Positions 1 to 50,625 of a DNA stretch of 50,625 nucleotides are shown piece after piece (the first letter of the stretch is position 1; each line of letters begins with the position of its first letter). The DNA lies in assembly GCA_013314815.1 (NCBI GenBank), contig JABUEY010000010.1:1-50625 (forward strand). The letters run 5' to 3'. Origin of the DNA: Syntrophobacteraceae bacterium. Lineage in GTDB: Bacteria; Desulfobacterota; Syntrophobacteria; Syntrophobacterales; Syntrophobacteraceae. Both the position numbers and the translations under genes were made by a program. The notes under the pieces are model-generated. The model saw only the letters and a list, made by a program, of their open reading frames with translations, made no database searches and was not told the DNA's origin.

Positions 1-486
1 AGCCATAGCCCTTTTCCTCCTGCTCTCAGGGCTACACTATACCACATAACCTTCCGATTTGCCTATTTTTTATTCCTATTAAACCATAAAAATCCACTCC
101 CAGGCCCTACAATTACGACACAGTCTCGAAGGCGGGAATCCAGTCCAAGCACGGATTGTGCCGTAGATCTCTCCAGCCGCGATCGCCTTGCTCTGTCCAT
201 CTTGTCTCCCAGGCTCTTTCCCATTTCTTTAAATTGTTTCGCCATGCACGGTCACCCTTCCTGGATTCCTGCCTTTGCGGGCATGAAGCTGTTGTGCGAA
301 TGACGTGGCTGCAGGTGTATTCCTCCACCATTGTGCGACAACTGTCCGGGTGCGCGTTTGCCGGAAGTACTTTTTTTTATCATCGAGTGCTTCCTGAATA
401 AAGAGAGTTCTTCGAAGAAGCCTGACGGCATACCGCTCATGGTTCTCGATGCACATCGGACCCGAACCCGGATGGGAACCTGCACC
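1..486. other. Non-coding stretch downstream of dinG
   Basis: I see no convincing gene here. The first 100 bases are relatively AT-rich and carry no recognisable signal. The remainder is mostly occupied by a minus-strand copy of the dispersed intergenic repeat described separately. Short open frames in this stretch have no domain features and no ribosome binding site, so they are not called. Confidence 0.6.
121..410 (-). repeat. Dispersed intergenic repeat, copy A
   Basis: Read on the minus strand, this copy has the same parts as the copies near 11.2, 22.2 and 38.4 kb. The head contains ACCCGGACAGTTGTCGCACA. It is followed by GTGGA with a short CACGTCATTC stretch, then a GGAATCCAGGAAGGGT block running into GCATGGCGAAAC. 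Next comes an AAAGAGCCTGGGAGACAAG-type block, and the end is an outward GGATTCCCGCCTTCGAG-like half-palindrome. It lies wholly outside genes. Its ends are estimated by eye against the other copies. Confidence 0.75.
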
Positions 487-2505
487 CTATCCTTCACGGG
501 ATGAAGGGGACGGCTCTGACAGCGGGGATTTTTCAGGGGCATCGAGTTCCGATGCAGAGATGGAGGACAGGAAGGAGTCGATTTGCTCGATTCGGTGCAC
601 AACCTTCACAGGCGGCAGACTCTTGATGAACAGGCGTCCGTAGCTCTTGGTCAACAGGCGTCCGTCGAAGATAACGATAATGCCCCGGTCCCTGGACGAG
701 CGGATAAGCCGCCCGACACCCTGTTTCAACTGTATGACTGCTCTCGGGACCTGGTATTCGTAGAACGAATTTCGTCCCTCATCCGCCACCTGCTGCATCC
801 TCGAGGCAATAATCGGATCGTCGGGAACTTCGAAGGGCAGCTTATCGATCATGAGACAGCTCAGGGCCTCCCCGGGTACGTCGATGCCCTGCCAGAAGGA
901 ATTGACGGCCAGCAGGACGGAGTCGATCTTTTCTTTGAACTCGGCCAGAAGCGCGCGTTTGGGCTTCTGGCCCTGGACGAGGATCGGGTAGGGCAGCCTG
1001 TCCTGCAGGCGGCTGTATACATCGCGCATATTGCGGAAACTGGTGAAGAGGACAAGCGCCCTCCCCCGGGTTTTTACCAGGATTTCAATGGATTCTTCAG
1101 CGACACGGGGGCAGAAGGAAGGTTCCTGCGGCGACGGGAACTGCTTCGGAACGTAGAGGACGGCCTGCCTTCCGAAATCGAACGGGGATTCGAGCAGCAG
1201 GTGTCTGCAGTCTTCGGGAAGCCCCAGGGACCTCTTGATAAAGTCGAAGGAACCGGCAATGGAAAGAGTGGCGGATGTGAGAACGACCGCCCGGGTTCGG
1301 GGGAAAAGCCGTTCCCGGAATATCGGTGCGACCTGGATCGGGGTGCCGTGCAGGAAGACGGCCTGCTGATTCACTTCATACCAGTAAACCAGGGAACGGT
1401 CCGCCTGTTCCAGCATGGAAGCGGCCACTCCAGCCAGGTCGATGCACCTGCGGGCGAGCAGTTCGACGGTTCCTTCTCCATTTCCCGCTGAGGAAAGAAG
1501 CCCCGCAAGCTGCTCCAGCGCATGAACGGTCTGCCGGCAGGTTTCGGCAAACCCCTTGCCCATGTTGTCTGTGTCCAGGCGAAAACGCCCCTGCGCCCCG
1601 GGATGTTCGTTCACTCGATGCAGGAGAAGTCGGCTCAGAACGTCCATCTGTTGAGCGATCCTCACGATCTCCTTGGACGCGCCGCTTCGTTTCGTGGAGG
1701 CTCCGAACTCCTTCAACAGGTCCTTTTTCAGTTCGAGAAGCTTCAGGTTGCTGAACTGAATGCCGAAGTAGGAGCCCATCGTGTCTTCCAACTGGTGAGC
1801 TTCGTCGAAAATGACCGCGTCATAGTCGGGGATCACTTCGCCTTCGGTCTGGTTCTTCAGGGCCAGGTCCGCAAAGAAAAGATGGTGATTCACGACGATC
1901 ACATCGGCCCGGGACGCCTCGGCGCGCAACCGGACCAGGAAACAGCGGGAGTGATCGACGCACTGCTGGCCCGTGCAGTGGTCAGTGCTCGAACAGATCT
2001 CGTTCCAGGCCTGAAAATGATCCTGCAGCCAGCCGATTTCAGCCCGGTCTCCGACGACCGTCCTTTCGGCCCACTTCTGCAGCCGCCTGAACAGCCGCGC
2101 TTCCTCCCGGTTCCAGAACGAAGGCTGGTAGGAAAACTCCCTGTACCTGCGCCGGCAAAGGTAGTTTCTTCGTCCCTTCAAGCAGACTGTTCGAATTTTC
2201 GGAGAAACGAGTTTCTTGAGCAAGGGGATATCGTGGTCCAGGATCTGGTCCTGCAGGGTTCTGGTCCCGGTGGATACCACCACCCGCCTGCCGCTCAACA
2301 TGGCCGGTACGAGATAGGCCAGGGTCTTCCCGGTACCGGTTCCCGCTTCGACCAGCAGGGGCACGCTCGAAGCGATCGCCGTGCAAACCCCCTCAGCCAT
2401 CTCCAGTTGAGACCTGCGGAATTCGAATCCCTCCAGGCCTCGATCAAGGATGCCCGAGGGCCCGAAGTAACGTTCCATCTTCTGCTTGACCGTCGTGACC
2501 GTCAT
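487..2505 (-). CDS. dinG: ATP-dependent helicase, DinG/XPD family
   Basis: A 672-residue superfamily 2 helicase of the iron-sulfur DinG/XPD group, which unwinds DNA 5'-3' and acts on damaged or structured substrates. Walker A is EAGTGTGKT at residues 53-61 and the DEAH box is at about 234-237 (IFDEAHQLED). Motif VI near the C-terminus reads QGVGRLIRSS. Cysteines at about 117, 177, 182 and 188, with another at 171, sit between motifs Ia and II and fit the 4Fe-4S cluster of the family. Length is normal for DinG/YoaA. No strong ribosome binding site precedes the first ATG; an in-frame ATG at codon 10 is the alternative. It lies 90 bases downstream of the PBP gene on the same strand and may be cotranscribed with it. 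Confidence 0.93.
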   Translation of the reverse strand: MTVTTVKQKMERYFGPSGILDRGLEGFEFRRSQLEMAEGVCTAIASSVPLLVEAGTGTGKTLAYLVPAMLSGRRVVVSTGTRTLQDQILDHDIPLLKKLVSPKIRTVCLKGRRNYLCRRRYREFSYQPSFWNREEARLFRRLQKWAERTVVGDRAEIGWLQDHFQAWNEICSSTDHCTGQQCVDHSRCFLVRLRAEASRADVIVVNHHLFFADLALKNQTEGEVIPDYDAVIFDEAHQLEDTMGSYFGIQFSNLKLLELKKDLLKEFGASTKRSGASKEIVRIAQQMDVLSRLLLHRVNEHPGAQGRFRLDTDNMGKGFAETCRQTVHALEQLAGLLSSAGNGEGTVELLARRCIDLAGVAASMLEQADRSLVYWYEVNQQAVFLHGTPIQVAPIFRERLFPRTRAVVLTSATLSIAGSFDFIKRSLGLPEDCRHLLLESPFDFGRQAVLYVPKQFPSPQEPSFCPRVAEESIEILVKTRGRALVLFTSFRNMRDVYSRLQDRLPYPILVQGQKPKRALLAEFKEKIDSVLLAVNSFWQGIDVPGEALSCLMIDKLPFEVPDDPIIASRMQQVADEGRNSFYEYQVPRAVIQLKQGVGRLIRSSRDRGIIVIFDGRLLTKSYGRLFIKSLPPVKVVHRIEQIDSFLSSISASELDAPEKSPLSEPSPSSREG

Positions 2506-2595
2506 CGATCGCTGTGCACCGTGTTCCCGGCTCCGTGGATTGCCGTGAAGTCCTGTCGCCTTTTCTCCCTGGAATCTCCCGCCGTCAAGTTTTCG

Positions 2596-4968
2596 CTAGA
2601 ACAGGTCGGACTTGAAAAAAGATTCCCCGGGTGAACTCCTGCGGAAGCCTGCAGCCTCCCCCTCTTCATCTCCGACGGTTCGGGACGGCGGTTCACCGGA
2701 AAACGCGGCAAAGACCGTTCCAGGTTCATCGGATCGTGCAAGTGCGCCGGTTTGAGCATTTATCCTGGCAAAAACGACACCCGGTGGAATGGGGAAGCTT
2801 TCCACGGGCTGGTCTTTGAGGTATTCCTTCATGAAAGCGACCCAGATGGGGCACGCCGCTCGTCCTCCCGTTTCTCCCTTGCCGAGAGACAGCGTGTGGT
2901 CGTCGTATCCGAGCCAGACACCCGCGAGAACGGAGGGTGTGTATCCGATGAACCAGGCGTCTTTGAGTTCGTTGGTTGTACCGGTCTTGCCGGCGGCCGG
3001 TCTGCCGAGTTCCCTTGCTTTCTGGCCGGTGCCCTCCTGGATGACCCCTTCAAGCAGGTGTGTCATCAGGTAGGCCGTCTGAGGCGAAATCACGGGTTGT
3101 CCTTCGCCCCGGTGTTCCTCGACCAGGTTTCCGTTCCTGTCGTATATCTTCTCGATGAGATAGGGTTCCACTCTTTCGCCCTGGTTGGCAAAGGGGGAGT
3201 ATGCGGTGAGCAGTTCCGACAAAGTCAGGCCCGATGCACCCAGTGCCAGGGCGAGGGTGGGAGTGAGGGGCGACGAAATGCCCAGGTTTCTTGCGTAATT
3301 GATCGTGTACCCGATGCCGATGGAGTTCAGGAGCTTCACGGTTACCACGTTGCGGGAATGGATGAGTGCCTTGCGCAGGAGAATCGGCCCCCAGAAACGG
3401 CGGTCGTAGTTGGCGGGTTTCCAGGGACCGCGCAGGCTGTGGTCATCCAGGATCAGGGGTGAATCGATCAGAATGGAAGCCTCGGTGTATCCCTTGTCCA
3501 GGGCCGCGGCATAGATGATGGGCTTGAACGAGGACCCCGGTTGACGGACCGCCTGGGTGCAACGGTTGAACTGGCTTTTCGAAAAATCTCTTCCTCCCAC
3601 CATGGCGATAACCCTGCCCGTTTCCGGAACCATGGCCATCAAGGCTCCCTCCACACCCGGATCCTGTTCCAGGGCCGCCGACCATATCTTGTCTTCCCTG
3701 AGCTTGCCGAGCCTCACCCTGATCAGGTCTCCCGTCCGAAACATGCGGGCGACTCTTCCCGAAGAAAGCTTCGCCCACTCCCAGCCCGTGGGAGGCAGCA
3801 CGGCTTCCGCGGATCCGAGCAGCAGCAGGCACGTCTTGCTCTTCTGGTCATACTCCTTGACAAGAGCCGAAACCACCTTGCCTTCACTCAATTCACCATT
3901 GCCCTGGGTCAGCACCTTGAGCGAACCGGGCCAGTCTTCCCGGGGCACATTGGCATGAACACCCCTGTATCTTCTGTGGCGCCGGTCGTGATCTCGAACC
4001 CCCTCTTCGAGCGCCTTCACGGCGATTTCCTGGGCTCTTGTATCCACCGTCGTTTGGATGGTCAGCCCTTCCTTGTACAGCACGTCACGGCCGTATCGGG
4101 CTTCCACCTGCCGCCGGACTTCCTCGGTGAAATGATCCAGTTCCCTGTGAGTCCAGCGCCTGCGTTTCGAAAACTGGAGTGGTTTGGCCAAGGCCCTTCG
4201 GGCCTCATCGGCAGTGATGAACCCGACATCGGCCATGCGCTGCAGCACGTAGTTCTGCCTTTCCCGGGCGATCTGCAGATGATGGATGGGGGAAAAACGG
4301 CTGGGAGCCTTGGGAAGGCCCGCGAGCATGGCCGCTTCGGACAGGTCCAGGTCACGGGCGTTTTTGCCGAAGTATGTTCGAGCCGCCGCTTCCACGCCGT
4401 ATGCTCCCGCACCGAAGTAGATCTGGTTGAGGTAGAGGTAGAGTATCTCGTCTTTGGTCAGGAAGTTATCGATCCGGTACGCAAGGATGGCTTCCTTCAG
4501 CTTGCGGGTGAAGGTGCGTTCAGGCGTCAGCAAAAGGGATTTCACCACCTGCTGAGTGATGGTGCTGCCTCCCTGGACGATTTCCCCCGCCTGAATGTTC
4601 TTCAGGGTGGCCCTGAGGATTCCCAGCAGATCCACCCCGCGGTGCTCGTAAAACCGCACGTCCTCCGCCGCCAGAAACGCCTGGATGAGATGCTCCGGCA
4701 AGGTTCCAAGCGGCACCAGGTAACGGCGCTCGATGAAGAATTCTCCGATCAGCTGCCCGTCCGCGGAGTACACGCTGGTGACCAGGGGCGGTCGGTAGTT
4801 CTTCAGGGCCTGGGTGCTCGGGAGCGAGCGGTCCAACTGGATGTAGAATGCGGCCAGTACGATGACGCACACCAAGACAGCGCAGAAGATCAGGGAGAGG
4901 AAGGTGAAAGCAAGCCAGCGCAGCGGCCTGCTTTCCGGTGTGTGCCTGGATGAACCGGGCTTCTTCAT
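2596..4968 (-). CDS. mrcA: Penicillin-binding protein 1A (class A, bifunctional)
   Basis: A 790-residue bifunctional peptidoglycan synthase, anchored in the inner membrane and acting in the periplasm. An N-terminal transmembrane helix lies at about residues 17-43. The GT51 glycosyltransferase domain follows, with EDVRFYEHRGVD and GGSTITQQ. The transpeptidase domain has SxxK in QPGSSFKP, SxN in HSRNVVTVK and KTGTTNELKD as the KTG motif. An OB-like insert separates the two catalytic domains, as in PBP1A proteins. GAGGTG lies seven bases before the ATG. The C-terminal tail after the transpeptidase domain (RINAQTGALA...) is typical of the family. Confidence 0.95.
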   Translation of the reverse strand: MKKPGSSRHTPESRPLRWLAFTFLSLIFCAVLVCVIVLAAFYIQLDRSLPSTQALKNYRPPLVTSVYSADGQLIGEFFIERRYLVPLGTLPEHLIQAFLAAEDVRFYEHRGVDLLGILRATLKNIQAGEIVQGGSTITQQVVKSLLLTPERTFTRKLKEAILAYRIDNFLTKDEILYLYLNQIYFGAGAYGVEAAARTYFGKNARDLDLSEAAMLAGLPKAPSRFSPIHHLQIARERQNYVLQRMADVGFITADEARRALAKPLQFSKRRRWTHRELDHFTEEVRRQVEARYGRDVLYKEGLTIQTTVDTRAQEIAVKALEEGVRDHDRRHRRYRGVHANVPREDWPGSLKVLTQGNGELSEGKVVSALVKEYDQKSKTCLLLLGSAEAVLPPTGWEWAKLSSGRVARMFRTGDLIRVRLGKLREDKIWSAALEQDPGVEGALMAMVPETGRVIAMVGGRDFSKSQFNRCTQAVRQPGSSFKPIIYAAALDKGYTEASILIDSPLILDDHSLRGPWKPANYDRRFWGPILLRKALIHSRNVVTVKLLNSIGIGYTINYARNLGISSPLTPTLALALGASGLTLSELLTAYSPFANQGERVEPYLIEKIYDRNGNLVEEHRGEGQPVISPQTAYLMTHLLEGVIQEGTGQKARELGRPAAGKTGTTNELKDAWFIGYTPSVLAGVWLGYDDHTLSLGKGETGGRAACPIWVAFMKEYLKDQPVESFPIPPGVVFARINAQTGALARSDEPGTVFAAFSGEPPSRTVGDEEGEAAGFRRSSPGESFFKSDLF

Positions 4969-5657
4969 GTTGCTGCACCTCGCGGTATCATCTCTTGCGC
5001 CCGGGGCGGGATTTCAAATGCCCACGGCCAAGCCGGCGACCGGGGCAGTGTGCCTGTACAGGCGAGTCCAGGCACATTTCGTTCATGGAGTGAGGCCAAT
5101 CGACCTCGCCAGGCACAGGCGCTTCTTTCTCCATTCGCTCCTGACGTGCTATATTTCTCCATCGCCTTCCCTGTCCTTTGCAGGGGTAAGCAGCCCCAAA
5201 TCACGGGTTTCAGACCCGTTTCCTTTCATGTAACTTTATAAAATACCATCCTGACGGCAAAAAAGAAATTGTCCTGCAATAGATTTTTTGGGTTCATCCG
5301 GCAAACGAATACCTCCGGTGCTCCACACGCATCCGGTGCTTTCCACGCAAAGGATGCATGCCATCACAACCGTCATTTCCGCAGCAATGTTCATTCCCGC
5401 CCATCCCACATCGTCATCCCGCAAAATGTCGTTATGCACAGTCACCCCTCCTGGCTTCCCGCCCTCGCAGGAATGACGTTCCGGAAGAAGATGGCCGTTG
5501 CGGTTGCCGCCTGCAAATCTTGAATCCATGATTCTTCGGTTTTAGCTTCCTTTTATGAAAGGTGTTCGGTTTTAGGACGCGTTCATGGCGATACGGGCCG
5601 TGTCCGCCCTGTGGGGTGGCCGGGTGGCTCGTTTCCGCAGAAAGGATGTGCATCGAA
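4969..5657. other. Intergenic region between divergent PBP1A and MDR genes
   Basis: About 690 bases separate the divergent genes and should hold both promoters. I could not single out a convincing -35/-10 pair. The stretch contains a short minus-strand fragment of the dispersed repeat at about 5424-5480. Open frames here have no recognisable features. Confidence 0.55.
5424..5480 (-). repeat. Dispersed intergenic repeat, copy B (tail fragment)
   Basis: Only the palindromic tail of the repeat is present. Read on the minus strand it is CGTCATTCCTGCGAGGGCGG, then GAAGCCAGGAGGGGTGACTG and TGCATAACG. This matches the CGTCATTCCCGCGAAGGCGG / GAATCCAGGAAGGGTAACCG / TGCATGGCG tail of the fuller copies with scattered substitutions. 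The conserved head is missing. Confidence 0.65.
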
Positions 5658-6686
5658 ATGAAGGCCTTGTGTTTCAGAGAACACGGAGATTCGAGCGTAA
5701 TGCGTTACGAGGATGTGCCCGACCCGAAACCCGGCCTCGGTGAGGTCCTGGTGAAGGTCAAGGCGTGTGCACTGAACCATCTCGACATCTGGGTCCGCAG
5801 AGGCTGGCCCGGTCTGAATCTCGATATGCCTCACTGGGGCGGCTCCGATGTCGCGGGCGTTGTTGTCGAAGTCGGGCCGGGATCGGGAGAATGGAAGCCC
5901 GGCTCCCGGGTTGTAGTGGATCCGGGATTGAATACCATCGAAGACGAGTTCACCCGTCGCGGCGAGGATACTCTTAGCCCCGGTTACCGGATACTCGGTG
6001 AACACGCACCGGGAGGCCTTGCAGAATATGTGGTGGTTCCGTCCGGAAACCTGCTCGGCATTCCCGATCACATCGATTTTCCCGCCGCCGCCGCTCCACT
6101 TCTCGTCACCCTGACCGCATGGCGTATGCTCATCCGGAGAGCCGGCCTTCGCGCGGGCGAGACGGTCCTGATCGTCGGAGCGGGAGGCGGAGTCAACAGC
6201 ATGGCCGTCCAGATTGCGCGGTTCGCGGGAGCCACCGTTTTCGTGGTGGCCGGCAATGCGGAGAAAGCGTCCAGGGCCCGCGAACTGGGTGCGGATTATG
6301 TGGTCGACCGTTCCTCGACCCGCTGGGACACCGAGATCCTTCGCCTCACTTCCAGGCGGGGTGTGGACGTGGTGGTGGACAACGTAGGTGCGCAGACCAT
6401 GGGAACCAGTATCAAGACGGTGTCACGCGGAGGCCGAATCGTGATTGTGGGCAATACGAGCGGTCCCATCTCCGAGATCGATCTTCGTTACATCTTCGGA
6501 AAACAGATCAGCCTGATCGGCAGCACCATGGGGACTCACCAGGATTTCCGGGACGTGAACGCCCTGCTGTGGAGCGGCAGGCTCAAACCCGTCGTTGATC
6601 GTGTCATGCCGCTTTCCGAGGGGAAAGCGGCATTCGTCGCGATGGAGCGCGGGGAGCAGTTTGGAAAGATCGTCCTCGAACCCTGA
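5658..6686 (+). CDS. MDR-superfamily alcohol dehydrogenase / quinone oxidoreductase-like
   Basis: A 342-residue medium-chain dehydrogenase/reductase with an N-terminal GroES-like domain and a C-terminal Rossmann domain. The nucleotide-binding turn is GAGGGVNSMAVQIA, and acidic or basic residues after the next strand (VVAGNAEKAS) do not decide NAD from NADP. The zinc-ligand region is only partly conserved: a Cys is present in KACALNHLD, but the usual GHE is GSD and the four-Cys structural zinc lobe is absent. It is therefore closer to the quinone-oxidoreductase side of the superfamily, and the substrate is unknown. The ATG at 5658 is chosen because AAAGGA lies 11 bases upstream. It converges on the acyl-CoA dehydrogenase gene. 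Confidence 0.85.
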   Translation: MKALCFREHGDSSVMRYEDVPDPKPGLGEVLVKVKACALNHLDIWVRRGWPGLNLDMPHWGGSDVAGVVVEVGPGSGEWKPGSRVVVDPGLNTIEDEFTRRGEDTLSPGYRILGEHAPGGLAEYVVVPSGNLLGIPDHIDFPAAAAPLLVTLTAWRMLIRRAGLRAGETVLIVGAGGGVNSMAVQIARFAGATVFVVAGNAEKASRARELGADYVVDRSSTRWDTEILRLTSRRGVDVVVDNVGAQTMGTSIKTVSRGGRIVIVGNTSGPISEIDLRYIFGKQISLIGSTMGTHQDFRDVNALLWSGRLKPVVDRVMPLSEGKAAFVAMERGEQFGKIVLEP

Positions 6687-6771
6687 TGATGCCATCTGCG
6701 CGCTCGCGATCAACCGCAGCCGGGGTGCCCGCAGCTGCGGTGTGCAGGTTCCGGCTGAGAAGACTCCGGGT

Positions 6772-7926
6772 TTATTCGACGATGCCACGCTGTTTCATGA
6801 TTTCCCTGAAGATGATGAGTTTCTGCACGTCCTGGGTGCCTTCACCCAGTGACGATGCCCATGCGTCCAGAGGGAACTTGTGAACCGGGTGCTCGAACAT
6901 CACCGACGCGGCTCCGAACAGATCCGCGGCCCAGGTGCCTGCCTGCCGCGCTGCCTCCACCGCCAGGTATTTGGCCATGGACGCCGCCTGCCGGAAGTCC
7001 ATGCCGCAGTCTTTCAGGCAGCAGGCCTTCCAGACCATGAGTCTTGCCGCTTCGATCCTGGTGAACAGGTCGGCGATTTCAAAGGATTTGGCCTGGAAGT
7101 CTCGAAGTTTCCGCCCGAAAATCTCCCTTTTCCCCGCACGGTCGATCCCCATTTCGAGAGCACCCGCGGCGGTGCCGAGGGTGAGGGCCGCGATGGCCAA
7201 CCTGCTGTGGGTGAAGATGTTGAGCACCTGCTGGAGTCCTCTTCCGCGTACTCCCAGGAGATGTTCATCGGGCACGAACACGTTTTTCAGACGGATCCTC
7301 GTAAGATCCGACGGTATCCATACCTCCTTGTGAAGCTTCGTTCGGCTGACCCCCTCCGATGCCAGGTCGACGATGAACATGGACAGCCTTCGGTTTCTCG
7401 GGGCGTCCGGATCCGATATTGCGGTGACCAGGGCCAGGTCGCTCAGTGTCCCGTTGGTGACGTAGGCCTTGGTTCCGCTGATCACCCAGCCCCCCTCGAC
7501 TTTCTCGGCTATTGCGGCCACGTTGGCCACGTCGCTGCCCGCGGTTGGTTCCGTGTTTCCGAGACAGATAAGAATCTCGCCCCGAGCCGCCGCATCGAGC
7601 AGGGCTTCCTTCTGCCTTTCCGAACCATGGAGAACCAGCCCCTTGGTGCCGAGGGAGACCTGCACCGCAACGGCGACTCCCACCCCCGGCGAAATCCTGG
7701 CCAGGTGCTCCATGAGCACCGCCTGCTTGATCGCGGACTGCTCCCGGCACCCCTTCCCGGAACGGTCCATCCCCAGCCAGCCGCCTGCTCCGAGCTCCCG
7801 GAAGAATTCCCTCGGAATGGATCCCTCCTGGTACCACCCGGACAGATGAGGCACCAGGCGGGCCTGGAGAAATCCGTCGAAATCTCGAACGCTTTCTTCC
7901 AACGCTTCATCGAGCATGAACTCCAT
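6772..7926 (-). CDS. Acyl-CoA dehydrogenase
   Basis: A 384-residue FAD-dependent acyl-CoA dehydrogenase introducing an alpha-beta double bond into an acyl-CoA thioester. The middle-domain signature TEPTAGSDVA is at about residue 128, and LHGSERQKE matches the family pattern before it. The C-terminal EGTQDVQKLII contains the Glu that is the catalytic base in many members. Length is normal. The ATG at 7926 is chosen because AGGAGGAAGAACC directly precedes it. The chain-length preference cannot be read from the sequence. It sits 124 bases downstream of the TRAP membrane genes on the same strand, so uptake and oxidation of an organic acid may be linked, but this is inference. Confidence 0.9.
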   Translation of the reverse strand: MEFMLDEALEESVRDFDGFLQARLVPHLSGWYQEGSIPREFFRELGAGGWLGMDRSGKGCREQSAIKQAVLMEHLARISPGVGVAVAVQVSLGTKGLVLHGSERQKEALLDAAARGEILICLGNTEPTAGSDVANVAAIAEKVEGGWVISGTKAYVTNGTLSDLALVTAISDPDAPRNRRLSMFIVDLASEGVSRTKLHKEVWIPSDLTRIRLKNVFVPDEHLLGVRGRGLQQVLNIFTHSRLAIAALTLGTAAGALEMGIDRAGKREIFGRKLRDFQAKSFEIADLFTRIEAARLMVWKACCLKDCGMDFRQAASMAKYLAVEAARQAGTWAADLFGAASVMFEHPVHKFPLDAWASSLGEGTQDVQKLIIFREIMKQRGIVE

Positions 7927-8050
7927 GGTTCTTCCTCCTGTCCGGCTGCCCACCGTGCAGCCCTGTACGGGTCTTTCTCTTAGTTAAGATCTCGAAACCG
8001 CTTCTTCAAGAAACCCGGAAGGAAAGCCCGGCCCTGCCGCCCTGCCGCCC

Positions 8051-9316
8051 CTACCCGATCAGGATGAGGCTCAACAGGGGAACGAAGGTAATCAGCGCAA
8101 GTGTGGCGAGGAGTATGACCATGAAGGGAATGGATGACAGGTAAAGCCTGACGATGGGCTTGTCGAACCGCAGACTCGCGATGAACAGGTTCATGCCGAT
8201 GGGGGGAGTCGAGTAGCCGATCTGGAGATTGGTGAGAAAGATGATGCCCAGGTGCAGCAGGTTGACGTCGTAGCTTGCTGCGATGGGAACGATGAGCGGG
8301 ACTACGATGACCAGGGCGGAGTAGATGTCGAGTACGCATCCGACGGCAAGCAGAAACAGGTTCAGGATGATGAGAAACGCGAATTTGCTTTCGACCCGGT
8401 TCTGCATGAAGTCCAGGATGATGTTCGGCACCTGCTGATCGATGAGAAAGCTGTTGAATGCCAGGGAGGCTCCAAGAATGATGATGATGGCTCCCACCAT
8501 GGTGGCCGCTTTGACCATGACGGAAGGAAGATCTTGAATCTTCACTTCCCTGTGGATCACGACCTCCACCACCAGCACGTAGAACGCGGTGATGGCCGCA
8601 GCCTCACTCAACACCAGGAATCCGCTGAAAATACCCCCGAGCACGACCACGGGCAGGAGCATCTCCCAGAAGGCTTCCCGGACTGCCGCGAACAGTTCCC
8701 CGACGTTGAACCGGGCGTGGGCGACAGCGGACCCGGATCGTACACCCTCGTAGACGCTGTACGCAGAAAGCAGAAGTACCATCAGGATGCCGGGAAGCAG
8801 TCCGGCCAGGAAAAGGTGAGAGATGTTCACATCCGCCACGAGTCCATAGATGATGAGAGGCAGGCTGGGGGGAAAGAGCAGGCCGAGGCTTCCGCAGGTG
8901 GTGAGCAGGCCGAGGGAGAACTTTTCACCGTACCTGTCCGTGATGAGTGCGGGGTAGAGCAGTCCGCCCAGGGCGACGATGGTGACTCCCGATGCCCCGG
9001 TGAGCGCGGTAAAGAAGGCGCAGGTGAGAATGGAAACGATGGCGAGGCCTCCGGGAGCCTGCCCCATGAGAGCCGTCGACAGCCTCACAAGCCTCCTGCT
9101 GGCTCCGCTTTCTGCCAGCACGTAGCCGGCGAAGGCAAAAAGAAGAAGCGCTATCAGCATGGGGTTTGCCGCCAGCCGGTACATCTCGATGACGACGACG
9201 GAAAGATCGATGCCCAGCAGATGGAACGAAAGAAGGGCAGCCGCCGAGATAACGACAAAAAGCGGCGCTCCCGACAGGGCCGCTGCGCACAGAAAGACAA
9301 CGACCAGGGATTTCAT
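8051..9316 (-). CDS. TRAP transporter large permease subunit (DctM-like)
   Basis: A 421-residue integral membrane protein of the TRAP large-subunit family. It provides the Na+-coupled translocation pathway for organic acids delivered by a periplasmic binding protein. The protein is almost entirely hydrophobic helices, with the family landmarks SGASGVTIVALG, GSLGLLFPPSLPLIIYG and LQIGYSTPPIGMNLF. The ATG at 9316 overlaps the stop of the small-subunit gene by four bases (ATGA), so translational coupling is expected. A longer in-frame start is rejected because it would overlap the upstream gene by about 190 bases. No binding-protein gene is adjacent; the only DctP-like gene in the window is at 33.5 kb. 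Confidence 0.93.
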   Translation of the reverse strand: MKSLVVVFLCAAALSGAPLFVVISAAALLSFHLLGIDLSVVVIEMYRLAANPMLIALLLFAFAGYVLAESGASRRLVRLSTALMGQAPGGLAIVSILTCAFFTALTGASGVTIVALGGLLYPALITDRYGEKFSLGLLTTCGSLGLLFPPSLPLIIYGLVADVNISHLFLAGLLPGILMVLLLSAYSVYEGVRSGSAVAHARFNVGELFAAVREAFWEMLLPVVVLGGIFSGFLVLSEAAAITAFYVLVVEVVIHREVKIQDLPSVMVKAATMVGAIIIILGASLAFNSFLIDQQVPNIILDFMQNRVESKFAFLIILNLFLLAVGCVLDIYSALVIVVPLIVPIAASYDVNLLHLGIIFLTNLQIGYSTPPIGMNLFIASLRFDKPIVRLYLSSIPFMVILLATLALITFVPLLSLILIG

Positions 9317-9819
9317 GACGGTCCGCCCCTTCGTGGCCGGTACACGCCGCCGGCGACGAGGGCGGCGTAACGGATGGTCATGAGCCCGAAACAGAGGGGA
9401 AAGGCCGTCTCGAGCGGCCAGTAGGGGACGGAAGCAAAGGCAACGGCCCGGGACTCGTATTCCGTCAGCACGAAGTTCCACGACGCGTAAAACAGTGCTG
9501 CGCATACAGCCAGGGAAAGAGTATTGCCGACCAGTTCCACTCCGCGGGTGCCTGCTTCGGGCAGGATCCTGGTCAGAAGATCGATGCGGATGTGCCCGTT
9601 TTCAGCCGTGGCCCGGGAGGCCCCCAGCAAACCGATCCACAGCACGACATGTCGAAGCAGGGTATCCCCCCAGACGAGGCCCGTCGAAAAGAAATTGCGC
9701 AAGACGATCTGCAGCAGAGCGAACCCGACTAGAAAGCCGGTCAGGGCCACGAGGAGCCCTTTTTCCACGTGGCCGGTAATCTTGCCGAGCCGTGATATCA
9801 TTGCGGGTATCGAATCCAT
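9313..9819 (-). CDS. TRAP transporter small permease subunit (DctQ-like)
   Basis: A 168-residue membrane protein with four predicted helices, the small subunit that stabilises the large TRAP permease. The family signature is seen in WGDTLLRHVVLWIGLLGAS followed by RATAENGHIRIDLL. It overlaps the large-subunit gene by four bases. A GAGGAGG motif lies 16 bases before the first ATG; an internal ATG at codon 7 is an alternative start. This gene is the first of the Q-M pair. Upstream, instead of a P gene, lies a divergent histidine kinase. Confidence 0.92.
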   Translation of the reverse strand: MDSIPAMISRLGKITGHVEKGLLVALTGFLVGFALLQIVLRNFFSTGLVWGDTLLRHVVLWIGLLGASRATAENGHIRIDLLTRILPEAGTRGVELVGNTLSLAVCAALFYASWNFVLTEYESRAVAFASVPYWPLETAFPLCFGLMTIRYAALVAGGVYRPRRGGPS

Positions 9820-10141
9820 GATGCCTGCCCTGGTTCCTCCTCAGAAGGCCGATGCCGGACCCGGAATCCCATGCCCCGTGGCGGCTCGCAGGTTCGTGAA
9901 GGGCCGAGCGGTTCGCTCCTGGAAGCTGTTCCGGGCGCCAGCATAACACAAAACCACCGAACTGAAACGGCCCGAGCCCGAATAATGTTGAAATCAATAT
10001 TGACGCAGGCGCTGCAACGATCTTAATTTCTCTGTGGAATCCTTTTCCCCTACCCTCCGCTCGGATGCCTTGCCGCTGATTATGGGGATCTTCCACTGTG
10101 CAGGCAGGGTCGCTCCGACACCTTACCAAGAAGGGCTATGC

Positions 10142-11152
10142 ATGTCAGCCGCAGAGACGAAGGCCAGAACTGGAATCATCGCCGCAACGACCGGCCTGAT
10201 CGCTCTTGCCCAGTACGTGTGTGTGTCGGACCATTTCGATTACCCGCACTTCGTCTTCCATGCCCTGTTTTTCATGCCCCTTATACTTGCAGCCTTCTGG
10301 TTCGGGCTGCGAGGAGCCCTGGCTACCTCCCTGGCGATTACCCTTCTTAATATCCCCGAAATTCTGCTTCATTTCCAGCATCCTTCGATCTTGCGCTTTG
10401 AATTGCTCCTGCAGATCATTCTTTACAACGTCGTCGCCGTCAGCCTGGGTGTGCTCAAAGACCGGGAGGCAAGAAGGCAGAAGCGGGTCATCGAGACAGA
10501 AAATCTCGCCGCCATGGGACGTGCCATCGCGGGAGTCGCCCACGACATGAAGACTCCCCTCATCGCTATCGGAGGCTTCAGCCGCCTGCTGCAAAGACGT
10601 TGCGGGCTGGATGACCCCTGCCGGGAAAAGGTCGATATTATTTTGCGGGAATCGCAGCGCCTCGAAAAGATGGTGGCGGATATGCTCGATTTCTCCAGGC
10701 CGCTGAGCCTGAGCCGGTCCGAGGAAGACGTGGCTCGGCTGATCGAGGAGTGCCTTGCCGTTGTCCGTGAGGCTGCCCGGAGCAAGGGGGTCGACCTCAG
10801 GTTCGATGCAGGCGGCGATATCCCGCCCGTATCTCTCGATGCCGCACGAATCAAACAGGTGATCATCAACCTGGTCATGAACGCCGTGCAGGCGACGCCC
10901 GAAGGGGACGAGGTGAGAATCCTCGGGCGCAGAAGGGAAGAAGGTCTCGTCATCGACGTGTGCGACAAAGGGTGTGGAATCCCTCCCGAGAAGATGGAGG
11001 AGGTCTTTACTCCATTTTTCACCACGAAAAGAGATGGGACCGGTCTTGGACTTCCCATTGCCAGGAAGATCGTCGAAGCTCACCAGGGGAAGATCGAAGT
11101 CCTGAGCAACCCTGAAAAAGGCCTCACCTTCCGGATAACCCTTCCCACGTAA
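10142..11152 (+). CDS. Membrane-bound sensor histidine kinase (orphan)
   Basis: A 336-residue kinase with three to four N-terminal transmembrane helices (about residues 10-28, 36-54, 58-76 and 86-105) and almost no periplasmic sensor domain. HisKA follows, with the phospho-accepting H134 in GVAHDMKTPL. The HATPase_c domain shows NLVMNAVQA (N box), DKGCGIP (G1), FTPFFTTK (F box) and GTGLGLPIA (G2). No response-regulator gene is adjacent, so its partner is unknown. The ATG at 10142 is preceded by AAGAAGGG; upstream in-frame starts are less likely. Its divergent position to the TRAP Q-M genes could suggest sensing of a transported acid, but no sensor domain supports this. Confidence 0.88.
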   Translation: MSAAETKARTGIIAATTGLIALAQYVCVSDHFDYPHFVFHALFFMPLILAAFWFGLRGALATSLAITLLNIPEILLHFQHPSILRFELLLQIILYNVVAVSLGVLKDREARRQKRVIETENLAAMGRAIAGVAHDMKTPLIAIGGFSRLLQRRCGLDDPCREKVDIILRESQRLEKMVADMLDFSRPLSLSRSEEDVARLIEECLAVVREAARSKGVDLRFDAGGDIPPVSLDAARIKQVIINLVMNAVQATPEGDEVRILGRRREEGLVIDVCDKGCGIPPEKMEEVFTPFFTTKRDGTGLGLPIARKIVEAHQGKIEVLSNPEKGLTFRITLPT

Positions 11153-11203
11153 TGACGCCGGACCCATATCGGCTTTTCCAGGCTTCGAGTGCCCGCGTGC
11201 CGT

Positions 11204-11470
11204 AAGAAATCGTTCTTCTTCATAAAATGCGTACCCACACAGTTGTCGCTCAAAGGTGGAATGCCCCCGCAACATCGTGATTACCACCACAACATCATTC
11301 CCGCGGAGGCGGGAATCCAGGAAGGGTAACCGTGCATGGCGGAACTGTCTCAATAGATGGGAAAGAGCCCGGCAGAAAGGAGAAAGGATGGATAGAGCAT
11401 GGCAATGCCGGATGGAGAGATCTTCATGGCGCGATCTGCATTTGGCCGGATGAATCCCGATTCCCGGGGC
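11204..11470 (+). repeat. Dispersed intergenic repeat, copy C
   Basis: The head is TTCTTCATAAAATGCGTACC, then CACACAGTTGTCGCTCAAAG and GTGGAATG. A short CAACATCATTCC middle leads to the palindrome CCCGCGGAGGCGGG and on through AATCCAGGAAGGGTAACCGT and GCATGGCGGAACTG. The downstream arm includes GGAAAGAGCC, AAAGGATGGATAGAGCA and GCGCGATCTGCATTTGG. The final half-palindrome is degenerate. It occupies the gap between two convergent genes. Confidence 0.8.
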
Positions 11471-11501
11471 CACGGGAACAGGTCTTCGATCTGCAGGGGA
11501 T

Positions 11502-12254
11502 CTATCTTCCAGGGGGCAAATTTTTCGCGGAACCGGGCTTCCGCTTCAGGGCGGGCTGCCGCGCACGGGCGATGTCTTCCGGGGTCATGCGGCGGGAGAG
11601 GGTTTCCAGCGCGTCCCTGGCTTCCCGGTTTCCTGAGGATGCCGCGAGGTCCAGCCACAGGTACGCCTGGATGTCGTCCTGGACGACCCCTTCTCCCTTC
11701 ATATAACGGTATCCGAGCTTCAGCCGGGACTCTTCGACGCCCTGTTCTGCGGCCATCCGGAACCACTTGATTGCCTCGGCGTCATTCTTCGGGACTCCCC
11801 GCCCGTGTTCGTACATCACGCCCAGGTTGTGTCGTGCATCGCGATGCCCCCCTTCTGCGGCCTTGCGGTACCACCGGGCCGCCTCGCCGTAATCCTTCGG
11901 GCCGGCTTTCCCTTCGTAGTAGAACTGGGCGACCATGAACCTGGCGTGCAGGTCGCCGCGGGCGGCGGCTTCCGCGTATCTTTTGAAGGCCTCGGCGTAG
12001 TTCCTGGGTACTCCTGCTCCCGATTCGTACATGTCCCCGAGCATCCTGAGGGCTGCCGGGTTGCCTCTGGCGGCCAGGCGCGTGAATTCCTTGTGAGCCC
12101 TGGCGTAGTCTCCCCGCCGGTAGGCCGCCATGCCCGATTTGAAGTCGGCGTCTGCGGGTGAAGCAGGCAAGAGAATCAGCAGGGCTGTGATCAGCACCCA
12201 TTTCATCCCACGAAGGCGCATCGGTTTCAGCGGCGGTCGATGGCGTGTCTGCAT
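11502..12254 (-). CDS. Sel1-repeat (tetratricopeptide-like) periplasmic protein
   Basis: A 250-residue protein with a hydrophobic export signal (MKWVLITALLILLPASPADA) starting at codon 17 of the longest frame. It has at least four Sel1-like repeats of about 36 residues. Clear repeat cores are AALRMLGDMYESGAGVPRNY, ARFMVAQFYYEGKAGPKDYG, ARHNLGVMYEHGRGVPKND and SRLKLGYRYMKGEGVVQDD. Such repeats form alpha-solenoids that bind other proteins. The substrate or partner cannot be inferred. The start is uncertain: ATGs at 12254, 12221 and 12206 are all possible, and no strong ribosome binding site distinguishes them. Confidence 0.85.
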   Translation of the reverse strand: MQTRHRPPLKPMRLRGMKWVLITALLILLPASPADADFKSGMAAYRRGDYARAHKEFTRLAARGNPAALRMLGDMYESGAGVPRNYAEAFKRYAEAAARGDLHARFMVAQFYYEGKAGPKDYGEAARWYRKAAEGGHRDARHNLGVMYEHGRGVPKNDAEAIKWFRMAAEQGVEESRLKLGYRYMKGEGVVQDDIQAYLWLDLAASSGNREARDALETLSRRMTPEDIARARQPALKRKPGSAKNLPPGR

Positions 12255-12472
12255 GTCTACGATTCCAGTCCGTTCCCGGGAAAATGTCTCCGGGAAGGTT
12301 CAATCCCCGGATAAAAGCCGTATGAAAGCCGCATCATCGAAAAGGCCGCCGGGTGTCAGCTTCGATAAGGCGTTCGGGGATGAACGATTGTATTTGGCAA
12401 CGGCGCCCCGGCTTCATTATGAAGATTTTTTGCAGCCTGTTAAACACAATATTTGGGGTCTCGGGGAGGGAT

Positions 12473-12489
12473 ATCTACTTTCGGTAGAT
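12473..12489. promoter_or_regulatory. Inverted repeat ATCTAC-N5-GTAGAT, copy 1
   Basis: A perfect 6-bp inverted repeat with a five-base spacer (TTTCG). The same arms and the same spacer length recur at 16313-16329, upstream of the flp promoter. Two identical palindromes flanking the regulator genes suggest a binding site for a dimeric protein, the adjacent NtrC-type regulator being the obvious candidate. The assignment is inference. Confidence 0.45.
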
Positions 12490-12600
12490 GTGGATTCCCG
12501 TTTCGGCTGTTTCGACTTAAGCGGCAGTCGACGTTTTGTATTTGTACAAGGTTCCGGTGGGCCGAATACCCCGGACGAGTGGTCGCCAGAGCGCTGCGGC

Positions 12601-12660
12601 ACCAACAGTTCTGCTGGTTCGGGGCAAGACCCGACCCGGCGGTCGGCATTTTCTTGCCCG
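12601..12660 (+). other. Compact nested stem-loop region, possible structured RNA
   Basis: Two stem-loops follow each other. ACCAACAG can pair with CTGCTGGT with one mismatch. After it, GGGCAAGA pairs with TCTTGCCC around an inner CCGACC/GGTCGG stem with a CGGC loop. No T-tract follows, so it is not a simple intrinsic terminator on the plus strand. No known riboswitch consensus is recognised. Confidence 0.3.
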
Positions 12661-13273
12661 CAGAGGATCGAATGTCGTTCCGCATATCGTTTCTTAGCAT
12701 TTTTCCCGCCTTGACCCTTCTGATGCAGGCATGGTATTAGGAAATAAAAATAATCGAACTACTATCACGTTAGCGAGAGTTGTCAGCGAGACCGAGTGAA
12801 TCTGAAGGACAGCCAGGGGTTGATCTTTACCATTTCTTCCATAGGGCTTTCACCGATCGTTGCGGGCATGTCCCGTGGCGGATCGGTTCGCGGTTGCCGC
12901 GGGTGAACCGCCCGTAAGGAGCGGTCTTCATGCCCCCGTTGTTGTCGGGATCTGAAAATCCCGTTGCCGAATCCTGCAATCCCAGGGAGGAGAAACAGTC
13001 GAAATTGCACCTTCGTTACCCAAGTGTCCGGATTTTGTGTTCGCGTTGCACATCCTTGTTGTCGCTGAGTGACAGGCTGAAATTCGTCTCCGGATTTCTC
13101 CCAAGCGCTTTCTCGCCGTTTCCGCGGTTTGCGCCGGAAGCGACTCCATGTGTTCACTCTCGCGGGTTCGGTTTATCCCGGTCGTCCGCTCCGATGGGCA
13201 TGAGGTCAACGACGCTGTCGTTCCGGGCTTTGCGTTGCGGTAAACGGCCGGTCATGGAAAGGCTCGTAAGCCC

Positions 13274-14725
13274 ATGAAAGCGAAGGATCAGCTTGGTGCG
13301 AGTCTGCGGGTCAGTCTGCGGCTGGCGGTGTTGCTGCCGGCGGTTACGCTCCTGTCGATGCTGGTGCTGGGATTCCTGATATCCGACCGCCTTCCCGACC
13401 TGCTGACCTATCATGACGTGGTGAGGACCGATGTCAGCCTGGCGGTGGCTCTCACTATCTTTGTCATGATCCTCGTGGCGTTTACCGGGAGTCTCCTGGT
13501 CGGCCTGTTCATCAGCTACCGCCTGCGAAATCTGCTGAACAAAGCGGGGAGCCTCATTCCTCTGCTCGACCTGTCTGCCCAGGAGATCCGGGCAGCCAGT
13601 GAAATCGAGGCCCTGGGAATCATGCTCGATGAAGCCCGGGTGAGCCTGACCCGGTTCATACAGGACAGTTATATCCTCGAATATCTTCCCGAAGCAGTGG
13701 TCACGGTGGACCGCATGCTCCAGGTGACGGCCCTCAACAGGAAGGCGGCCCGCGTCTTTCATTCCGAGCTGTGGAATCTCAAGGGAAGCAAGCTCGACAG
13801 GCTGATCCCCAAGAATGTATCCAACGAGGCCTTCTATCGCCTCGTGCGCAAGGGCCTGGCCGGCGAGGAAAGTTCCACTCAAATGATGACCATATCCCTG
13901 GGAGAGGGCAAGGACCTGCAGTTCTGGCTCAGCATCAATCCGGTGCGGCAGGAAGAGGGATTCAGCGGAGTCACCATTACCTTCAAGGATCATTCGGATA
14001 TCGTATCCGTACGCAACCAGATTCAGAAACTGGAACGCCTGGCGGCGGTGGGCCAGGTTTCGGCTCACATCGCCCACGAAGTCCGCAATCCCCTGGGGGC
14101 CATCAAGACACTGACGGAGCTGGCCCGGGAGGACCTTCCCGCGGACGATCCGCGCCGCGGGTACAGCGACGTCGTTCTGCAGCAGGTGGAGCGCCTCAAC
14201 CGCCTGGTCGAGGATCTTCTCTCCTTTTCCAGGGATGCAATCGTCTGTATCGAACCTGTGGACATACGCGACGTGTTGTCCCGGGCGGTTACGGTGGCAC
14301 GGCACAACTTCGCGGACCATCCCCCGGATATCGTCGAAAGGTACCGGGACGATGTTCCCGAGCTGGTGGGAGATTCGGAGAGGCTCGTCCAGGCTTTTCT
14401 CAACATTATCGTAAATGCCTGCGAGGCCACCGGCCAGGGAGGGCAGGTGGTCGTCAGCGCCGAACGCGGGATGGGGATCGAGGGAGGCAACGGCCATATC
14501 AGCGTCAGCATCACGGACAACGGCCCTGGAATCCCGATGGAGGAGCAGGCCAGGATTTTCGAACCCTTCCATACGACCAAGGCGAAAGGCACCGGGCTCG
14601 GCCTGCCCTGTTCCCAGCACATTATCCTGGCTCATGGAGGCCACCTGGACGTCAGCAGTGAGCCCGGCAGGGGAGCGACCTTCAGCGTGTTGCTTCCCAT
14701 GAAGAGGCCTGGGCAGATCAATTGA
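13274..14725 (+). CDS. Sensor histidine kinase with PAS domain (NtrB/PilS-like)
   Basis: A 483-residue kinase with two transmembrane helices at about residues 17-36 and 56-80, a short extracytoplasmic loop between them, and a cytoplasmic linker. A PAS-like domain at about 130-240 (EYLPEAVVTVDRMLQVTALN) precedes HisKA with H268 in IAHEVRNPLGA. The HATPase_c domain shows NIIVNACEA, DNGPGIP, EPFHTTK and GTGLGLP. It ends 22 bases before the NtrC-type regulator gene, and the two are certainly a pair. The position just upstream of the pilus locus suggests that it controls flp and the tad genes, comparable in logic to PilS/PilR. Confidence 0.93.
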   Translation: MKAKDQLGASLRVSLRLAVLLPAVTLLSMLVLGFLISDRLPDLLTYHDVVRTDVSLAVALTIFVMILVAFTGSLLVGLFISYRLRNLLNKAGSLIPLLDLSAQEIRAASEIEALGIMLDEARVSLTRFIQDSYILEYLPEAVVTVDRMLQVTALNRKAARVFHSELWNLKGSKLDRLIPKNVSNEAFYRLVRKGLAGEESSTQMMTISLGEGKDLQFWLSINPVRQEEGFSGVTITFKDHSDIVSVRNQIQKLERLAAVGQVSAHIAHEVRNPLGAIKTLTELAREDLPADDPRRGYSDVVLQQVERLNRLVEDLLSFSRDAIVCIEPVDIRDVLSRAVTVARHNFADHPPDIVERYRDDVPELVGDSERLVQAFLNIIVNACEATGQGGQVVVSAERGMGIEGGNGHISVSITDNGPGIPMEEQARIFEPFHTTKAKGTGLGLPCSQHIILAHGGHLDVSSEPGRGATFSVLLPMKRPGQIN

Positions 14726-14747
14726 ACAACCCGCGAAGGGTGGCGTC

Positions 14748-16115
14748 ATGCCTGCAAGAATACTCGTGGTGGACGATGAACCGTCCATGCAGATGGCACT
14801 CAGGGAATTCCTGGCGAAGAGGGGCTACGAAACGGACGTAGCCGGGTCGGCGGAAGCGGGCCTGGAAAAGATCCGCCAGAAGGTCTACGACCTGATTCTC
14901 CTGGACATCAGGCTCCCGGGCATGTCCGGGATCGAGGCCATCCCGCACATCAGGGAATCCGAATCCCAGGGCGAGATCATCGTCATCACCGCTCACGGGT
15001 CGAGCGAAACCGCCCTCCAGGCCGTCGAGCGCGGGGCCTACGATTTCTTCAGCAAGCCTTTCAGCCTCAAGGAGATGGAAATCGTCGTCCGGCGGGCGCT
15101 GGAAAAGCGCAGGCTGCAGGAGGAGATCAAGGCACTGCGAAAGCAGATCCCCGCGGCCGATCCCGCGGAACGGATCATCGGCGGGAGCGAATGCATGAAG
15201 CAGGTGAAGGCCCTGGTCCGGCGCATTGCTCCACTCGAAACGACCGTGCTCATCACGGGCGAGAGCGGCACGGGCAAGGAACTGGTGGCCGAAGTGCTCC
15301 ACCTGCTCAGCCGCCGGGCGGGCGGCCCCTTTGTCATGCTCAACTGTGCCGCCATCCCCGACACGCTCCTGGAAAGCGAACTTTTCGGCTTCGAACGCGG
15401 CGCCTTCACCGGCGCCGTTTCGGCGAAACCCGGCAAGTTCGAACTGGCCAACAGCGGCACCATATTCCTGGATGAAATCGGTGACATGCCGGCAAACCTC
15501 CAGGCAAAGCTCCTGCGCACCCTCGAACGCCGAGAAGTGGACCGCCTGGGAGGACGGATGCCCATACCCGTCAACGTGCGTATCATCGCCGCCACCAACC
15601 AGGACCTGCCTGAACTCATTACGAAAAAAGCCTTCCGCGAAGATCTCTACTATCGGTTGAACGTCGCCTCCATCCACGTTCCGCCTCTGCGCGACAGGCC
15701 CGAAGACCTGCCTCTGCTCGCCGCGCATTTCCTGCGCGGGCTCAACATCCGCCTCGGTATCCACCTGACCGGCATATCCAAGGATGCCATGGAAGTTCTT
15801 CTCAACCGGGACTGGCCCGGCAATGTGAGGGAGCTCCTGAACATCCTGGAACGAGCCGCCATCGTCAGCGCAGGGGGCATCCTCACCGCCGATGCCGTGA
15901 AGATAGCGTCCAGGAGGTTTCTCAACGCCCTGGCCGACGAGGAGGACGAGACGGAATGCATCTCCCTCATGGAAACCCTGTACGAGCTCGAAAAACGGCT
16001 TATCGTGAGCGCCCTGGAAAAAAGCGGGGGCGTCCAGGCCAAGGCCGCAAAGATACTGGGTCTCAGCCCCAAGAACCTCTGGAAGAAGATGAGGAAGCAT
16101 TCGCTGAACGATTGA
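14748..16115 (+). CDS. Sigma54-dependent response regulator (NtrC family)
   Basis: A 455-residue enhancer-binding protein. The receiver domain has the phospho-accepting D53 in LILLDIRLPG and K103 in the SKPF motif. The AAA+ domain has Walker A GESGTGKE at 171-178, the sigma54-contact loop GAFTGA at 218-223 and Walker B in TIFLDEIGD. A Fis-type helix-turn-helix closes the protein (AAKILGLSPKNLWKKMRKH). GAFTGA is intact, so it should activate sigma54 promoters. A good -24/-12 site lies 357 bases downstream of the gene, before flp, making flp the likely target. It is cotranscribed with the kinase gene upstream. Confidence 0.95.
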   Translation: MPARILVVDDEPSMQMALREFLAKRGYETDVAGSAEAGLEKIRQKVYDLILLDIRLPGMSGIEAIPHIRESESQGEIIVITAHGSSETALQAVERGAYDFFSKPFSLKEMEIVVRRALEKRRLQEEIKALRKQIPAADPAERIIGGSECMKQVKALVRRIAPLETTVLITGESGTGKELVAEVLHLLSRRAGGPFVMLNCAAIPDTLLESELFGFERGAFTGAVSAKPGKFELANSGTIFLDEIGDMPANLQAKLLRTLERREVDRLGGRMPIPVNVRIIAATNQDLPELITKKAFREDLYYRLNVASIHVPPLRDRPEDLPLLAAHFLRGLNIRLGIHLTGISKDAMEVLLNRDWPGNVRELLNILERAAIVSAGGILTADAVKIASRRFLNALADEEDETECISLMETLYELEKRLIVSALEKSGGVQAKAAKILGLSPKNLWKKMRKHSLND

Positions 16116-16311
16116 CCGATCCCCCGCCTCAAGAAACACAACCCCCCTGAACGACCATCGCCATGGTGGTCCCGGCGAAAGAATCGGTTCGTCCGACATT
16201 GTACGGCGGGACAGGCCGAGTGAAAGCGGACAACTCAAGCCCGCCGAGTCGTTCTTCCCATGCCCGGGAACAGGCAACGTCGATTGGGGACTCCAATCAG
16301 GTTGCCGGATT

Positions 16312-16330
16312 CATCTACCAATAGTAGATG
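16312..16330. promoter_or_regulatory. Inverted repeat CATCTAC-N5-GTAGATG, probable enhancer site for flp
   Basis: A perfect 7-bp inverted repeat with spacer CAATA. It lies about 140 bases upstream of the -24 element of the flp promoter, a normal distance for an enhancer bound by an NtrC-type activator. The arms and spacer length match the palindrome at 12473-12489. Binding by the adjacent regulator is inferred, not shown. Confidence 0.55.
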
Positions 16331-16471
16331 CTGCTCTTGAATCTGCAGGTGCAGCAGGGCGAAGAGGATCGATGCCGCAAAGACCGTCTGGTTGTTAATG
16401 GATTGGAATTACAGCGTATATTTTATTGCGGGTCTTTTGCGACCCCCTCGGCCCGGCCGTCTTCGTGATCC

Positions 16472-16487
16472 TGGTATGGAAAGTGCA
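16472..16487 (+). promoter_or_regulatory. Sigma54 (-24/-12) promoter of flp
   Basis: The sequence TGGTATGGAAAGTGCA has the invariant GG and GC with exactly ten bases between them. It matches TGGCACG-N4-TTGCA at all but three of the specified positions. It lies about 95 bases before the flp start codon, and the GAFTGA-bearing regulator is encoded just upstream. Confidence 0.75.
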
Positions 16488-16581
16488 TAAAACCCTGCAC
16501 GCGAAAGGTCATTTGAGAATAATGGCGTGGTGGGTGTGTAGTATAAGAAAACAAAACGAAAAACGGATGAAGGAGTATGCC

Positions 16582-16758
16582 ATGGAAAAACTGATCAGGT
16601 TTCTGAAGGACGAAGAGGGCGTTACGGCGATCGAGTACGGCTTGATTGCTGCGCTGATTGCGGTGGTGATTATTGTTGCGGTCACGAATGTCGGGACAAG
16701 TTTGAGTGCTAAATTCCAGGAAATAGCTGATGCTGTGACAGGTGCAGGAGGAAGCTAA
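16582..16758 (+). CDS. flp: Flp-family type IVb pilin
   Basis: A 58-residue prepilin, the main structural subunit of the Tad pilus. The short charged leader ends in EEG, followed by VTAIEYGLIAALIAVVIIV. The Glu at +5 and the Tyr after it form the Flp motif, and cleavage between G13 and V14 is expected. After the hydrophobic helix only about 20 residues remain, as usual for Flp. AAGGAG lies six bases before the ATG at 16582, which fixes the start over a longer in-frame alternative. It stands alone ahead of the assembly genes, separated by about 270 bases with a stem-loop, which would allow higher expression of pilin than of the machinery. Confidence 0.95.
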   Translation: MEKLIRFLKDEEGVTAIEYGLIAALIAVVIIVAVTNVGTSLSAKFQEIADAVTGAGGS

Positions 16759-16840
16759 GAGTCAAGATGCTTACTTTGGCGCCGGTACGAGATGCATTCA
16801 CAATGATCAATAATAGGTTTGTGTAAGAGGATAGAAAAAA

Positions 16841-16863
16841 CCTTTTGCCCGGATAGCAAAAGG
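16841..16863. terminator. Stem-loop downstream of flp
   Basis: CCTTTTGC and GCAAAAGG form an eight-pair stem around a seven-base loop. It is preceded by a run of six A but not followed by a T-tract on the plus strand, so it is a weak terminator or an RNA 3'-end stabiliser for the flp message, with read-through into the assembly genes possible. Confidence 0.4.
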
Positions 16864-17025
16864 GCTCGGCAATGGTTCTTCTCGGTGTCGAGGTGAAATC
16901 AAGATAGCTAGCCAATATGGATATCTGTGAGACAACTACTCTGTGGGACCTGTATCACCGAATACTGGGTCGATCACTATACGGAGTGCAGCAATCTGTG
17001 GAAATGGCATGGAGATAGATGAAAC

Positions 17026-17574
17026 GTGTTGAACGTGGGTATTCTACAAAACCTGCCGGGAGATGTTGTCCCCATGGCGACATTGCTGTGCCTTGTGGTG
17101 GTTTCCGCCGTAGTCGATTTTCGTTCTCACAGGATCCCCAACATTTTGACTTTTCCCGCCATCCTGATCGGAATAGGATACTTTACTATCTCTGATGGGG
17201 TGGCGGGATTACTATTCAGTTTGAGCGGTATGACAGTTGGACTTGGGGTCTTGATCATTCCATATCTTTTCGGCATAATGGGTGCCGGGGATGTGAAGCT
17301 AATGGCTGCTGTGGGTGCTCTGCTGGGCAAGGACGGTGCATTCTCCGCTTTCGTCTGGACCTGTATTGCGGGAGGGGTTTTGGCGGGAGTGATGCTGGTC
17401 ATCCATCGTGGATATGCATTGGACCTTGCCAGATCATGTTGGGGGACCCTGAAAACATTTGCTTTGACCCGTCAACATATCTGGGTATATTCAAAGAAGA
17501 TGGTCGAGAAGCCAAAGTTGCCATACGGTGTGGCTATTTCTGCCGGTACTCTTTTATCATTATTCTTGCGTTAG
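17026..17574 (+). CDS. cpaA: Prepilin peptidase TadV/CpaA (A24 family)
   Basis: A 182-residue polytopic membrane aspartyl protease that removes the leader from Flp, TadE and related prepilins. The two catalytic aspartates are D31 in VVDFRSHRIPN and D89 in the GAGD motif (GIMGAGDVKLMAA). It lacks the N-methyltransferase domain of larger PilD enzymes, as usual for Tad systems. The likely start is GTG at 17026; an ATG at codon 17 is an alternative. It is the first gene of the assembly block. Confidence 0.92.
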   Translation: MLNVGILQNLPGDVVPMATLLCLVVVSAVVDFRSHRIPNILTFPAILIGIGYFTISDGVAGLLFSLSGMTVGLGVLIIPYLFGIMGAGDVKLMAAVGALLGKDGAFSAFVWTCIAGGVLAGVMLVIHRGYALDLARSCWGTLKTFALTRQHIWVYSKKMVEKPKLPYGVAISAGTLLSLFLR

Positions 17575-17757
17575 TTTCAGCAAGGTTTTTGTTTTGTTAG
17601 TGTAGTGTCGGTATATTGATGTTTTAGAGCTCATATATAACTTGTATGATCTGATCGAAGTGCCGCGCATATTCGTCTTGAAAGACTCGTGCTCCCGAAA
17701 GTGAGAATCCGAGCAACCTGAATTGCTCTCGTCATAAAGGAAAGAGCGAGGTGCCCC

Positions 17758-18636
17758 ATGGGAAAACTGAGAGCCATGCTGCCTCTCCTGCTGGCGGTCG
17801 TGATTGCCCTGGCCGCCTCGGTGGGTATTTATCGCTGGATGCAGCATACGAAGACCAGGACGCCCGGGGTTGTGGAGGCGCCCGTCGTGAAGGAAGGGGT
17901 CGAGATTGCCCTGGCGATGGGAGACCTCCCCTGGGGGACGAAGCTCACCAGGGACATGATCAAGTTCGTGACCATGTCGAAGGACAATCTCCCTCCGGGC
18001 ACCTTTCATACCATGGAATCCCTTGAAGGAAGAGTTCTCGTTCAGCCCGTCAAGAAAAACGAGATGATCATCGAATCGCGGCTGGCTCCCGAAAACGTGA
18101 CCACGGGGGGAGTCACCGCCGTTGTTTCTCCCGGCAAGCGGGCGGTGGCCGTGGCCGGGGACAAGGTCATCGGCCTTGCCGGCTTCATTCAGCCGGGGAA
18201 CTTCGTGGATGTTCTCGTCACGGTGCGGGTGAAGCAAGGGAAGGACAGCAGGGACGGCGAGGAATACTCCGTCACGAAGATGGTATTGTCGGATGTCAAG
18301 GTGCTGGCCACGGGAACGGTGATCGAGAAGAAGGCAGGCGGTACGGAACCCGCGCCGGTGGATGTGTTCACCCTCGAAGTGACGCCGGAGGAGGGGGAGC
18401 GGCTGGCGTTCGCGGCGGCCCAGGGCAGGGTCCAGTTTGCCTTGAGGAACGTTCTCGACAGGGACACGGTGTACACCATGGGTGTTACCGTGGCCGACGC
18501 ACTCGATGCCTACCGGCCGCGCCTCAAGCTGTTGTCCCGGGAACCGGAGACCTCGAAATCCGAAATGCCGAGGTCCCTGTTCAAAATGGAGATCATCAAG
18601 GGATCGAACGTGAACAGGGTGAGTTTTGACAGGTAG
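17758..18636 (+). CDS. cpaB: Flp pilus assembly protein CpaB/RcpC
   Basis: A 292-residue periplasmic protein with one N-terminal membrane anchor (about residues 7-25). The SAF domain at about 45-110 contains GDLPWGTKLTRDMIKF and GRVLVQPVKKNEMI. The RcpC/CpaB domain follows, with the signature GFIQPGNFVDVLVTV. It works with the secretin at the outer membrane during pilus secretion. CGAGG lies just before the ATG. The gene is followed after 50 bases by the secretin gene. Confidence 0.93.
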   Translation: MGKLRAMLPLLLAVVIALAASVGIYRWMQHTKTRTPGVVEAPVVKEGVEIALAMGDLPWGTKLTRDMIKFVTMSKDNLPPGTFHTMESLEGRVLVQPVKKNEMIIESRLAPENVTTGGVTAVVSPGKRAVAVAGDKVIGLAGFIQPGNFVDVLVTVRVKQGKDSRDGEEYSVTKMVLSDVKVLATGTVIEKKAGGTEPAPVDVFTLEVTPEEGERLAFAAAQGRVQFALRNVLDRDTVYTMGVTVADALDAYRPRLKLLSREPETSKSEMPRSLFKMEIIKGSNVNRVSFDR

Positions 18637-18686
18637 GCCGGCGGGAAATCGGCCCGAAACCCGATAACAGAGGAAGGAAGTGCGCC

Positions 18687-20153
18687 ATGCGAAGCTTTCC
18701 TGCCCGGGACGCCCTTGCACGAGGCAGAGCGAGAATCCTGTCTCTTATCCTGGCCGCTGTTTCAGTCGTCCTTTTCCCGATGCAAAGTCCGGCGGCGGGA
18801 CCGGCTCACGTGATCACCGGCCAGCAGCCGGCCGGGAAGATCCGGCTCCAGGTGGGCAAATCCATCATCATCAGGAGCGGCTCACCCGTGGTGAGAACGA
18901 CCCTGGGTACCACGGAAGTGGCCGACATCGTGGCGCTGTCTCCCACCCAGGTCTATGTCACCGGCAAGATGCCGGGGATTACCAACCTCATGCTGTGGCA
19001 GAGCGAGGACAAGATATCGGCCGTCTACGACCTCGAGGTGACTCCCGATACCTCGAGGCTCAAGGAGAGGATCCGCGAGATTCTCCCCCAGGAACAGGAT
19101 ATCCAGGTTGTGGCCTCCCATGATTCCCTGACGCTCTCGGGGACGGTATCGAGCACGTCGAACCTCTCGCGGGTTACGGCTCTTGCCGAGGCCTACGGGG
19201 GCGACAAGAAGGTTGTCAACCTCCTGCAGGTCTCGGGAGTACACCAGGTGATGCTCGAAGTCCGCGTGGCCGAGATGTCCCGGACTCTCACCAACAGGCT
19301 CTCCATCAATTCCATCGTTTCCCATGACGGCAGTGTGGGGGCGGTGTTTCCGGGCAACCTGATCACACTCGACAAGTTCGTGGGCAGCAATACCGGCGCC
19401 GGCTTGGAGTTCGAATTCGCCCCGACGATCAATTCTCTCTTTCACATTATCGGCGGTAATTTTACCTGGACGGCCTTTATCGATGCGTTGAAGCAGGACG
19501 GCCTGGTAAAGGTGCTGGCCGAACCGACCCTCATTGCCCAGAGCGGCCAGTCCGCGAGCTTCCTTGCCGGAGGCGAATTCCCCATTCCCGTTCCCCAGGG
19601 GCTGGGAACCGTGGCCATCGAGTACAAGAAATTCGGGGTGGGTCTTACGTTTACCCCGATCGTCCTCGGAGACGACCGCATCAATCTCAAGGTGGAACCG
19701 GAGGTGTCCGACCTCGACTTCTCCACGGCGGTAAATCTCAGCGGAGTCTCGGTCCCCGGCATCACCACTCGAAGAGTCTCGACGACAATAGAACTCGCCG
19801 ACGGGCAGAGCTTCGCCATTGCCGGGCTGCTGCGGGACAGTGTGCGGTCGAATGTGTCCAAGTTCCCGCTGCTCGGGGAAATTCCCATCCTTGGGGCGTT
19901 GTTCAGGAGCACGTCCTACCAGCGCAACGAGACGGAACTCATCGTGATTGTGACGCCTCACCTGGCGAAGCCCCTCGATATGGCAAGGCAGACGCTGCCC
20001 ACGGACAGCTACAGGGACCCCAGCGACGCGGAATTCTACCTGCTGGGGCTGCTGCAGGCGCGCGAGAAGAAGCAGGCTCCGCCCATGCCCGTATCGGCTC
20101 CTCCGGTCAGGCGAGGCGGATTCGATGGTGAATTCGGGCACAGTATTCCATGA
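18687..20153 (+). CDS. cpaC: Tad secretin CpaC/RcpA
   Basis: A 488-residue outer-membrane secretin forming the channel through which the pilus passes. A signal peptide spans about residues 1-36. An N-terminal domain (IRLQVGKSIII...) and a BON-like segment (VVASHDSLTLSGTVSS) follow. The secretin core has VKVLAEPTLIAQSGQSASFL and the C-terminal signature SKFPLLGEIPILGALFRS. A proline-rich tail of about 50 residues after the core is variable in the family. It lies between cpaB and the small secreted protein gene, all on the same strand. Confidence 0.94.
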   Translation: MRSFPARDALARGRARILSLILAAVSVVLFPMQSPAAGPAHVITGQQPAGKIRLQVGKSIIIRSGSPVVRTTLGTTEVADIVALSPTQVYVTGKMPGITNLMLWQSEDKISAVYDLEVTPDTSRLKERIREILPQEQDIQVVASHDSLTLSGTVSSTSNLSRVTALAEAYGGDKKVVNLLQVSGVHQVMLEVRVAEMSRTLTNRLSINSIVSHDGSVGAVFPGNLITLDKFVGSNTGAGLEFEFAPTINSLFHIIGGNFTWTAFIDALKQDGLVKVLAEPTLIAQSGQSASFLAGGEFPIPVPQGLGTVAIEYKKFGVGLTFTPIVLGDDRINLKVEPEVSDLDFSTAVNLSGVSVPGITTRRVSTTIELADGQSFAIAGLLRDSVRSNVSKFPLLGEIPILGALFRSTSYQRNETELIVIVTPHLAKPLDMARQTLPTDSYRDPSDAEFYLLGLLQAREKKQAPPMPVSAPPVRRGGFDGEFGHSIP

Positions 20154-20202
20154 GGTTTCCCGAACGGGCCTGGACACTTTGATGTACTGAAGGGAGTTCG
20201 AT

Positions 20203-20508
20203 ATGAAACGCAGGGTGCTGCTGCTGGTCCCGGTTTTGGTTCTGTTCCTGAGTTCCCACGCGCCGGCGTGGGACGGCTGGTGTTTCTCCCAACGCAAACA
20301 ACCCATGGGCGATTCCTTCCGGTCCGCTCGTGACAACCAGGTGCTCAACCCCGACGCGGCGCGCGACCTCACTCCCGTCTACGGCCTGGACGGGGAGGCG
20401 GCGGAAAGGGTCTACCACAGGTACCTGCAGACCTTTGAAAAGCCCTCGAAGGGGTCTACGACGATTCTGAATATCGGCGGGATCATGTCGGGCGGGTCGG
20501 GGCAGTGA
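20203..20508 (+). CDS. Small secreted protein of unknown function in the Tad locus
   Basis: A 101-residue protein with a clear export signal (MKRRVLLLVPVLVLFLSS, cleavage probably near APA). The mature part of about 75 residues is rich in charged and polar residues, has a single Cys (WCFSQRK) and ends in a glycine-rich tail (IGGIMSGGSGQ). GAAGGGAG lies six bases before the ATG. I do not recognise a family. Its position between the secretin and tadE genes, on the same strand with short gaps, points to a role in the pilus envelope complex, perhaps in place of a CpaD-like or pilotin protein. This is inference. Confidence 0.75.
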   Translation: MKRRVLLLVPVLVLFLSSHAPAWDGWCFSQRKQPMGDSFRSARDNQVLNPDAARDLTPVYGLDGEAAERVYHRYLQTFEKPSKGSTTILNIGGIMSGGSGQ

Positions 20509-20524
20509 GAGCCCGGCCGCTTTG

Positions 20525-21010
20525 ATGGCAGCGGGTGCGACGATGAACAGGCACAGAGCAATAATGAGGCGGCAGGAAGGGACATCCGTCGTCGAATTCG
20601 CCCTCGTCCTTCCCCTGCTCGTTCTCCTGCTGGCCGGAATAGTGGAATTCGGCCTGATCATGTACAACCAGCAGATCATCACCAACGCCAGCAGGGAAGG
20701 GGCGCGGTACGGCATAGTACTCAAGACACCGAACAGGTATACCCAGGCACAGATCACTTCAGAGGTGCAGAGATACTGCGGCTCCCACCTCATCACCTTC
20801 GGAACGGGCGGCACACCGCTCAGTGTCTCCGTGGTCAACGAATCCGGCGGATCACAATGCCCGAACACAAACAGCTTCGGGCAGAATCTGCGGGTAACCG
20901 TATCCTACACCTACACTTTCCTCCTCGTGCCCAACATGAGCAGGTTTTTCGGCGCGGGCCTGGGCAATACGCTTACCCTGACGGGCGAAACGCTGATGAA
21001 ATGCGAATAA
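20525..21010 (+). CDS. tadE: TadE-family pseudopilin
   Basis: A 161-residue minor pilin. The leader RRQEG is followed by TSVVEFALVLPLLVLLLAG; the Gly before the cleavage point, the Glu at +5 and the following Phe fit prepilin processing by TadV. The rest is a periplasmic domain ending in a Cys-containing tail (GETLMKCE). A pair of cysteines (YCGSH and SQCPN) may form a disulfide. Start codon choice is uncertain: the ATG at 20525, a TTG one codon earlier and an ATG at 20543 are all without strong ribosome binding sites. Next comes the tadG gene, 21 bases downstream. Confidence 0.9.
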   Translation: MAAGATMNRHRAIMRRQEGTSVVEFALVLPLLVLLLAGIVEFGLIMYNQQIITNASREGARYGIVLKTPNRYTQAQITSEVQRYCGSHLITFGTGGTPLSVSVVNESGGSQCPNTNSFGQNLRVTVSYTYTFLLVPNMSRFFGAGLGNTLTLTGETLMKCE

Positions 21011-21031
21011 AGCCCGGTGGAGGTTCCGGCG

Positions 21032-22111
21032 ATGGAACGGATTGAGGCGGGAATGCAGCGGCGGTCGGACAGTGCAGGGTCATCGGAAAAGGGTGCTGTC
21101 GCCGTCATGATTGCCTTCATGATCGTCACGGTACTCGGCTTTGCCGCACTGGCCGTGGATGTCGGGTACATGATGGTGGCCAGAAACGAGCTCCAGAACA
21201 TAGCCGACGCCTCGGCCCTTGCCGCCGCGAGGAAGCTCGGAGTCCTGTACGAAGGGATGACCCATACGGAGCAGAAATCCTACGTGTGCGATCCGGCGGT
21301 CCTTGCTGATATTGCGCAGGAGGTCGCCCTGAACAACCAGGCGGCCGGCATTGCCATCGACGTGGATTTTTCGGATATCCAGGTAGGAATCTGGAGGCCG
21401 GAATCGGGATTCAGCGCGACTCTCAACCAGCCCGACGCGGTGAGAGTCACCGCAAGGCGGCAGGCCGGGAGCAACGGTCCCGTGGGGACGTTTTTTGCGC
21501 AGATCCTCGGGATTGATACGGTGCCGGTGGCCGCATGCGCGACAGCCGCACTCACGGGTGCATCGACGGCGGACCCGGGCACCCTGGACATGCCGGTGGG
21601 CATCGCCATTCAGTGGTTTAACAAGGCGGAATTTTGCGATCAGCCCATCAAGTTCTATCCGACGGGCACCCTCGAAGGGTGCGCGGGGTGGAATACCTTC
21701 ATCGATTCACCGTCCAACGCCAGCAAGCTTCGAGACATTCTGAGGCAGCTGGCGCAGAACACCTATACGAGCCCCGAAGCGTTTGCCGGGCAGACCTTTT
21801 TTGTGTTTACCGGCGGGAACGTGGCATCGGCGTTCGATGAGATGAGGCAGCTTTACGAGGCGAAAAGAAACCCGGCCACCGGGGAATGGCGGGCTACCGT
21901 GGTGGTCTACGACATGCAGTGCGCCGACAATCCCACCGGATTTATCCGGATCGTCGGCTTCGCGACGGCCATAGTCACCGGCGTCAAAACATCCCCTTCC
22001 AACGAAATCACCGCAAAGGTGGTCTGCGACACGATCAATGAAGGCAGGGGAGGCGGAAATTACTACGGCACCAAGGGGAGCATCCCGGGACTGGTGGACA
22101 AGTGCCTGTAG
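21032..22111 (+). CDS. tadG: TadG-like protein with N-terminal Tad domain
   Basis: A 359-residue protein beginning with a putative Flp/Tad domain: EKGAVAVMIAFMIVTVLGFA, then ALAVDVGYMMVARNELQNIA. The single transmembrane helix anchors a large periplasmic region containing several cysteines. GGAGG lies eight bases before the ATG at 21032, which is preferred over the in-frame GTG at 21017. The von Willebrand domain of longer TadG proteins is not evident. It closes the first half of the tad locus; about 600 bases with a dispersed repeat follow before cpaE. Confidence 0.87.
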   Translation: MERIEAGMQRRSDSAGSSEKGAVAVMIAFMIVTVLGFAALAVDVGYMMVARNELQNIADASALAAARKLGVLYEGMTHTEQKSYVCDPAVLADIAQEVALNNQAAGIAIDVDFSDIQVGIWRPESGFSATLNQPDAVRVTARRQAGSNGPVGTFFAQILGIDTVPVAACATAALTGASTADPGTLDMPVGIAIQWFNKAEFCDQPIKFYPTGTLEGCAGWNTFIDSPSNASKLRDILRQLAQNTYTSPEAFAGQTFFVFTGGNVASAFDEMRQLYEAKRNPATGEWRATVVVYDMQCADNPTGFIRIVGFATAIVTGVKTSPSNEITAKVVCDTINEGRGGGNYYGTKGSIPGLVDKCL

Positions 22112-22228
22112 GACGGGGCACTGTGTGAGTCGACAGGCAGGGGCGGTCCCGGGGCGGTCGGAGGATTGCGGGGAGCCGAGTCGCAAAGACCCGGGCGTGA
22201 GTGATGCAGGATCCGGGGTCGGTGCGAG

Positions 22229-22605
22229 AAGAAACGTTCTTCACATAAAACGCGTACCCGGACAGTTGTCGCACAAAGGTGGAATACACCCACAACAGCG
22301 TCGTTGGCGCAACGTCGTCGTTCCTGCGGCAACGTGTGTCTTGCGGCAACATCGTTTCTGCGGCAGTGTCGGTCAATACAACAACGTCATTAAGCTCCAC
22401 AGCATCATTAAGCTCCACAACGTCATTCCCGCGAAGGCGGGAATCCAGGAAGGGTAACCGTGCATGGCGAAACGGCTCTTTGTACACATCATGGAAAGAG
22501 CCTGGAACATAGGATGGATAGAGCAGGGAAATCCCGGGTAAAGAGATCTTTGCGGCGCGATCTGCGCTTAGACTGGGTTCCCGCCTTCGCGGGAACGACG
22601 TTGTA
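22229..22605 (+). repeat. Dispersed intergenic repeat, copy D (most complete)
   Basis: The head runs from GAAACGTTCTTCACATAAAA and CGCGTACCCGGACAGTTGTC to GCACAAAGGTGGAAT. A middle of about 130 bases is built from degenerate CAACGTCATTCC-like units. The palindrome CCCGCGAAGGCGGGAATCCA then leads to GGAAGGGTAACCGTGCATGG. The distal arm has ATGGAAAGAGCCTGG, AGGATGGATAGAGCA, AGAGATCTT and GGCGCGATCTGCGCTT. It ends in a second palindrome, GGTTCCCGCCTTCGCGGGAA. This copy separates tadG from cpaE. Confidence 0.85.
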
Positions 22606-22727
22606 GTGTACGCAGGAACTTCTTGACCAATAAGCTGTTTCCGATTTGAACGACCTTTCATACGGTGTCGTTCGGGGTTTTCGTACGATCTGACGCGTTG
22701 TGATCGTTACTTGCGGGTGGAGGCAGG

Positions 22728-23900
22728 ATGTCGCCGGATGGCGTAAAGGTTCAGCTGGATGTTCGGGACTGGGAAACGAGGGAGGCGTTCAGGCGGGTCA
22801 TTGGATCCGCCGCCGGCTTCCAGGTTTTGGATCCCGATGACTATGGCGCCGTGCAGCTCCTGGTCCTCGAGGTGGGAGAGGACCTGGAGAGAGAGTTTCG
22901 GAGGATCGAAGCTCACCTGGCCCTGGGTGAAGACCAGGAAGTCTTCCTGACTTCCGCCAGGCCCGACCCGGAGATGCTCGTACAGGCTCTGCGCATGGGT
23001 GCACGGGAATTCTTTTCCCAGCCCGTCAAGGAAAAGGAAATAGTCGATGCCATCGAAAGATACAAGGAACGGCGTATTGAATCCAGGCTGGTTCGGAGGC
23101 AGAGGCGAAGAGGGAAGATCATCAGCGTGCTCGGAGCCAAAGGGGGAGTGGGAACCACCACCCTTGCAGTGAACCTTGCGGCCAGCCTCGTGGAACTGGA
23201 CAAGGAAAAGTCGGTGGCGCTGTTCGAGATGAACCGGGTGTACGTGGAGGTACCCCTCTTCCTTGACATCAGCCCCAATCATCACTGGGGGGAGATTGCC
23301 CGGAACCTGTCCCGGCTGGACCCGACCCTGCTCATGAGCCTGATGCACAAGCACACGACGGGTATGCACGTGCTTTCCTCCCCCGGCAACCTGGACGAGC
23401 AGTATGCCGCTACGCCCGAGGTCATGGAAAAGCTGCTGGATCTCATGAAGACCCTGTTCAACTACATCGTGGTGGAACCGGGGAGCGTGATGGACGATGT
23501 GTCCGCAAAGATCCTGCAGATGTCGGATGTGGTTGTGCTGGTATGTATCTTGAGCCTGCCTTCGCTCGCCAACGTAAACAGGCTGCTCAAGGTCTTCTTC
23601 GAACTCGGCTATCCGCCCGAGAACCAGGTGAAGGTGGTGGTGAGCCGTTTCATGAGCAAGTCGGAAATCTCCCTTGCGGATGCCGAGCGGAGCATCAACA
23701 AGAAGGTATTCTGGAAGATCCCCAACGACTACCGCACCACACTTTCCGCCATCAACCAGGGGAAGACCCTGGCGGAGATTTCGAAGAAAGCCCCTGTGAC
23801 CAGGGAAATCCGACGTCTCGCGTCTGTTTTGTTCGAAGCGCAGCAGGAGAAGGAGGAGAGTTCACCGCACTTTCTCTGGAAACTGCTGGGAAGGAAATAA
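22728..23900 (+). CDS. cpaE: CpaE/TadZ-family pilus localisation ATPase
   Basis: A 390-residue protein with an N-terminal atypical receiver domain (about residues 1-120) and a C-terminal ParA/MinD-type ATPase. The deviant Walker A is K138-GGVGTT in LGAKGGVGTTTLAVNL. The receiver domain lacks an obvious phospho-accepting Asp in context but keeps the GAREFFSQPV segment like other CpaE proteins. The family positions Tad machinery at the pole or membrane. The switch regions are recognisable further on. It heads the second half of the tad locus, with tadA 64 bases downstream. Confidence 0.92.
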   Translation: MSPDGVKVQLDVRDWETREAFRRVIGSAAGFQVLDPDDYGAVQLLVLEVGEDLEREFRRIEAHLALGEDQEVFLTSARPDPEMLVQALRMGAREFFSQPVKEKEIVDAIERYKERRIESRLVRRQRRRGKIISVLGAKGGVGTTTLAVNLAASLVELDKEKSVALFEMNRVYVEVPLFLDISPNHHWGEIARNLSRLDPTLLMSLMHKHTTGMHVLSSPGNLDEQYAATPEVMEKLLDLMKTLFNYIVVEPGSVMDDVSAKILQMSDVVVLVCILSLPSLANVNRLLKVFFELGYPPENQVKVVVSRFMSKSEISLADAERSINKKVFWKIPNDYRTTLSAINQGKTLAEISKKAPVTREIRRLASVLFEAQQEKEESSPHFLWKLLGRK

Positions 23901-23964
23901 GGCTGCTCGTCGCAGCCAGGGAGATGGAGCGGGAAGGACGGAGGATGGAAGGAGTGTTTGAACG

Positions 23965-25371
23965 GTGTTGAATTTTCTGAATCGTATGAATCGGCAGGCG
24001 CAGCAGGGCCAGAACGGATCCGAAGAGGAGCCGTCGAAAAAGGCTGCTCTCGTGGCGCCCAAAAAACATGGGGAAAGAACGTACATTCCCAATGAATACT
24101 ATGAGTTGAAAACGAGGATCCACGACCGGCTCATCGATCTCATCGACCTGTCCCTCCTGGATACCGTGGACTCGAGCGTACTCAAACCCCAGATTCGCCG
24201 CCTGGTGGAAAAGATACTGCACGAAGACGAAAGGCGCATACCACTCAACATGACCGAGCGTGAGAGGCTGTTCCAGGAGATCCAGGACGAGGTTTTCGGC
24301 CTCGGCCCCCTCGAACCCTTTCTCCAGGACCCGACGGTTTCGGATATCCTCGTCAACGGATACCGGCAGATCTACGTCGAGCGCTACGGGAAGCTCGAAC
24401 TCACGGAAGCCCGTTTCAAGGACGACACTCACCTGAGAAAGATCATCGACCGCATCGTTTCCGCCGTGGGCCGCCGGGTGGACGAATCCTCCCCCATGGT
24501 GGACGCCCGGCTCCCGGACGGTTCGCGTGTGAACGCCATCATTCCTCCCCTGGCCCTGCATGGCTCGGCCATGTCCATACGGCGCTTTTCGAAAGACCCC
24601 CTCGAACTCGAGGACCTCATCGTCCTCAAGGCCCTGGTGCCAGAGATCGGCGAGGTGCTCAAGGCCGCCGTAAGAGCTCGACTCAACATTATCATCTCGG
24701 GAGGCACCGGGAGCGGCAAGACGACGCTTCTGAACGTGCTATCGCGGTTCATCCCCGAGGCGGAACGGATCATCACGATCGAAGACGCCGCGGAACTGCA
24801 GATCAAACAGATCCACCTGGTTTCCCTGGAAACGCGCCCTCCCAACCTCGAAGGCAAGGGAGAGGTGACTCAGCGCGAGCTGGTGAAGAACTGCCTGCGC
24901 ATGCGTCCCGACCGCATCATCCTGGGCGAGGTGCGCGGCCAGGAAGCCTTCGACATGCTCCAGGCCATGAACACCGGCCACGACGGGTCGCTCACCACCA
25001 TCCACGCCAATTCGCCCCGCGACGCCATCATGAGGCTCGAAACCATGGTGGCCATGGCCGGGTTCGATATCCCCGCGGAATTTTTGAGACGCTATATCGC
25101 GTCGGCACTCGACCTGATCATCCAGACGGCACGCCTGGCCGACGGCAGCCGCAAGGTGACCAGCATCCAGGAGATCACGGGCATGGAAGGCAACATGGTG
25201 ACGCTGCAGGAGATATTCCGCTTCGAACAGACGGGTGTAGGCAAGGACGGCAAGGTCCTGGGACGGTTCCGGCCGTGCGGAGTCCGGCCGAGTTTCAGCG
25301 ACAGGCTGACGGCCATGGGCATCTTTTTGCCCAAGAATCTGTTCGACCCCGGCCGATCCTTTGAAGTCTGA
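23965..25371 (+). CDS. tadA: Tad pilus assembly ATPase TadA/CpaF
   Basis: A 468-residue secretion ATPase of the VirB11/CpaF group that powers pilus assembly from the cytoplasmic face. Walker A is GGTGSGKT at 246-253. The Asp-box segment is [12 protein letters not shown], Walker B lies in [13 protein letters not shown], and the His box region is [13 protein letters not shown]. The N-terminal region ([20 protein letters not shown]) is the usual CpaF entry. The GTG start at 23965 follows GGAGTG ten bases upstream. The C-terminus past about residue 430 is short, as in other CpaF proteins. Confidence 0.95.
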
Positions 25372-25394
25372 TATCGGCGGATTGTGAGGCCGGC

Positions 25395-26360
25395 ATGGAA
25401 ATCATGATCTCGGTGGCAACGTTCGTCGTCTGCCTGGTGCTGGTGGAAACGGTCTTCCTTTCCCTGCGCAGGCTCCGGAACCCCGGTGAGGCAAGGGTCC
25501 GCAAACGGCTGAAGGAATTCCACTCTGCTGACGAAGATGTTCAGCCGGCGGACATCGTGCGCAGGAAAGTGCTCAGCGACGTGCCCTGGCTGAACCGGCT
25601 GCTGGAGGGGGTCTCCCCCGTGAAAAGGCTCGATCGGCTTATCCGCCAGGCCGATGTGCAGCGGCCCGCCGGCTTCTTTATTCTCCTCTCCCTTGTCGTG
25701 GCGAGTGTGGGCTGGTTCGTCGGTACCACCTCGAGTGGAGGCAGGATCCTGCCGACGGCTTTCGCGGTTCTCTTCGGGTCGGTGCCTTTCCTGCTTCTCC
25801 ATTCGAAGAAGAAAAAGAGGATGCAGAAATTCCAGGAACAGCTGCCCGAGGCCCTGGAACTCGTGGCAAGGACACTCAAGGCAGGGCACGCCTTCTCGAG
25901 CGGTCTCAAGATGGTCTGTGACGAGATGAGCGACCCGATCGCCGTGGAATTCGACAGGACTCTCGACGAAATCAATTTCGGCGTCAGTGTGAGCGATGCG
26001 CTGAAAAACCTTGCAGCACGAGTGGACTGCCCGGACCTTGGCTACTTCGTGGTGGCCACCATCGTGCAAAGGGAGACGGGTGGAAACCTGGCCGAACTCA
26101 TCGAAGGGACCAGCGAGCTTATCCGCGAGAGGTTCAAGTTCTTCGGCAAGGTACGGGTTCTTTCGGCGGAAGCCAGGACCGGCGCGATCATCCTGATCGC
26201 GGTTCCTTTTGTTACGGCCGCGGCCCTTTTCATCTTGAACCGGGAGTACATCACCACACTCGTCAACGATCCCATCGGGCACATGCTCCTGGGCGGTGCA
26301 GCCGTGATGATCTGTCTCGGCATCCTGACCATCAGGAGCATGATCCGGATCGATGTCTAG
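25395..26360 (+). CDS. tadB: Tad inner-membrane platform protein TadB
   Basis: A 321-residue protein of the type II secretion F/TadB family. Hydrophobic segments lie at the N-terminus (about 3-20), around 90-140, and at the C-terminus (about 260-320). The central cytoplasmic region contains the family pattern EALELVARTLKAGHAFSSGL followed by DEINFGVSVSDALKNLA. Together with TadC it forms the membrane platform driven by TadA. It begins 23 bases after the tadA stop codon. Confidence 0.93.
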   Translation: MEIMISVATFVVCLVLVETVFLSLRRLRNPGEARVRKRLKEFHSADEDVQPADIVRRKVLSDVPWLNRLLEGVSPVKRLDRLIRQADVQRPAGFFILLSLVVASVGWFVGTTSSGGRILPTAFAVLFGSVPFLLLHSKKKKRMQKFQEQLPEALELVARTLKAGHAFSSGLKMVCDEMSDPIAVEFDRTLDEINFGVSVSDALKNLAARVDCPDLGYFVVATIVQRETGGNLAELIEGTSELIRERFKFFGKVRVLSAEARTGAIILIAVPFVTAAALFILNREYITTLVNDPIGHMLLGGAAVMICLGILTIRSMIRIDV

Positions 26361-26525
26361 CGGGGTGGAAAGGCCCATGTGAAGGTCTTCCGCCCTTCCA
26401 TGGATGCAGCCGCCGACAGCGGGATCGCCGCTTTTCGGGGATGTGACTTTCGGTGAGGGTTTTTCGACCGGCAGCCGGGAGCCCTTCTGTCGTCCAGGCA
26501 GCAGCATCCTGAAGAGAAGGATACG

Positions 26526-27488
26526 ATGTTTCACGCCGACAACATACCCCTGCTGGTGTCCGGTGGTGTCTTTTTCTCCGTACTGCTCCTGTCCGTTGCG
26601 TTCATGCTGTATCGCAGGGAACAGGTCAGGCGAAGGAGAATCCACGAAAAGATCACGCGTGGGGAAAGGGAAGTTCCTTCCGGCAGTTCTCCCCGTGTCG
26701 ACGATGGCTCGGAGGGGCTTCGGGACCGGGTGATCAACTTCTGGGAGAGGGTGGGGGCGAAAGTCAAGCCCGAGAAGCCAGAGGAGATCCGGGAGTACCA
26801 GCTGCGTTTTCTGCGCGCCGGAATCCGCAGGCACAATGCCCTGGCCATCCTGATGGGTGCAAAATGCTTCCTGGCCCTGGTTTTTGCAGCTGCATTCCTG
26901 GCCGTCAAAGTTTGGTTCTTCCCTATACTGGGGAAGCTCGTGACCACCTTGTTCGCCCTGGTGAGCGCCCTGCTCGGGTTTTACCTCCCCAGCATATGGC
27001 TTCGCCTGAGGATATCTCGGCGGCAGGAGGCGGTGAGAAAGGGTCTAGCGGACGCCCTGGACCTCATGGTGGTGTGCGTCGAGGCGGGTATGGGCCTGGA
27101 TGCCGCCATCTTCCGGGTGGCCGAGGAATTCCGCCTGACCAACCCGGTGCTGAGCGAAGAACTCAAGCTCGTCAATCTCGAGATGCGCGCGGGCAAGTTG
27201 AGGCGCGACGCCTTGAAAAACCTGGCCCTGAGAACGGATCTCGAGGACGTAAGCACCCTCGTGGCCCTGCTCATCCAGACGGAGCGGTTCGGCACCAGCA
27301 TAGCCCAGGCTCTTCGAGTTCAATCCGACGCCTTCCGGACCAAGCGGTTTCAGAGGGCGGAGGAGAAGGCCGCCAAGCTGACGGTGAAGCTGGTGCTTCC
27401 CCTGATCCTGTTCATCTTCCCGGCTCTTTTTGTCGTCATCGTGGGACCGGCGCTCGTCAAGGTTCTGCGCATGTTCGTGCTGAAATAG
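26526..27488 (+). CDS. tadC: Tad inner-membrane platform protein TadC
   Basis: A 320-residue paralogue of TadB, also of the type II secretion F family. It has an N-terminal helix (LLVSGGVFFSVLLLSVAFML), a helix pair near residues 110-160, the cytoplasmic signature DALDLMVVCVEAGMGLDAAI, and C-terminal helices (LVLPLILFIFPALFVVIVGP). GAAGGA lies four bases before the ATG. About 165 bases separate it from tadB, more than elsewhere in this half of the locus; I see no gene in that gap. Confidence 0.93.
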   Translation: MFHADNIPLLVSGGVFFSVLLLSVAFMLYRREQVRRRRIHEKITRGEREVPSGSSPRVDDGSEGLRDRVINFWERVGAKVKPEKPEEIREYQLRFLRAGIRRHNALAILMGAKCFLALVFAAAFLAVKVWFFPILGKLVTTLFALVSALLGFYLPSIWLRLRISRRQEAVRKGLADALDLMVVCVEAGMGLDAAIFRVAEEFRLTNPVLSEELKLVNLEMRAGKLRRDALKNLALRTDLEDVSTLVALLIQTERFGTSIAQALRVQSDAFRTKRFQRAEEKAAKLTVKLVLPLILFIFPALFVVIVGPALVKVLRMFVLK

Positions 27489-27521
27489 CCGATAAGCCTG
27501 TTGATCGAGGAAAGTGCATTC

Positions 27522-28781
27522 ATGATCCCGGCAGTGAACCGTTCTTCCTGGAGGTGGCGTTTCGAAGCATCGGGTTCGGGCATTCGGAACAGCCTGTGGT
27601 GTATCGTCGTCCCGGTGGTACTGGTCCTTATCGTGCTCGGCCATGGATGCGCGTCCCGGGACGGCGGCATCAAATCGAAGGACTACGCCGCCCTGGCGGA
27701 GAAGCAGCGCGCCGCCGCGATTCCCGACGAAATCACCCGGGGAGGCAGGCTCCCGGACCTCACCGATGCCGATTATGAGAGGCTTGGAGACAATCTTCTG
27801 CTGAGCGGCGACCCGGTGAAGGCTTTCCTGCAGTACGACCGGGTGCTGCGCAGTCAACCGGCCAATGTGCAGGTGCGATGCAAACGGGGCAGGGTGTTCC
27901 TGGCCCGGGGCATGGTTGACGACGCCTTGAAAGATTTCGAGGAGGCGGCGAAAAAGGATCCGAAATATGCTCCGGCCTACGAGGGCATGGGGCAGGCCCT
28001 GTTCAAGAAAAAGCGGTACGACGAGGCGGAACGGGCCTTCCGGCAGGCGCTGCAGCTGAACGACAGGCTGTGGCTGGCCCGCAGCTACCTGGGCGTGGTC
28101 TACAACTACAGGGGAAAGCCGGAGCTCGCGGTGCCCGAGCACCAGGCCGCCATCATCATCCGGCCCGAAGACGGAACGCTTTACAACAACCTGGGGATTT
28201 CGTACTCCCTCATGGGTAACGACGAAGCCGCCGCTGCCGCCTTCCAGGACGCACTGGTAAGAAGCCCGTCGGACGAGCGGATCAGCAACAACCTGGGCCT
28301 GACTCTCTGCCGGCTGGGCAGATACGTGGAGGCCCTCGAGGCGTTCCGGAGGTCGGGCGACGAGGCCCGGGCCTACAACAACCTGGGTGCCGCCCTGATG
28401 CAGCTCGGGGAGTATGATCGGGCCGTAAGGGCCTTCGAGATCGCCGTCAGCCGCAGGTCGGGCTACTACGCCCAGGCGGCCGAGAATCTGAAGCAGGCCA
28501 GGGCGGCCGTCGAAGCCAAGGGAGGAACCGTTGCATCCCCGCCGTCCGGATCCGGTATTACTATAAGCCCCGTGATGGTCGAGAGCCCTGTGCTGTCTCC
28601 TCCTGAACCGGTTCTCACGGTCCCCCAGAAGCCGGCGGTCCGGCGCGCCCCGAAAGCTCAACGCCCCGCTTCCCTCAGCCCCCCTCCCGAGTTCAAGGGA
28701 CTCAGGCAGGAAAACGCGGATTTCATCGAAGAGAAAGTGATCCCTGTTGCTCCGGGTGATGGAGGCGGGAGGGCGGATTGA
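27522..28781 (+). CDS. tadD: TadD-like TPR lipoprotein
   Basis: A 419-residue tetratricopeptide-repeat protein with a lipoprotein signal: the hydrophobic segment VVPVVLVLIVLG leads to a lipobox HGC with Cys at residue 43. Five or more TPR units follow, for example RLGDNLLLSGDPVKAFLQYD, AYEGMGQALFKKKRYDEAE and YNNLGISYSLMGNDEAAAA. A proline-rich C-terminal tail of about 90 residues ends the protein. TadD family members assist secretin or pilus assembly at the outer membrane. The ATG at 27522, preceded by GAGGAAAG, is preferred over a TTG seven codons upstream. It is the last gene of the tad locus. Confidence 0.88.
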   Translation: MIPAVNRSSWRWRFEASGSGIRNSLWCIVVPVVLVLIVLGHGCASRDGGIKSKDYAALAEKQRAAAIPDEITRGGRLPDLTDADYERLGDNLLLSGDPVKAFLQYDRVLRSQPANVQVRCKRGRVFLARGMVDDALKDFEEAAKKDPKYAPAYEGMGQALFKKKRYDEAERAFRQALQLNDRLWLARSYLGVVYNYRGKPELAVPEHQAAIIIRPEDGTLYNNLGISYSLMGNDEAAAAAFQDALVRSPSDERISNNLGLTLCRLGRYVEALEAFRRSGDEARAYNNLGAALMQLGEYDRAVRAFEIAVSRRSGYYAQAAENLKQARAAVEAKGGTVASPPSGSGITISPVMVESPVLSPPEPVLTVPQKPAVRRAPKAQRPASLSPPPEFKGLRQENADFIEEKVIPVAPGDGGGRAD

Positions 28782-29046
28782 AAGGCAGCGGCCGCCGCAT
28801 GACGAACACCCGGGAAAAGAAGCGGTGCGATATGCCGGAACGGGTTACTGCACGGCCTGCTTATCGAGCGTGTGTCGTAACGATTGAACAGGTTGCCTGC
28901 GCGGGTTTTCTGTGGGGATGTCGCCCGGCATCGCATTCACGGGCTTAGTTACAGGTTGATGTTCGATGAGTCGTCGATTCAGGTCATGACGGCATAGACT
29001 CAAGACTTAAAAGGTTAGATGCCTTCCCTATGTTTACATCCTTCTA

Positions 29047-29823
29047 TCAGAAAACATGCAATGAACAGTTTCTTATAACTTTCCGTAGCCTTCTGGTGTG
29101 TAGTGCCAGATAGGATTGGCAAGTGCAACCATACCAAATTAGCCAGGCAATCATGAATCCAAGTAAGACATCAACGACATAGTGTTCACCTAGATATACA
29201 AGAGAAAATGACATTGATAAATTATATGATAATATCAATAAATAGCTGATAAATGTTCTCCTAAAAACTGCAAAACTAAAAATAGCAATTACAGATTGAT
29301 GTAATGATGGCATTGCTGCATGAAGGTTCTTATCTAGTTGTGTAATATATTCTCCTTTGTATCGAATTACTCCTGTAAGTGACATCCATGGTGGTGTTGT
29401 TGGGATAATGTAGTTAATTGCCAGTCCTATCATTATTGTTAATGATAATGCAACTAGATATTTCTTGTAATTAAGATTGAGAAAATATACTATTGTTAAT
29501 CCTAATAGTAATACAAATCCATATGAATAATATATAAATCTGCAGAGTACTGCTAATGTATCTGAGCGTATATTATTTTGCAGCCATTGTGAGGGTACTG
29601 AACCAAACAAAAGGCTGTCGAGATAGATGGGGTAGTCGATGTACAGACGGTCGGTGAAAAGAGGGATTTGAGCTCTAATATGCTGAAACACCGCAATAAA
29701 TACTAGAGAGAAGCCAATGAGAATCAAGATCTTCACGATCAATACAGAAATCTGGAGTGTGGCTTCCCTAAGGCCTTCGATGGAAACGGACTCGCGAATC
29801 ATGGTGTAAGGGCGAGGTCTCAT
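29047..29823 (-). CDS. PAP2_3-like membrane protein (phosphatase / phosphotransferase family)
   Basis: A 258-residue membrane protein with about six helices. Two PAP2 motifs are present: PSLHQS at 172-177 (motif 2) and S207-LVYLGEH-YVVD (motif 3), giving the catalytic His/Asp pair. The classical motif 1 is replaced by NYIIPTTPPW at 137-146, as in the PAP2_3 / inositolphosphotransferase-like subgroup. Members act on lipid-linked phosphates at the membrane; the substrate here is unknown. GGAG lies five bases before the ATG. The gene beyond its first 200 bases is strikingly AT-rich compared with every neighbour, with many AT-ending codons, suggesting recent acquisition. It follows the DUF362 gene on the same strand after 70 bases. 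Confidence 0.85.
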   Translation of the reverse strand: MRPRPYTMIRESVSIEGLREATLQISVLIVKILILIGFSLVFIAVFQHIRAQIPLFTDRLYIDYPIYLDSLLFGSVPSQWLQNNIRSDTLAVLCRFIYYSYGFVLLLGLTIVYFLNLNYKKYLVALSLTIMIGLAINYIIPTTPPWMSLTGVIRYKGEYITQLDKNLHAAMPSLHQSVIAIFSFAVFRRTFISYLLILSYNLSMSFSLVYLGEHYVVDVLLGFMIAWLIWYGCTCQSYLALHTRRLRKVIRNCSLHVF

Positions 29824-29893
29824 TTGTACTCCATGGTTTCTGAAAAATACCAGGCCGAATCGAAAGAAATGACCATCGATCGGCAGTCCCACC

Positions 29894-30901
29894 TCATCCC
29901 TCCCCAATCCCCCGCTGCGCCGGGACAAAGTCCAGCAGGGCATAATTTGTGCGCAATGTGTCGATGTTTTCTCCGCGCTGGTGGATTCGGTTCCTGTCGA
30001 TGGGGCCGAGCCAGTCGGCGGCGGTGTGCAGATACTTGATCCGGTGCGGATTGACGCCCATGAGCCGGGCGCTGGTGGCGTCGACAGCCGGGAGGTTGCG
30101 CCCCATGACGAGGACTCCCGACGGAACGGGGTCCCCCATGATGGGACCGTCGCCTTCCATCCCCACGATCCCGTCCACGATGGCAAAATGAGGTCGAAGC
30201 GTGGCGTTGATATCGAGGATGCTCTTCTCGATTCCCGCGTGGTGCAGCACGTTCTTCGGCCACCCGTAGTAGATGCCGGGCATGACTCCGAAAAGGTTTT
30301 TCATGGAGAGGGTCACTCCCGCCCAGTGGTGGGTTTTCATCTTCGCCAGGGACACGATCCAGTCCACCTGGCGCAGGCATACGGGGAAGGTGAGTGTCCC
30401 GAGGCGGCTGTAGCGGCCGGCGTTGACCACCGAATAACCCTGCTGCTGGTTGAGGTCGACGAAGGGGATGCGGTCTTCGAGGAGCACATCTCTCAGGCCG
30501 GACTGTTCGAGCACGAGCAGGGTGTCGGTGTAGTGGCCCGCGCCTTCGGCTGCGATGACGCTGGAAGCTCCCATGTGAAGGAAAGCCTCCACCGCGCCCC
30601 GGACGACCAGCGGGTGGGTGTTGATGTGTCCCCTGCCGGCGTGGGGTTCCACCAGGTTGGGTTTGAGCAGGATGCGTTTGCCGGCGATTTCCTCGCGGGA
30701 AACGCCCAGTTCACGCAGGCCGGAAAGCATGACGGATGCCAGGTCGGCGTCGTAGTTCGAAACGGCGGCGACGAATGTGTCCGCCTCGAGCTGGGGTCTC
30801 CGCCACCGGTTCCATGTCAGGATTCCAGCGCCCAGGGCCGTACCAGCCGTCGCCGTGGCAAGGAGGAATTCTCTTCGGGTCAGCCGTCTTTTCATGGACA
30901 T
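29894..30901 (-). CDS. Tat-exported DUF362 protein
   Basis: A 335-residue protein with a twin-arginine signal (LTRREFLLATATAGTALGAG). It is followed by a DUF362 domain with RILLKPNLVEPHAGRGHINT, SLAKMKTHHWAGVTLSMKNL and GIVGMEGDGPIMGD. The family has no firmly established function, although some members carry iron-sulfur domains; no Cys cluster is seen here. The Tat signal implies folding before export, perhaps with a cofactor. Two ATGs (30901 and 30895) are possible starts; a longer frame would overlap the upstream gene. It lies 28 bases after the cyclase-like gene, and the three genes 29047-31814 look like one transcription unit. Confidence 0.85.
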   Translation of the reverse strand: MSMKRRLTRREFLLATATAGTALGAGILTWNRWRRPQLEADTFVAAVSNYDADLASVMLSGLRELGVSREEIAGKRILLKPNLVEPHAGRGHINTHPLVVRGAVEAFLHMGASSVIAAEGAGHYTDTLLVLEQSGLRDVLLEDRIPFVDLNQQQGYSVVNAGRYSRLGTLTFPVCLRQVDWIVSLAKMKTHHWAGVTLSMKNLFGVMPGIYYGWPKNVLHHAGIEKSILDINATLRPHFAIVDGIVGMEGDGPIMGDPVPSGVLVMGRNLPAVDATSARLMGVNPHRIKYLHTAADWLGPIDRNRIHQRGENIDTLRTNYALLDFVPAQRGIGEG

Positions 30902-30929
30902 CTTCACATCGCGGATTATCGGGCGGTTT

Positions 30930-31814
30930 TCAGCCGGCGGCCCTTCCGGACAGTATGCCGTCCATCCCGCCATCGGCAAACCATGCGGCGGTCATCAGGC
31001 CGACCGTTGCCGTATCGTATTCACCGAAAAAGCGCCTTTGTTCCCAGCTTTCACTCAGCATGGCGCGGGCGTCGGCCGGCCGCTCGCCCCAGGCTCCAAG
31101 CCCGAGCAGTCCCCAGGACAGGGAGAGAGGCGTGCGCACATCCCGCACCCGGGATTTCATGCAGGCGAGGCCAGACTCCACGTCTTCTCTCGATACCAGG
31201 CCGGAGAGCGCATCGAGGGCCATTCCGGTGGTGTCCGGCATGGCGTACAGGTCCCGGCCGAAAATCTTCGTGTTGCCGTAATTCCAGCCTCCTGAAGGAA
31301 GCCGGCGGTCGAGCAGCATGGCTACGGCTTGGACGGCCCGTTCGTGACCGCCCAGCCCCGATGCCTTGAGGGCAAGCAGGGTGAGAGACGTGGGCACGAC
31401 CCACGAATGGGTTCCTTCGATGTACGACCAGCCCTTGAGTGATGGATCGTGGCCCACGACGTTGTCCCGCCCTCGTGCCCAGTGCCGCCCGCTTGAATTC
31501 AGAAGAAAATCCAGCGCCCGTGACCGGGAATCGTCGAATCGGGGAATTCCCTGCCATGCCATGACGGCAAGAGGCGTGGGCCACCAGGCTTCGGGATTCT
31601 GCGGAGAAACGCAGACACGTCCATCGGGCTGCTGGTTCCCGGCAAGGCGCGTGCACGCAGGACCGACAAGGACCGGGTTCGACCCCGATGCACGCAGGGC
31701 GGCCACGGCCCAAGCCGTTGCGTCGGGGCGATCGTCCTCCCCCGGGCGGTTTGCAAAGCCACCGGAGTCGAGGACTCTCGACATCAATACGCTTAGGAAA
31801 GGGCACGAAGACAT
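30930..31814 (-). CDS. Squalene-cyclase/prenyltransferase-like alpha-toroid repeat protein
   Basis: A 294-residue protein built of repeats like those of prenyltransferases and terpene cyclases: ATAWAVAALRASG, WPTPLAVMAWQGI, WVVPTSLTLLALKASG, GMALDALSGL and LSWGLLGLGAWGE. QW-like elements such as LPSGGWNYG are visible. The aspartate-rich DxDD motif of true squalene-hopene cyclases is not evident, and the protein is less than half their length, so enzyme activity is doubtful. A related prenyltransferase-like binding or scaffold role is possible. No signal peptide is clear. The start is uncertain because no ribosome binding site is evident. It is the first gene of the trio with DUF362 and PAP2_3. 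Confidence 0.75.
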   Translation of the reverse strand: MSSCPFLSVLMSRVLDSGGFANRPGEDDRPDATAWAVAALRASGSNPVLVGPACTRLAGNQQPDGRVCVSPQNPEAWWPTPLAVMAWQGIPRFDDSRSRALDFLLNSSGRHWARGRDNVVGHDPSLKGWSYIEGTHSWVVPTSLTLLALKASGLGGHERAVQAVAMLLDRRLPSGGWNYGNTKIFGRDLYAMPDTTGMALDALSGLVSREDVESGLACMKSRVRDVRTPLSLSWGLLGLGAWGERPADARAMLSESWEQRRFFGEYDTATVGLMTAAWFADGGMDGILSGRAAG

Positions 31815-32436
31815 ACGTATTGCCGGATCGTCAAAGGCCGGAGAAGGCTCCAGTTGACAGGAAAGCCCGGGCGCCGGGAATAGCCTGGATACAGGCGCAA
31901 ATGCAAGTTCGCACTCGACCAGGCAAAGGTTCCTTCACGCCAGGCCGGAAATCCCGAGAAAAGGTGATGAAGTCGTTACAGCCTTGTCACCAAAATACTC
32001 AATATCTACCAGAACATGCATCTTTTACGCAACGAAATTTCAATGCCGGGTGTCGAACTGGTTGTCAATTGTGTGGAGACGACCGCCGTACCGCGGTCCT
32101 GAAGATGGAGGTTCTTCCGTAAAACGCGTACCCGCACAGTTGTCGCACAAAGGTGGAATGCGCCCGCAACAATGTCCCTCCCGCGACAATGTCCCTCCTG
32201 CAACGACGTCCTTCCTACAACAATTGCGTGAAAGGCACCGGATGTACTCATTTGCCGGACGAAGCAAAATGCAAGAATAGGCCGAATAACTCCGATACAA
32301 ATCATGATTATGGTCGATGAAATCCCTTGATACGGAATGTGGATCCATTGTATGTATACTCTGCGGGATAAGGCCTTCCTTCTATAAGCATCGTTTTTAT
32401 ACGACAAAATGGGATTCCAATCAGGGAGCCATACAT
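31815..32436. other. Intergenic region between the cyclase-like gene and the second tadG-like gene
   Basis: About 620 bases separate divergent genes. A partial copy of the dispersed repeat occupies 32108-32228. The last 150 bases before the tadG-like gene are AT-rich and contain TTGATA and TATACT elements, but their spacing (22 bases) is too long for a standard promoter. No gene is seen. Confidence 0.5.
32108..32228 (+). repeat. Dispersed intergenic repeat, copy E (head and middle only)
   Basis: The head reads GGTTCTTCCGTAAAACGCGT, then ACCCGCACAGTTGTCGCACA and AAGGTGGAATG. It is followed by three degenerate CAACAATGTCCCTCC-type units. The palindromic tail and distal arm of the full copies are missing, so this copy is truncated. 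Confidence 0.7.
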
Positions 32437-33462
32437 ATGGCGCACGGACCAATGGGCTTGAAGAGGCTTATATCTCCCGGAAGTAACGAATCCGGTGCGG
32501 TAGTTATCGTCCTGGCGCTTATGCTTACCATGATGCTGGGTTTTGCCGGGCTTGCCATAGATACGGGCAATCTCATGCTTGTGAGAAACGAGCTGCAGAA
32601 CGCAGCAGATGCGGCGGCGCTGGCTGGAACGGCAGGTTTTTTCCCCGAAGGTCATACGTCGAAAATTCCCGACTGGTCGTCGGCTGAAGCTGCTGCCCTG
32701 GCGGGAGTACAACTCAACAAGGCCGGCGGTGTGACTCTGTCCGATGCGGATATCGAGACAGGGTACTGGAATCTTTCTCAGAGTGAGGCGGGTCTGCAGG
32801 GTCAGGGCATCACACCCGGAAGCGAGGATGTGCCGGCGCTGAAGGTGAGGATCAGCCGATCCGCAGGCAGTAACGGAGGCCCCGTATCCACCTTTTTCGG
32901 TGCTTTCCTGGGGAAAGGTTCGTTGGATGTGAGTGCCGAGGCGACGGCGGTGCTTGTTTCTCCAGGTTCCGTGGAAGCGGGGATGCTTTTCCCGGTGGCC
33001 GTCAGCAAGGCCCAGGCGGACCAGTACTGGGGAATCCCCGGGGTTTCTTTCAGGATTTGTTCCGTATACGATCCGAAACACTGTGAGGAAGAGGCGGCTG
33101 GCCAGTGGACGTCGTTCCAGGTCGACGCGAACAATGTCCCCACCATCAGGGATCTCATCGCCAACGGCAACCCGACGCCTGTGGCGGTCGGCGACCAGAT
33201 CTGGATCCAGCCGGGAACGGAAGCGTCACTTTATGACCATGTCACTCCAGGCCGGGACGTCCTGATGGCGGTGGTCGAGTATATCGACACCCACGCTTAT
33301 GTGCCCGTGGTGGGATTCGTTCCGCTCCGTATCGAATCGGTCAACAAGACCGGGAAATGCAAGTACATCCAGGCACATTTCATCAATGACTTCCCCCTGG
33401 TCGACGGCAACCCCGCCGGCCCGAAGTACGGGGCCTGGATTCCTCCCAGGCTGGTCAGGTAG
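32437..33462 (+). CDS. Second TadG-like protein with N-terminal Tad domain
   Basis: A 341-residue protein with a short cytoplasmic N-terminus and the Tad-domain signature ESGAVVIVLALMLTMMLGFA, then GLAIDTGNLMLVRNELQNAA. The long periplasmic region is unlike the TadG at 21-22 kb beyond the first 140 residues. It contains three cysteines (two in the segment RICSVYDPKHCEE). AGGGAG lies eight bases before the ATG, which excludes a longer in-frame start. It stands alone, 3.6 kb past the tad locus and separated from it by the minus-strand trio. It could be a variable surface or tip component processed through the same machinery; this is inference. Confidence 0.85.
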   Translation: MAHGPMGLKRLISPGSNESGAVVIVLALMLTMMLGFAGLAIDTGNLMLVRNELQNAADAAALAGTAGFFPEGHTSKIPDWSSAEAAALAGVQLNKAGGVTLSDADIETGYWNLSQSEAGLQGQGITPGSEDVPALKVRISRSAGSNGGPVSTFFGAFLGKGSLDVSAEATAVLVSPGSVEAGMLFPVAVSKAQADQYWGIPGVSFRICSVYDPKHCEEEAAGQWTSFQVDANNVPTIRDLIANGNPTPVAVGDQIWIQPGTEASLYDHVTPGRDVLMAVVEYIDTHAYVPVVGFVPLRIESVNKTGKCKYIQAHFINDFPLVDGNPAGPKYGAWIPPRLVR

Positions 33463-33472
33463 ATTCCCCTCC

Positions 33473-34531
33473 CTACTGCCCCTTCTTATCGCGGAATTCC
33501 GCCAGGAGGTCCTTGACCTTCTTCACGGGTTCGGGCGGCAGGAACTTGGGGCCGAGGTCCGACATGGCCTTGTCGCTCAAATCCTTGAATCCGGAGATCT
33601 GGGCGGCGTCCGGCGTGACTTTCTGGACTCCACGTTTGAGAATCAGTCCGAGGGCTTCGGCGTTGTCCCTGCGTGTTTTTTCCACGAGTCTTTTCAGGTG
33701 CCTGTCGCACACGGTTTTCATGATTTCCTGGAGCGGGGCGGGGATCTTCCTGAAGGCTTTCGCGTCCATGACGAGGGCTCCCCCGATGTAGGCGAGAGGC
33801 AGGTCCGTCATGTACTTCACCTGGGTGTTCCACTGGGTGACCAGCGCGTAGTAGGGGGAATTGTAGACGACGTCGAGCAGGTTGGTCTGGAGAGCCATGA
33901 GGACGTCGGGGGCGTTGATGGCCACCGTCGACACTCCCGCCCGGTCGATGAGGGCCTGGGAGAGGGGAGCGTTGGCCTTGGCCCACACGCGCCTGCCCTT
34001 GAGGTCGTCGATGGAGGCGACCGGACTCGTGGACAGAAAGTAGATGAAGCCCAGTTCGGGCCAGCCGAGCACTTCAAGGCCGCGGTCGGCAAAACCCTTT
34101 CTCAGTTCGGCGTCCATTTTGCCCATGACGTAGTCCACTTCCCGGGTGTTGTCGAAAAGGAACGGGATGAGCAAAGCCCGGGTGTCCGGATTGATGTCCG
34201 TGAGGGCGGGCACGCTGAACGCCGCAGCGTGGATCATCCCCACTCGAAGCTTCCTCAGGACGTCTTCTTCGTCCCCGAGTACAAACCCGGCAAACATCTT
34301 GAACCCTACCCTGCCTCCCGTTTCCTTGAGCAGATCGGCGTTCATCTCGTTGAAGATCTGCATGAGAGAACTGTTCTCGGGGGCCAGGGTGGCCAGCTTG
34401 ATTTCGTGTTCTGGAGGAGCGGCGTGCACCGCCGTCGCCATCGCCGAGACCAGGGCGAAGATGGCGACGAAAACGAAATAGATCGAGGTTGAACAGGGCC
34501 GCGGGTGGGGAAAGCTAGGGTGTGTTCTCAA
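33473..34531 (-). CDS. TRAP transporter periplasmic substrate-binding protein (DctP/TatP-like)
   Basis: A 352-residue DctP-family solute-binding protein with an N-terminal signal segment (about residues 17-37, cleavage near VHA). The family pattern is seen in EIKLATLAPENSS, GRVGFKMFAGFVLGDEEDVL, and the segment DLKGRRVWAKANAPLSQALI with the usual Arg in the ligand pocket region. It overlaps the upstream T-component gene by 17 bases, indicating coupling. The two TRAP membrane subunit genes are not next to it; the only ones in the window are at 8-9.8 kb on the same strand. It converges on the tadG-like gene with only 10 bases between stop codons. Confidence 0.92.
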   Translation of the reverse strand: MRTHPSFPHPRPCSTSIYFVFVAIFALVSAMATAVHAAPPEHEIKLATLAPENSSLMQIFNEMNADLLKETGGRVGFKMFAGFVLGDEEDVLRKLRVGMIHAAAFSVPALTDINPDTRALLIPFLFDNTREVDYVMGKMDAELRKGFADRGLEVLGWPELGFIYFLSTSPVASIDDLKGRRVWAKANAPLSQALIDRAGVSTVAINAPDVLMALQTNLLDVVYNSPYYALVTQWNTQVKYMTDLPLAYIGGALVMDAKAFRKIPAPLQEIMKTVCDRHLKRLVEKTRRDNAEALGLILKRGVQKVTPDAAQISGFKDLSDKAMSDLGPKFLPPEPVKKVKDLLAEFRDKKGQ

Positions 34532-35417
34532 AATAGACCTCCATGTTGTCGAGAAGCCGCCGGGCCTTTTCCCTGGCGATGGTGTTGGCCAGGGTGAGTT
34601 CCGGCACCTGGTCCGCCGGAGTGTTCAGGACTTCCTCGAGGGTGGCTCTGAAAAGGTCGCGATCCCCGACGGCTCGAAGATAATACTGCGCATAGTAAAC
34701 CCTCGATATGAGAAGTCTGCCTCCTCCGAGGGAGAAGGCGCGTTCGAAATGCTGTTTTGCCCTGGCCGGATCTCCCCCCATGACGGCCGGCTTGGCGGCG
34801 AGAAACACGGCCATCAGCAGGTGGGGGCTTCCGTGGTAGAAGGAGTCGTCGAGTTCGAGAATCCGGCGCATGAGGGCTTCAAGGGCGGGCAGATCGCCCA
34901 TGGCGTTTACGTCTCCCGGCTTGCACGCCACCCAGCTCGCCCATGCGCTCGCGGTCCAGAAGAGTTCAGGCACATCCTTCCTGCGGTATCGGCTGAGAAA
35001 AGTCTTGAAGTCGTCCAGGTTTCCGGATGCAGCCGCGGAAAAATCCGCCCTGGAGGAGAGTGCCCGGAATCCGTATTCCTTGGCCTGGCGATAAAGGGGT
35101 TCGGCTTTGCCGGGTTCGTCGTCGGGGATGAACGAGGATGCGTAGGATGAATAGGCCTGGCATCCCGCGATGAGCAGATCCTTGTTGTTCGGGTAGGCTT
35201 CGATGAGGCCGTCGACGAGCATGATATAGGCGGGGGTTCCTTCTTTTACCACGAGGAGGTTCGACTGCCTGGATGCGGCCGCCGCCACGTCCTGAACGGT
35301 GAGAGCCACCGCCGCCGTTCGGACCGGCTTCACAGGCATGCATCCGCCCGCCGCGAGAATGACACTCGCGGCAAGCGGGAAAAAAGCCAGGTTGCGCAAT
35401 GCGATTCGTTTCGACAC
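34515..35417 (-). CDS. TRAP transporter T-component lipoprotein (TatT-like)
   Basis: A 300-residue lipoprotein: the signal ends in a lipobox LAAGGC with Cys at residue 26. The remainder is helical with TPR-like character (IEAYPNNKDLLIAGCQAYSS, FERAFSLGGGRLLIS). This fits the TRAP transporter T-component family exemplified by Tp0956 of Treponema pallidum, which binds the P component and may handle hydrophobic ligands. The GTG start at 35417 lacks a strong ribosome binding site. It directly precedes and overlaps the P gene, as expected for TatT-TatP systems. Confidence 0.85.
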   Translation of the reverse strand: MSKRIALRNLAFFPLAASVILAAGGCMPVKPVRTAAVALTVQDVAAAASRQSNLLVVKEGTPAYIMLVDGLIEAYPNNKDLLIAGCQAYSSYASSFIPDDEPGKAEPLYRQAKEYGFRALSSRADFSAAASGNLDDFKTFLSRYRRKDVPELFWTASAWASWVACKPGDVNAMGDLPALEALMRRILELDDSFYHGSPHLLMAVFLAAKPAVMGGDPARAKQHFERAFSLGGGRLLISRVYYAQYYLRAVGDRDLFRATLEEVLNTPADQVPELTLANTIAREKARRLLDNMEVYFENTP

Positions 35418-35756
35418 CGGTGTATCGTCCGATCACTCGAGGTTGGATATCTCAAAAATTTCGGCGGATTTCGTGTCTCTTTCCTTGCGTATGTTTATTT
35501 GCTCCCCACTTGTTTGTCAAGCCAACAACAGACAACTATCCCTCACCGGTCAGTCATATTGATTTCCGGTCCGAGGGTGAAATGATGTATATTTTTATGC
35601 AGGTGAATGCAGACCTGGTAGAACAGGGGAAACGGGCAGTCTCCCACCCGGCTGCCGGTGGCCGCCACGGCGACGGCCGACGGGGAGGGCGCGCATGCGG
35701 CCCATGGTCGGCCCGGGGGAGTGCTCTCGAATTCTTGCCCACACAGGAGCCAGCAC
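35418..35756. other. Intergenic region between tatT-like and PLP-enzyme genes, with GC-rich leader
   Basis: The first 170 bases are AT-rich and should hold the divergent promoters. From about 35590 to 35756 the sequence is very GC-rich and would form stable stems in the transcript of the PLP-enzyme gene, for example GGCAG pairing with CTGCC near 35635-35656. I cannot match it to a known riboswitch class. Confidence 0.4.
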
Positions 35757-36956
35757 ATGGAAAGAGACGACTCGAATCGGCCGACTCGAAAACATACCCA
35801 GGCGATTCACGCCGGCAAGCCGGACAACTCCTCGTACGGCGAGTTGTCCGTGCCGATATTCCAGACTTCCACCTTTGCATTCCCTGACGCGGAAGACGGA
35901 GCGGCGCGCTTCTCGGGAGAGAAACCCGGATATATCTATTCCCGTTTGAACAACCCCACGGTGAATGCCCTCGAAGATGCCGTCGCTTCCCTCGAGAACG
36001 GTTTCGGAGGCATAGCCACGGCTACAGGCATGGCGGCGGTAACCGCGGTTCTCATAGCGCTGCTTGCCCGCAGCACCCACGTCGCGGCCACCGATTCTCT
36101 TTACGGGGCGACCCGTGTGGCGCTGGAACTGGAACTTCCCCGGTTCGGCGTGGAAACGACCTTCGTGGATACATCCAACCTGGTCAGCCTCGAACACGCG
36201 CTGCGCCCCGAAACCCGCCTGGTTTTCCTGGAAACCCCCACGAACCCCACCATGATCCTCACCGACATTCGTGCGGCAGCCGAAATCGCGCACAGGCACG
36301 GCGCGCTTCTCGTGGTGGACAATACCTTCGCGAGCCCGTACCTGCAGAGGCCTGTCGACCTGGGTGCCGACGTGGTGGTGCACAGCATGACCAAGTTCAT
36401 CAATGGGCACAGCGACGTGCTGGGAGGGATGATCGTCGCGCGGACAGAGGAGCTGCACAGGGAGTTCAAAAGAACGCTTTCCATCTTCGGAGGGACCATG
36501 GACCCCCACCAGGCATGGCTCATCCTCCGAGGCCTTCGCACCATGCCGCTGCGGCTCGAAAAGGCTCAGAAAAACGCCCTTAAGCTGGCCCGCTTTCTCA
36601 GCCTGCACCCAAAGGTCACCTGGGTGCGCTATCCCGGCCTGCCCGACCACCCGCAGCATGAAATCGCCAAGAAACAGATGGACGGATTCGGGTCGATGAT
36701 CTGCTTCGGAGTGAGAAACGGACTGAAAGGCGGCATCACCGTCATGAACAGCGTGCGGCTCATCACTCTCGCCGTTTCGCTGGGAGGCATCGAATCCCTC
36801 ATCGAACATCCCGCGTCCATGACCCATGCCGCCATACCGAGGGAGGGGCGGGAAAAGGCGGGCATTCTCGATGAACTGGTGAGGCTGTCCGTGGGCTGTG
36901 AGGACTACGAGGATTTGAAGGAAGACCTCGACCACGCGCTCAGCCTCATACAATGA
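35757..36956 (+). CDS. Cys/Met-metabolism PLP-dependent enzyme (methionine gamma-lyase-like)
   Basis: A 399-residue fold-type I PLP enzyme of the trans-sulfuration family. The PLP-binding Lys lies in the segment HSMTKFINGHSDVLGG. Other family patterns are YIYSRLNNPTVNALEDAVAS, LVFLETPTNPTM and VVDNTFASPYLQRP. It could be methionine gamma-lyase, cystathionine gamma-lyase or synthase, or O-acetylhomoserine sulfhydrylase. The Cys that follows LYG in characterised methionine gamma-lyases is Ala here (LYGATRV), so the exact reaction is open. The ATG at 35757 is preceded by CAGGAG. It ends two bases from the convergent cobalamin adenosyltransferase gene. Confidence 0.88.
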   Translation: MERDDSNRPTRKHTQAIHAGKPDNSSYGELSVPIFQTSTFAFPDAEDGAARFSGEKPGYIYSRLNNPTVNALEDAVASLENGFGGIATATGMAAVTAVLIALLARSTHVAATDSLYGATRVALELELPRFGVETTFVDTSNLVSLEHALRPETRLVFLETPTNPTMILTDIRAAAEIAHRHGALLVVDNTFASPYLQRPVDLGADVVVHSMTKFINGHSDVLGGMIVARTEELHREFKRTLSIFGGTMDPHQAWLILRGLRTMPLRLEKAQKNALKLARFLSLHPKVTWVRYPGLPDHPQHEIAKKQMDGFGSMICFGVRNGLKGGITVMNSVRLITLAVSLGGIESLIEHPASMTHAAIPREGREKAGILDELVRLSVGCEDYEDLKEDLDHALSLIQ

Positions 36957-36958
36957 GT

Positions 36959-37552
36959 TCAGAAATCGATGCCCGGCTGCGGTTCGATGCCTTTGCGATA
37001 CGCGTGCTTGATTTCGTTTACCTGGCTGACGGTGTCCGCCAGGTCGATGACCTCGGGGTGGGCGTCGCGGCCGGTGAGGACGAGGTGCATGAGGGGAGGT
37101 TTGAGGCGGATCAGTTCGAGGACCTGGTCGAGGTCGACCAGGTGGAGTTTCAGCGCGTTGTTGATTTCGTCGAGGACGATCAAGTCGTAGCCGCCGGAGG
37201 AAATTCTCTCCCGTGCCAGTTCAACGGCCTTCTGTGCGGCTTCGCGGTGAGTGGAGCGGGGAAAGGGGTTCCCCTGAATTCCGCAGAATCCCATGCCCGT
37301 GTGGATCAGTTCCACATCGCAGTCGATTTTGTTGATGCCGTCCCATTCCCCGGTGTAGAAATCGCCTTTCATGAACTGGATCATCAGTATCCTGAGGCCA
37401 TGGCCGCAGGCGCGGACGATCATCCCGAGGGCCGACGAAGTCTTGCCTTTACCGTGGCCCGTAAGCACGACGATAAGCCCCGTCCTCTTTTCAGGCTGGA
37501 AGCGGTTGATCGGAAGGTCGGGCGTGAGTGTTCCGACGTTCTTTCTTGTCAT
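36959..37552 (-). CDS. cobO: Cob(I)yrinic acid a,c-diamide adenosyltransferase (CobO/BtuR/CobA type)
   Basis: A 197-residue corrinoid adenosyltransferase converting cob(I)alamin or its precursors to the adenosyl form using ATP. The modified P-loop is LTGHGKGKTSSALGM, and VLDEINNALKL follows Walker B. The family segments QFMKGDFYTGEW and HTGMGF are present. Length equals that of enteric BtuR. The ATG at 37552 is preceded by AGGA at nine bases; a longer in-frame ATG at 37615 lacks a ribosome binding site. No other cobalamin gene is nearby, so its role is probably general B12 salvage. Confidence 0.93.
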   Translation of the reverse strand: MTRKNVGTLTPDLPINRFQPEKRTGLIVVLTGHGKGKTSSALGMIVRACGHGLRILMIQFMKGDFYTGEWDGINKIDCDVELIHTGMGFCGIQGNPFPRSTHREAAQKAVELARERISSGGYDLIVLDEINNALKLHLVDLDQVLELIRLKPPLMHLVLTGRDAHPEVIDLADTVSQVNEIKHAYRKGIEPQPGIDF

Positions 37553-37666
37553 GTCGTAGAATCCTGTCCCGCGTTTTCTCCGGTCCGTGTACCCGTCTTT
37601 TCCAATGATAATCATCGCAGGGTCTTCATGGAGCCGAGGAGCGTCGGCGAAGCGGCCGGGAACCGG

Positions 37667-38242
37667 TTATGGCCGGGTCTCAACCTGTTCGTGTGCCTCA
37701 TCGAGAGGCACGAAGTAGACGTCGGTCGGTTTAAGCTTGCTGTTGCGAAGGTATTTCGCCCTGACCTTCATACCGATCCAGTCGAGGCCCGCGGCATCCG
37801 GATCGACCCCCAAAAGACGCCCGAGGAAAAGTGTGTCCGCATCATCGAATTCCACCAGGACGAGTACGAAGGGAGTTTCGGGCAGGAATTCTTCGCTCCC
37901 GTACCGGCAGACAGTAAAGGCGTGGACGGTTCCTTCGCCGGGCAGGCGCACCCACTGTGTTTCTTTCCCCGAATACATTCCGTGCCCGCGGGGTGTGGCA
38001 TAGACGTAGCCGGTTTCCGGTTCCCTGCATCCCAGCAGAACCCCGTTTGAAAGTCCGGCGAAAAACGGGCTGTCCTGGCCGTAGCTGTGCGAGTAGCGGA
38101 TCGAGTATTCCTGTTCGATCCGCAGCGGGGTCATGGCTTTGAGTTGATGGAGGCTTTCCGTGGTGAGGTTCTTCGGAAAAGGGATGTCGTGCACCACGTA
38201 ACCGCCTGAAGTCTCTGCGCGCTTTCCCGGCAACCTGCTCAT
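37667..38242 (-). CDS. DUF35 / OB-fold acyl-CoA-associated protein
   Basis: A 191-residue protein of the DUF35 type (zinc ribbon plus OB fold), which partners thiolase-like enzymes and helps bind acyl-CoA. The OB fold shows WVRLPGEGTVHAFTVCRYG and FVLVLVEFDDADTLFLGRLL. The expected four-Cys rubredoxin-like ribbon is degenerate: the region GVLLGCREPETGYVYATPRG keeps one Cys only. GAGGAG lies eight bases before the ATG. The probable partner thiolase gene is upstream on the same strand but separated by about 670 bases containing a dispersed repeat. Confidence 0.82.
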   Translation of the reverse strand: MSRLPGKRAETSGGYVVHDIPFPKNLTTESLHQLKAMTPLRIEQEYSIRYSHSYGQDSPFFAGLSNGVLLGCREPETGYVYATPRGHGMYSGKETQWVRLPGEGTVHAFTVCRYGSEEFLPETPFVLVLVEFDDADTLFLGRLLGVDPDAAGLDWIGMKVRAKYLRNSKLKPTDVYFVPLDEAHEQVETRP

Positions 38243-38358
38243 ATGCGATCTCCTCGTGATTGAGCTGTGCTCCGCCGTTCACGTGCGGAATGCAGTTTTC
38301 CATATGAGGCCCGGAGCGTTCCCGCCATGGCCGCGCTCCGGTTCTCACCGTGAAAGAG

Positions 38359-38814
38359 AGAAGGTTCTTCTCATAAACGATCCAATCAGCTCCGGTATTC
38401 TCTCGTAAACGTGTACCCGGACTGTTGCCGCACAAAGGTGGAATGCACCCACCGCAACGTCTTTCCCACAACAATGTCATTCGGCATCACACCTCATCCC
38501 GCACCACAACGTCATTCCCTCGAAAGGCGGGAATCCAGGAAGGTTAACCGTGCATGGCAGGTAGACCAAACGGTACGCTGTAAGTCGGTGTGACATCGAA
38601 TCCTGAGCGGGTATGGCAGCATCACAAAAAGGATTCGCCGGGAAATAGGGAGTCAAGATGCGCTCAGACTGGATTCCCGCCTTCCAGGGAACGACGTTGT
38701 GCTTATCGTGGGAATGACGTTGTGGTGCCGAATGACGTTGTGTTGCGAAATGTTGTTGTGTTGCCTGGTGAGCTCGTGGTGCCGATTGAGGTTGTTGCGA
38801 AAATGATGTCGTGA
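38359..38814 (+). repeat. Dispersed intergenic repeat, copy F (longest)
   Basis: The head AAGGTTCTTCTCATAAAC is interrupted by about 35 bases before resuming as CGTGTACCCGGACTGTTGCC and GCACAAAGGTGGAATGCACC. CAACGTCATTCC-like units lead to CGAAAGGCGGGAATCCAGGA and AGGTTAACCGTGCATGGC. After a rearranged distal arm, GACTGGATTCCCGCCTTCCA begins a second palindrome. It is followed by about 120 bases of degenerate GGGAATGACGTTGTGGTGCC-like tandem units. It fills the gap between the thiolase and DUF35 genes. Confidence 0.75.
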
Positions 38815-38909
38815 TGCCATCGATCCTTAGTTTTGTGTGCGTGGTCGGGCGTTATCCTCCTGGTTCGGGTTTGTCCATTCAACCGGCGTGTATTCCCGGC
38901 TCAACCAAT

Positions 38910-40274
38910 TTATGACTCTACTTCGAGAACGGTTACCGTGATATAGGTGCCCGTTCCTGCGTGGCTGTGGATGGCCCCCTTGACGGGGTTTCTGATCTGA
39001 AGGGCCGCGTCTGCGAAGTGCCTTTCAATGCCCTGCTGCAGCTGCCAGACGGCAAAGACCGCCTGCATGAGGCCGGTGGCACCCACCGGGTGGCCGCAGG
39101 CGATCAGGCCGCCGGACGGGTTGACGGGACACACGGGTGCGAAGGGCAGGTCCAGGCCGTAGTCGATGCCGGGCATGAACGTCCTGCCGCTTGAAGCCAG
39201 AGGGCCTCCTTCCCCGTACCGGCAAAGGCCCATGTCTTCATAGGTCTGGATCTCGGAGGAAGAATAGGCGTCATGGAGTTCTATGAAGTCCAGTTCGTTC
39301 AGGGGGTCGAAGATGCCCGCCTGTTTGAATGCCATGTTCGAAGCCACCCGCCCGGCGCGGAAGCTGTGCACGCCAGGGTAGCGGACTCCCCTCCCCCACA
39401 GGTCCCTGTAATAGGATCGAGTGTCTTCCGAGTTCTTTTCCTGTTCCGTGGCATAGTCGCGCATGAAGGCATCGAAGTCCACGTGGGGCCTGTCGGCCAT
39501 GCGCATGGCATCGGTGCCGCGACCGATCCCTGTAATCTTCACCAGGGGCCGGGGTATGCGGGCTCCGGATGCCTCAAGGCGGCTCAGGCCGTCCTCGGAC
39601 ACGAGAATGCACGCCGCCGCGCCGTCGCTCATGACGCACGTGTCGAGCATGGTGACGGGCCACGCAACCATGGGGGATTTTCGCACGTCGGCAATCGTAT
39701 AGCGCCTGCGTTTTTGGGCGTAGGGGTTGTGCAGAGCGTTCCTGTGGTTCTTCACCGACACGTGGGCCATCTGTTCCACCGTTGTGCCGAAGACCTTCAT
39801 GTGCCGCGTCACCATCATGGCGTAGTAGCCCGTGTAGAAACCTCCCACGGGATAGTCGAAGCTGGCATCGGAAGCCAGTGCAATGAATTCGTTGCCTTTC
39901 CATGTATCGACCCGGCTCATGGTTTCAAATCCGAAGGCGACGCAGACATCCATGAAACCGCTGGCGATGGTCTTCCAGGCTTCCTGGAGGCAGATCCCGC
40001 CGGTGGCTCCACCTCCCTCGACCCTGTGGCTCGGCTTGGGGCAGAGTCCCAAATAGTCCTGCACCATGGTGGCCGCCTTCAGTTGCCTGGTGAAGTGATC
40101 GCTGAAATAGCTCGCCACGGAACCGTCCGCCAGTTCGTTGAACTTCCTCGAATCCAGTCCGATGCTTTCAACGGCATAATCGTATGCCTCCTTGACCAGG
40201 GCCTGGAAAGTCTTGTCGGACCGTGCCTTGGCAAACTTGCTGACTCCTCCCGAAACCACATGGACTGGCCGCAT
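38910..40274 (-). CDS. Thiolase-superfamily protein (SCP-x/acetyl-CoA acetyltransferase-like) lacking the nucleophilic Cys
   Basis: A 454-residue thiolase-fold protein. Family landmarks are ELHDAYSSSEIQTYEDMGLC, CPVNPSGGLIACGHPVGATG and HSHAGTGTYITVTVLE. In classical thiolases a Cys stands just before the A-[ST]-G turn near residue 90; here the segment is RVEGGGATGG, with Gly at about position 89. The nearest Cys is at 95. The His in GHPVGATG is retained. The loss suggests a non-classical condensation, hydrolysis or binding role, probably with the DUF35 partner. GGAG lies seven bases before the ATG. Homology to thiolases is clear; the reaction is unknown. Confidence 0.87.
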   Translation of the reverse strand: MRPVHVVSGGVSKFAKARSDKTFQALVKEAYDYAVESIGLDSRKFNELADGSVASYFSDHFTRQLKAATMVQDYLGLCPKPSHRVEGGGATGGICLQEAWKTIASGFMDVCVAFGFETMSRVDTWKGNEFIALASDASFDYPVGGFYTGYYAMMVTRHMKVFGTTVEQMAHVSVKNHRNALHNPYAQKRRRYTIADVRKSPMVAWPVTMLDTCVMSDGAAACILVSEDGLSRLEASGARIPRPLVKITGIGRGTDAMRMADRPHVDFDAFMRDYATEQEKNSEDTRSYYRDLWGRGVRYPGVHSFRAGRVASNMAFKQAGIFDPLNELDFIELHDAYSSSEIQTYEDMGLCRYGEGGPLASSGRTFMPGIDYGLDLPFAPVCPVNPSGGLIACGHPVGATGLMQAVFAVWQLQQGIERHFADAALQIRNPVKGAIHSHAGTGTYITVTVLEVES

Positions 40275-40565
40275 ACTTTTTCTCCGGGGTGTTCCCAGTG
40301 GGGGTGGAACCGAACTCCCTTGTTCATGTCCGCAATATAATCACCGCCCGCGGACGGGCAATGACGTTCTCGGAAACGAGGTCCCGTTGAAAACCGGTTC
40401 GAGGATTCCTTGTGGTTGCCTTTGTGGCGGGAACCGTCTGCCTGGCGGGGGTGGACGGGTTTGTCGACGGTATTGATCGATGTTTCTGAAAAAGCCGTTG
40501 CCGTGGCGTTTTCACTCCATCCGCAGGAATTGGAGATCCCCCGAGCCCCGGCTGTAGTCGATCTC

Positions 40566-41228
40566 TCAAATGTATCGGAACCAGAACTGTTCGACTCTCT
40601 CGAAATTGCTGCGAACTCCCTTCGCACCGGAAATAAAGTCCCCATGCCCCGGCAGTATCCACTCGGAATCCAGCCCGGCAAGCCTCCTGATGCTCGCTTT
40701 CAGCGTTTCGCCGCTGCCTCCCGGCAGATCCGTCCGTCCCAGGCCGTCTTTGAACAGCACGTCCCCCGTAAAAAGGGCTCGCTTCCCGGGCCAGTAGACG
40801 GAGACCGATCCGGGTGAATGTCCGGGGGTGTGGATCACGTGGAGTTCGAGTCCTTTCACGTCGAGGTTTCCTTCCTGGAGGAAGAAATCAGGTGCACAGG
40901 ATTCCACATCGAAGGCTCCACCCGAGTACCTGGCCATCTCCTTTACGAGGTGCCAGTCCGTTTCGTGGATGGCAAAAAGGGCCTGCGTGTCTTTCTTGAA
41001 CAGCTGTACCGCTTCGAAATGGTCGGGATGAGCGTGTGTGCAGATCACGAGCTCGATGTCGGAAATCCCGGCGCCGATCTGCCGCAGCCCCATCTCGACG
41101 TGGCTGAAGAGCCCCAGGTGACCCGGGTCTACGAGCACTCGGGTCGGTCCGTCGATAAGATAGGTGTTGCAGTTGTTGGCACTCATGGAGTTCCACATAA
41201 AACCGTGCAAACCATCGAAGATTTTCAT
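40566..41228 (-). CDS. MBL-fold metallo-hydrolase
   Basis: A 220-residue metallo-beta-lactamase-fold hydrolase of the glyoxalase II-like group. The metal-binding motif is THAHPDHFEA, followed by HTPGHSPGSVSVYW, the bridging Asp in FTGDVLF, and ILPGHG near the C-terminus. These give a dinuclear site. The substrate is unknown; thioesters and similar compounds are common in the family, which would suit the thiolase neighbour. AAGGTGG lies before the ATG. It stands between the groEL terminator and the thiolase gene, with about 290 bases of featureless sequence after its stop codon. Confidence 0.88.
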   Translation of the reverse strand: MKIFDGLHGFMWNSMSANNCNTYLIDGPTRVLVDPGHLGLFSHVEMGLRQIGAGISDIELVICTHAHPDHFEAVQLFKKDTQALFAIHETDWHLVKEMARYSGGAFDVESCAPDFFLQEGNLDVKGLELHVIHTPGHSPGSVSVYWPGKRALFTGDVLFKDGLGRTDLPGGSGETLKASIRRLAGLDSEWILPGHGDFISGAKGVRSNFERVEQFWFRYI

Positions 41229-41307
41229 TTCGTTCCACCTTTCACAGCTGAGCTTGCGATTGACTCCCGGCTGCCGTCTTTATAACAGACTTCGACGTCC
41301 TCCAGAA

Positions 41308-41353
41308 TAAAAAAAGGCCTTGCAGCCGCAATGTCCGCCGGCAGCAGGGCCTT
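41308..41353 (-). terminator. Intrinsic terminator of the groESL operon
   Basis: On the minus strand AAGGCCCTGC and GCAAGGCCTT form a stem with an intervening loop, followed directly by TTTTTATT. It lies 76 bases after the groEL stop codon and before the MBL-fold gene on the same strand. Confidence 0.75.
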
Positions 41354-41428
41354 GAATCCTCGATGCGCGTGAACGATTTTTTGTTTCTCCTCCCCGGGTT
41401 CACCCCGGGGAGGATATCCCCCTGGCTC

Positions 41429-43087
<1,659 letters not shown>

Positions 43088-43375
43088 CTATTGAACGATG
43101 GCCAGAATGTCGTCCTCACGCATGACCAGGTGTTCTTCCCCGTCGATCTTCACTTCGGTGCCCGCATACTTGTTGAAAAGGACCCGGTCTCCCTCCTTGA
43201 CGATCGGGGGAGTGACCTGCCCGTTTTCCAGGATCTTTCCTTTTCCGACGGCGACAACCCTTCCCTGCTGAGGCTTCTCCTTGGCCGTGTCGGGTATGAT
43301 GATTCCTCCTGCAGTCTTTTCTTCCTCCTCGAGACGTTTGATGATGACACGATCCTGCAACGGTCTCAGTTTCAT
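43088..43375 (-). CDS. groES: Co-chaperonin GroES (Hsp10)
   Basis: A 95-residue co-chaperonin with [20 protein letters not shown] at the N-terminus, the mobile loop [19 protein letters not shown] and the conserved [20 protein letters not shown] region. The ATG at 43375 is chosen because AAGGAG lies nine bases upstream and the protein then has the normal GroES length; a longer frame would start upstream of the operator. Confidence 0.98.
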
Positions 43376-43461
43376 AACGCGGTTCTCCTTTTTCCTGCAA
43401 TTGAGGTCTTCCAGGAAAGAGGCCTCCCCAGTCGGCCTCCTCCACAATCCTGACCAGGATG

Positions 43462-43488
43462 TTAGCACTCTATCCATTCGAGTGCTAA
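43462..43488. promoter_or_regulatory. CIRCE operator of groESL
   Basis: A perfect TTAGCACTC-N9-GAGTGCTAA inverted repeat, the binding site of the HrcA repressor. It lies about 87 bases before the groES start codon and immediately downstream of the promoter. The operon is therefore expected to be heat-inducible by HrcA inactivation. No hrcA gene is in this window. Confidence 0.97.
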
Positions 43489-43493
43489 CAGCA

Positions 43494-43521
43494 AATTTAC
43501 TCATCGGTTGAGAATTATCAA
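43494..43521 (-). promoter_or_regulatory. Sigma70-type promoter of groESL
   Basis: Read on the minus strand, TTGATA (43521-43516) and TAAATT (43499-43494) are separated by 16 bases and end just before the CIRCE element, so the operator would cover the start of transcription, as in other CIRCE-controlled groESL operons. Confidence 0.6.
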
Positions 43522-43703
43522 CTGGAATTCCAGATTGTTTTGGAGAACTTGGAAACGTATATAACGATTTTCCCGATATGAAGCCTGGATATGGATTTTT
43601 TCAGTGAATCTGTCTTGCTTTCTTTATATGGTTACGTTTTTTGTTTTGTCAATACGAAGGCTGATCGGGATGGGCGGATCGCCTTCCACGCGAGTCTTCT
43701 CCC

Positions 43704-44690
43704 CTATCGGGATGTGAAGGAAAGCAGGCAGTGGCGAAACGAGGATCCGCAGGACGAAGACGGGCGGTACAGGATGTCCCGGGTGGAACATCTCATGCCG
43801 AGTTTCTCCAGTGAAGCGAAGTCGGAAAGGGTCTCCGGGAAGGTTTGTGATGCACTCGATTCGAACAGGTAGAACAGGAGAATCCCTCCGGGGTTGAGTG
43901 CATTCGATGCCTTCCCGAGAAATCCATCGAGGAAGGCGTGATGGCCGCCGGCGTCGTCTTCCGCCGCGTACCGCATCTTCATGTATTCGAGCACATTGGA
44001 TAGATAAACAACATCGAAGCGGATATCGGCGTCATCGAGGGCGATTTCCAGGGGGAGGTTGACAAGGGGATACCGGGTTGCGGAAGCACTCCAGGCGGCA
44101 TATGTCTTTTCGTCGGCAAGGAAGGGGATTGAGTCGAGGGAAAGCAGGTCCAGTGTACGCATAAAGTGTGCAAACGGGGAGGGCCGTTGCATGCCGTTGA
44201 GAAGCAGGCTGTCCCAGAAGGAAGCGGCGCTGCCGCTCAGATTCCCGCGCACCGATAGGTACAGGTCGAGTCGTCTGCTGCCCGGCAGAGAAGCGGGAAC
44301 TCCTCTTCCTGCCAGGAAATCCTGTGCCCTGGGGATGCCGGCGAGGAAGAAGGCGAGAAAGTCGCTCCAGTGTAAACTCATGATCGCCGCTGTCTTGAGT
44401 TCATTGAAAAAGCACGCGGGCCTCGATATATCCACGGCAACGACGGGGCAGGCATTCAGGTGGAGGAAAAGGAGGGGAACATCTCCCGATCCCGCGATGG
44501 TGAGCACCGATTTTCCGGCTGGCATGCAATCCGCAAGACCCTCCCACGGCTGCTCGGTCGCCATCAGATAGGGCGGGGAATCGAGATGAAAACAGGTCCG
44601 GGGAAGTGCTGCAGGATGATTCGACAGCAGACGGTCGCATTCCCTGTACAGTTCGTCCTGTGGCAAATACATCCAGCTGTGGCTGTGCAT
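43704..44690 (-). CDS. DUF3419 / BtaA-like SAM-dependent protein
   Basis: A 328-residue protein with the hallmark of the DUF3419 family, which includes BtaA (S-adenosylmethionine:diacylglycerol 3-amino-3-carboxypropyltransferase): SVLTIAGSGDVPLLFLHLNA followed by VVAVDISRPACFFNELKTAA at about residues 61-102. The second half contains a typical methyltransferase-like fold end (FDVVYLSNVLEYM, NALNPGGILLFYLF). Whether it makes a lipid or another product is unknown. GGAGG lies five bases before the ATG at 44690; a longer frame would run into the J-domain gene. It is followed by the divergent groESL control region. Confidence 0.82.
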   Translation of the reverse strand: MHSHSWMYLPQDELYRECDRLLSNHPAALPRTCFHLDSPPYLMATEQPWEGLADCMPAGKSVLTIAGSGDVPLLFLHLNACPVVAVDISRPACFFNELKTAAIMSLHWSDFLAFFLAGIPRAQDFLAGRGVPASLPGSRRLDLYLSVRGNLSGSAASFWDSLLLNGMQRPSPFAHFMRTLDLLSLDSIPFLADEKTYAAWSASATRYPLVNLPLEIALDDADIRFDVVYLSNVLEYMKMRYAAEDDAGGHHAFLDGFLGKASNALNPGGILLFYLFESSASQTFPETLSDFASLEKLGMRCSTRDILYRPSSSCGSSFRHCLLSFTSR

Positions 44691-44812
44691 GGCATCCTCC
44701 GCCGGCCGTCCTGCGGATGGATTTTTCACTTCCTGAACTGTGCGGCCGGAGGTTCGAGCATATCCGGAGGGAGAAGGAAAGCAAGGGAAAAGGATCAAAA
44801 GGACAGGGTTGT

Positions 44813-45487
44813 CTATCGCACGAAGATGTGGACGAGGATGCGCGGGCGGGTATGCCGGGCAGGGATATCCAGTGTTGTCCCGTCCCGGACGCCGGGAGGG
44901 ATCCGAATCGTTATGTTTTCTTCGTACTGCCCTGCTCCCCTGCCCCCGCATTCCGTGCAAAGGTGCATTCCCTGGCTTCCCGTCCCCATGCAGTTCGAAC
45001 ACGCGAAGGAGGAGGGAGCGGCAAGAGGAAGAAATCCTCCTTTTCGAGCCTCTGCGCGGCTCAGGATCACTTCGATCTTGATAGGCCTCTGAAATGCCGT
45101 TTCCGCGAAACCGGTTCCATACAGGCTGCCGAAAATCCGGGCGAAGAAACCATCCTGTCCGTATTGTTCGGATCCGTATTGCTCGGAAAGCCCGCGAATA
45201 TAAGTCGGTCGTGCCTGCGTCCGCCTGGGGGAAACGGATTCCATGGGTGCGGCTTGTTCCCGGAGACGTTCTTCTTCCCTCGTCAGACTTTCATTGTACG
45301 ACTTTCTTGCAACAGGGTCGGAAAGAACCTGGTAGGCCTCGTTGATTTCCTGAAATCGGCGGGTCCTGCCGGGTCCTGCGTGATCGGGATGATGGATCCG
45401 CGCAAGCTTCCTGTAAGCCGCACGAATACCGCCCGCACTCTCGGCCCGGGTCACTCCCAGAATGGCGTAGTAATCCTTTCGCTTCAT
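44813..45487 (-). CDS. Short J-domain (DnaJ-like) co-chaperone
   Basis: A 224-residue protein with an N-terminal J-domain (about residues 4-68), HPD at 33-35 in ARIHHPDHAG and the usual helix IV pattern (INEAYQVLSDPVARKSYNES). A linker of about 70 residues follows. The C-terminal part has only two CxxCxGxG-like units (CSNCMGTGS and CTECGGRG) instead of four, and then one beta-rich substrate-domain segment (NITIRIPPGVRDGTTLDIPA). It is thus a shortened DnaJ with half a zinc-binding region. It should stimulate DnaK ATPase; specificity is unknown. It lies between the Hsp20 genes and the DUF3419 gene on the same strand. Confidence 0.87.
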   Translation of the reverse strand: MKRKDYYAILGVTRAESAGGIRAAYRKLARIHHPDHAGPGRTRRFQEINEAYQVLSDPVARKSYNESLTREEERLREQAAPMESVSPRRTQARPTYIRGLSEQYGSEQYGQDGFFARIFGSLYGTGFAETAFQRPIKIEVILSRAEARKGGFLPLAAPSSFACSNCMGTGSQGMHLCTECGGRGAGQYEENITIRIPPGVRDGTTLDIPARHTRPRILVHIFVR

Positions 45488-45538
45488 ATGCCCGCTTCCG
45501 CCTTGATATCTATCTGTTTATTATTTAGCATAATAAAT

Positions 45539-45570
45539 GGCGTCGAGAAGGACAAGCCCTTCCCGACGCC
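45539..45570 (-). terminator. Probable terminator after the Hsp20 cluster
   Basis: GGCGTCGAGAAGG and CCTTCCCGACGCC pair with one mismatch around a short loop. On the minus strand the stem is followed by ATTTATTATG, a weak T-rich tail. It lies 44 bases after the last Hsp20 stop codon and 50 bases before the J-domain gene, so it may reduce read-through between them. Confidence 0.5.
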
Positions 45571-45613
45571 AGCTGAAGACTATCCGCCGGACGAAGTCGC
45601 GGCATATTCGGCA

Positions 45614-46078
45614 TCAGGCGGTTTTGACGGGAATAGACTTCCGCGCGGATATCTTCTTCTTGGGCATTTCGATTTTGAGCACTCCCTGAACCAGCTCAGC
45701 CTTGACCTTGTCGGCGTCCACTTCCACGGGAAGATCGACGGTGCGCGTGAACGACCCGAAGCGCCGTTCGAAGATGTGGATGTCGGAACGCTTTTCCTCC
45801 TTTTCCATCTTCTTCTCGCCGCTGATGGTCAAACGGCGTTCATCGACCCGTATGTCGATATCGCCTGGCTGCAGACCGGGGAGTTCAACGTTCACCATGA
45901 TATCCTTATCCCCCTCGCGCACATCGATCCTGGGAAACCAGTCCCCGTTCCACCTGAGAAGCGGATCGACTGCCGACGACAGGAAGCTTGACGCGCGGTC
46001 GAAGAGATCTTCGAAGCCTTCTTTTTGTTCCGTCAATTCTTTTTTTCTGTGCCATGGAAGCAAACCGAACATAAGCAT
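45614..46078 (-). CDS. Small heat shock protein (Hsp20), first of three
   Basis: A 154-residue alpha-crystallin-type chaperone that holds unfolded proteins. The N-terminal region contains LLRWNGDWFPRIDVREGDKD. The alpha-crystallin domain (about residues 52-140) shows IMVNVELPGLQPGDIDIRVD and the C-terminal GVLKIEMPK motif. A basic tail (KKKISARKSIPVKTA) has an I-x-V-type oligomerisation element. GGGAGG precedes the two adjacent ATGs (46078 and 46072); either may be used. It is the promoter-distal gene of the Hsp20 cluster. Confidence 0.94.
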   Translation of the reverse strand: MLMFGLLPWHRKKELTEQKEGFEDLFDRASSFLSSAVDPLLRWNGDWFPRIDVREGDKDIMVNVELPGLQPGDIDIRVDERRLTISGEKKMEKEEKRSDIHIFERRFGSFTRTVDLPVEVDADKVKAELVQGVLKIEMPKKKISARKSIPVKTA

Positions 46079-46146
46079 TCACCTCCCATACAGTTTTTCG
46101 GCCGGGACCGGCGTGCTATTCCGCAGCCCGGCCCCTACGATCCCTC

Positions 46147-46542
46147 TTAAGTTCTGACCGTGATCTTGCGTGGTCTTGCTGCTTCCGCCTTGGGAAGAAC
46201 GACTTTGAGTACTCCGTCTTTCATGGTGGCCTCGATCTTCGAACGGTCGATGGCGTCTGACAGCGTAAACTGCCTGTAATAGTCTCCGACAGAGTACTCC
46301 TGGAGCAAAACGCTGCCTTCTGATTCCTGGGTCGCGGCGGTGCCCCTGATGGTGAGCTGATCGTTGTCGAGGTCGATGTCGAGGCTGTCCGCCGAAACTC
46401 CCGGCATATCCGCCACTACGGTCAACGCGGATTCAGATTCGTAGATATCCACGGCGGGAACAAACACCGGCACATCCCGCGTGCTTTCCGCTTTCGTCTG
46501 AAGCTCCTTTTTTTCCTGCAACTGCAGATCCTTGTCTTCCAT
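46147..46542 (-). CDS. Small heat shock protein (Hsp20), second of three
   Basis: A 131-residue alpha-crystallin-type chaperone with a short N-terminal arm rich in Lys and Glu (MEDKDLQLQEKKELQTKAES). The core domain has VPAVDIYESESALTVVADMP and SLDIDLDNDQLTIRG. The C-terminal motif is GVLKVVLPKAEAARPRKITV. GGGAGG lies before the ATG at 46542; a longer frame is excluded because it would run into the next gene. It diverges clearly in sequence from its two neighbours, so the three are old paralogues rather than recent duplicates. Confidence 0.94.
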   Translation of the reverse strand: MEDKDLQLQEKKELQTKAESTRDVPVFVPAVDIYESESALTVVADMPGVSADSLDIDLDNDQLTIRGTAATQESEGSVLLQEYSVGDYYRQFTLSDAIDRSKIEATMKDGVLKVVLPKAEAARPRKITVRT

Positions 46543-46592
46543 ATTGCACCTCCCGTTACAAAGAATTTCATCGCCGCATTCAGGGACCGCTG

Positions 46593-47048
46593 TTAATCGG
46601 CCTTTATGGAGATCTTTCTGGGCTTTGCATGTTCCGCCTTGGGAAGAACGAGTTTCAGCACCCCGTTCTTGCACTCGGCTTCGACTCCTTCGGCATTCAC
46701 CTCGTAGGGCAGTGTCATGGCCTTCTGAAATTTCCCCGCCATGCGTTCCCTGCGGTGATAGCTTACATTCTCGGCCACGTCAGGCTTGCGTTCTCCTCGA
46801 AGAGTCAGCGTTTTCCCCACAACGGAAATATCGAGGTCTTCCGCCTTGATCCCGGGCAGTTCCGCCGTAACCGTGATTCTGTCGGCATCTTCGGTCACAT
46901 TGAGTGCTGGGAAGACTCCCGATGCCGCCACCCCTGGGCCTCTACCCATGATCTGCGAAAACAGACGGTCCATTTCCCTCTGTACGCGGGCGAGTTCCTG
47001 GAACGGATTCGGAAAACCGAATGGATTTCTGTAACGGATAACAGCCAT
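46593..47048 (-). CDS. Small heat shock protein (Hsp20), third of three
   Basis: A 151-residue class A-type Hsp20. The N-terminus MAVIRYRNPFGFPNPFQELA with REMDRLF is typical of bacterial Hsp18-like proteins. The alpha-crystallin core has ITVTAELPGIKAEDLDISVV and RRERMAGKFQKAMTLPYEVN. The C-terminal motif is GVLKLVLPKAEHAKPRKISI. AAGGAGG lies seven bases before the ATG. It is the promoter-proximal gene of the cluster. Its upstream region is AT-rich but contains no CIRCE element, and I could not identify a heat-shock sigma promoter with confidence. Confidence 0.95.
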   Translation of the reverse strand: MAVIRYRNPFGFPNPFQELARVQREMDRLFSQIMGRGPGVAASGVFPALNVTEDADRITVTAELPGIKAEDLDISVVGKTLTLRGERKPDVAENVSYHRRERMAGKFQKAMTLPYEVNAEGVEAECKNGVLKLVLPKAEHAKPRKISIKAD

Positions 47049-47257
47049 GGTCAAATCCTCCTTTCCTGTTAAGTATACTGTATTTTTCAGTTTCTCGATC
47101 CATCAAGCCTGAAGCTAAGATCCTCCGCTCAACATGTCAATACACGTCAAAAAAAATTTTCGTGTAATTGCATTTTGGGAAAGATATGCTAATAATAAAA
47201 GACAAAAGGAGAACGGTTTTGCTTCGGTAGCCGGGTGTACAAGTGGAGAGAAAAACC

Positions 47258-47893
47258 ATGGAAGGAAGAATAAACGATGCGGGCAGGGAGTCGCCGGCTT
47301 CCGGATACGAATCGCCCGTGGAGCACCTGGACAATGTCCAGATCCGGAGACTTACCGAGGCGTTCGATGCATGGCATGATGCGGCTCCCAGCCTTTATCT
47401 TCGAAAGGTGAGGGGAAGGTACCGCCTGGCCTATCTCTTTATGCGTTTTACGGGGGCGCGGATCGGGGAGATCCTGAGGGTTGACGATACCTGCGACATC
47501 GATTATCAGCGGGGGGAGATCAGGATTGTACTTCCTGTGCGTCCGCCGTCGCGAACAGTTCACAGAACCATTCCGCTCCCCGTTGCGGCGGTATCCAGCG
47601 TCCAGCAGTACCTGCAAGAGTTTCCGAACATGCGCGGGAGAGTCTTTTCCCTCGACCAGGGGAATTTCAGAAGGGAATTCTATAGAAGGGCAGCAGAGGC
47701 GGATATCCCGAGAAAGCTTTCGCACCCGCACATCCTGAGACATACCCGGGCCGTCGAGATGCTTCGGGCGGGGGTTCCCCTCACCACGGTCCAGGTACTG
47801 CTCGGCCACTCGCTGACCAGCACAACGGCGATCTATCTGCAGCGGTCGGACGACGCGGCCAAGAGAATCCTGGAAGAAAGAGGATTGTTGTGA
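47258..47893 (+). CDS. Tyrosine recombinase, catalytic domain only
   Basis: A 211-residue site-specific recombinase/integrase-family protein. Catalytic residues are visible: the first Arg in FTGARIGEIL, His and Arg in HILRHTRAVEML, His in LLGHSLTSTTA, and the nucleophilic Tyr in TAIYLQ. The usual beta-hairpin Lys is not obvious (RPPSRTVHRT). The N-terminal SAM-like core-binding domain of phage integrases is absent, leaving about 45 residues before the catalytic domain. The ATG at 47258, after GGAGAG, is preferred to an upstream GTG. No attachment sites or phage genes are seen nearby, so it may act on chromosomal sites or as a DNA-binding regulator. Confidence 0.85.
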   Translation: MEGRINDAGRESPASGYESPVEHLDNVQIRRLTEAFDAWHDAAPSLYLRKVRGRYRLAYLFMRFTGARIGEILRVDDTCDIDYQRGEIRIVLPVRPPSRTVHRTIPLPVAAVSSVQQYLQEFPNMRGRVFSLDQGNFRREFYRRAAEADIPRKLSHPHILRHTRAVEMLRAGVPLTTVQVLLGHSLTSTTAIYLQRSDDAAKRILEERGLL

Positions 47894-47959
47894 AAAGGCG
47901 CCGGTATCGACTGCAGGACAACTGTGTCATGGACTCGAGGGCTGGGGGGAGGAGGAAAC

Positions 47960-50386
47960 ATGAGCCTGTACGTTTGTGTTCACGGACACTTTTATCAGCC
48001 GCCACGTGAAAATCCCTGGCTCGAGGAAGTCGAACTTCAGGAATCGGCCTATCCCTATCACGACTGGAACGACCGCATCACCGCCGAATGCTACGCTCCG
48101 AACACGGCGTCACGCATATTCGATTCGGAGAAGCGCATCATCGATATTGTCAACAATTATTCGAGGATGAGTTTCAACTTCGGCCCGTCCCTTCTTTCGT
48201 GGATGGAAAGGCACCGCCCCGACGTATATGAAGCCTTGTTGGAAGCGGACCGGATCGGTCGGGAGCGTTTTTCGGGGCATGGAGGCGCGGTGGCCCAGGT
48301 GTACAACCACATGATCATGCCCCTTGCCAACCGGCGCGACAAGGCTACCCAGGTGATCTGGGGCATAAGGGACTTTTCGAAAAGATTCGGCCGCCCGCCC
48401 GAGGGGATGTGGCTTCCCGAGACGGCCGTGGACATCCCGAGTCTCGAAGTCCTGGCGCAGCAGGGGGTATCCTTCACGATCCTGGCGCCTCATCAGGCCG
48501 CAAGAACCCGGCCGCTCGGGGGGAAGGAGTGGCGTGAAGTCCAGGGAGGCCACGTCGACCCCACCATGCCCTATGTCTGCTTTCTCCCATCGGGGCGCAG
48601 CATCAAGCTGTTCTTCTACGATGGCCCCATTTCCAGGGATGTCGCCTTCGGGGGACTGCTGGCCAATGGTGAAGCTTTCGCAGCCCGGCTCATGGGAGCG
48701 TTTTCCGATGATCGAGCATGGCCTCAACTGGTGCATGTCGCCACGGACGGCGAAACGTACGGGCATCATCACCCCATGGGGGACATGGCCCTCGCCTACT
48801 GCCTGGAACTAGTGGAGAAGAACCACCCTGCTGCAATCACGATCTACTCGGAATTCCTCGAGAAACATCCGCCGACTCACGAGGTGCAGATCGTCGAAAA
48901 GAGTTCGTGGAGCTGCATTCACGGCATCGAAAGGTGGCGCGAAAACTGTGGATGCAGCAGCGGCATGCATTCGGGGTGGAGCCAGGGTTGGAGGAGGCCT
49001 CTGCGGGAGGCCATGAACAGGCTTGCGGACCGGCTTGCACCTTTCTTTGAGCACGAGGCGGCGGGGTTTTTGAGGGATCCCTGGGAAGCGAGAGATAACT
49101 ACATCGACGTCATACTGGATCGATCGAGAGAAAACGTGGAGGACTTTCTTGCCCGGCATGCCGTGAGGGATCTTCTCCACGAGGAGAAAAGCCGGGTGTT
49201 GATGCTCCTCGAGATGCAGCGGCATGCGATGCTGGCCTTTACCAGTTGCGGCTGGTTCTTCGATGAAATTTCGGGGATCGAGACGACGCAGGTGATGCGG
49301 TATGCGGCCAGGGCCATGCAGCTTGCCGAGAAGGTATGGGGCGTTCACCTGGAAGACTATTTCAAGGAGGAACTGGAAGAGGCTCGAAGCAACGTCCCGG
49401 AATTCTTCAATGGTGCCCGGGTCTACGAAATGTTCGTGAAACCCGCCGGTGTGGATCTCATGAGGGTCGGGGCTCACCTGGCCACCGCTTCGATCTTTCA
49501 CAATGAACGAGATTCCTCGAGAATCTTCTGCTACACGGCCGAGAGTGAATTCCACGAAAAGCTGGATGCGGAGTCTTCCACGTTGAGCGTCGGGAAGGCG
49601 AAGATCTTTTCGGACATCACGTGGGAAGAAAGCACCATAAGCTTTGCGACGGTGTACCAGGGAGGGTTTGACGTAACGAGCGGGATCAGGGAATCGATGG
49701 ATCCGCGGGTTTTCGACAGGATGCTCGACGACGTAAAGGGTGCTTTCAGAAAAGGAGGCCCGTTCGATGCGCTGGGGACCATCGACAGGCACTTCGGAGG
49801 CCATCCCTACACCTTCTGGCACCTGTTCAAGGATGAGCAGCAAAGAATAGTAAACGGCATACTCGATGCGGAAATGACCGAGATCGAAGCCTCGTTCAGG
49901 CAGATCGTGGAACGGAACGTGAAAGTGATTGCCTTTCTCAACGAGATCCAGATGCCGGTACCCAAGGCCCTGGCTGTGGCGACCGAATTCATCGTCAATG
50001 CGGATCTGCGCAAGGCCCTTGACAGCGATGTTCCGGACGTGGGGCGGCTGGAGACCCTGGTGAACGAATCCGGATCCTGGGGAGTCAAGCTGAATGTTTC
50101 GGAACTTTCGTTCGCGGCAAGCGGACGCATGAGTGATCTCACAGCGCGCATCTGTGGCAACCCAAAAGACGTTGAACTCATGACGCTTCTCGATCGCCTC
50201 TTCATCCTCCTCAAGCGCCTGAATGTCGAACCCAGGCTGTGGAAGATGCAAAACATCTATTTTGCCCTTTCCAGGGAAATGTATCCCGATTTTCTTGAAA
50301 AAGCCGCCAGGGGAGACGCCTTCGCAGAAAGATGGAGTTCAGCATTCCAGGTTCTGGGAGGCCATCTCCGAATCAGGACGGTATGA
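47960..50386 (+). CDS. Glycoside hydrolase family 57 protein with DUF3536
   Basis: An 808-residue GH57 protein acting on alpha-glucans. GH57 motifs are seen in order: HGHFYQPPREN (region 1), GHGGAVAQVYNHMIMP, GMWLPETAVD with the probable nucleophile Glu, FFYDGPISRDVAF, and HVATDGETYGHHHPMGDMAL with the probable acid/base Asp. The C-terminal part of about 500 residues corresponds to the DUF3536 region. Activity may be amylase, branching enzyme or glucanotransferase-like; this cannot be decided here. GGAGGAGG lies before the ATG at 47960. Its stop codon overlaps the ATG of a short frame that is cut by an insertion element. Confidence 0.92.
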   Translation: MSLYVCVHGHFYQPPRENPWLEEVELQESAYPYHDWNDRITAECYAPNTASRIFDSEKRIIDIVNNYSRMSFNFGPSLLSWMERHRPDVYEALLEADRIGRERFSGHGGAVAQVYNHMIMPLANRRDKATQVIWGIRDFSKRFGRPPEGMWLPETAVDIPSLEVLAQQGVSFTILAPHQAARTRPLGGKEWREVQGGHVDPTMPYVCFLPSGRSIKLFFYDGPISRDVAFGGLLANGEAFAARLMGAFSDDRAWPQLVHVATDGETYGHHHPMGDMALAYCLELVEKNHPAAITIYSEFLEKHPPTHEVQIVEKSSWSCIHGIERWRENCGCSSGMHSGWSQGWRRPLREAMNRLADRLAPFFEHEAAGFLRDPWEARDNYIDVILDRSRENVEDFLARHAVRDLLHEEKSRVLMLLEMQRHAMLAFTSCGWFFDEISGIETTQVMRYAARAMQLAEKVWGVHLEDYFKEELEEARSNVPEFFNGARVYEMFVKPAGVDLMRVGAHLATASIFHNERDSSRIFCYTAESEFHEKLDAESSTLSVGKAKIFSDITWEESTISFATVYQGGFDVTSGIRESMDPRVFDRMLDDVKGAFRKGGPFDALGTIDRHFGGHPYTFWHLFKDEQQRIVNGILDAEMTEIEASFRQIVERNVKVIAFLNEIQMPVPKALAVATEFIVNADLRKALDSDVPDVGRLETLVNESGSWGVKLNVSELSFAASGRMSDLTARICGNPKDVELMTLLDRLFILLKRLNVEPRLWKMQNIYFALSREMYPDFLEKAARGDAFAERWSSAFQVLGGHLRIRTV

Positions 50387-50532
50387 ATCTCTACATCCAC
50401 CCGGCTTTTGCCTGCGAAAGAAGGTTTATCGGAATGCCGGGGAACCTTATGCGGTTACCATTCCTCGGAGACACGAATCCATTCCCGAATTGGAAAACTA
50501 TAATGTGCCCCGAAAACTGGACAGCTCAATAA
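50383..50532 (+). pseudogene. Possible 5' fragment of a gene cut by the insertion element
   Basis: An ATG overlaps the GH57 stop codon in the ATGA arrangement typical of coupled genes. It opens a frame of about 40 residues (beginning MNLYIHPAFACERRF) before the proposed insertion-element end at 50504, and ends inside that element. No family is recognised and coding bias is moderate. The junction suggests a gene that was interrupted by insertion, but chance cannot be excluded. Confidence 0.35.
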
Positions 50533-50625
50533 GGTGGCAACGCGATCCTGGCCCATGGTAGGAATGGAGCCAAGGAGGATTGCAGATGAACGGTCCACGG
50601 AAGCGATTCAGCGGCGAGCTCAAAA
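50504..50625 (+). mobile_element. Left end of a probable IS3-like insertion sequence (cut by window edge)
   Basis: TGTGCCCCGAAAACTGGACA resembles the terminal inverted repeat of IS3-family elements, starting TG. About 60 bases later a strong ribosome binding site and a transposase-like start codon follow. The right end lies outside the window, so the matching inverted repeat and any target duplication cannot be checked. Confidence 0.6.
50586..50625 (+). CDS. IS transposase OrfA-like protein, N-terminus only
   Basis: The first 13 codons are present (MNGPRKRFSGELK). Basic residues with F-S-G-E-[FL]-K are typical of the start of the helix-turn-helix OrfA of IS3-type transposases. AAGGAGG lies seven bases before the ATG. 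The rest is beyond the window. Confidence 0.6.
   Translation, partial: MNGPRKRFSGELK

Follow-up and report, generated by a model that had tools for sequence, protein, structure and literature searches.

A conserved toroid-DUF362 gene pair, apparently an undescribed pilus-accessory module, in the Tad locus of a Syntrophobacteraceae bacterium

A gene for a squalene-cyclase-like (toroid) protein and an adjoining gene for a DUF362 protein form a conserved pair within a complete Tad (type IVc) pilus locus of the window (the whole stretch of 50,625 nucleotides that was analysed), and are apparently a pilus-accessory module not yet described. The pairing itself is near certain, the link of the pair to pili is likely, and use of the nickel-pincer nucleotide (NPN) by the DUF362 protein is plausible; the mechanism beyond these points is what we infer. 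The literature searched yielded no earlier report of the toroid-DUF362 pair, and no paper joining DUF362 with a Tat signal, a squalene cyclase with the Flp pilus, or the Tad pilus and Flp pilin with a glycosyltransferase.

Positions 29047 to 31814 of the window hold three intact minus-strand ORFs, as determined by ORF reading and family scans:

30930..31814, minus strand, toroid gene; 294 aa, single-domain squalene-cyclase-like alpha/alpha barrel, no DxDD motif, no signal peptide seen
29894..30901, minus strand, DUF362 gene (PF04015, E=2e-44); predicted Tat-exported protein of the LarA fold
29047..29823, minus strand, PAP2_3 gene (PF14378, E=3e-20); membrane phosphatase/phosphotransferase-like, 258 aa

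The gaps are 28 bases between toroid and DUF362 and 70 bases between DUF362 and PAP2 if the DUF362 gene starts at 30901; the residue numbers of DUF362 given below are counted from the ATG at 30895. The ORFs are real, as homologues arranged in the same order and direction are present in other genomes. This agrees with the sequence-only reading, which had placed three minus-strand genes with small gaps here and had called a PAP2_3 protein, a Tat-exported DUF362 protein and a squalene-cyclase-like toroid without DxDD; these family calls and the predicted export were borne out by the searches and models described here. It had also stated that none of the three has an assigned function, and none was found.

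Homologues were taken from genome contigs and from two sets of 297 genomes each, one from the phylum of the window and one from the phylum of locus L006 (Acidobacteria), which yielded 24 intact pairs besides that of the window. (In L006 the contig end falls inside the DUF362 gene; genome G149, with a hit of 43.6 bits and an internal stop, was left out of the toroid genomes.) In every one of the 25 intact loci, which represent at least two phyla, the toroid gene lies upstream of the adjoining DUF362 gene on the same strand, and an exact overlap of 4 bases between the two was found in ten. Toroid and DUF362 diverge in step, with a Mantel r of 0.87 for the correlation of distances and none of 2000 permutations as high. 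In the Tad locus of G132 only a toroid remnant is left (L037, 9648-9959) and DUF362 is gone, whereas the congeneric genome G261 (L032) has kept both genes, beside TadG-like genes; the two genes thus decay together. That toroid and DUF362 constitute one unit is hardly in doubt.

Regarding the third gene, the PAP2_3 match (73.1 bits vs. a gathering cut-off of 27, residues 92-245) assigns it to a family of Aur1-like lipid phosphate enzymes, but as a neighbour of the pair it occurs in the genome of the window only and lies outside the conserved unit. No PAP2 homologue was found beside the pair at any of the 24 further loci, and the composition of the gene is foreign (GC 0.364 vs. about 0.6 (0.63) around it, GC3 0.332 vs. 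0.71-0.80 in neighbouring genes). It is best read as an unrelated neighbour that arrived later and looks like a recent acquisition; a viral relative was looked for and none was found. The sequence-only reading had joined all three genes in an envelope-lipid unit. Consistent with that are the common strand and the 70-base gap, and the search for separate promoters, which gave nothing convincing (the scan for promoters and terminators did no better than on shuffled sequences). Given that PAP2 is missing from all other pair loci and that its GC3 is so far from that of its neighbours, it was rejected as a member, and a three-gene unit is largely refuted and very improbable. What stands of that proposal is the unit of toroid and DUF362 and its conserved neighbourhood across genomes; the trio has no such neighbourhood.

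The pair is surrounded by genes that the sequence-only reading had not used. As in a Tad/Flp pilus biogenesis locus, the window holds flp, prepilin peptidase, CpaB, secretin, TadE, TadG, CpaE, TadA, TadB, TadC and TadD, with a further TadG-like gene on the far side of the pair:

16582..16758, plus strand, Flp-type major pilin (KDEEGVTAIEYGLIAALIAVV); ORF and motif read from the sequence, without a family-model scan
17026..17574, plus strand, prepilin peptidase (CpaA/TadV); PF01478, E=5e-17
17758..18636, plus strand, CpaB/RcpC; PF16976, E=1e-28
18687..20153, plus strand, secretin CpaC/RcpA; PF00263, E=8e-48, and PF13629
20522..21010, plus strand, TadE; PF07811, E=2e-18
21017..22111, plus strand, TadG-like protein (Tad and Tad_C); PF13400 and PF09977
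22728..23900, plus strand, CpaE/TadZ-like ATPase; PF13614, E=6e-8; 49% identical to its G006 counterpart
23965..25371, plus strand, TadA/CpaF ATPase; PF00437, E=9e-69
25395..26360, plus strand, TadB; PF00482, E=2e-16
26526..27488, plus strand, TadC; PF00482, E=2e-20
27501..28781, plus strand, TadD-like TPR protein; TPR repeats, homologue in the Tad locus of G006
32317..33462, plus strand, second TadG-like gene, on the far side of the pair; PF09977, E=4e-13, and PF13400

The Tad locus, like the PAP2 gene, is an ordinary part. To our knowledge, toroid and DUF362 are not among the genes of a standard Tad locus, and the toroid is missing from most genomes of the window's phylum that are Tad-positive.

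The neighbourhood of pilus genes recurs across genomes. Twelve of the 25 intact loci, spread over at least two phyla, have Tad genes within 10 kb of the pair, and one more has them at about 17 kb. In three acidobacterial loci (L053, L054 and L057) a type IVa-like prepilin gene is found directly upstream of the pair, and L054 also carries PilB, PilT and PilC. In the remaining nine intact loci pilus genes are absent from the stretch read, three of these stretches being short (3.8 to 13.5 kb). In the window's phylum, Tad genes are present in each of the 12 real toroid genomes; under a strict TadA count the frequency is 9/12 vs. 53/285 in the other genomes (Fisher p=6e-5, a value which overstates independence, as the genomes are related). 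Nevertheless, the Tad label turns up repeatedly across the toroid tree, with seven changes, at least four of them forced by supported branches. The seven changes, together with the roughly one third of loci that have no pilus genes nearby, would also be expected of a gene pair that drifts and comes to rest beside pilus loci without contributing to pili. This explanation is improbable, since the linkage recurs in most clades, with two kinds of pili and in varied orientations, and since Tad genes are missing from none of the real toroid genomes in the window's phylum. That the pair serves pili is accordingly rated as highly probable.

On its own the toroid yields a marginal Pfam match (SQHop_cyclase_C, E=0.08), whereas a profile of 25 toroid homologues matches squalene-hopene cyclase in the PDB with E=2e-24. 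The AF2 model (pLDDT 94.3) is a single alpha/alpha barrel over 294 aa and matches squalene-hopene cyclase (2sqc) with a VIA Z of 26.1 and an rmsd of 2.8 over 259. The sugar-acting barrels of cellobiose 2-epimerase and AprG also score Z 20-21, and the substrate can therefore not be read from the fold. The barrel is thus shared with squalene-hopene cyclase and type II terpene cyclases (drimenyl diphosphate synthase, MstE) at Z 20-26 and approximately 15-20% identity, but compared with squalene-hopene cyclase the toroid consists of one barrel instead of two, lacks DxDD and has no isoprenoid context shown. The DxDD motif is absent from 25 of 25 family members, and a role as terpene cyclase was rejected for its absence. 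Invariant among the 25 members are GGWN, W129 and R159, with D169-R170 nearly so.

The DUF362 protein scores 152.7 bits against PF04015 (gathering cut-off 24) and 17.8 bits against the Tat signal model TIGR01409 (TAT_signal_seq; cut-off 16.7), and the twin arginine is found in 24 of 24 paired DUF362 proteins. Its AF2 model (pLDDT 90.1) is closest to malate racemase (VIA Z 17.4); twelve PDB entries of the LarA family (lactate and malate racemases) score Z 15.0-17.4 and the next structure 6.2. A sequence search of the PDB with DUF362 returned nothing useful. Alignment of a profile of 24 DUF362 sequences with one of 11 LarA sequences reached E=5.5e-5 (232 columns; hhalign probability 66%). In this profile alignment H121, H189, K199 and H218 of DUF362 correspond to H108, H174, K184 and H200 of LarA; among the 24 paired proteins H121 is conserved in 22 and each of the other three in all 24. 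In LarA, K184 tethers the cofactor, H200 is a nickel ligand, and H108 and H174 are catalytic (PMC7583248).

In comparison with the nickel-pincer nucleotide racemases and epimerases of the LarA superfamily, DUF362 shares the fold of the first approximately 300 residues, the tether lysine, and the nickel-ligand and catalytic histidines. It differs in lacking the C-terminal domain (the protein, 333 aa long, is matched to about residues 33-302 of the approximately 425 of LarA), in having no clear counterparts of D72 and R75, where the alignment is gapped, or of K298, which lies outside the reliable overlap, in its predicted export through Tat, and in being encoded with the toroid in pilus loci. 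DUF362 and the LarA superfamily (DUF2088) belong to the same Pfam clan, CL0471 (PMC11770544).

The genome of the window, G000, encodes three further DUF362 proteins (L001, L002 and L004), which keep the H-10-K spacing and the later histidine; by eye no histidine is apparent in them at the position of H121. The H-K-H motif is therefore not special to the pair, and a LarA-type site may have been retained throughout the DUF362 family; judged from the sequences, such a site looks like a family property that is more complete in the paired branch. Cysteine motifs of the 4Fe-4S-like type occur in the unpaired L001 and L002, and the N-terminus of L004 is Tat-like.

Regarding supply of the cofactor, LarC was found in 21 of 23 pair genomes, a count made within pair genomes, and canonical LarA is absent from ten of these LarC-bearing genomes, including that of the window. 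In G000, LarC is encoded on C219 (L079) beside CinA and ThpR genes; neither LarB nor LarE was found among the ten neighbouring ORFs scanned. The two pair genomes without a LarC match (G224 and G145; L035 and L036) are those with phenylalanine at H121 of DUF362. Both belong to one family, are fragmented and contain several LarA genes each; the match between the two features may be a coincidence and is given little weight. Among 14 control genomes DUF362 and LarC coincide in four (p=0.09, not significant). One control, Haloferax volcanii, has DUF362 and LarC matches and no LarA match, and may have an enzyme with the nickel-pincer cofactor (PMC8305020).

Approximately 15% of surveyed genomes have larB, larC and larE without larA, from which NPN-binding proteins not yet known were inferred (PMC11796402). 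No demonstration of NPN binding by a DUF362 protein was found in the literature searched. With the LarA residues kept by DUF362 and its occurrence alongside LarC in genomes without canonical LarA, the question of larB, larC and larE without larA becomes directly testable. On the evidence of fold and residues, the paired DUF362 protein may be an NPN-dependent nickel enzyme, a reading which is put forward tentatively. The wider idea that DUF362 proteins are among the non-LarA users of NPN, with the pilus-linked branch loaded in the cytoplasm, exported folded through Tat and modifying pili or their cargo with the toroid as partner, is more speculative and rather doubtful. Apart from the cofactor question, the pair would extend Tad loci, and some loci of type IVa pili, by an accessory module.

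As a tentative explanation of the whole, which is a serious possibility, the pair would be a pilus-accessory module in which a toroid of the cytosol is combined with a LarA-like metalloenzyme exported through Tat. Toroid and DUF362, in this order, would be cotranscribed as a two-gene operon accessory to loci of type IV-family pili, mostly Tad/Flp. The toroid, a single domain of the squalene-cyclase/prenyltransferase fold, would stay in the cytoplasm. DUF362 would fold there and probably load its metal cofactor, for which the nickel-pincer nucleotide is the best candidate, before passing through Tat, probably still anchored by its N-terminal helix. Its site of action would be the outer face of the membrane, where it would work as a racemase- or epimerase-type enzyme. 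The group acted on would be a hydroxy acid or sugar acid, belonging either to the pilus or to a pilus-associated glycan or lipid; this particular choice of substrate is a guess and unlikely to be right in detail. The toroid, finally, would prepare either the substrate of DUF362 or its cofactor-loaded form.

A different division of labour would make the toroid a dedicated maturation or proofreading partner of the DUF362 precursor, comparable to the Tat chaperones of redox enzymes and without small-molecule chemistry of its own; its cytoplasmic target would be the twin-arginine signal of DUF362 or else the protein itself, once folded or loaded with cofactor. The strict one-to-one pairing and correlated divergence, the lack of DxDD throughout the toroid family, the invariant twin arginine of the partner, and the predicted locations of the two proteins, one cytosolic and the other exported, are all compatible with such a role. 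It is nevertheless considered unlikely, both as to the role and as to the binding of the precursor, as the invariant toroid residues (GGWN, W129 and R159, nearly also D169-R170) may mean a ligand site and known Tat chaperones have folds other than that of the toroid.

Lipid-linked or isoprenoid handling at the envelope, which the sequence-only reading had suggested, was not borne out: the neighbourhood points to pili, and the fold of DUF362 is that of lactate and malate racemases, not of a lipid enzyme. What survives is an indirect tie to polyprenyl-phosphate sugars, because GT87 glycosyltransferases lie near Tad loci, though with weak specificity for pair loci. In its stronger form, i.e., that the pair belongs to a pilin or pilus glycosylation pathway using polyprenyl-phosphate sugars, this is improbable. 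In seven of 23 pair genomes, GT87 genes do occur at most 15 kb from the pair or from a Tad locus, and the stretch between pair and Tad genes in G326 contains genes for UbiA-HAD and FAD oxidoreductase, as known from the synthesis of polyprenyl-phosphate-pentose. However, GT87 is also near TadA in five of 53 Tad-positive genomes without the pair; the difference is weak (p=0.04), and within the window's phylum the excess vanishes (2/12 vs. 5/53, p=0.6), and the window has no GT87 gene. As a specific partner of the pair GT87 was thus rejected, being near Tad generally and not clearly pair-specific.

Four membrane proteins near the pair that look like GT-C glycosyltransferases had no Pfam match. 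With or without the pair, GT87 genes recur within approximately 15 kb of Tad loci. Locus L034 (G326:C1, approximately 810-839 kb) has UbiA-HAD, FAD-oxidoreductase, SDR and GT87 genes between the pair and the Tad genes, an arrangement that resembles a polyprenyl-phosphate-pentose cassette.
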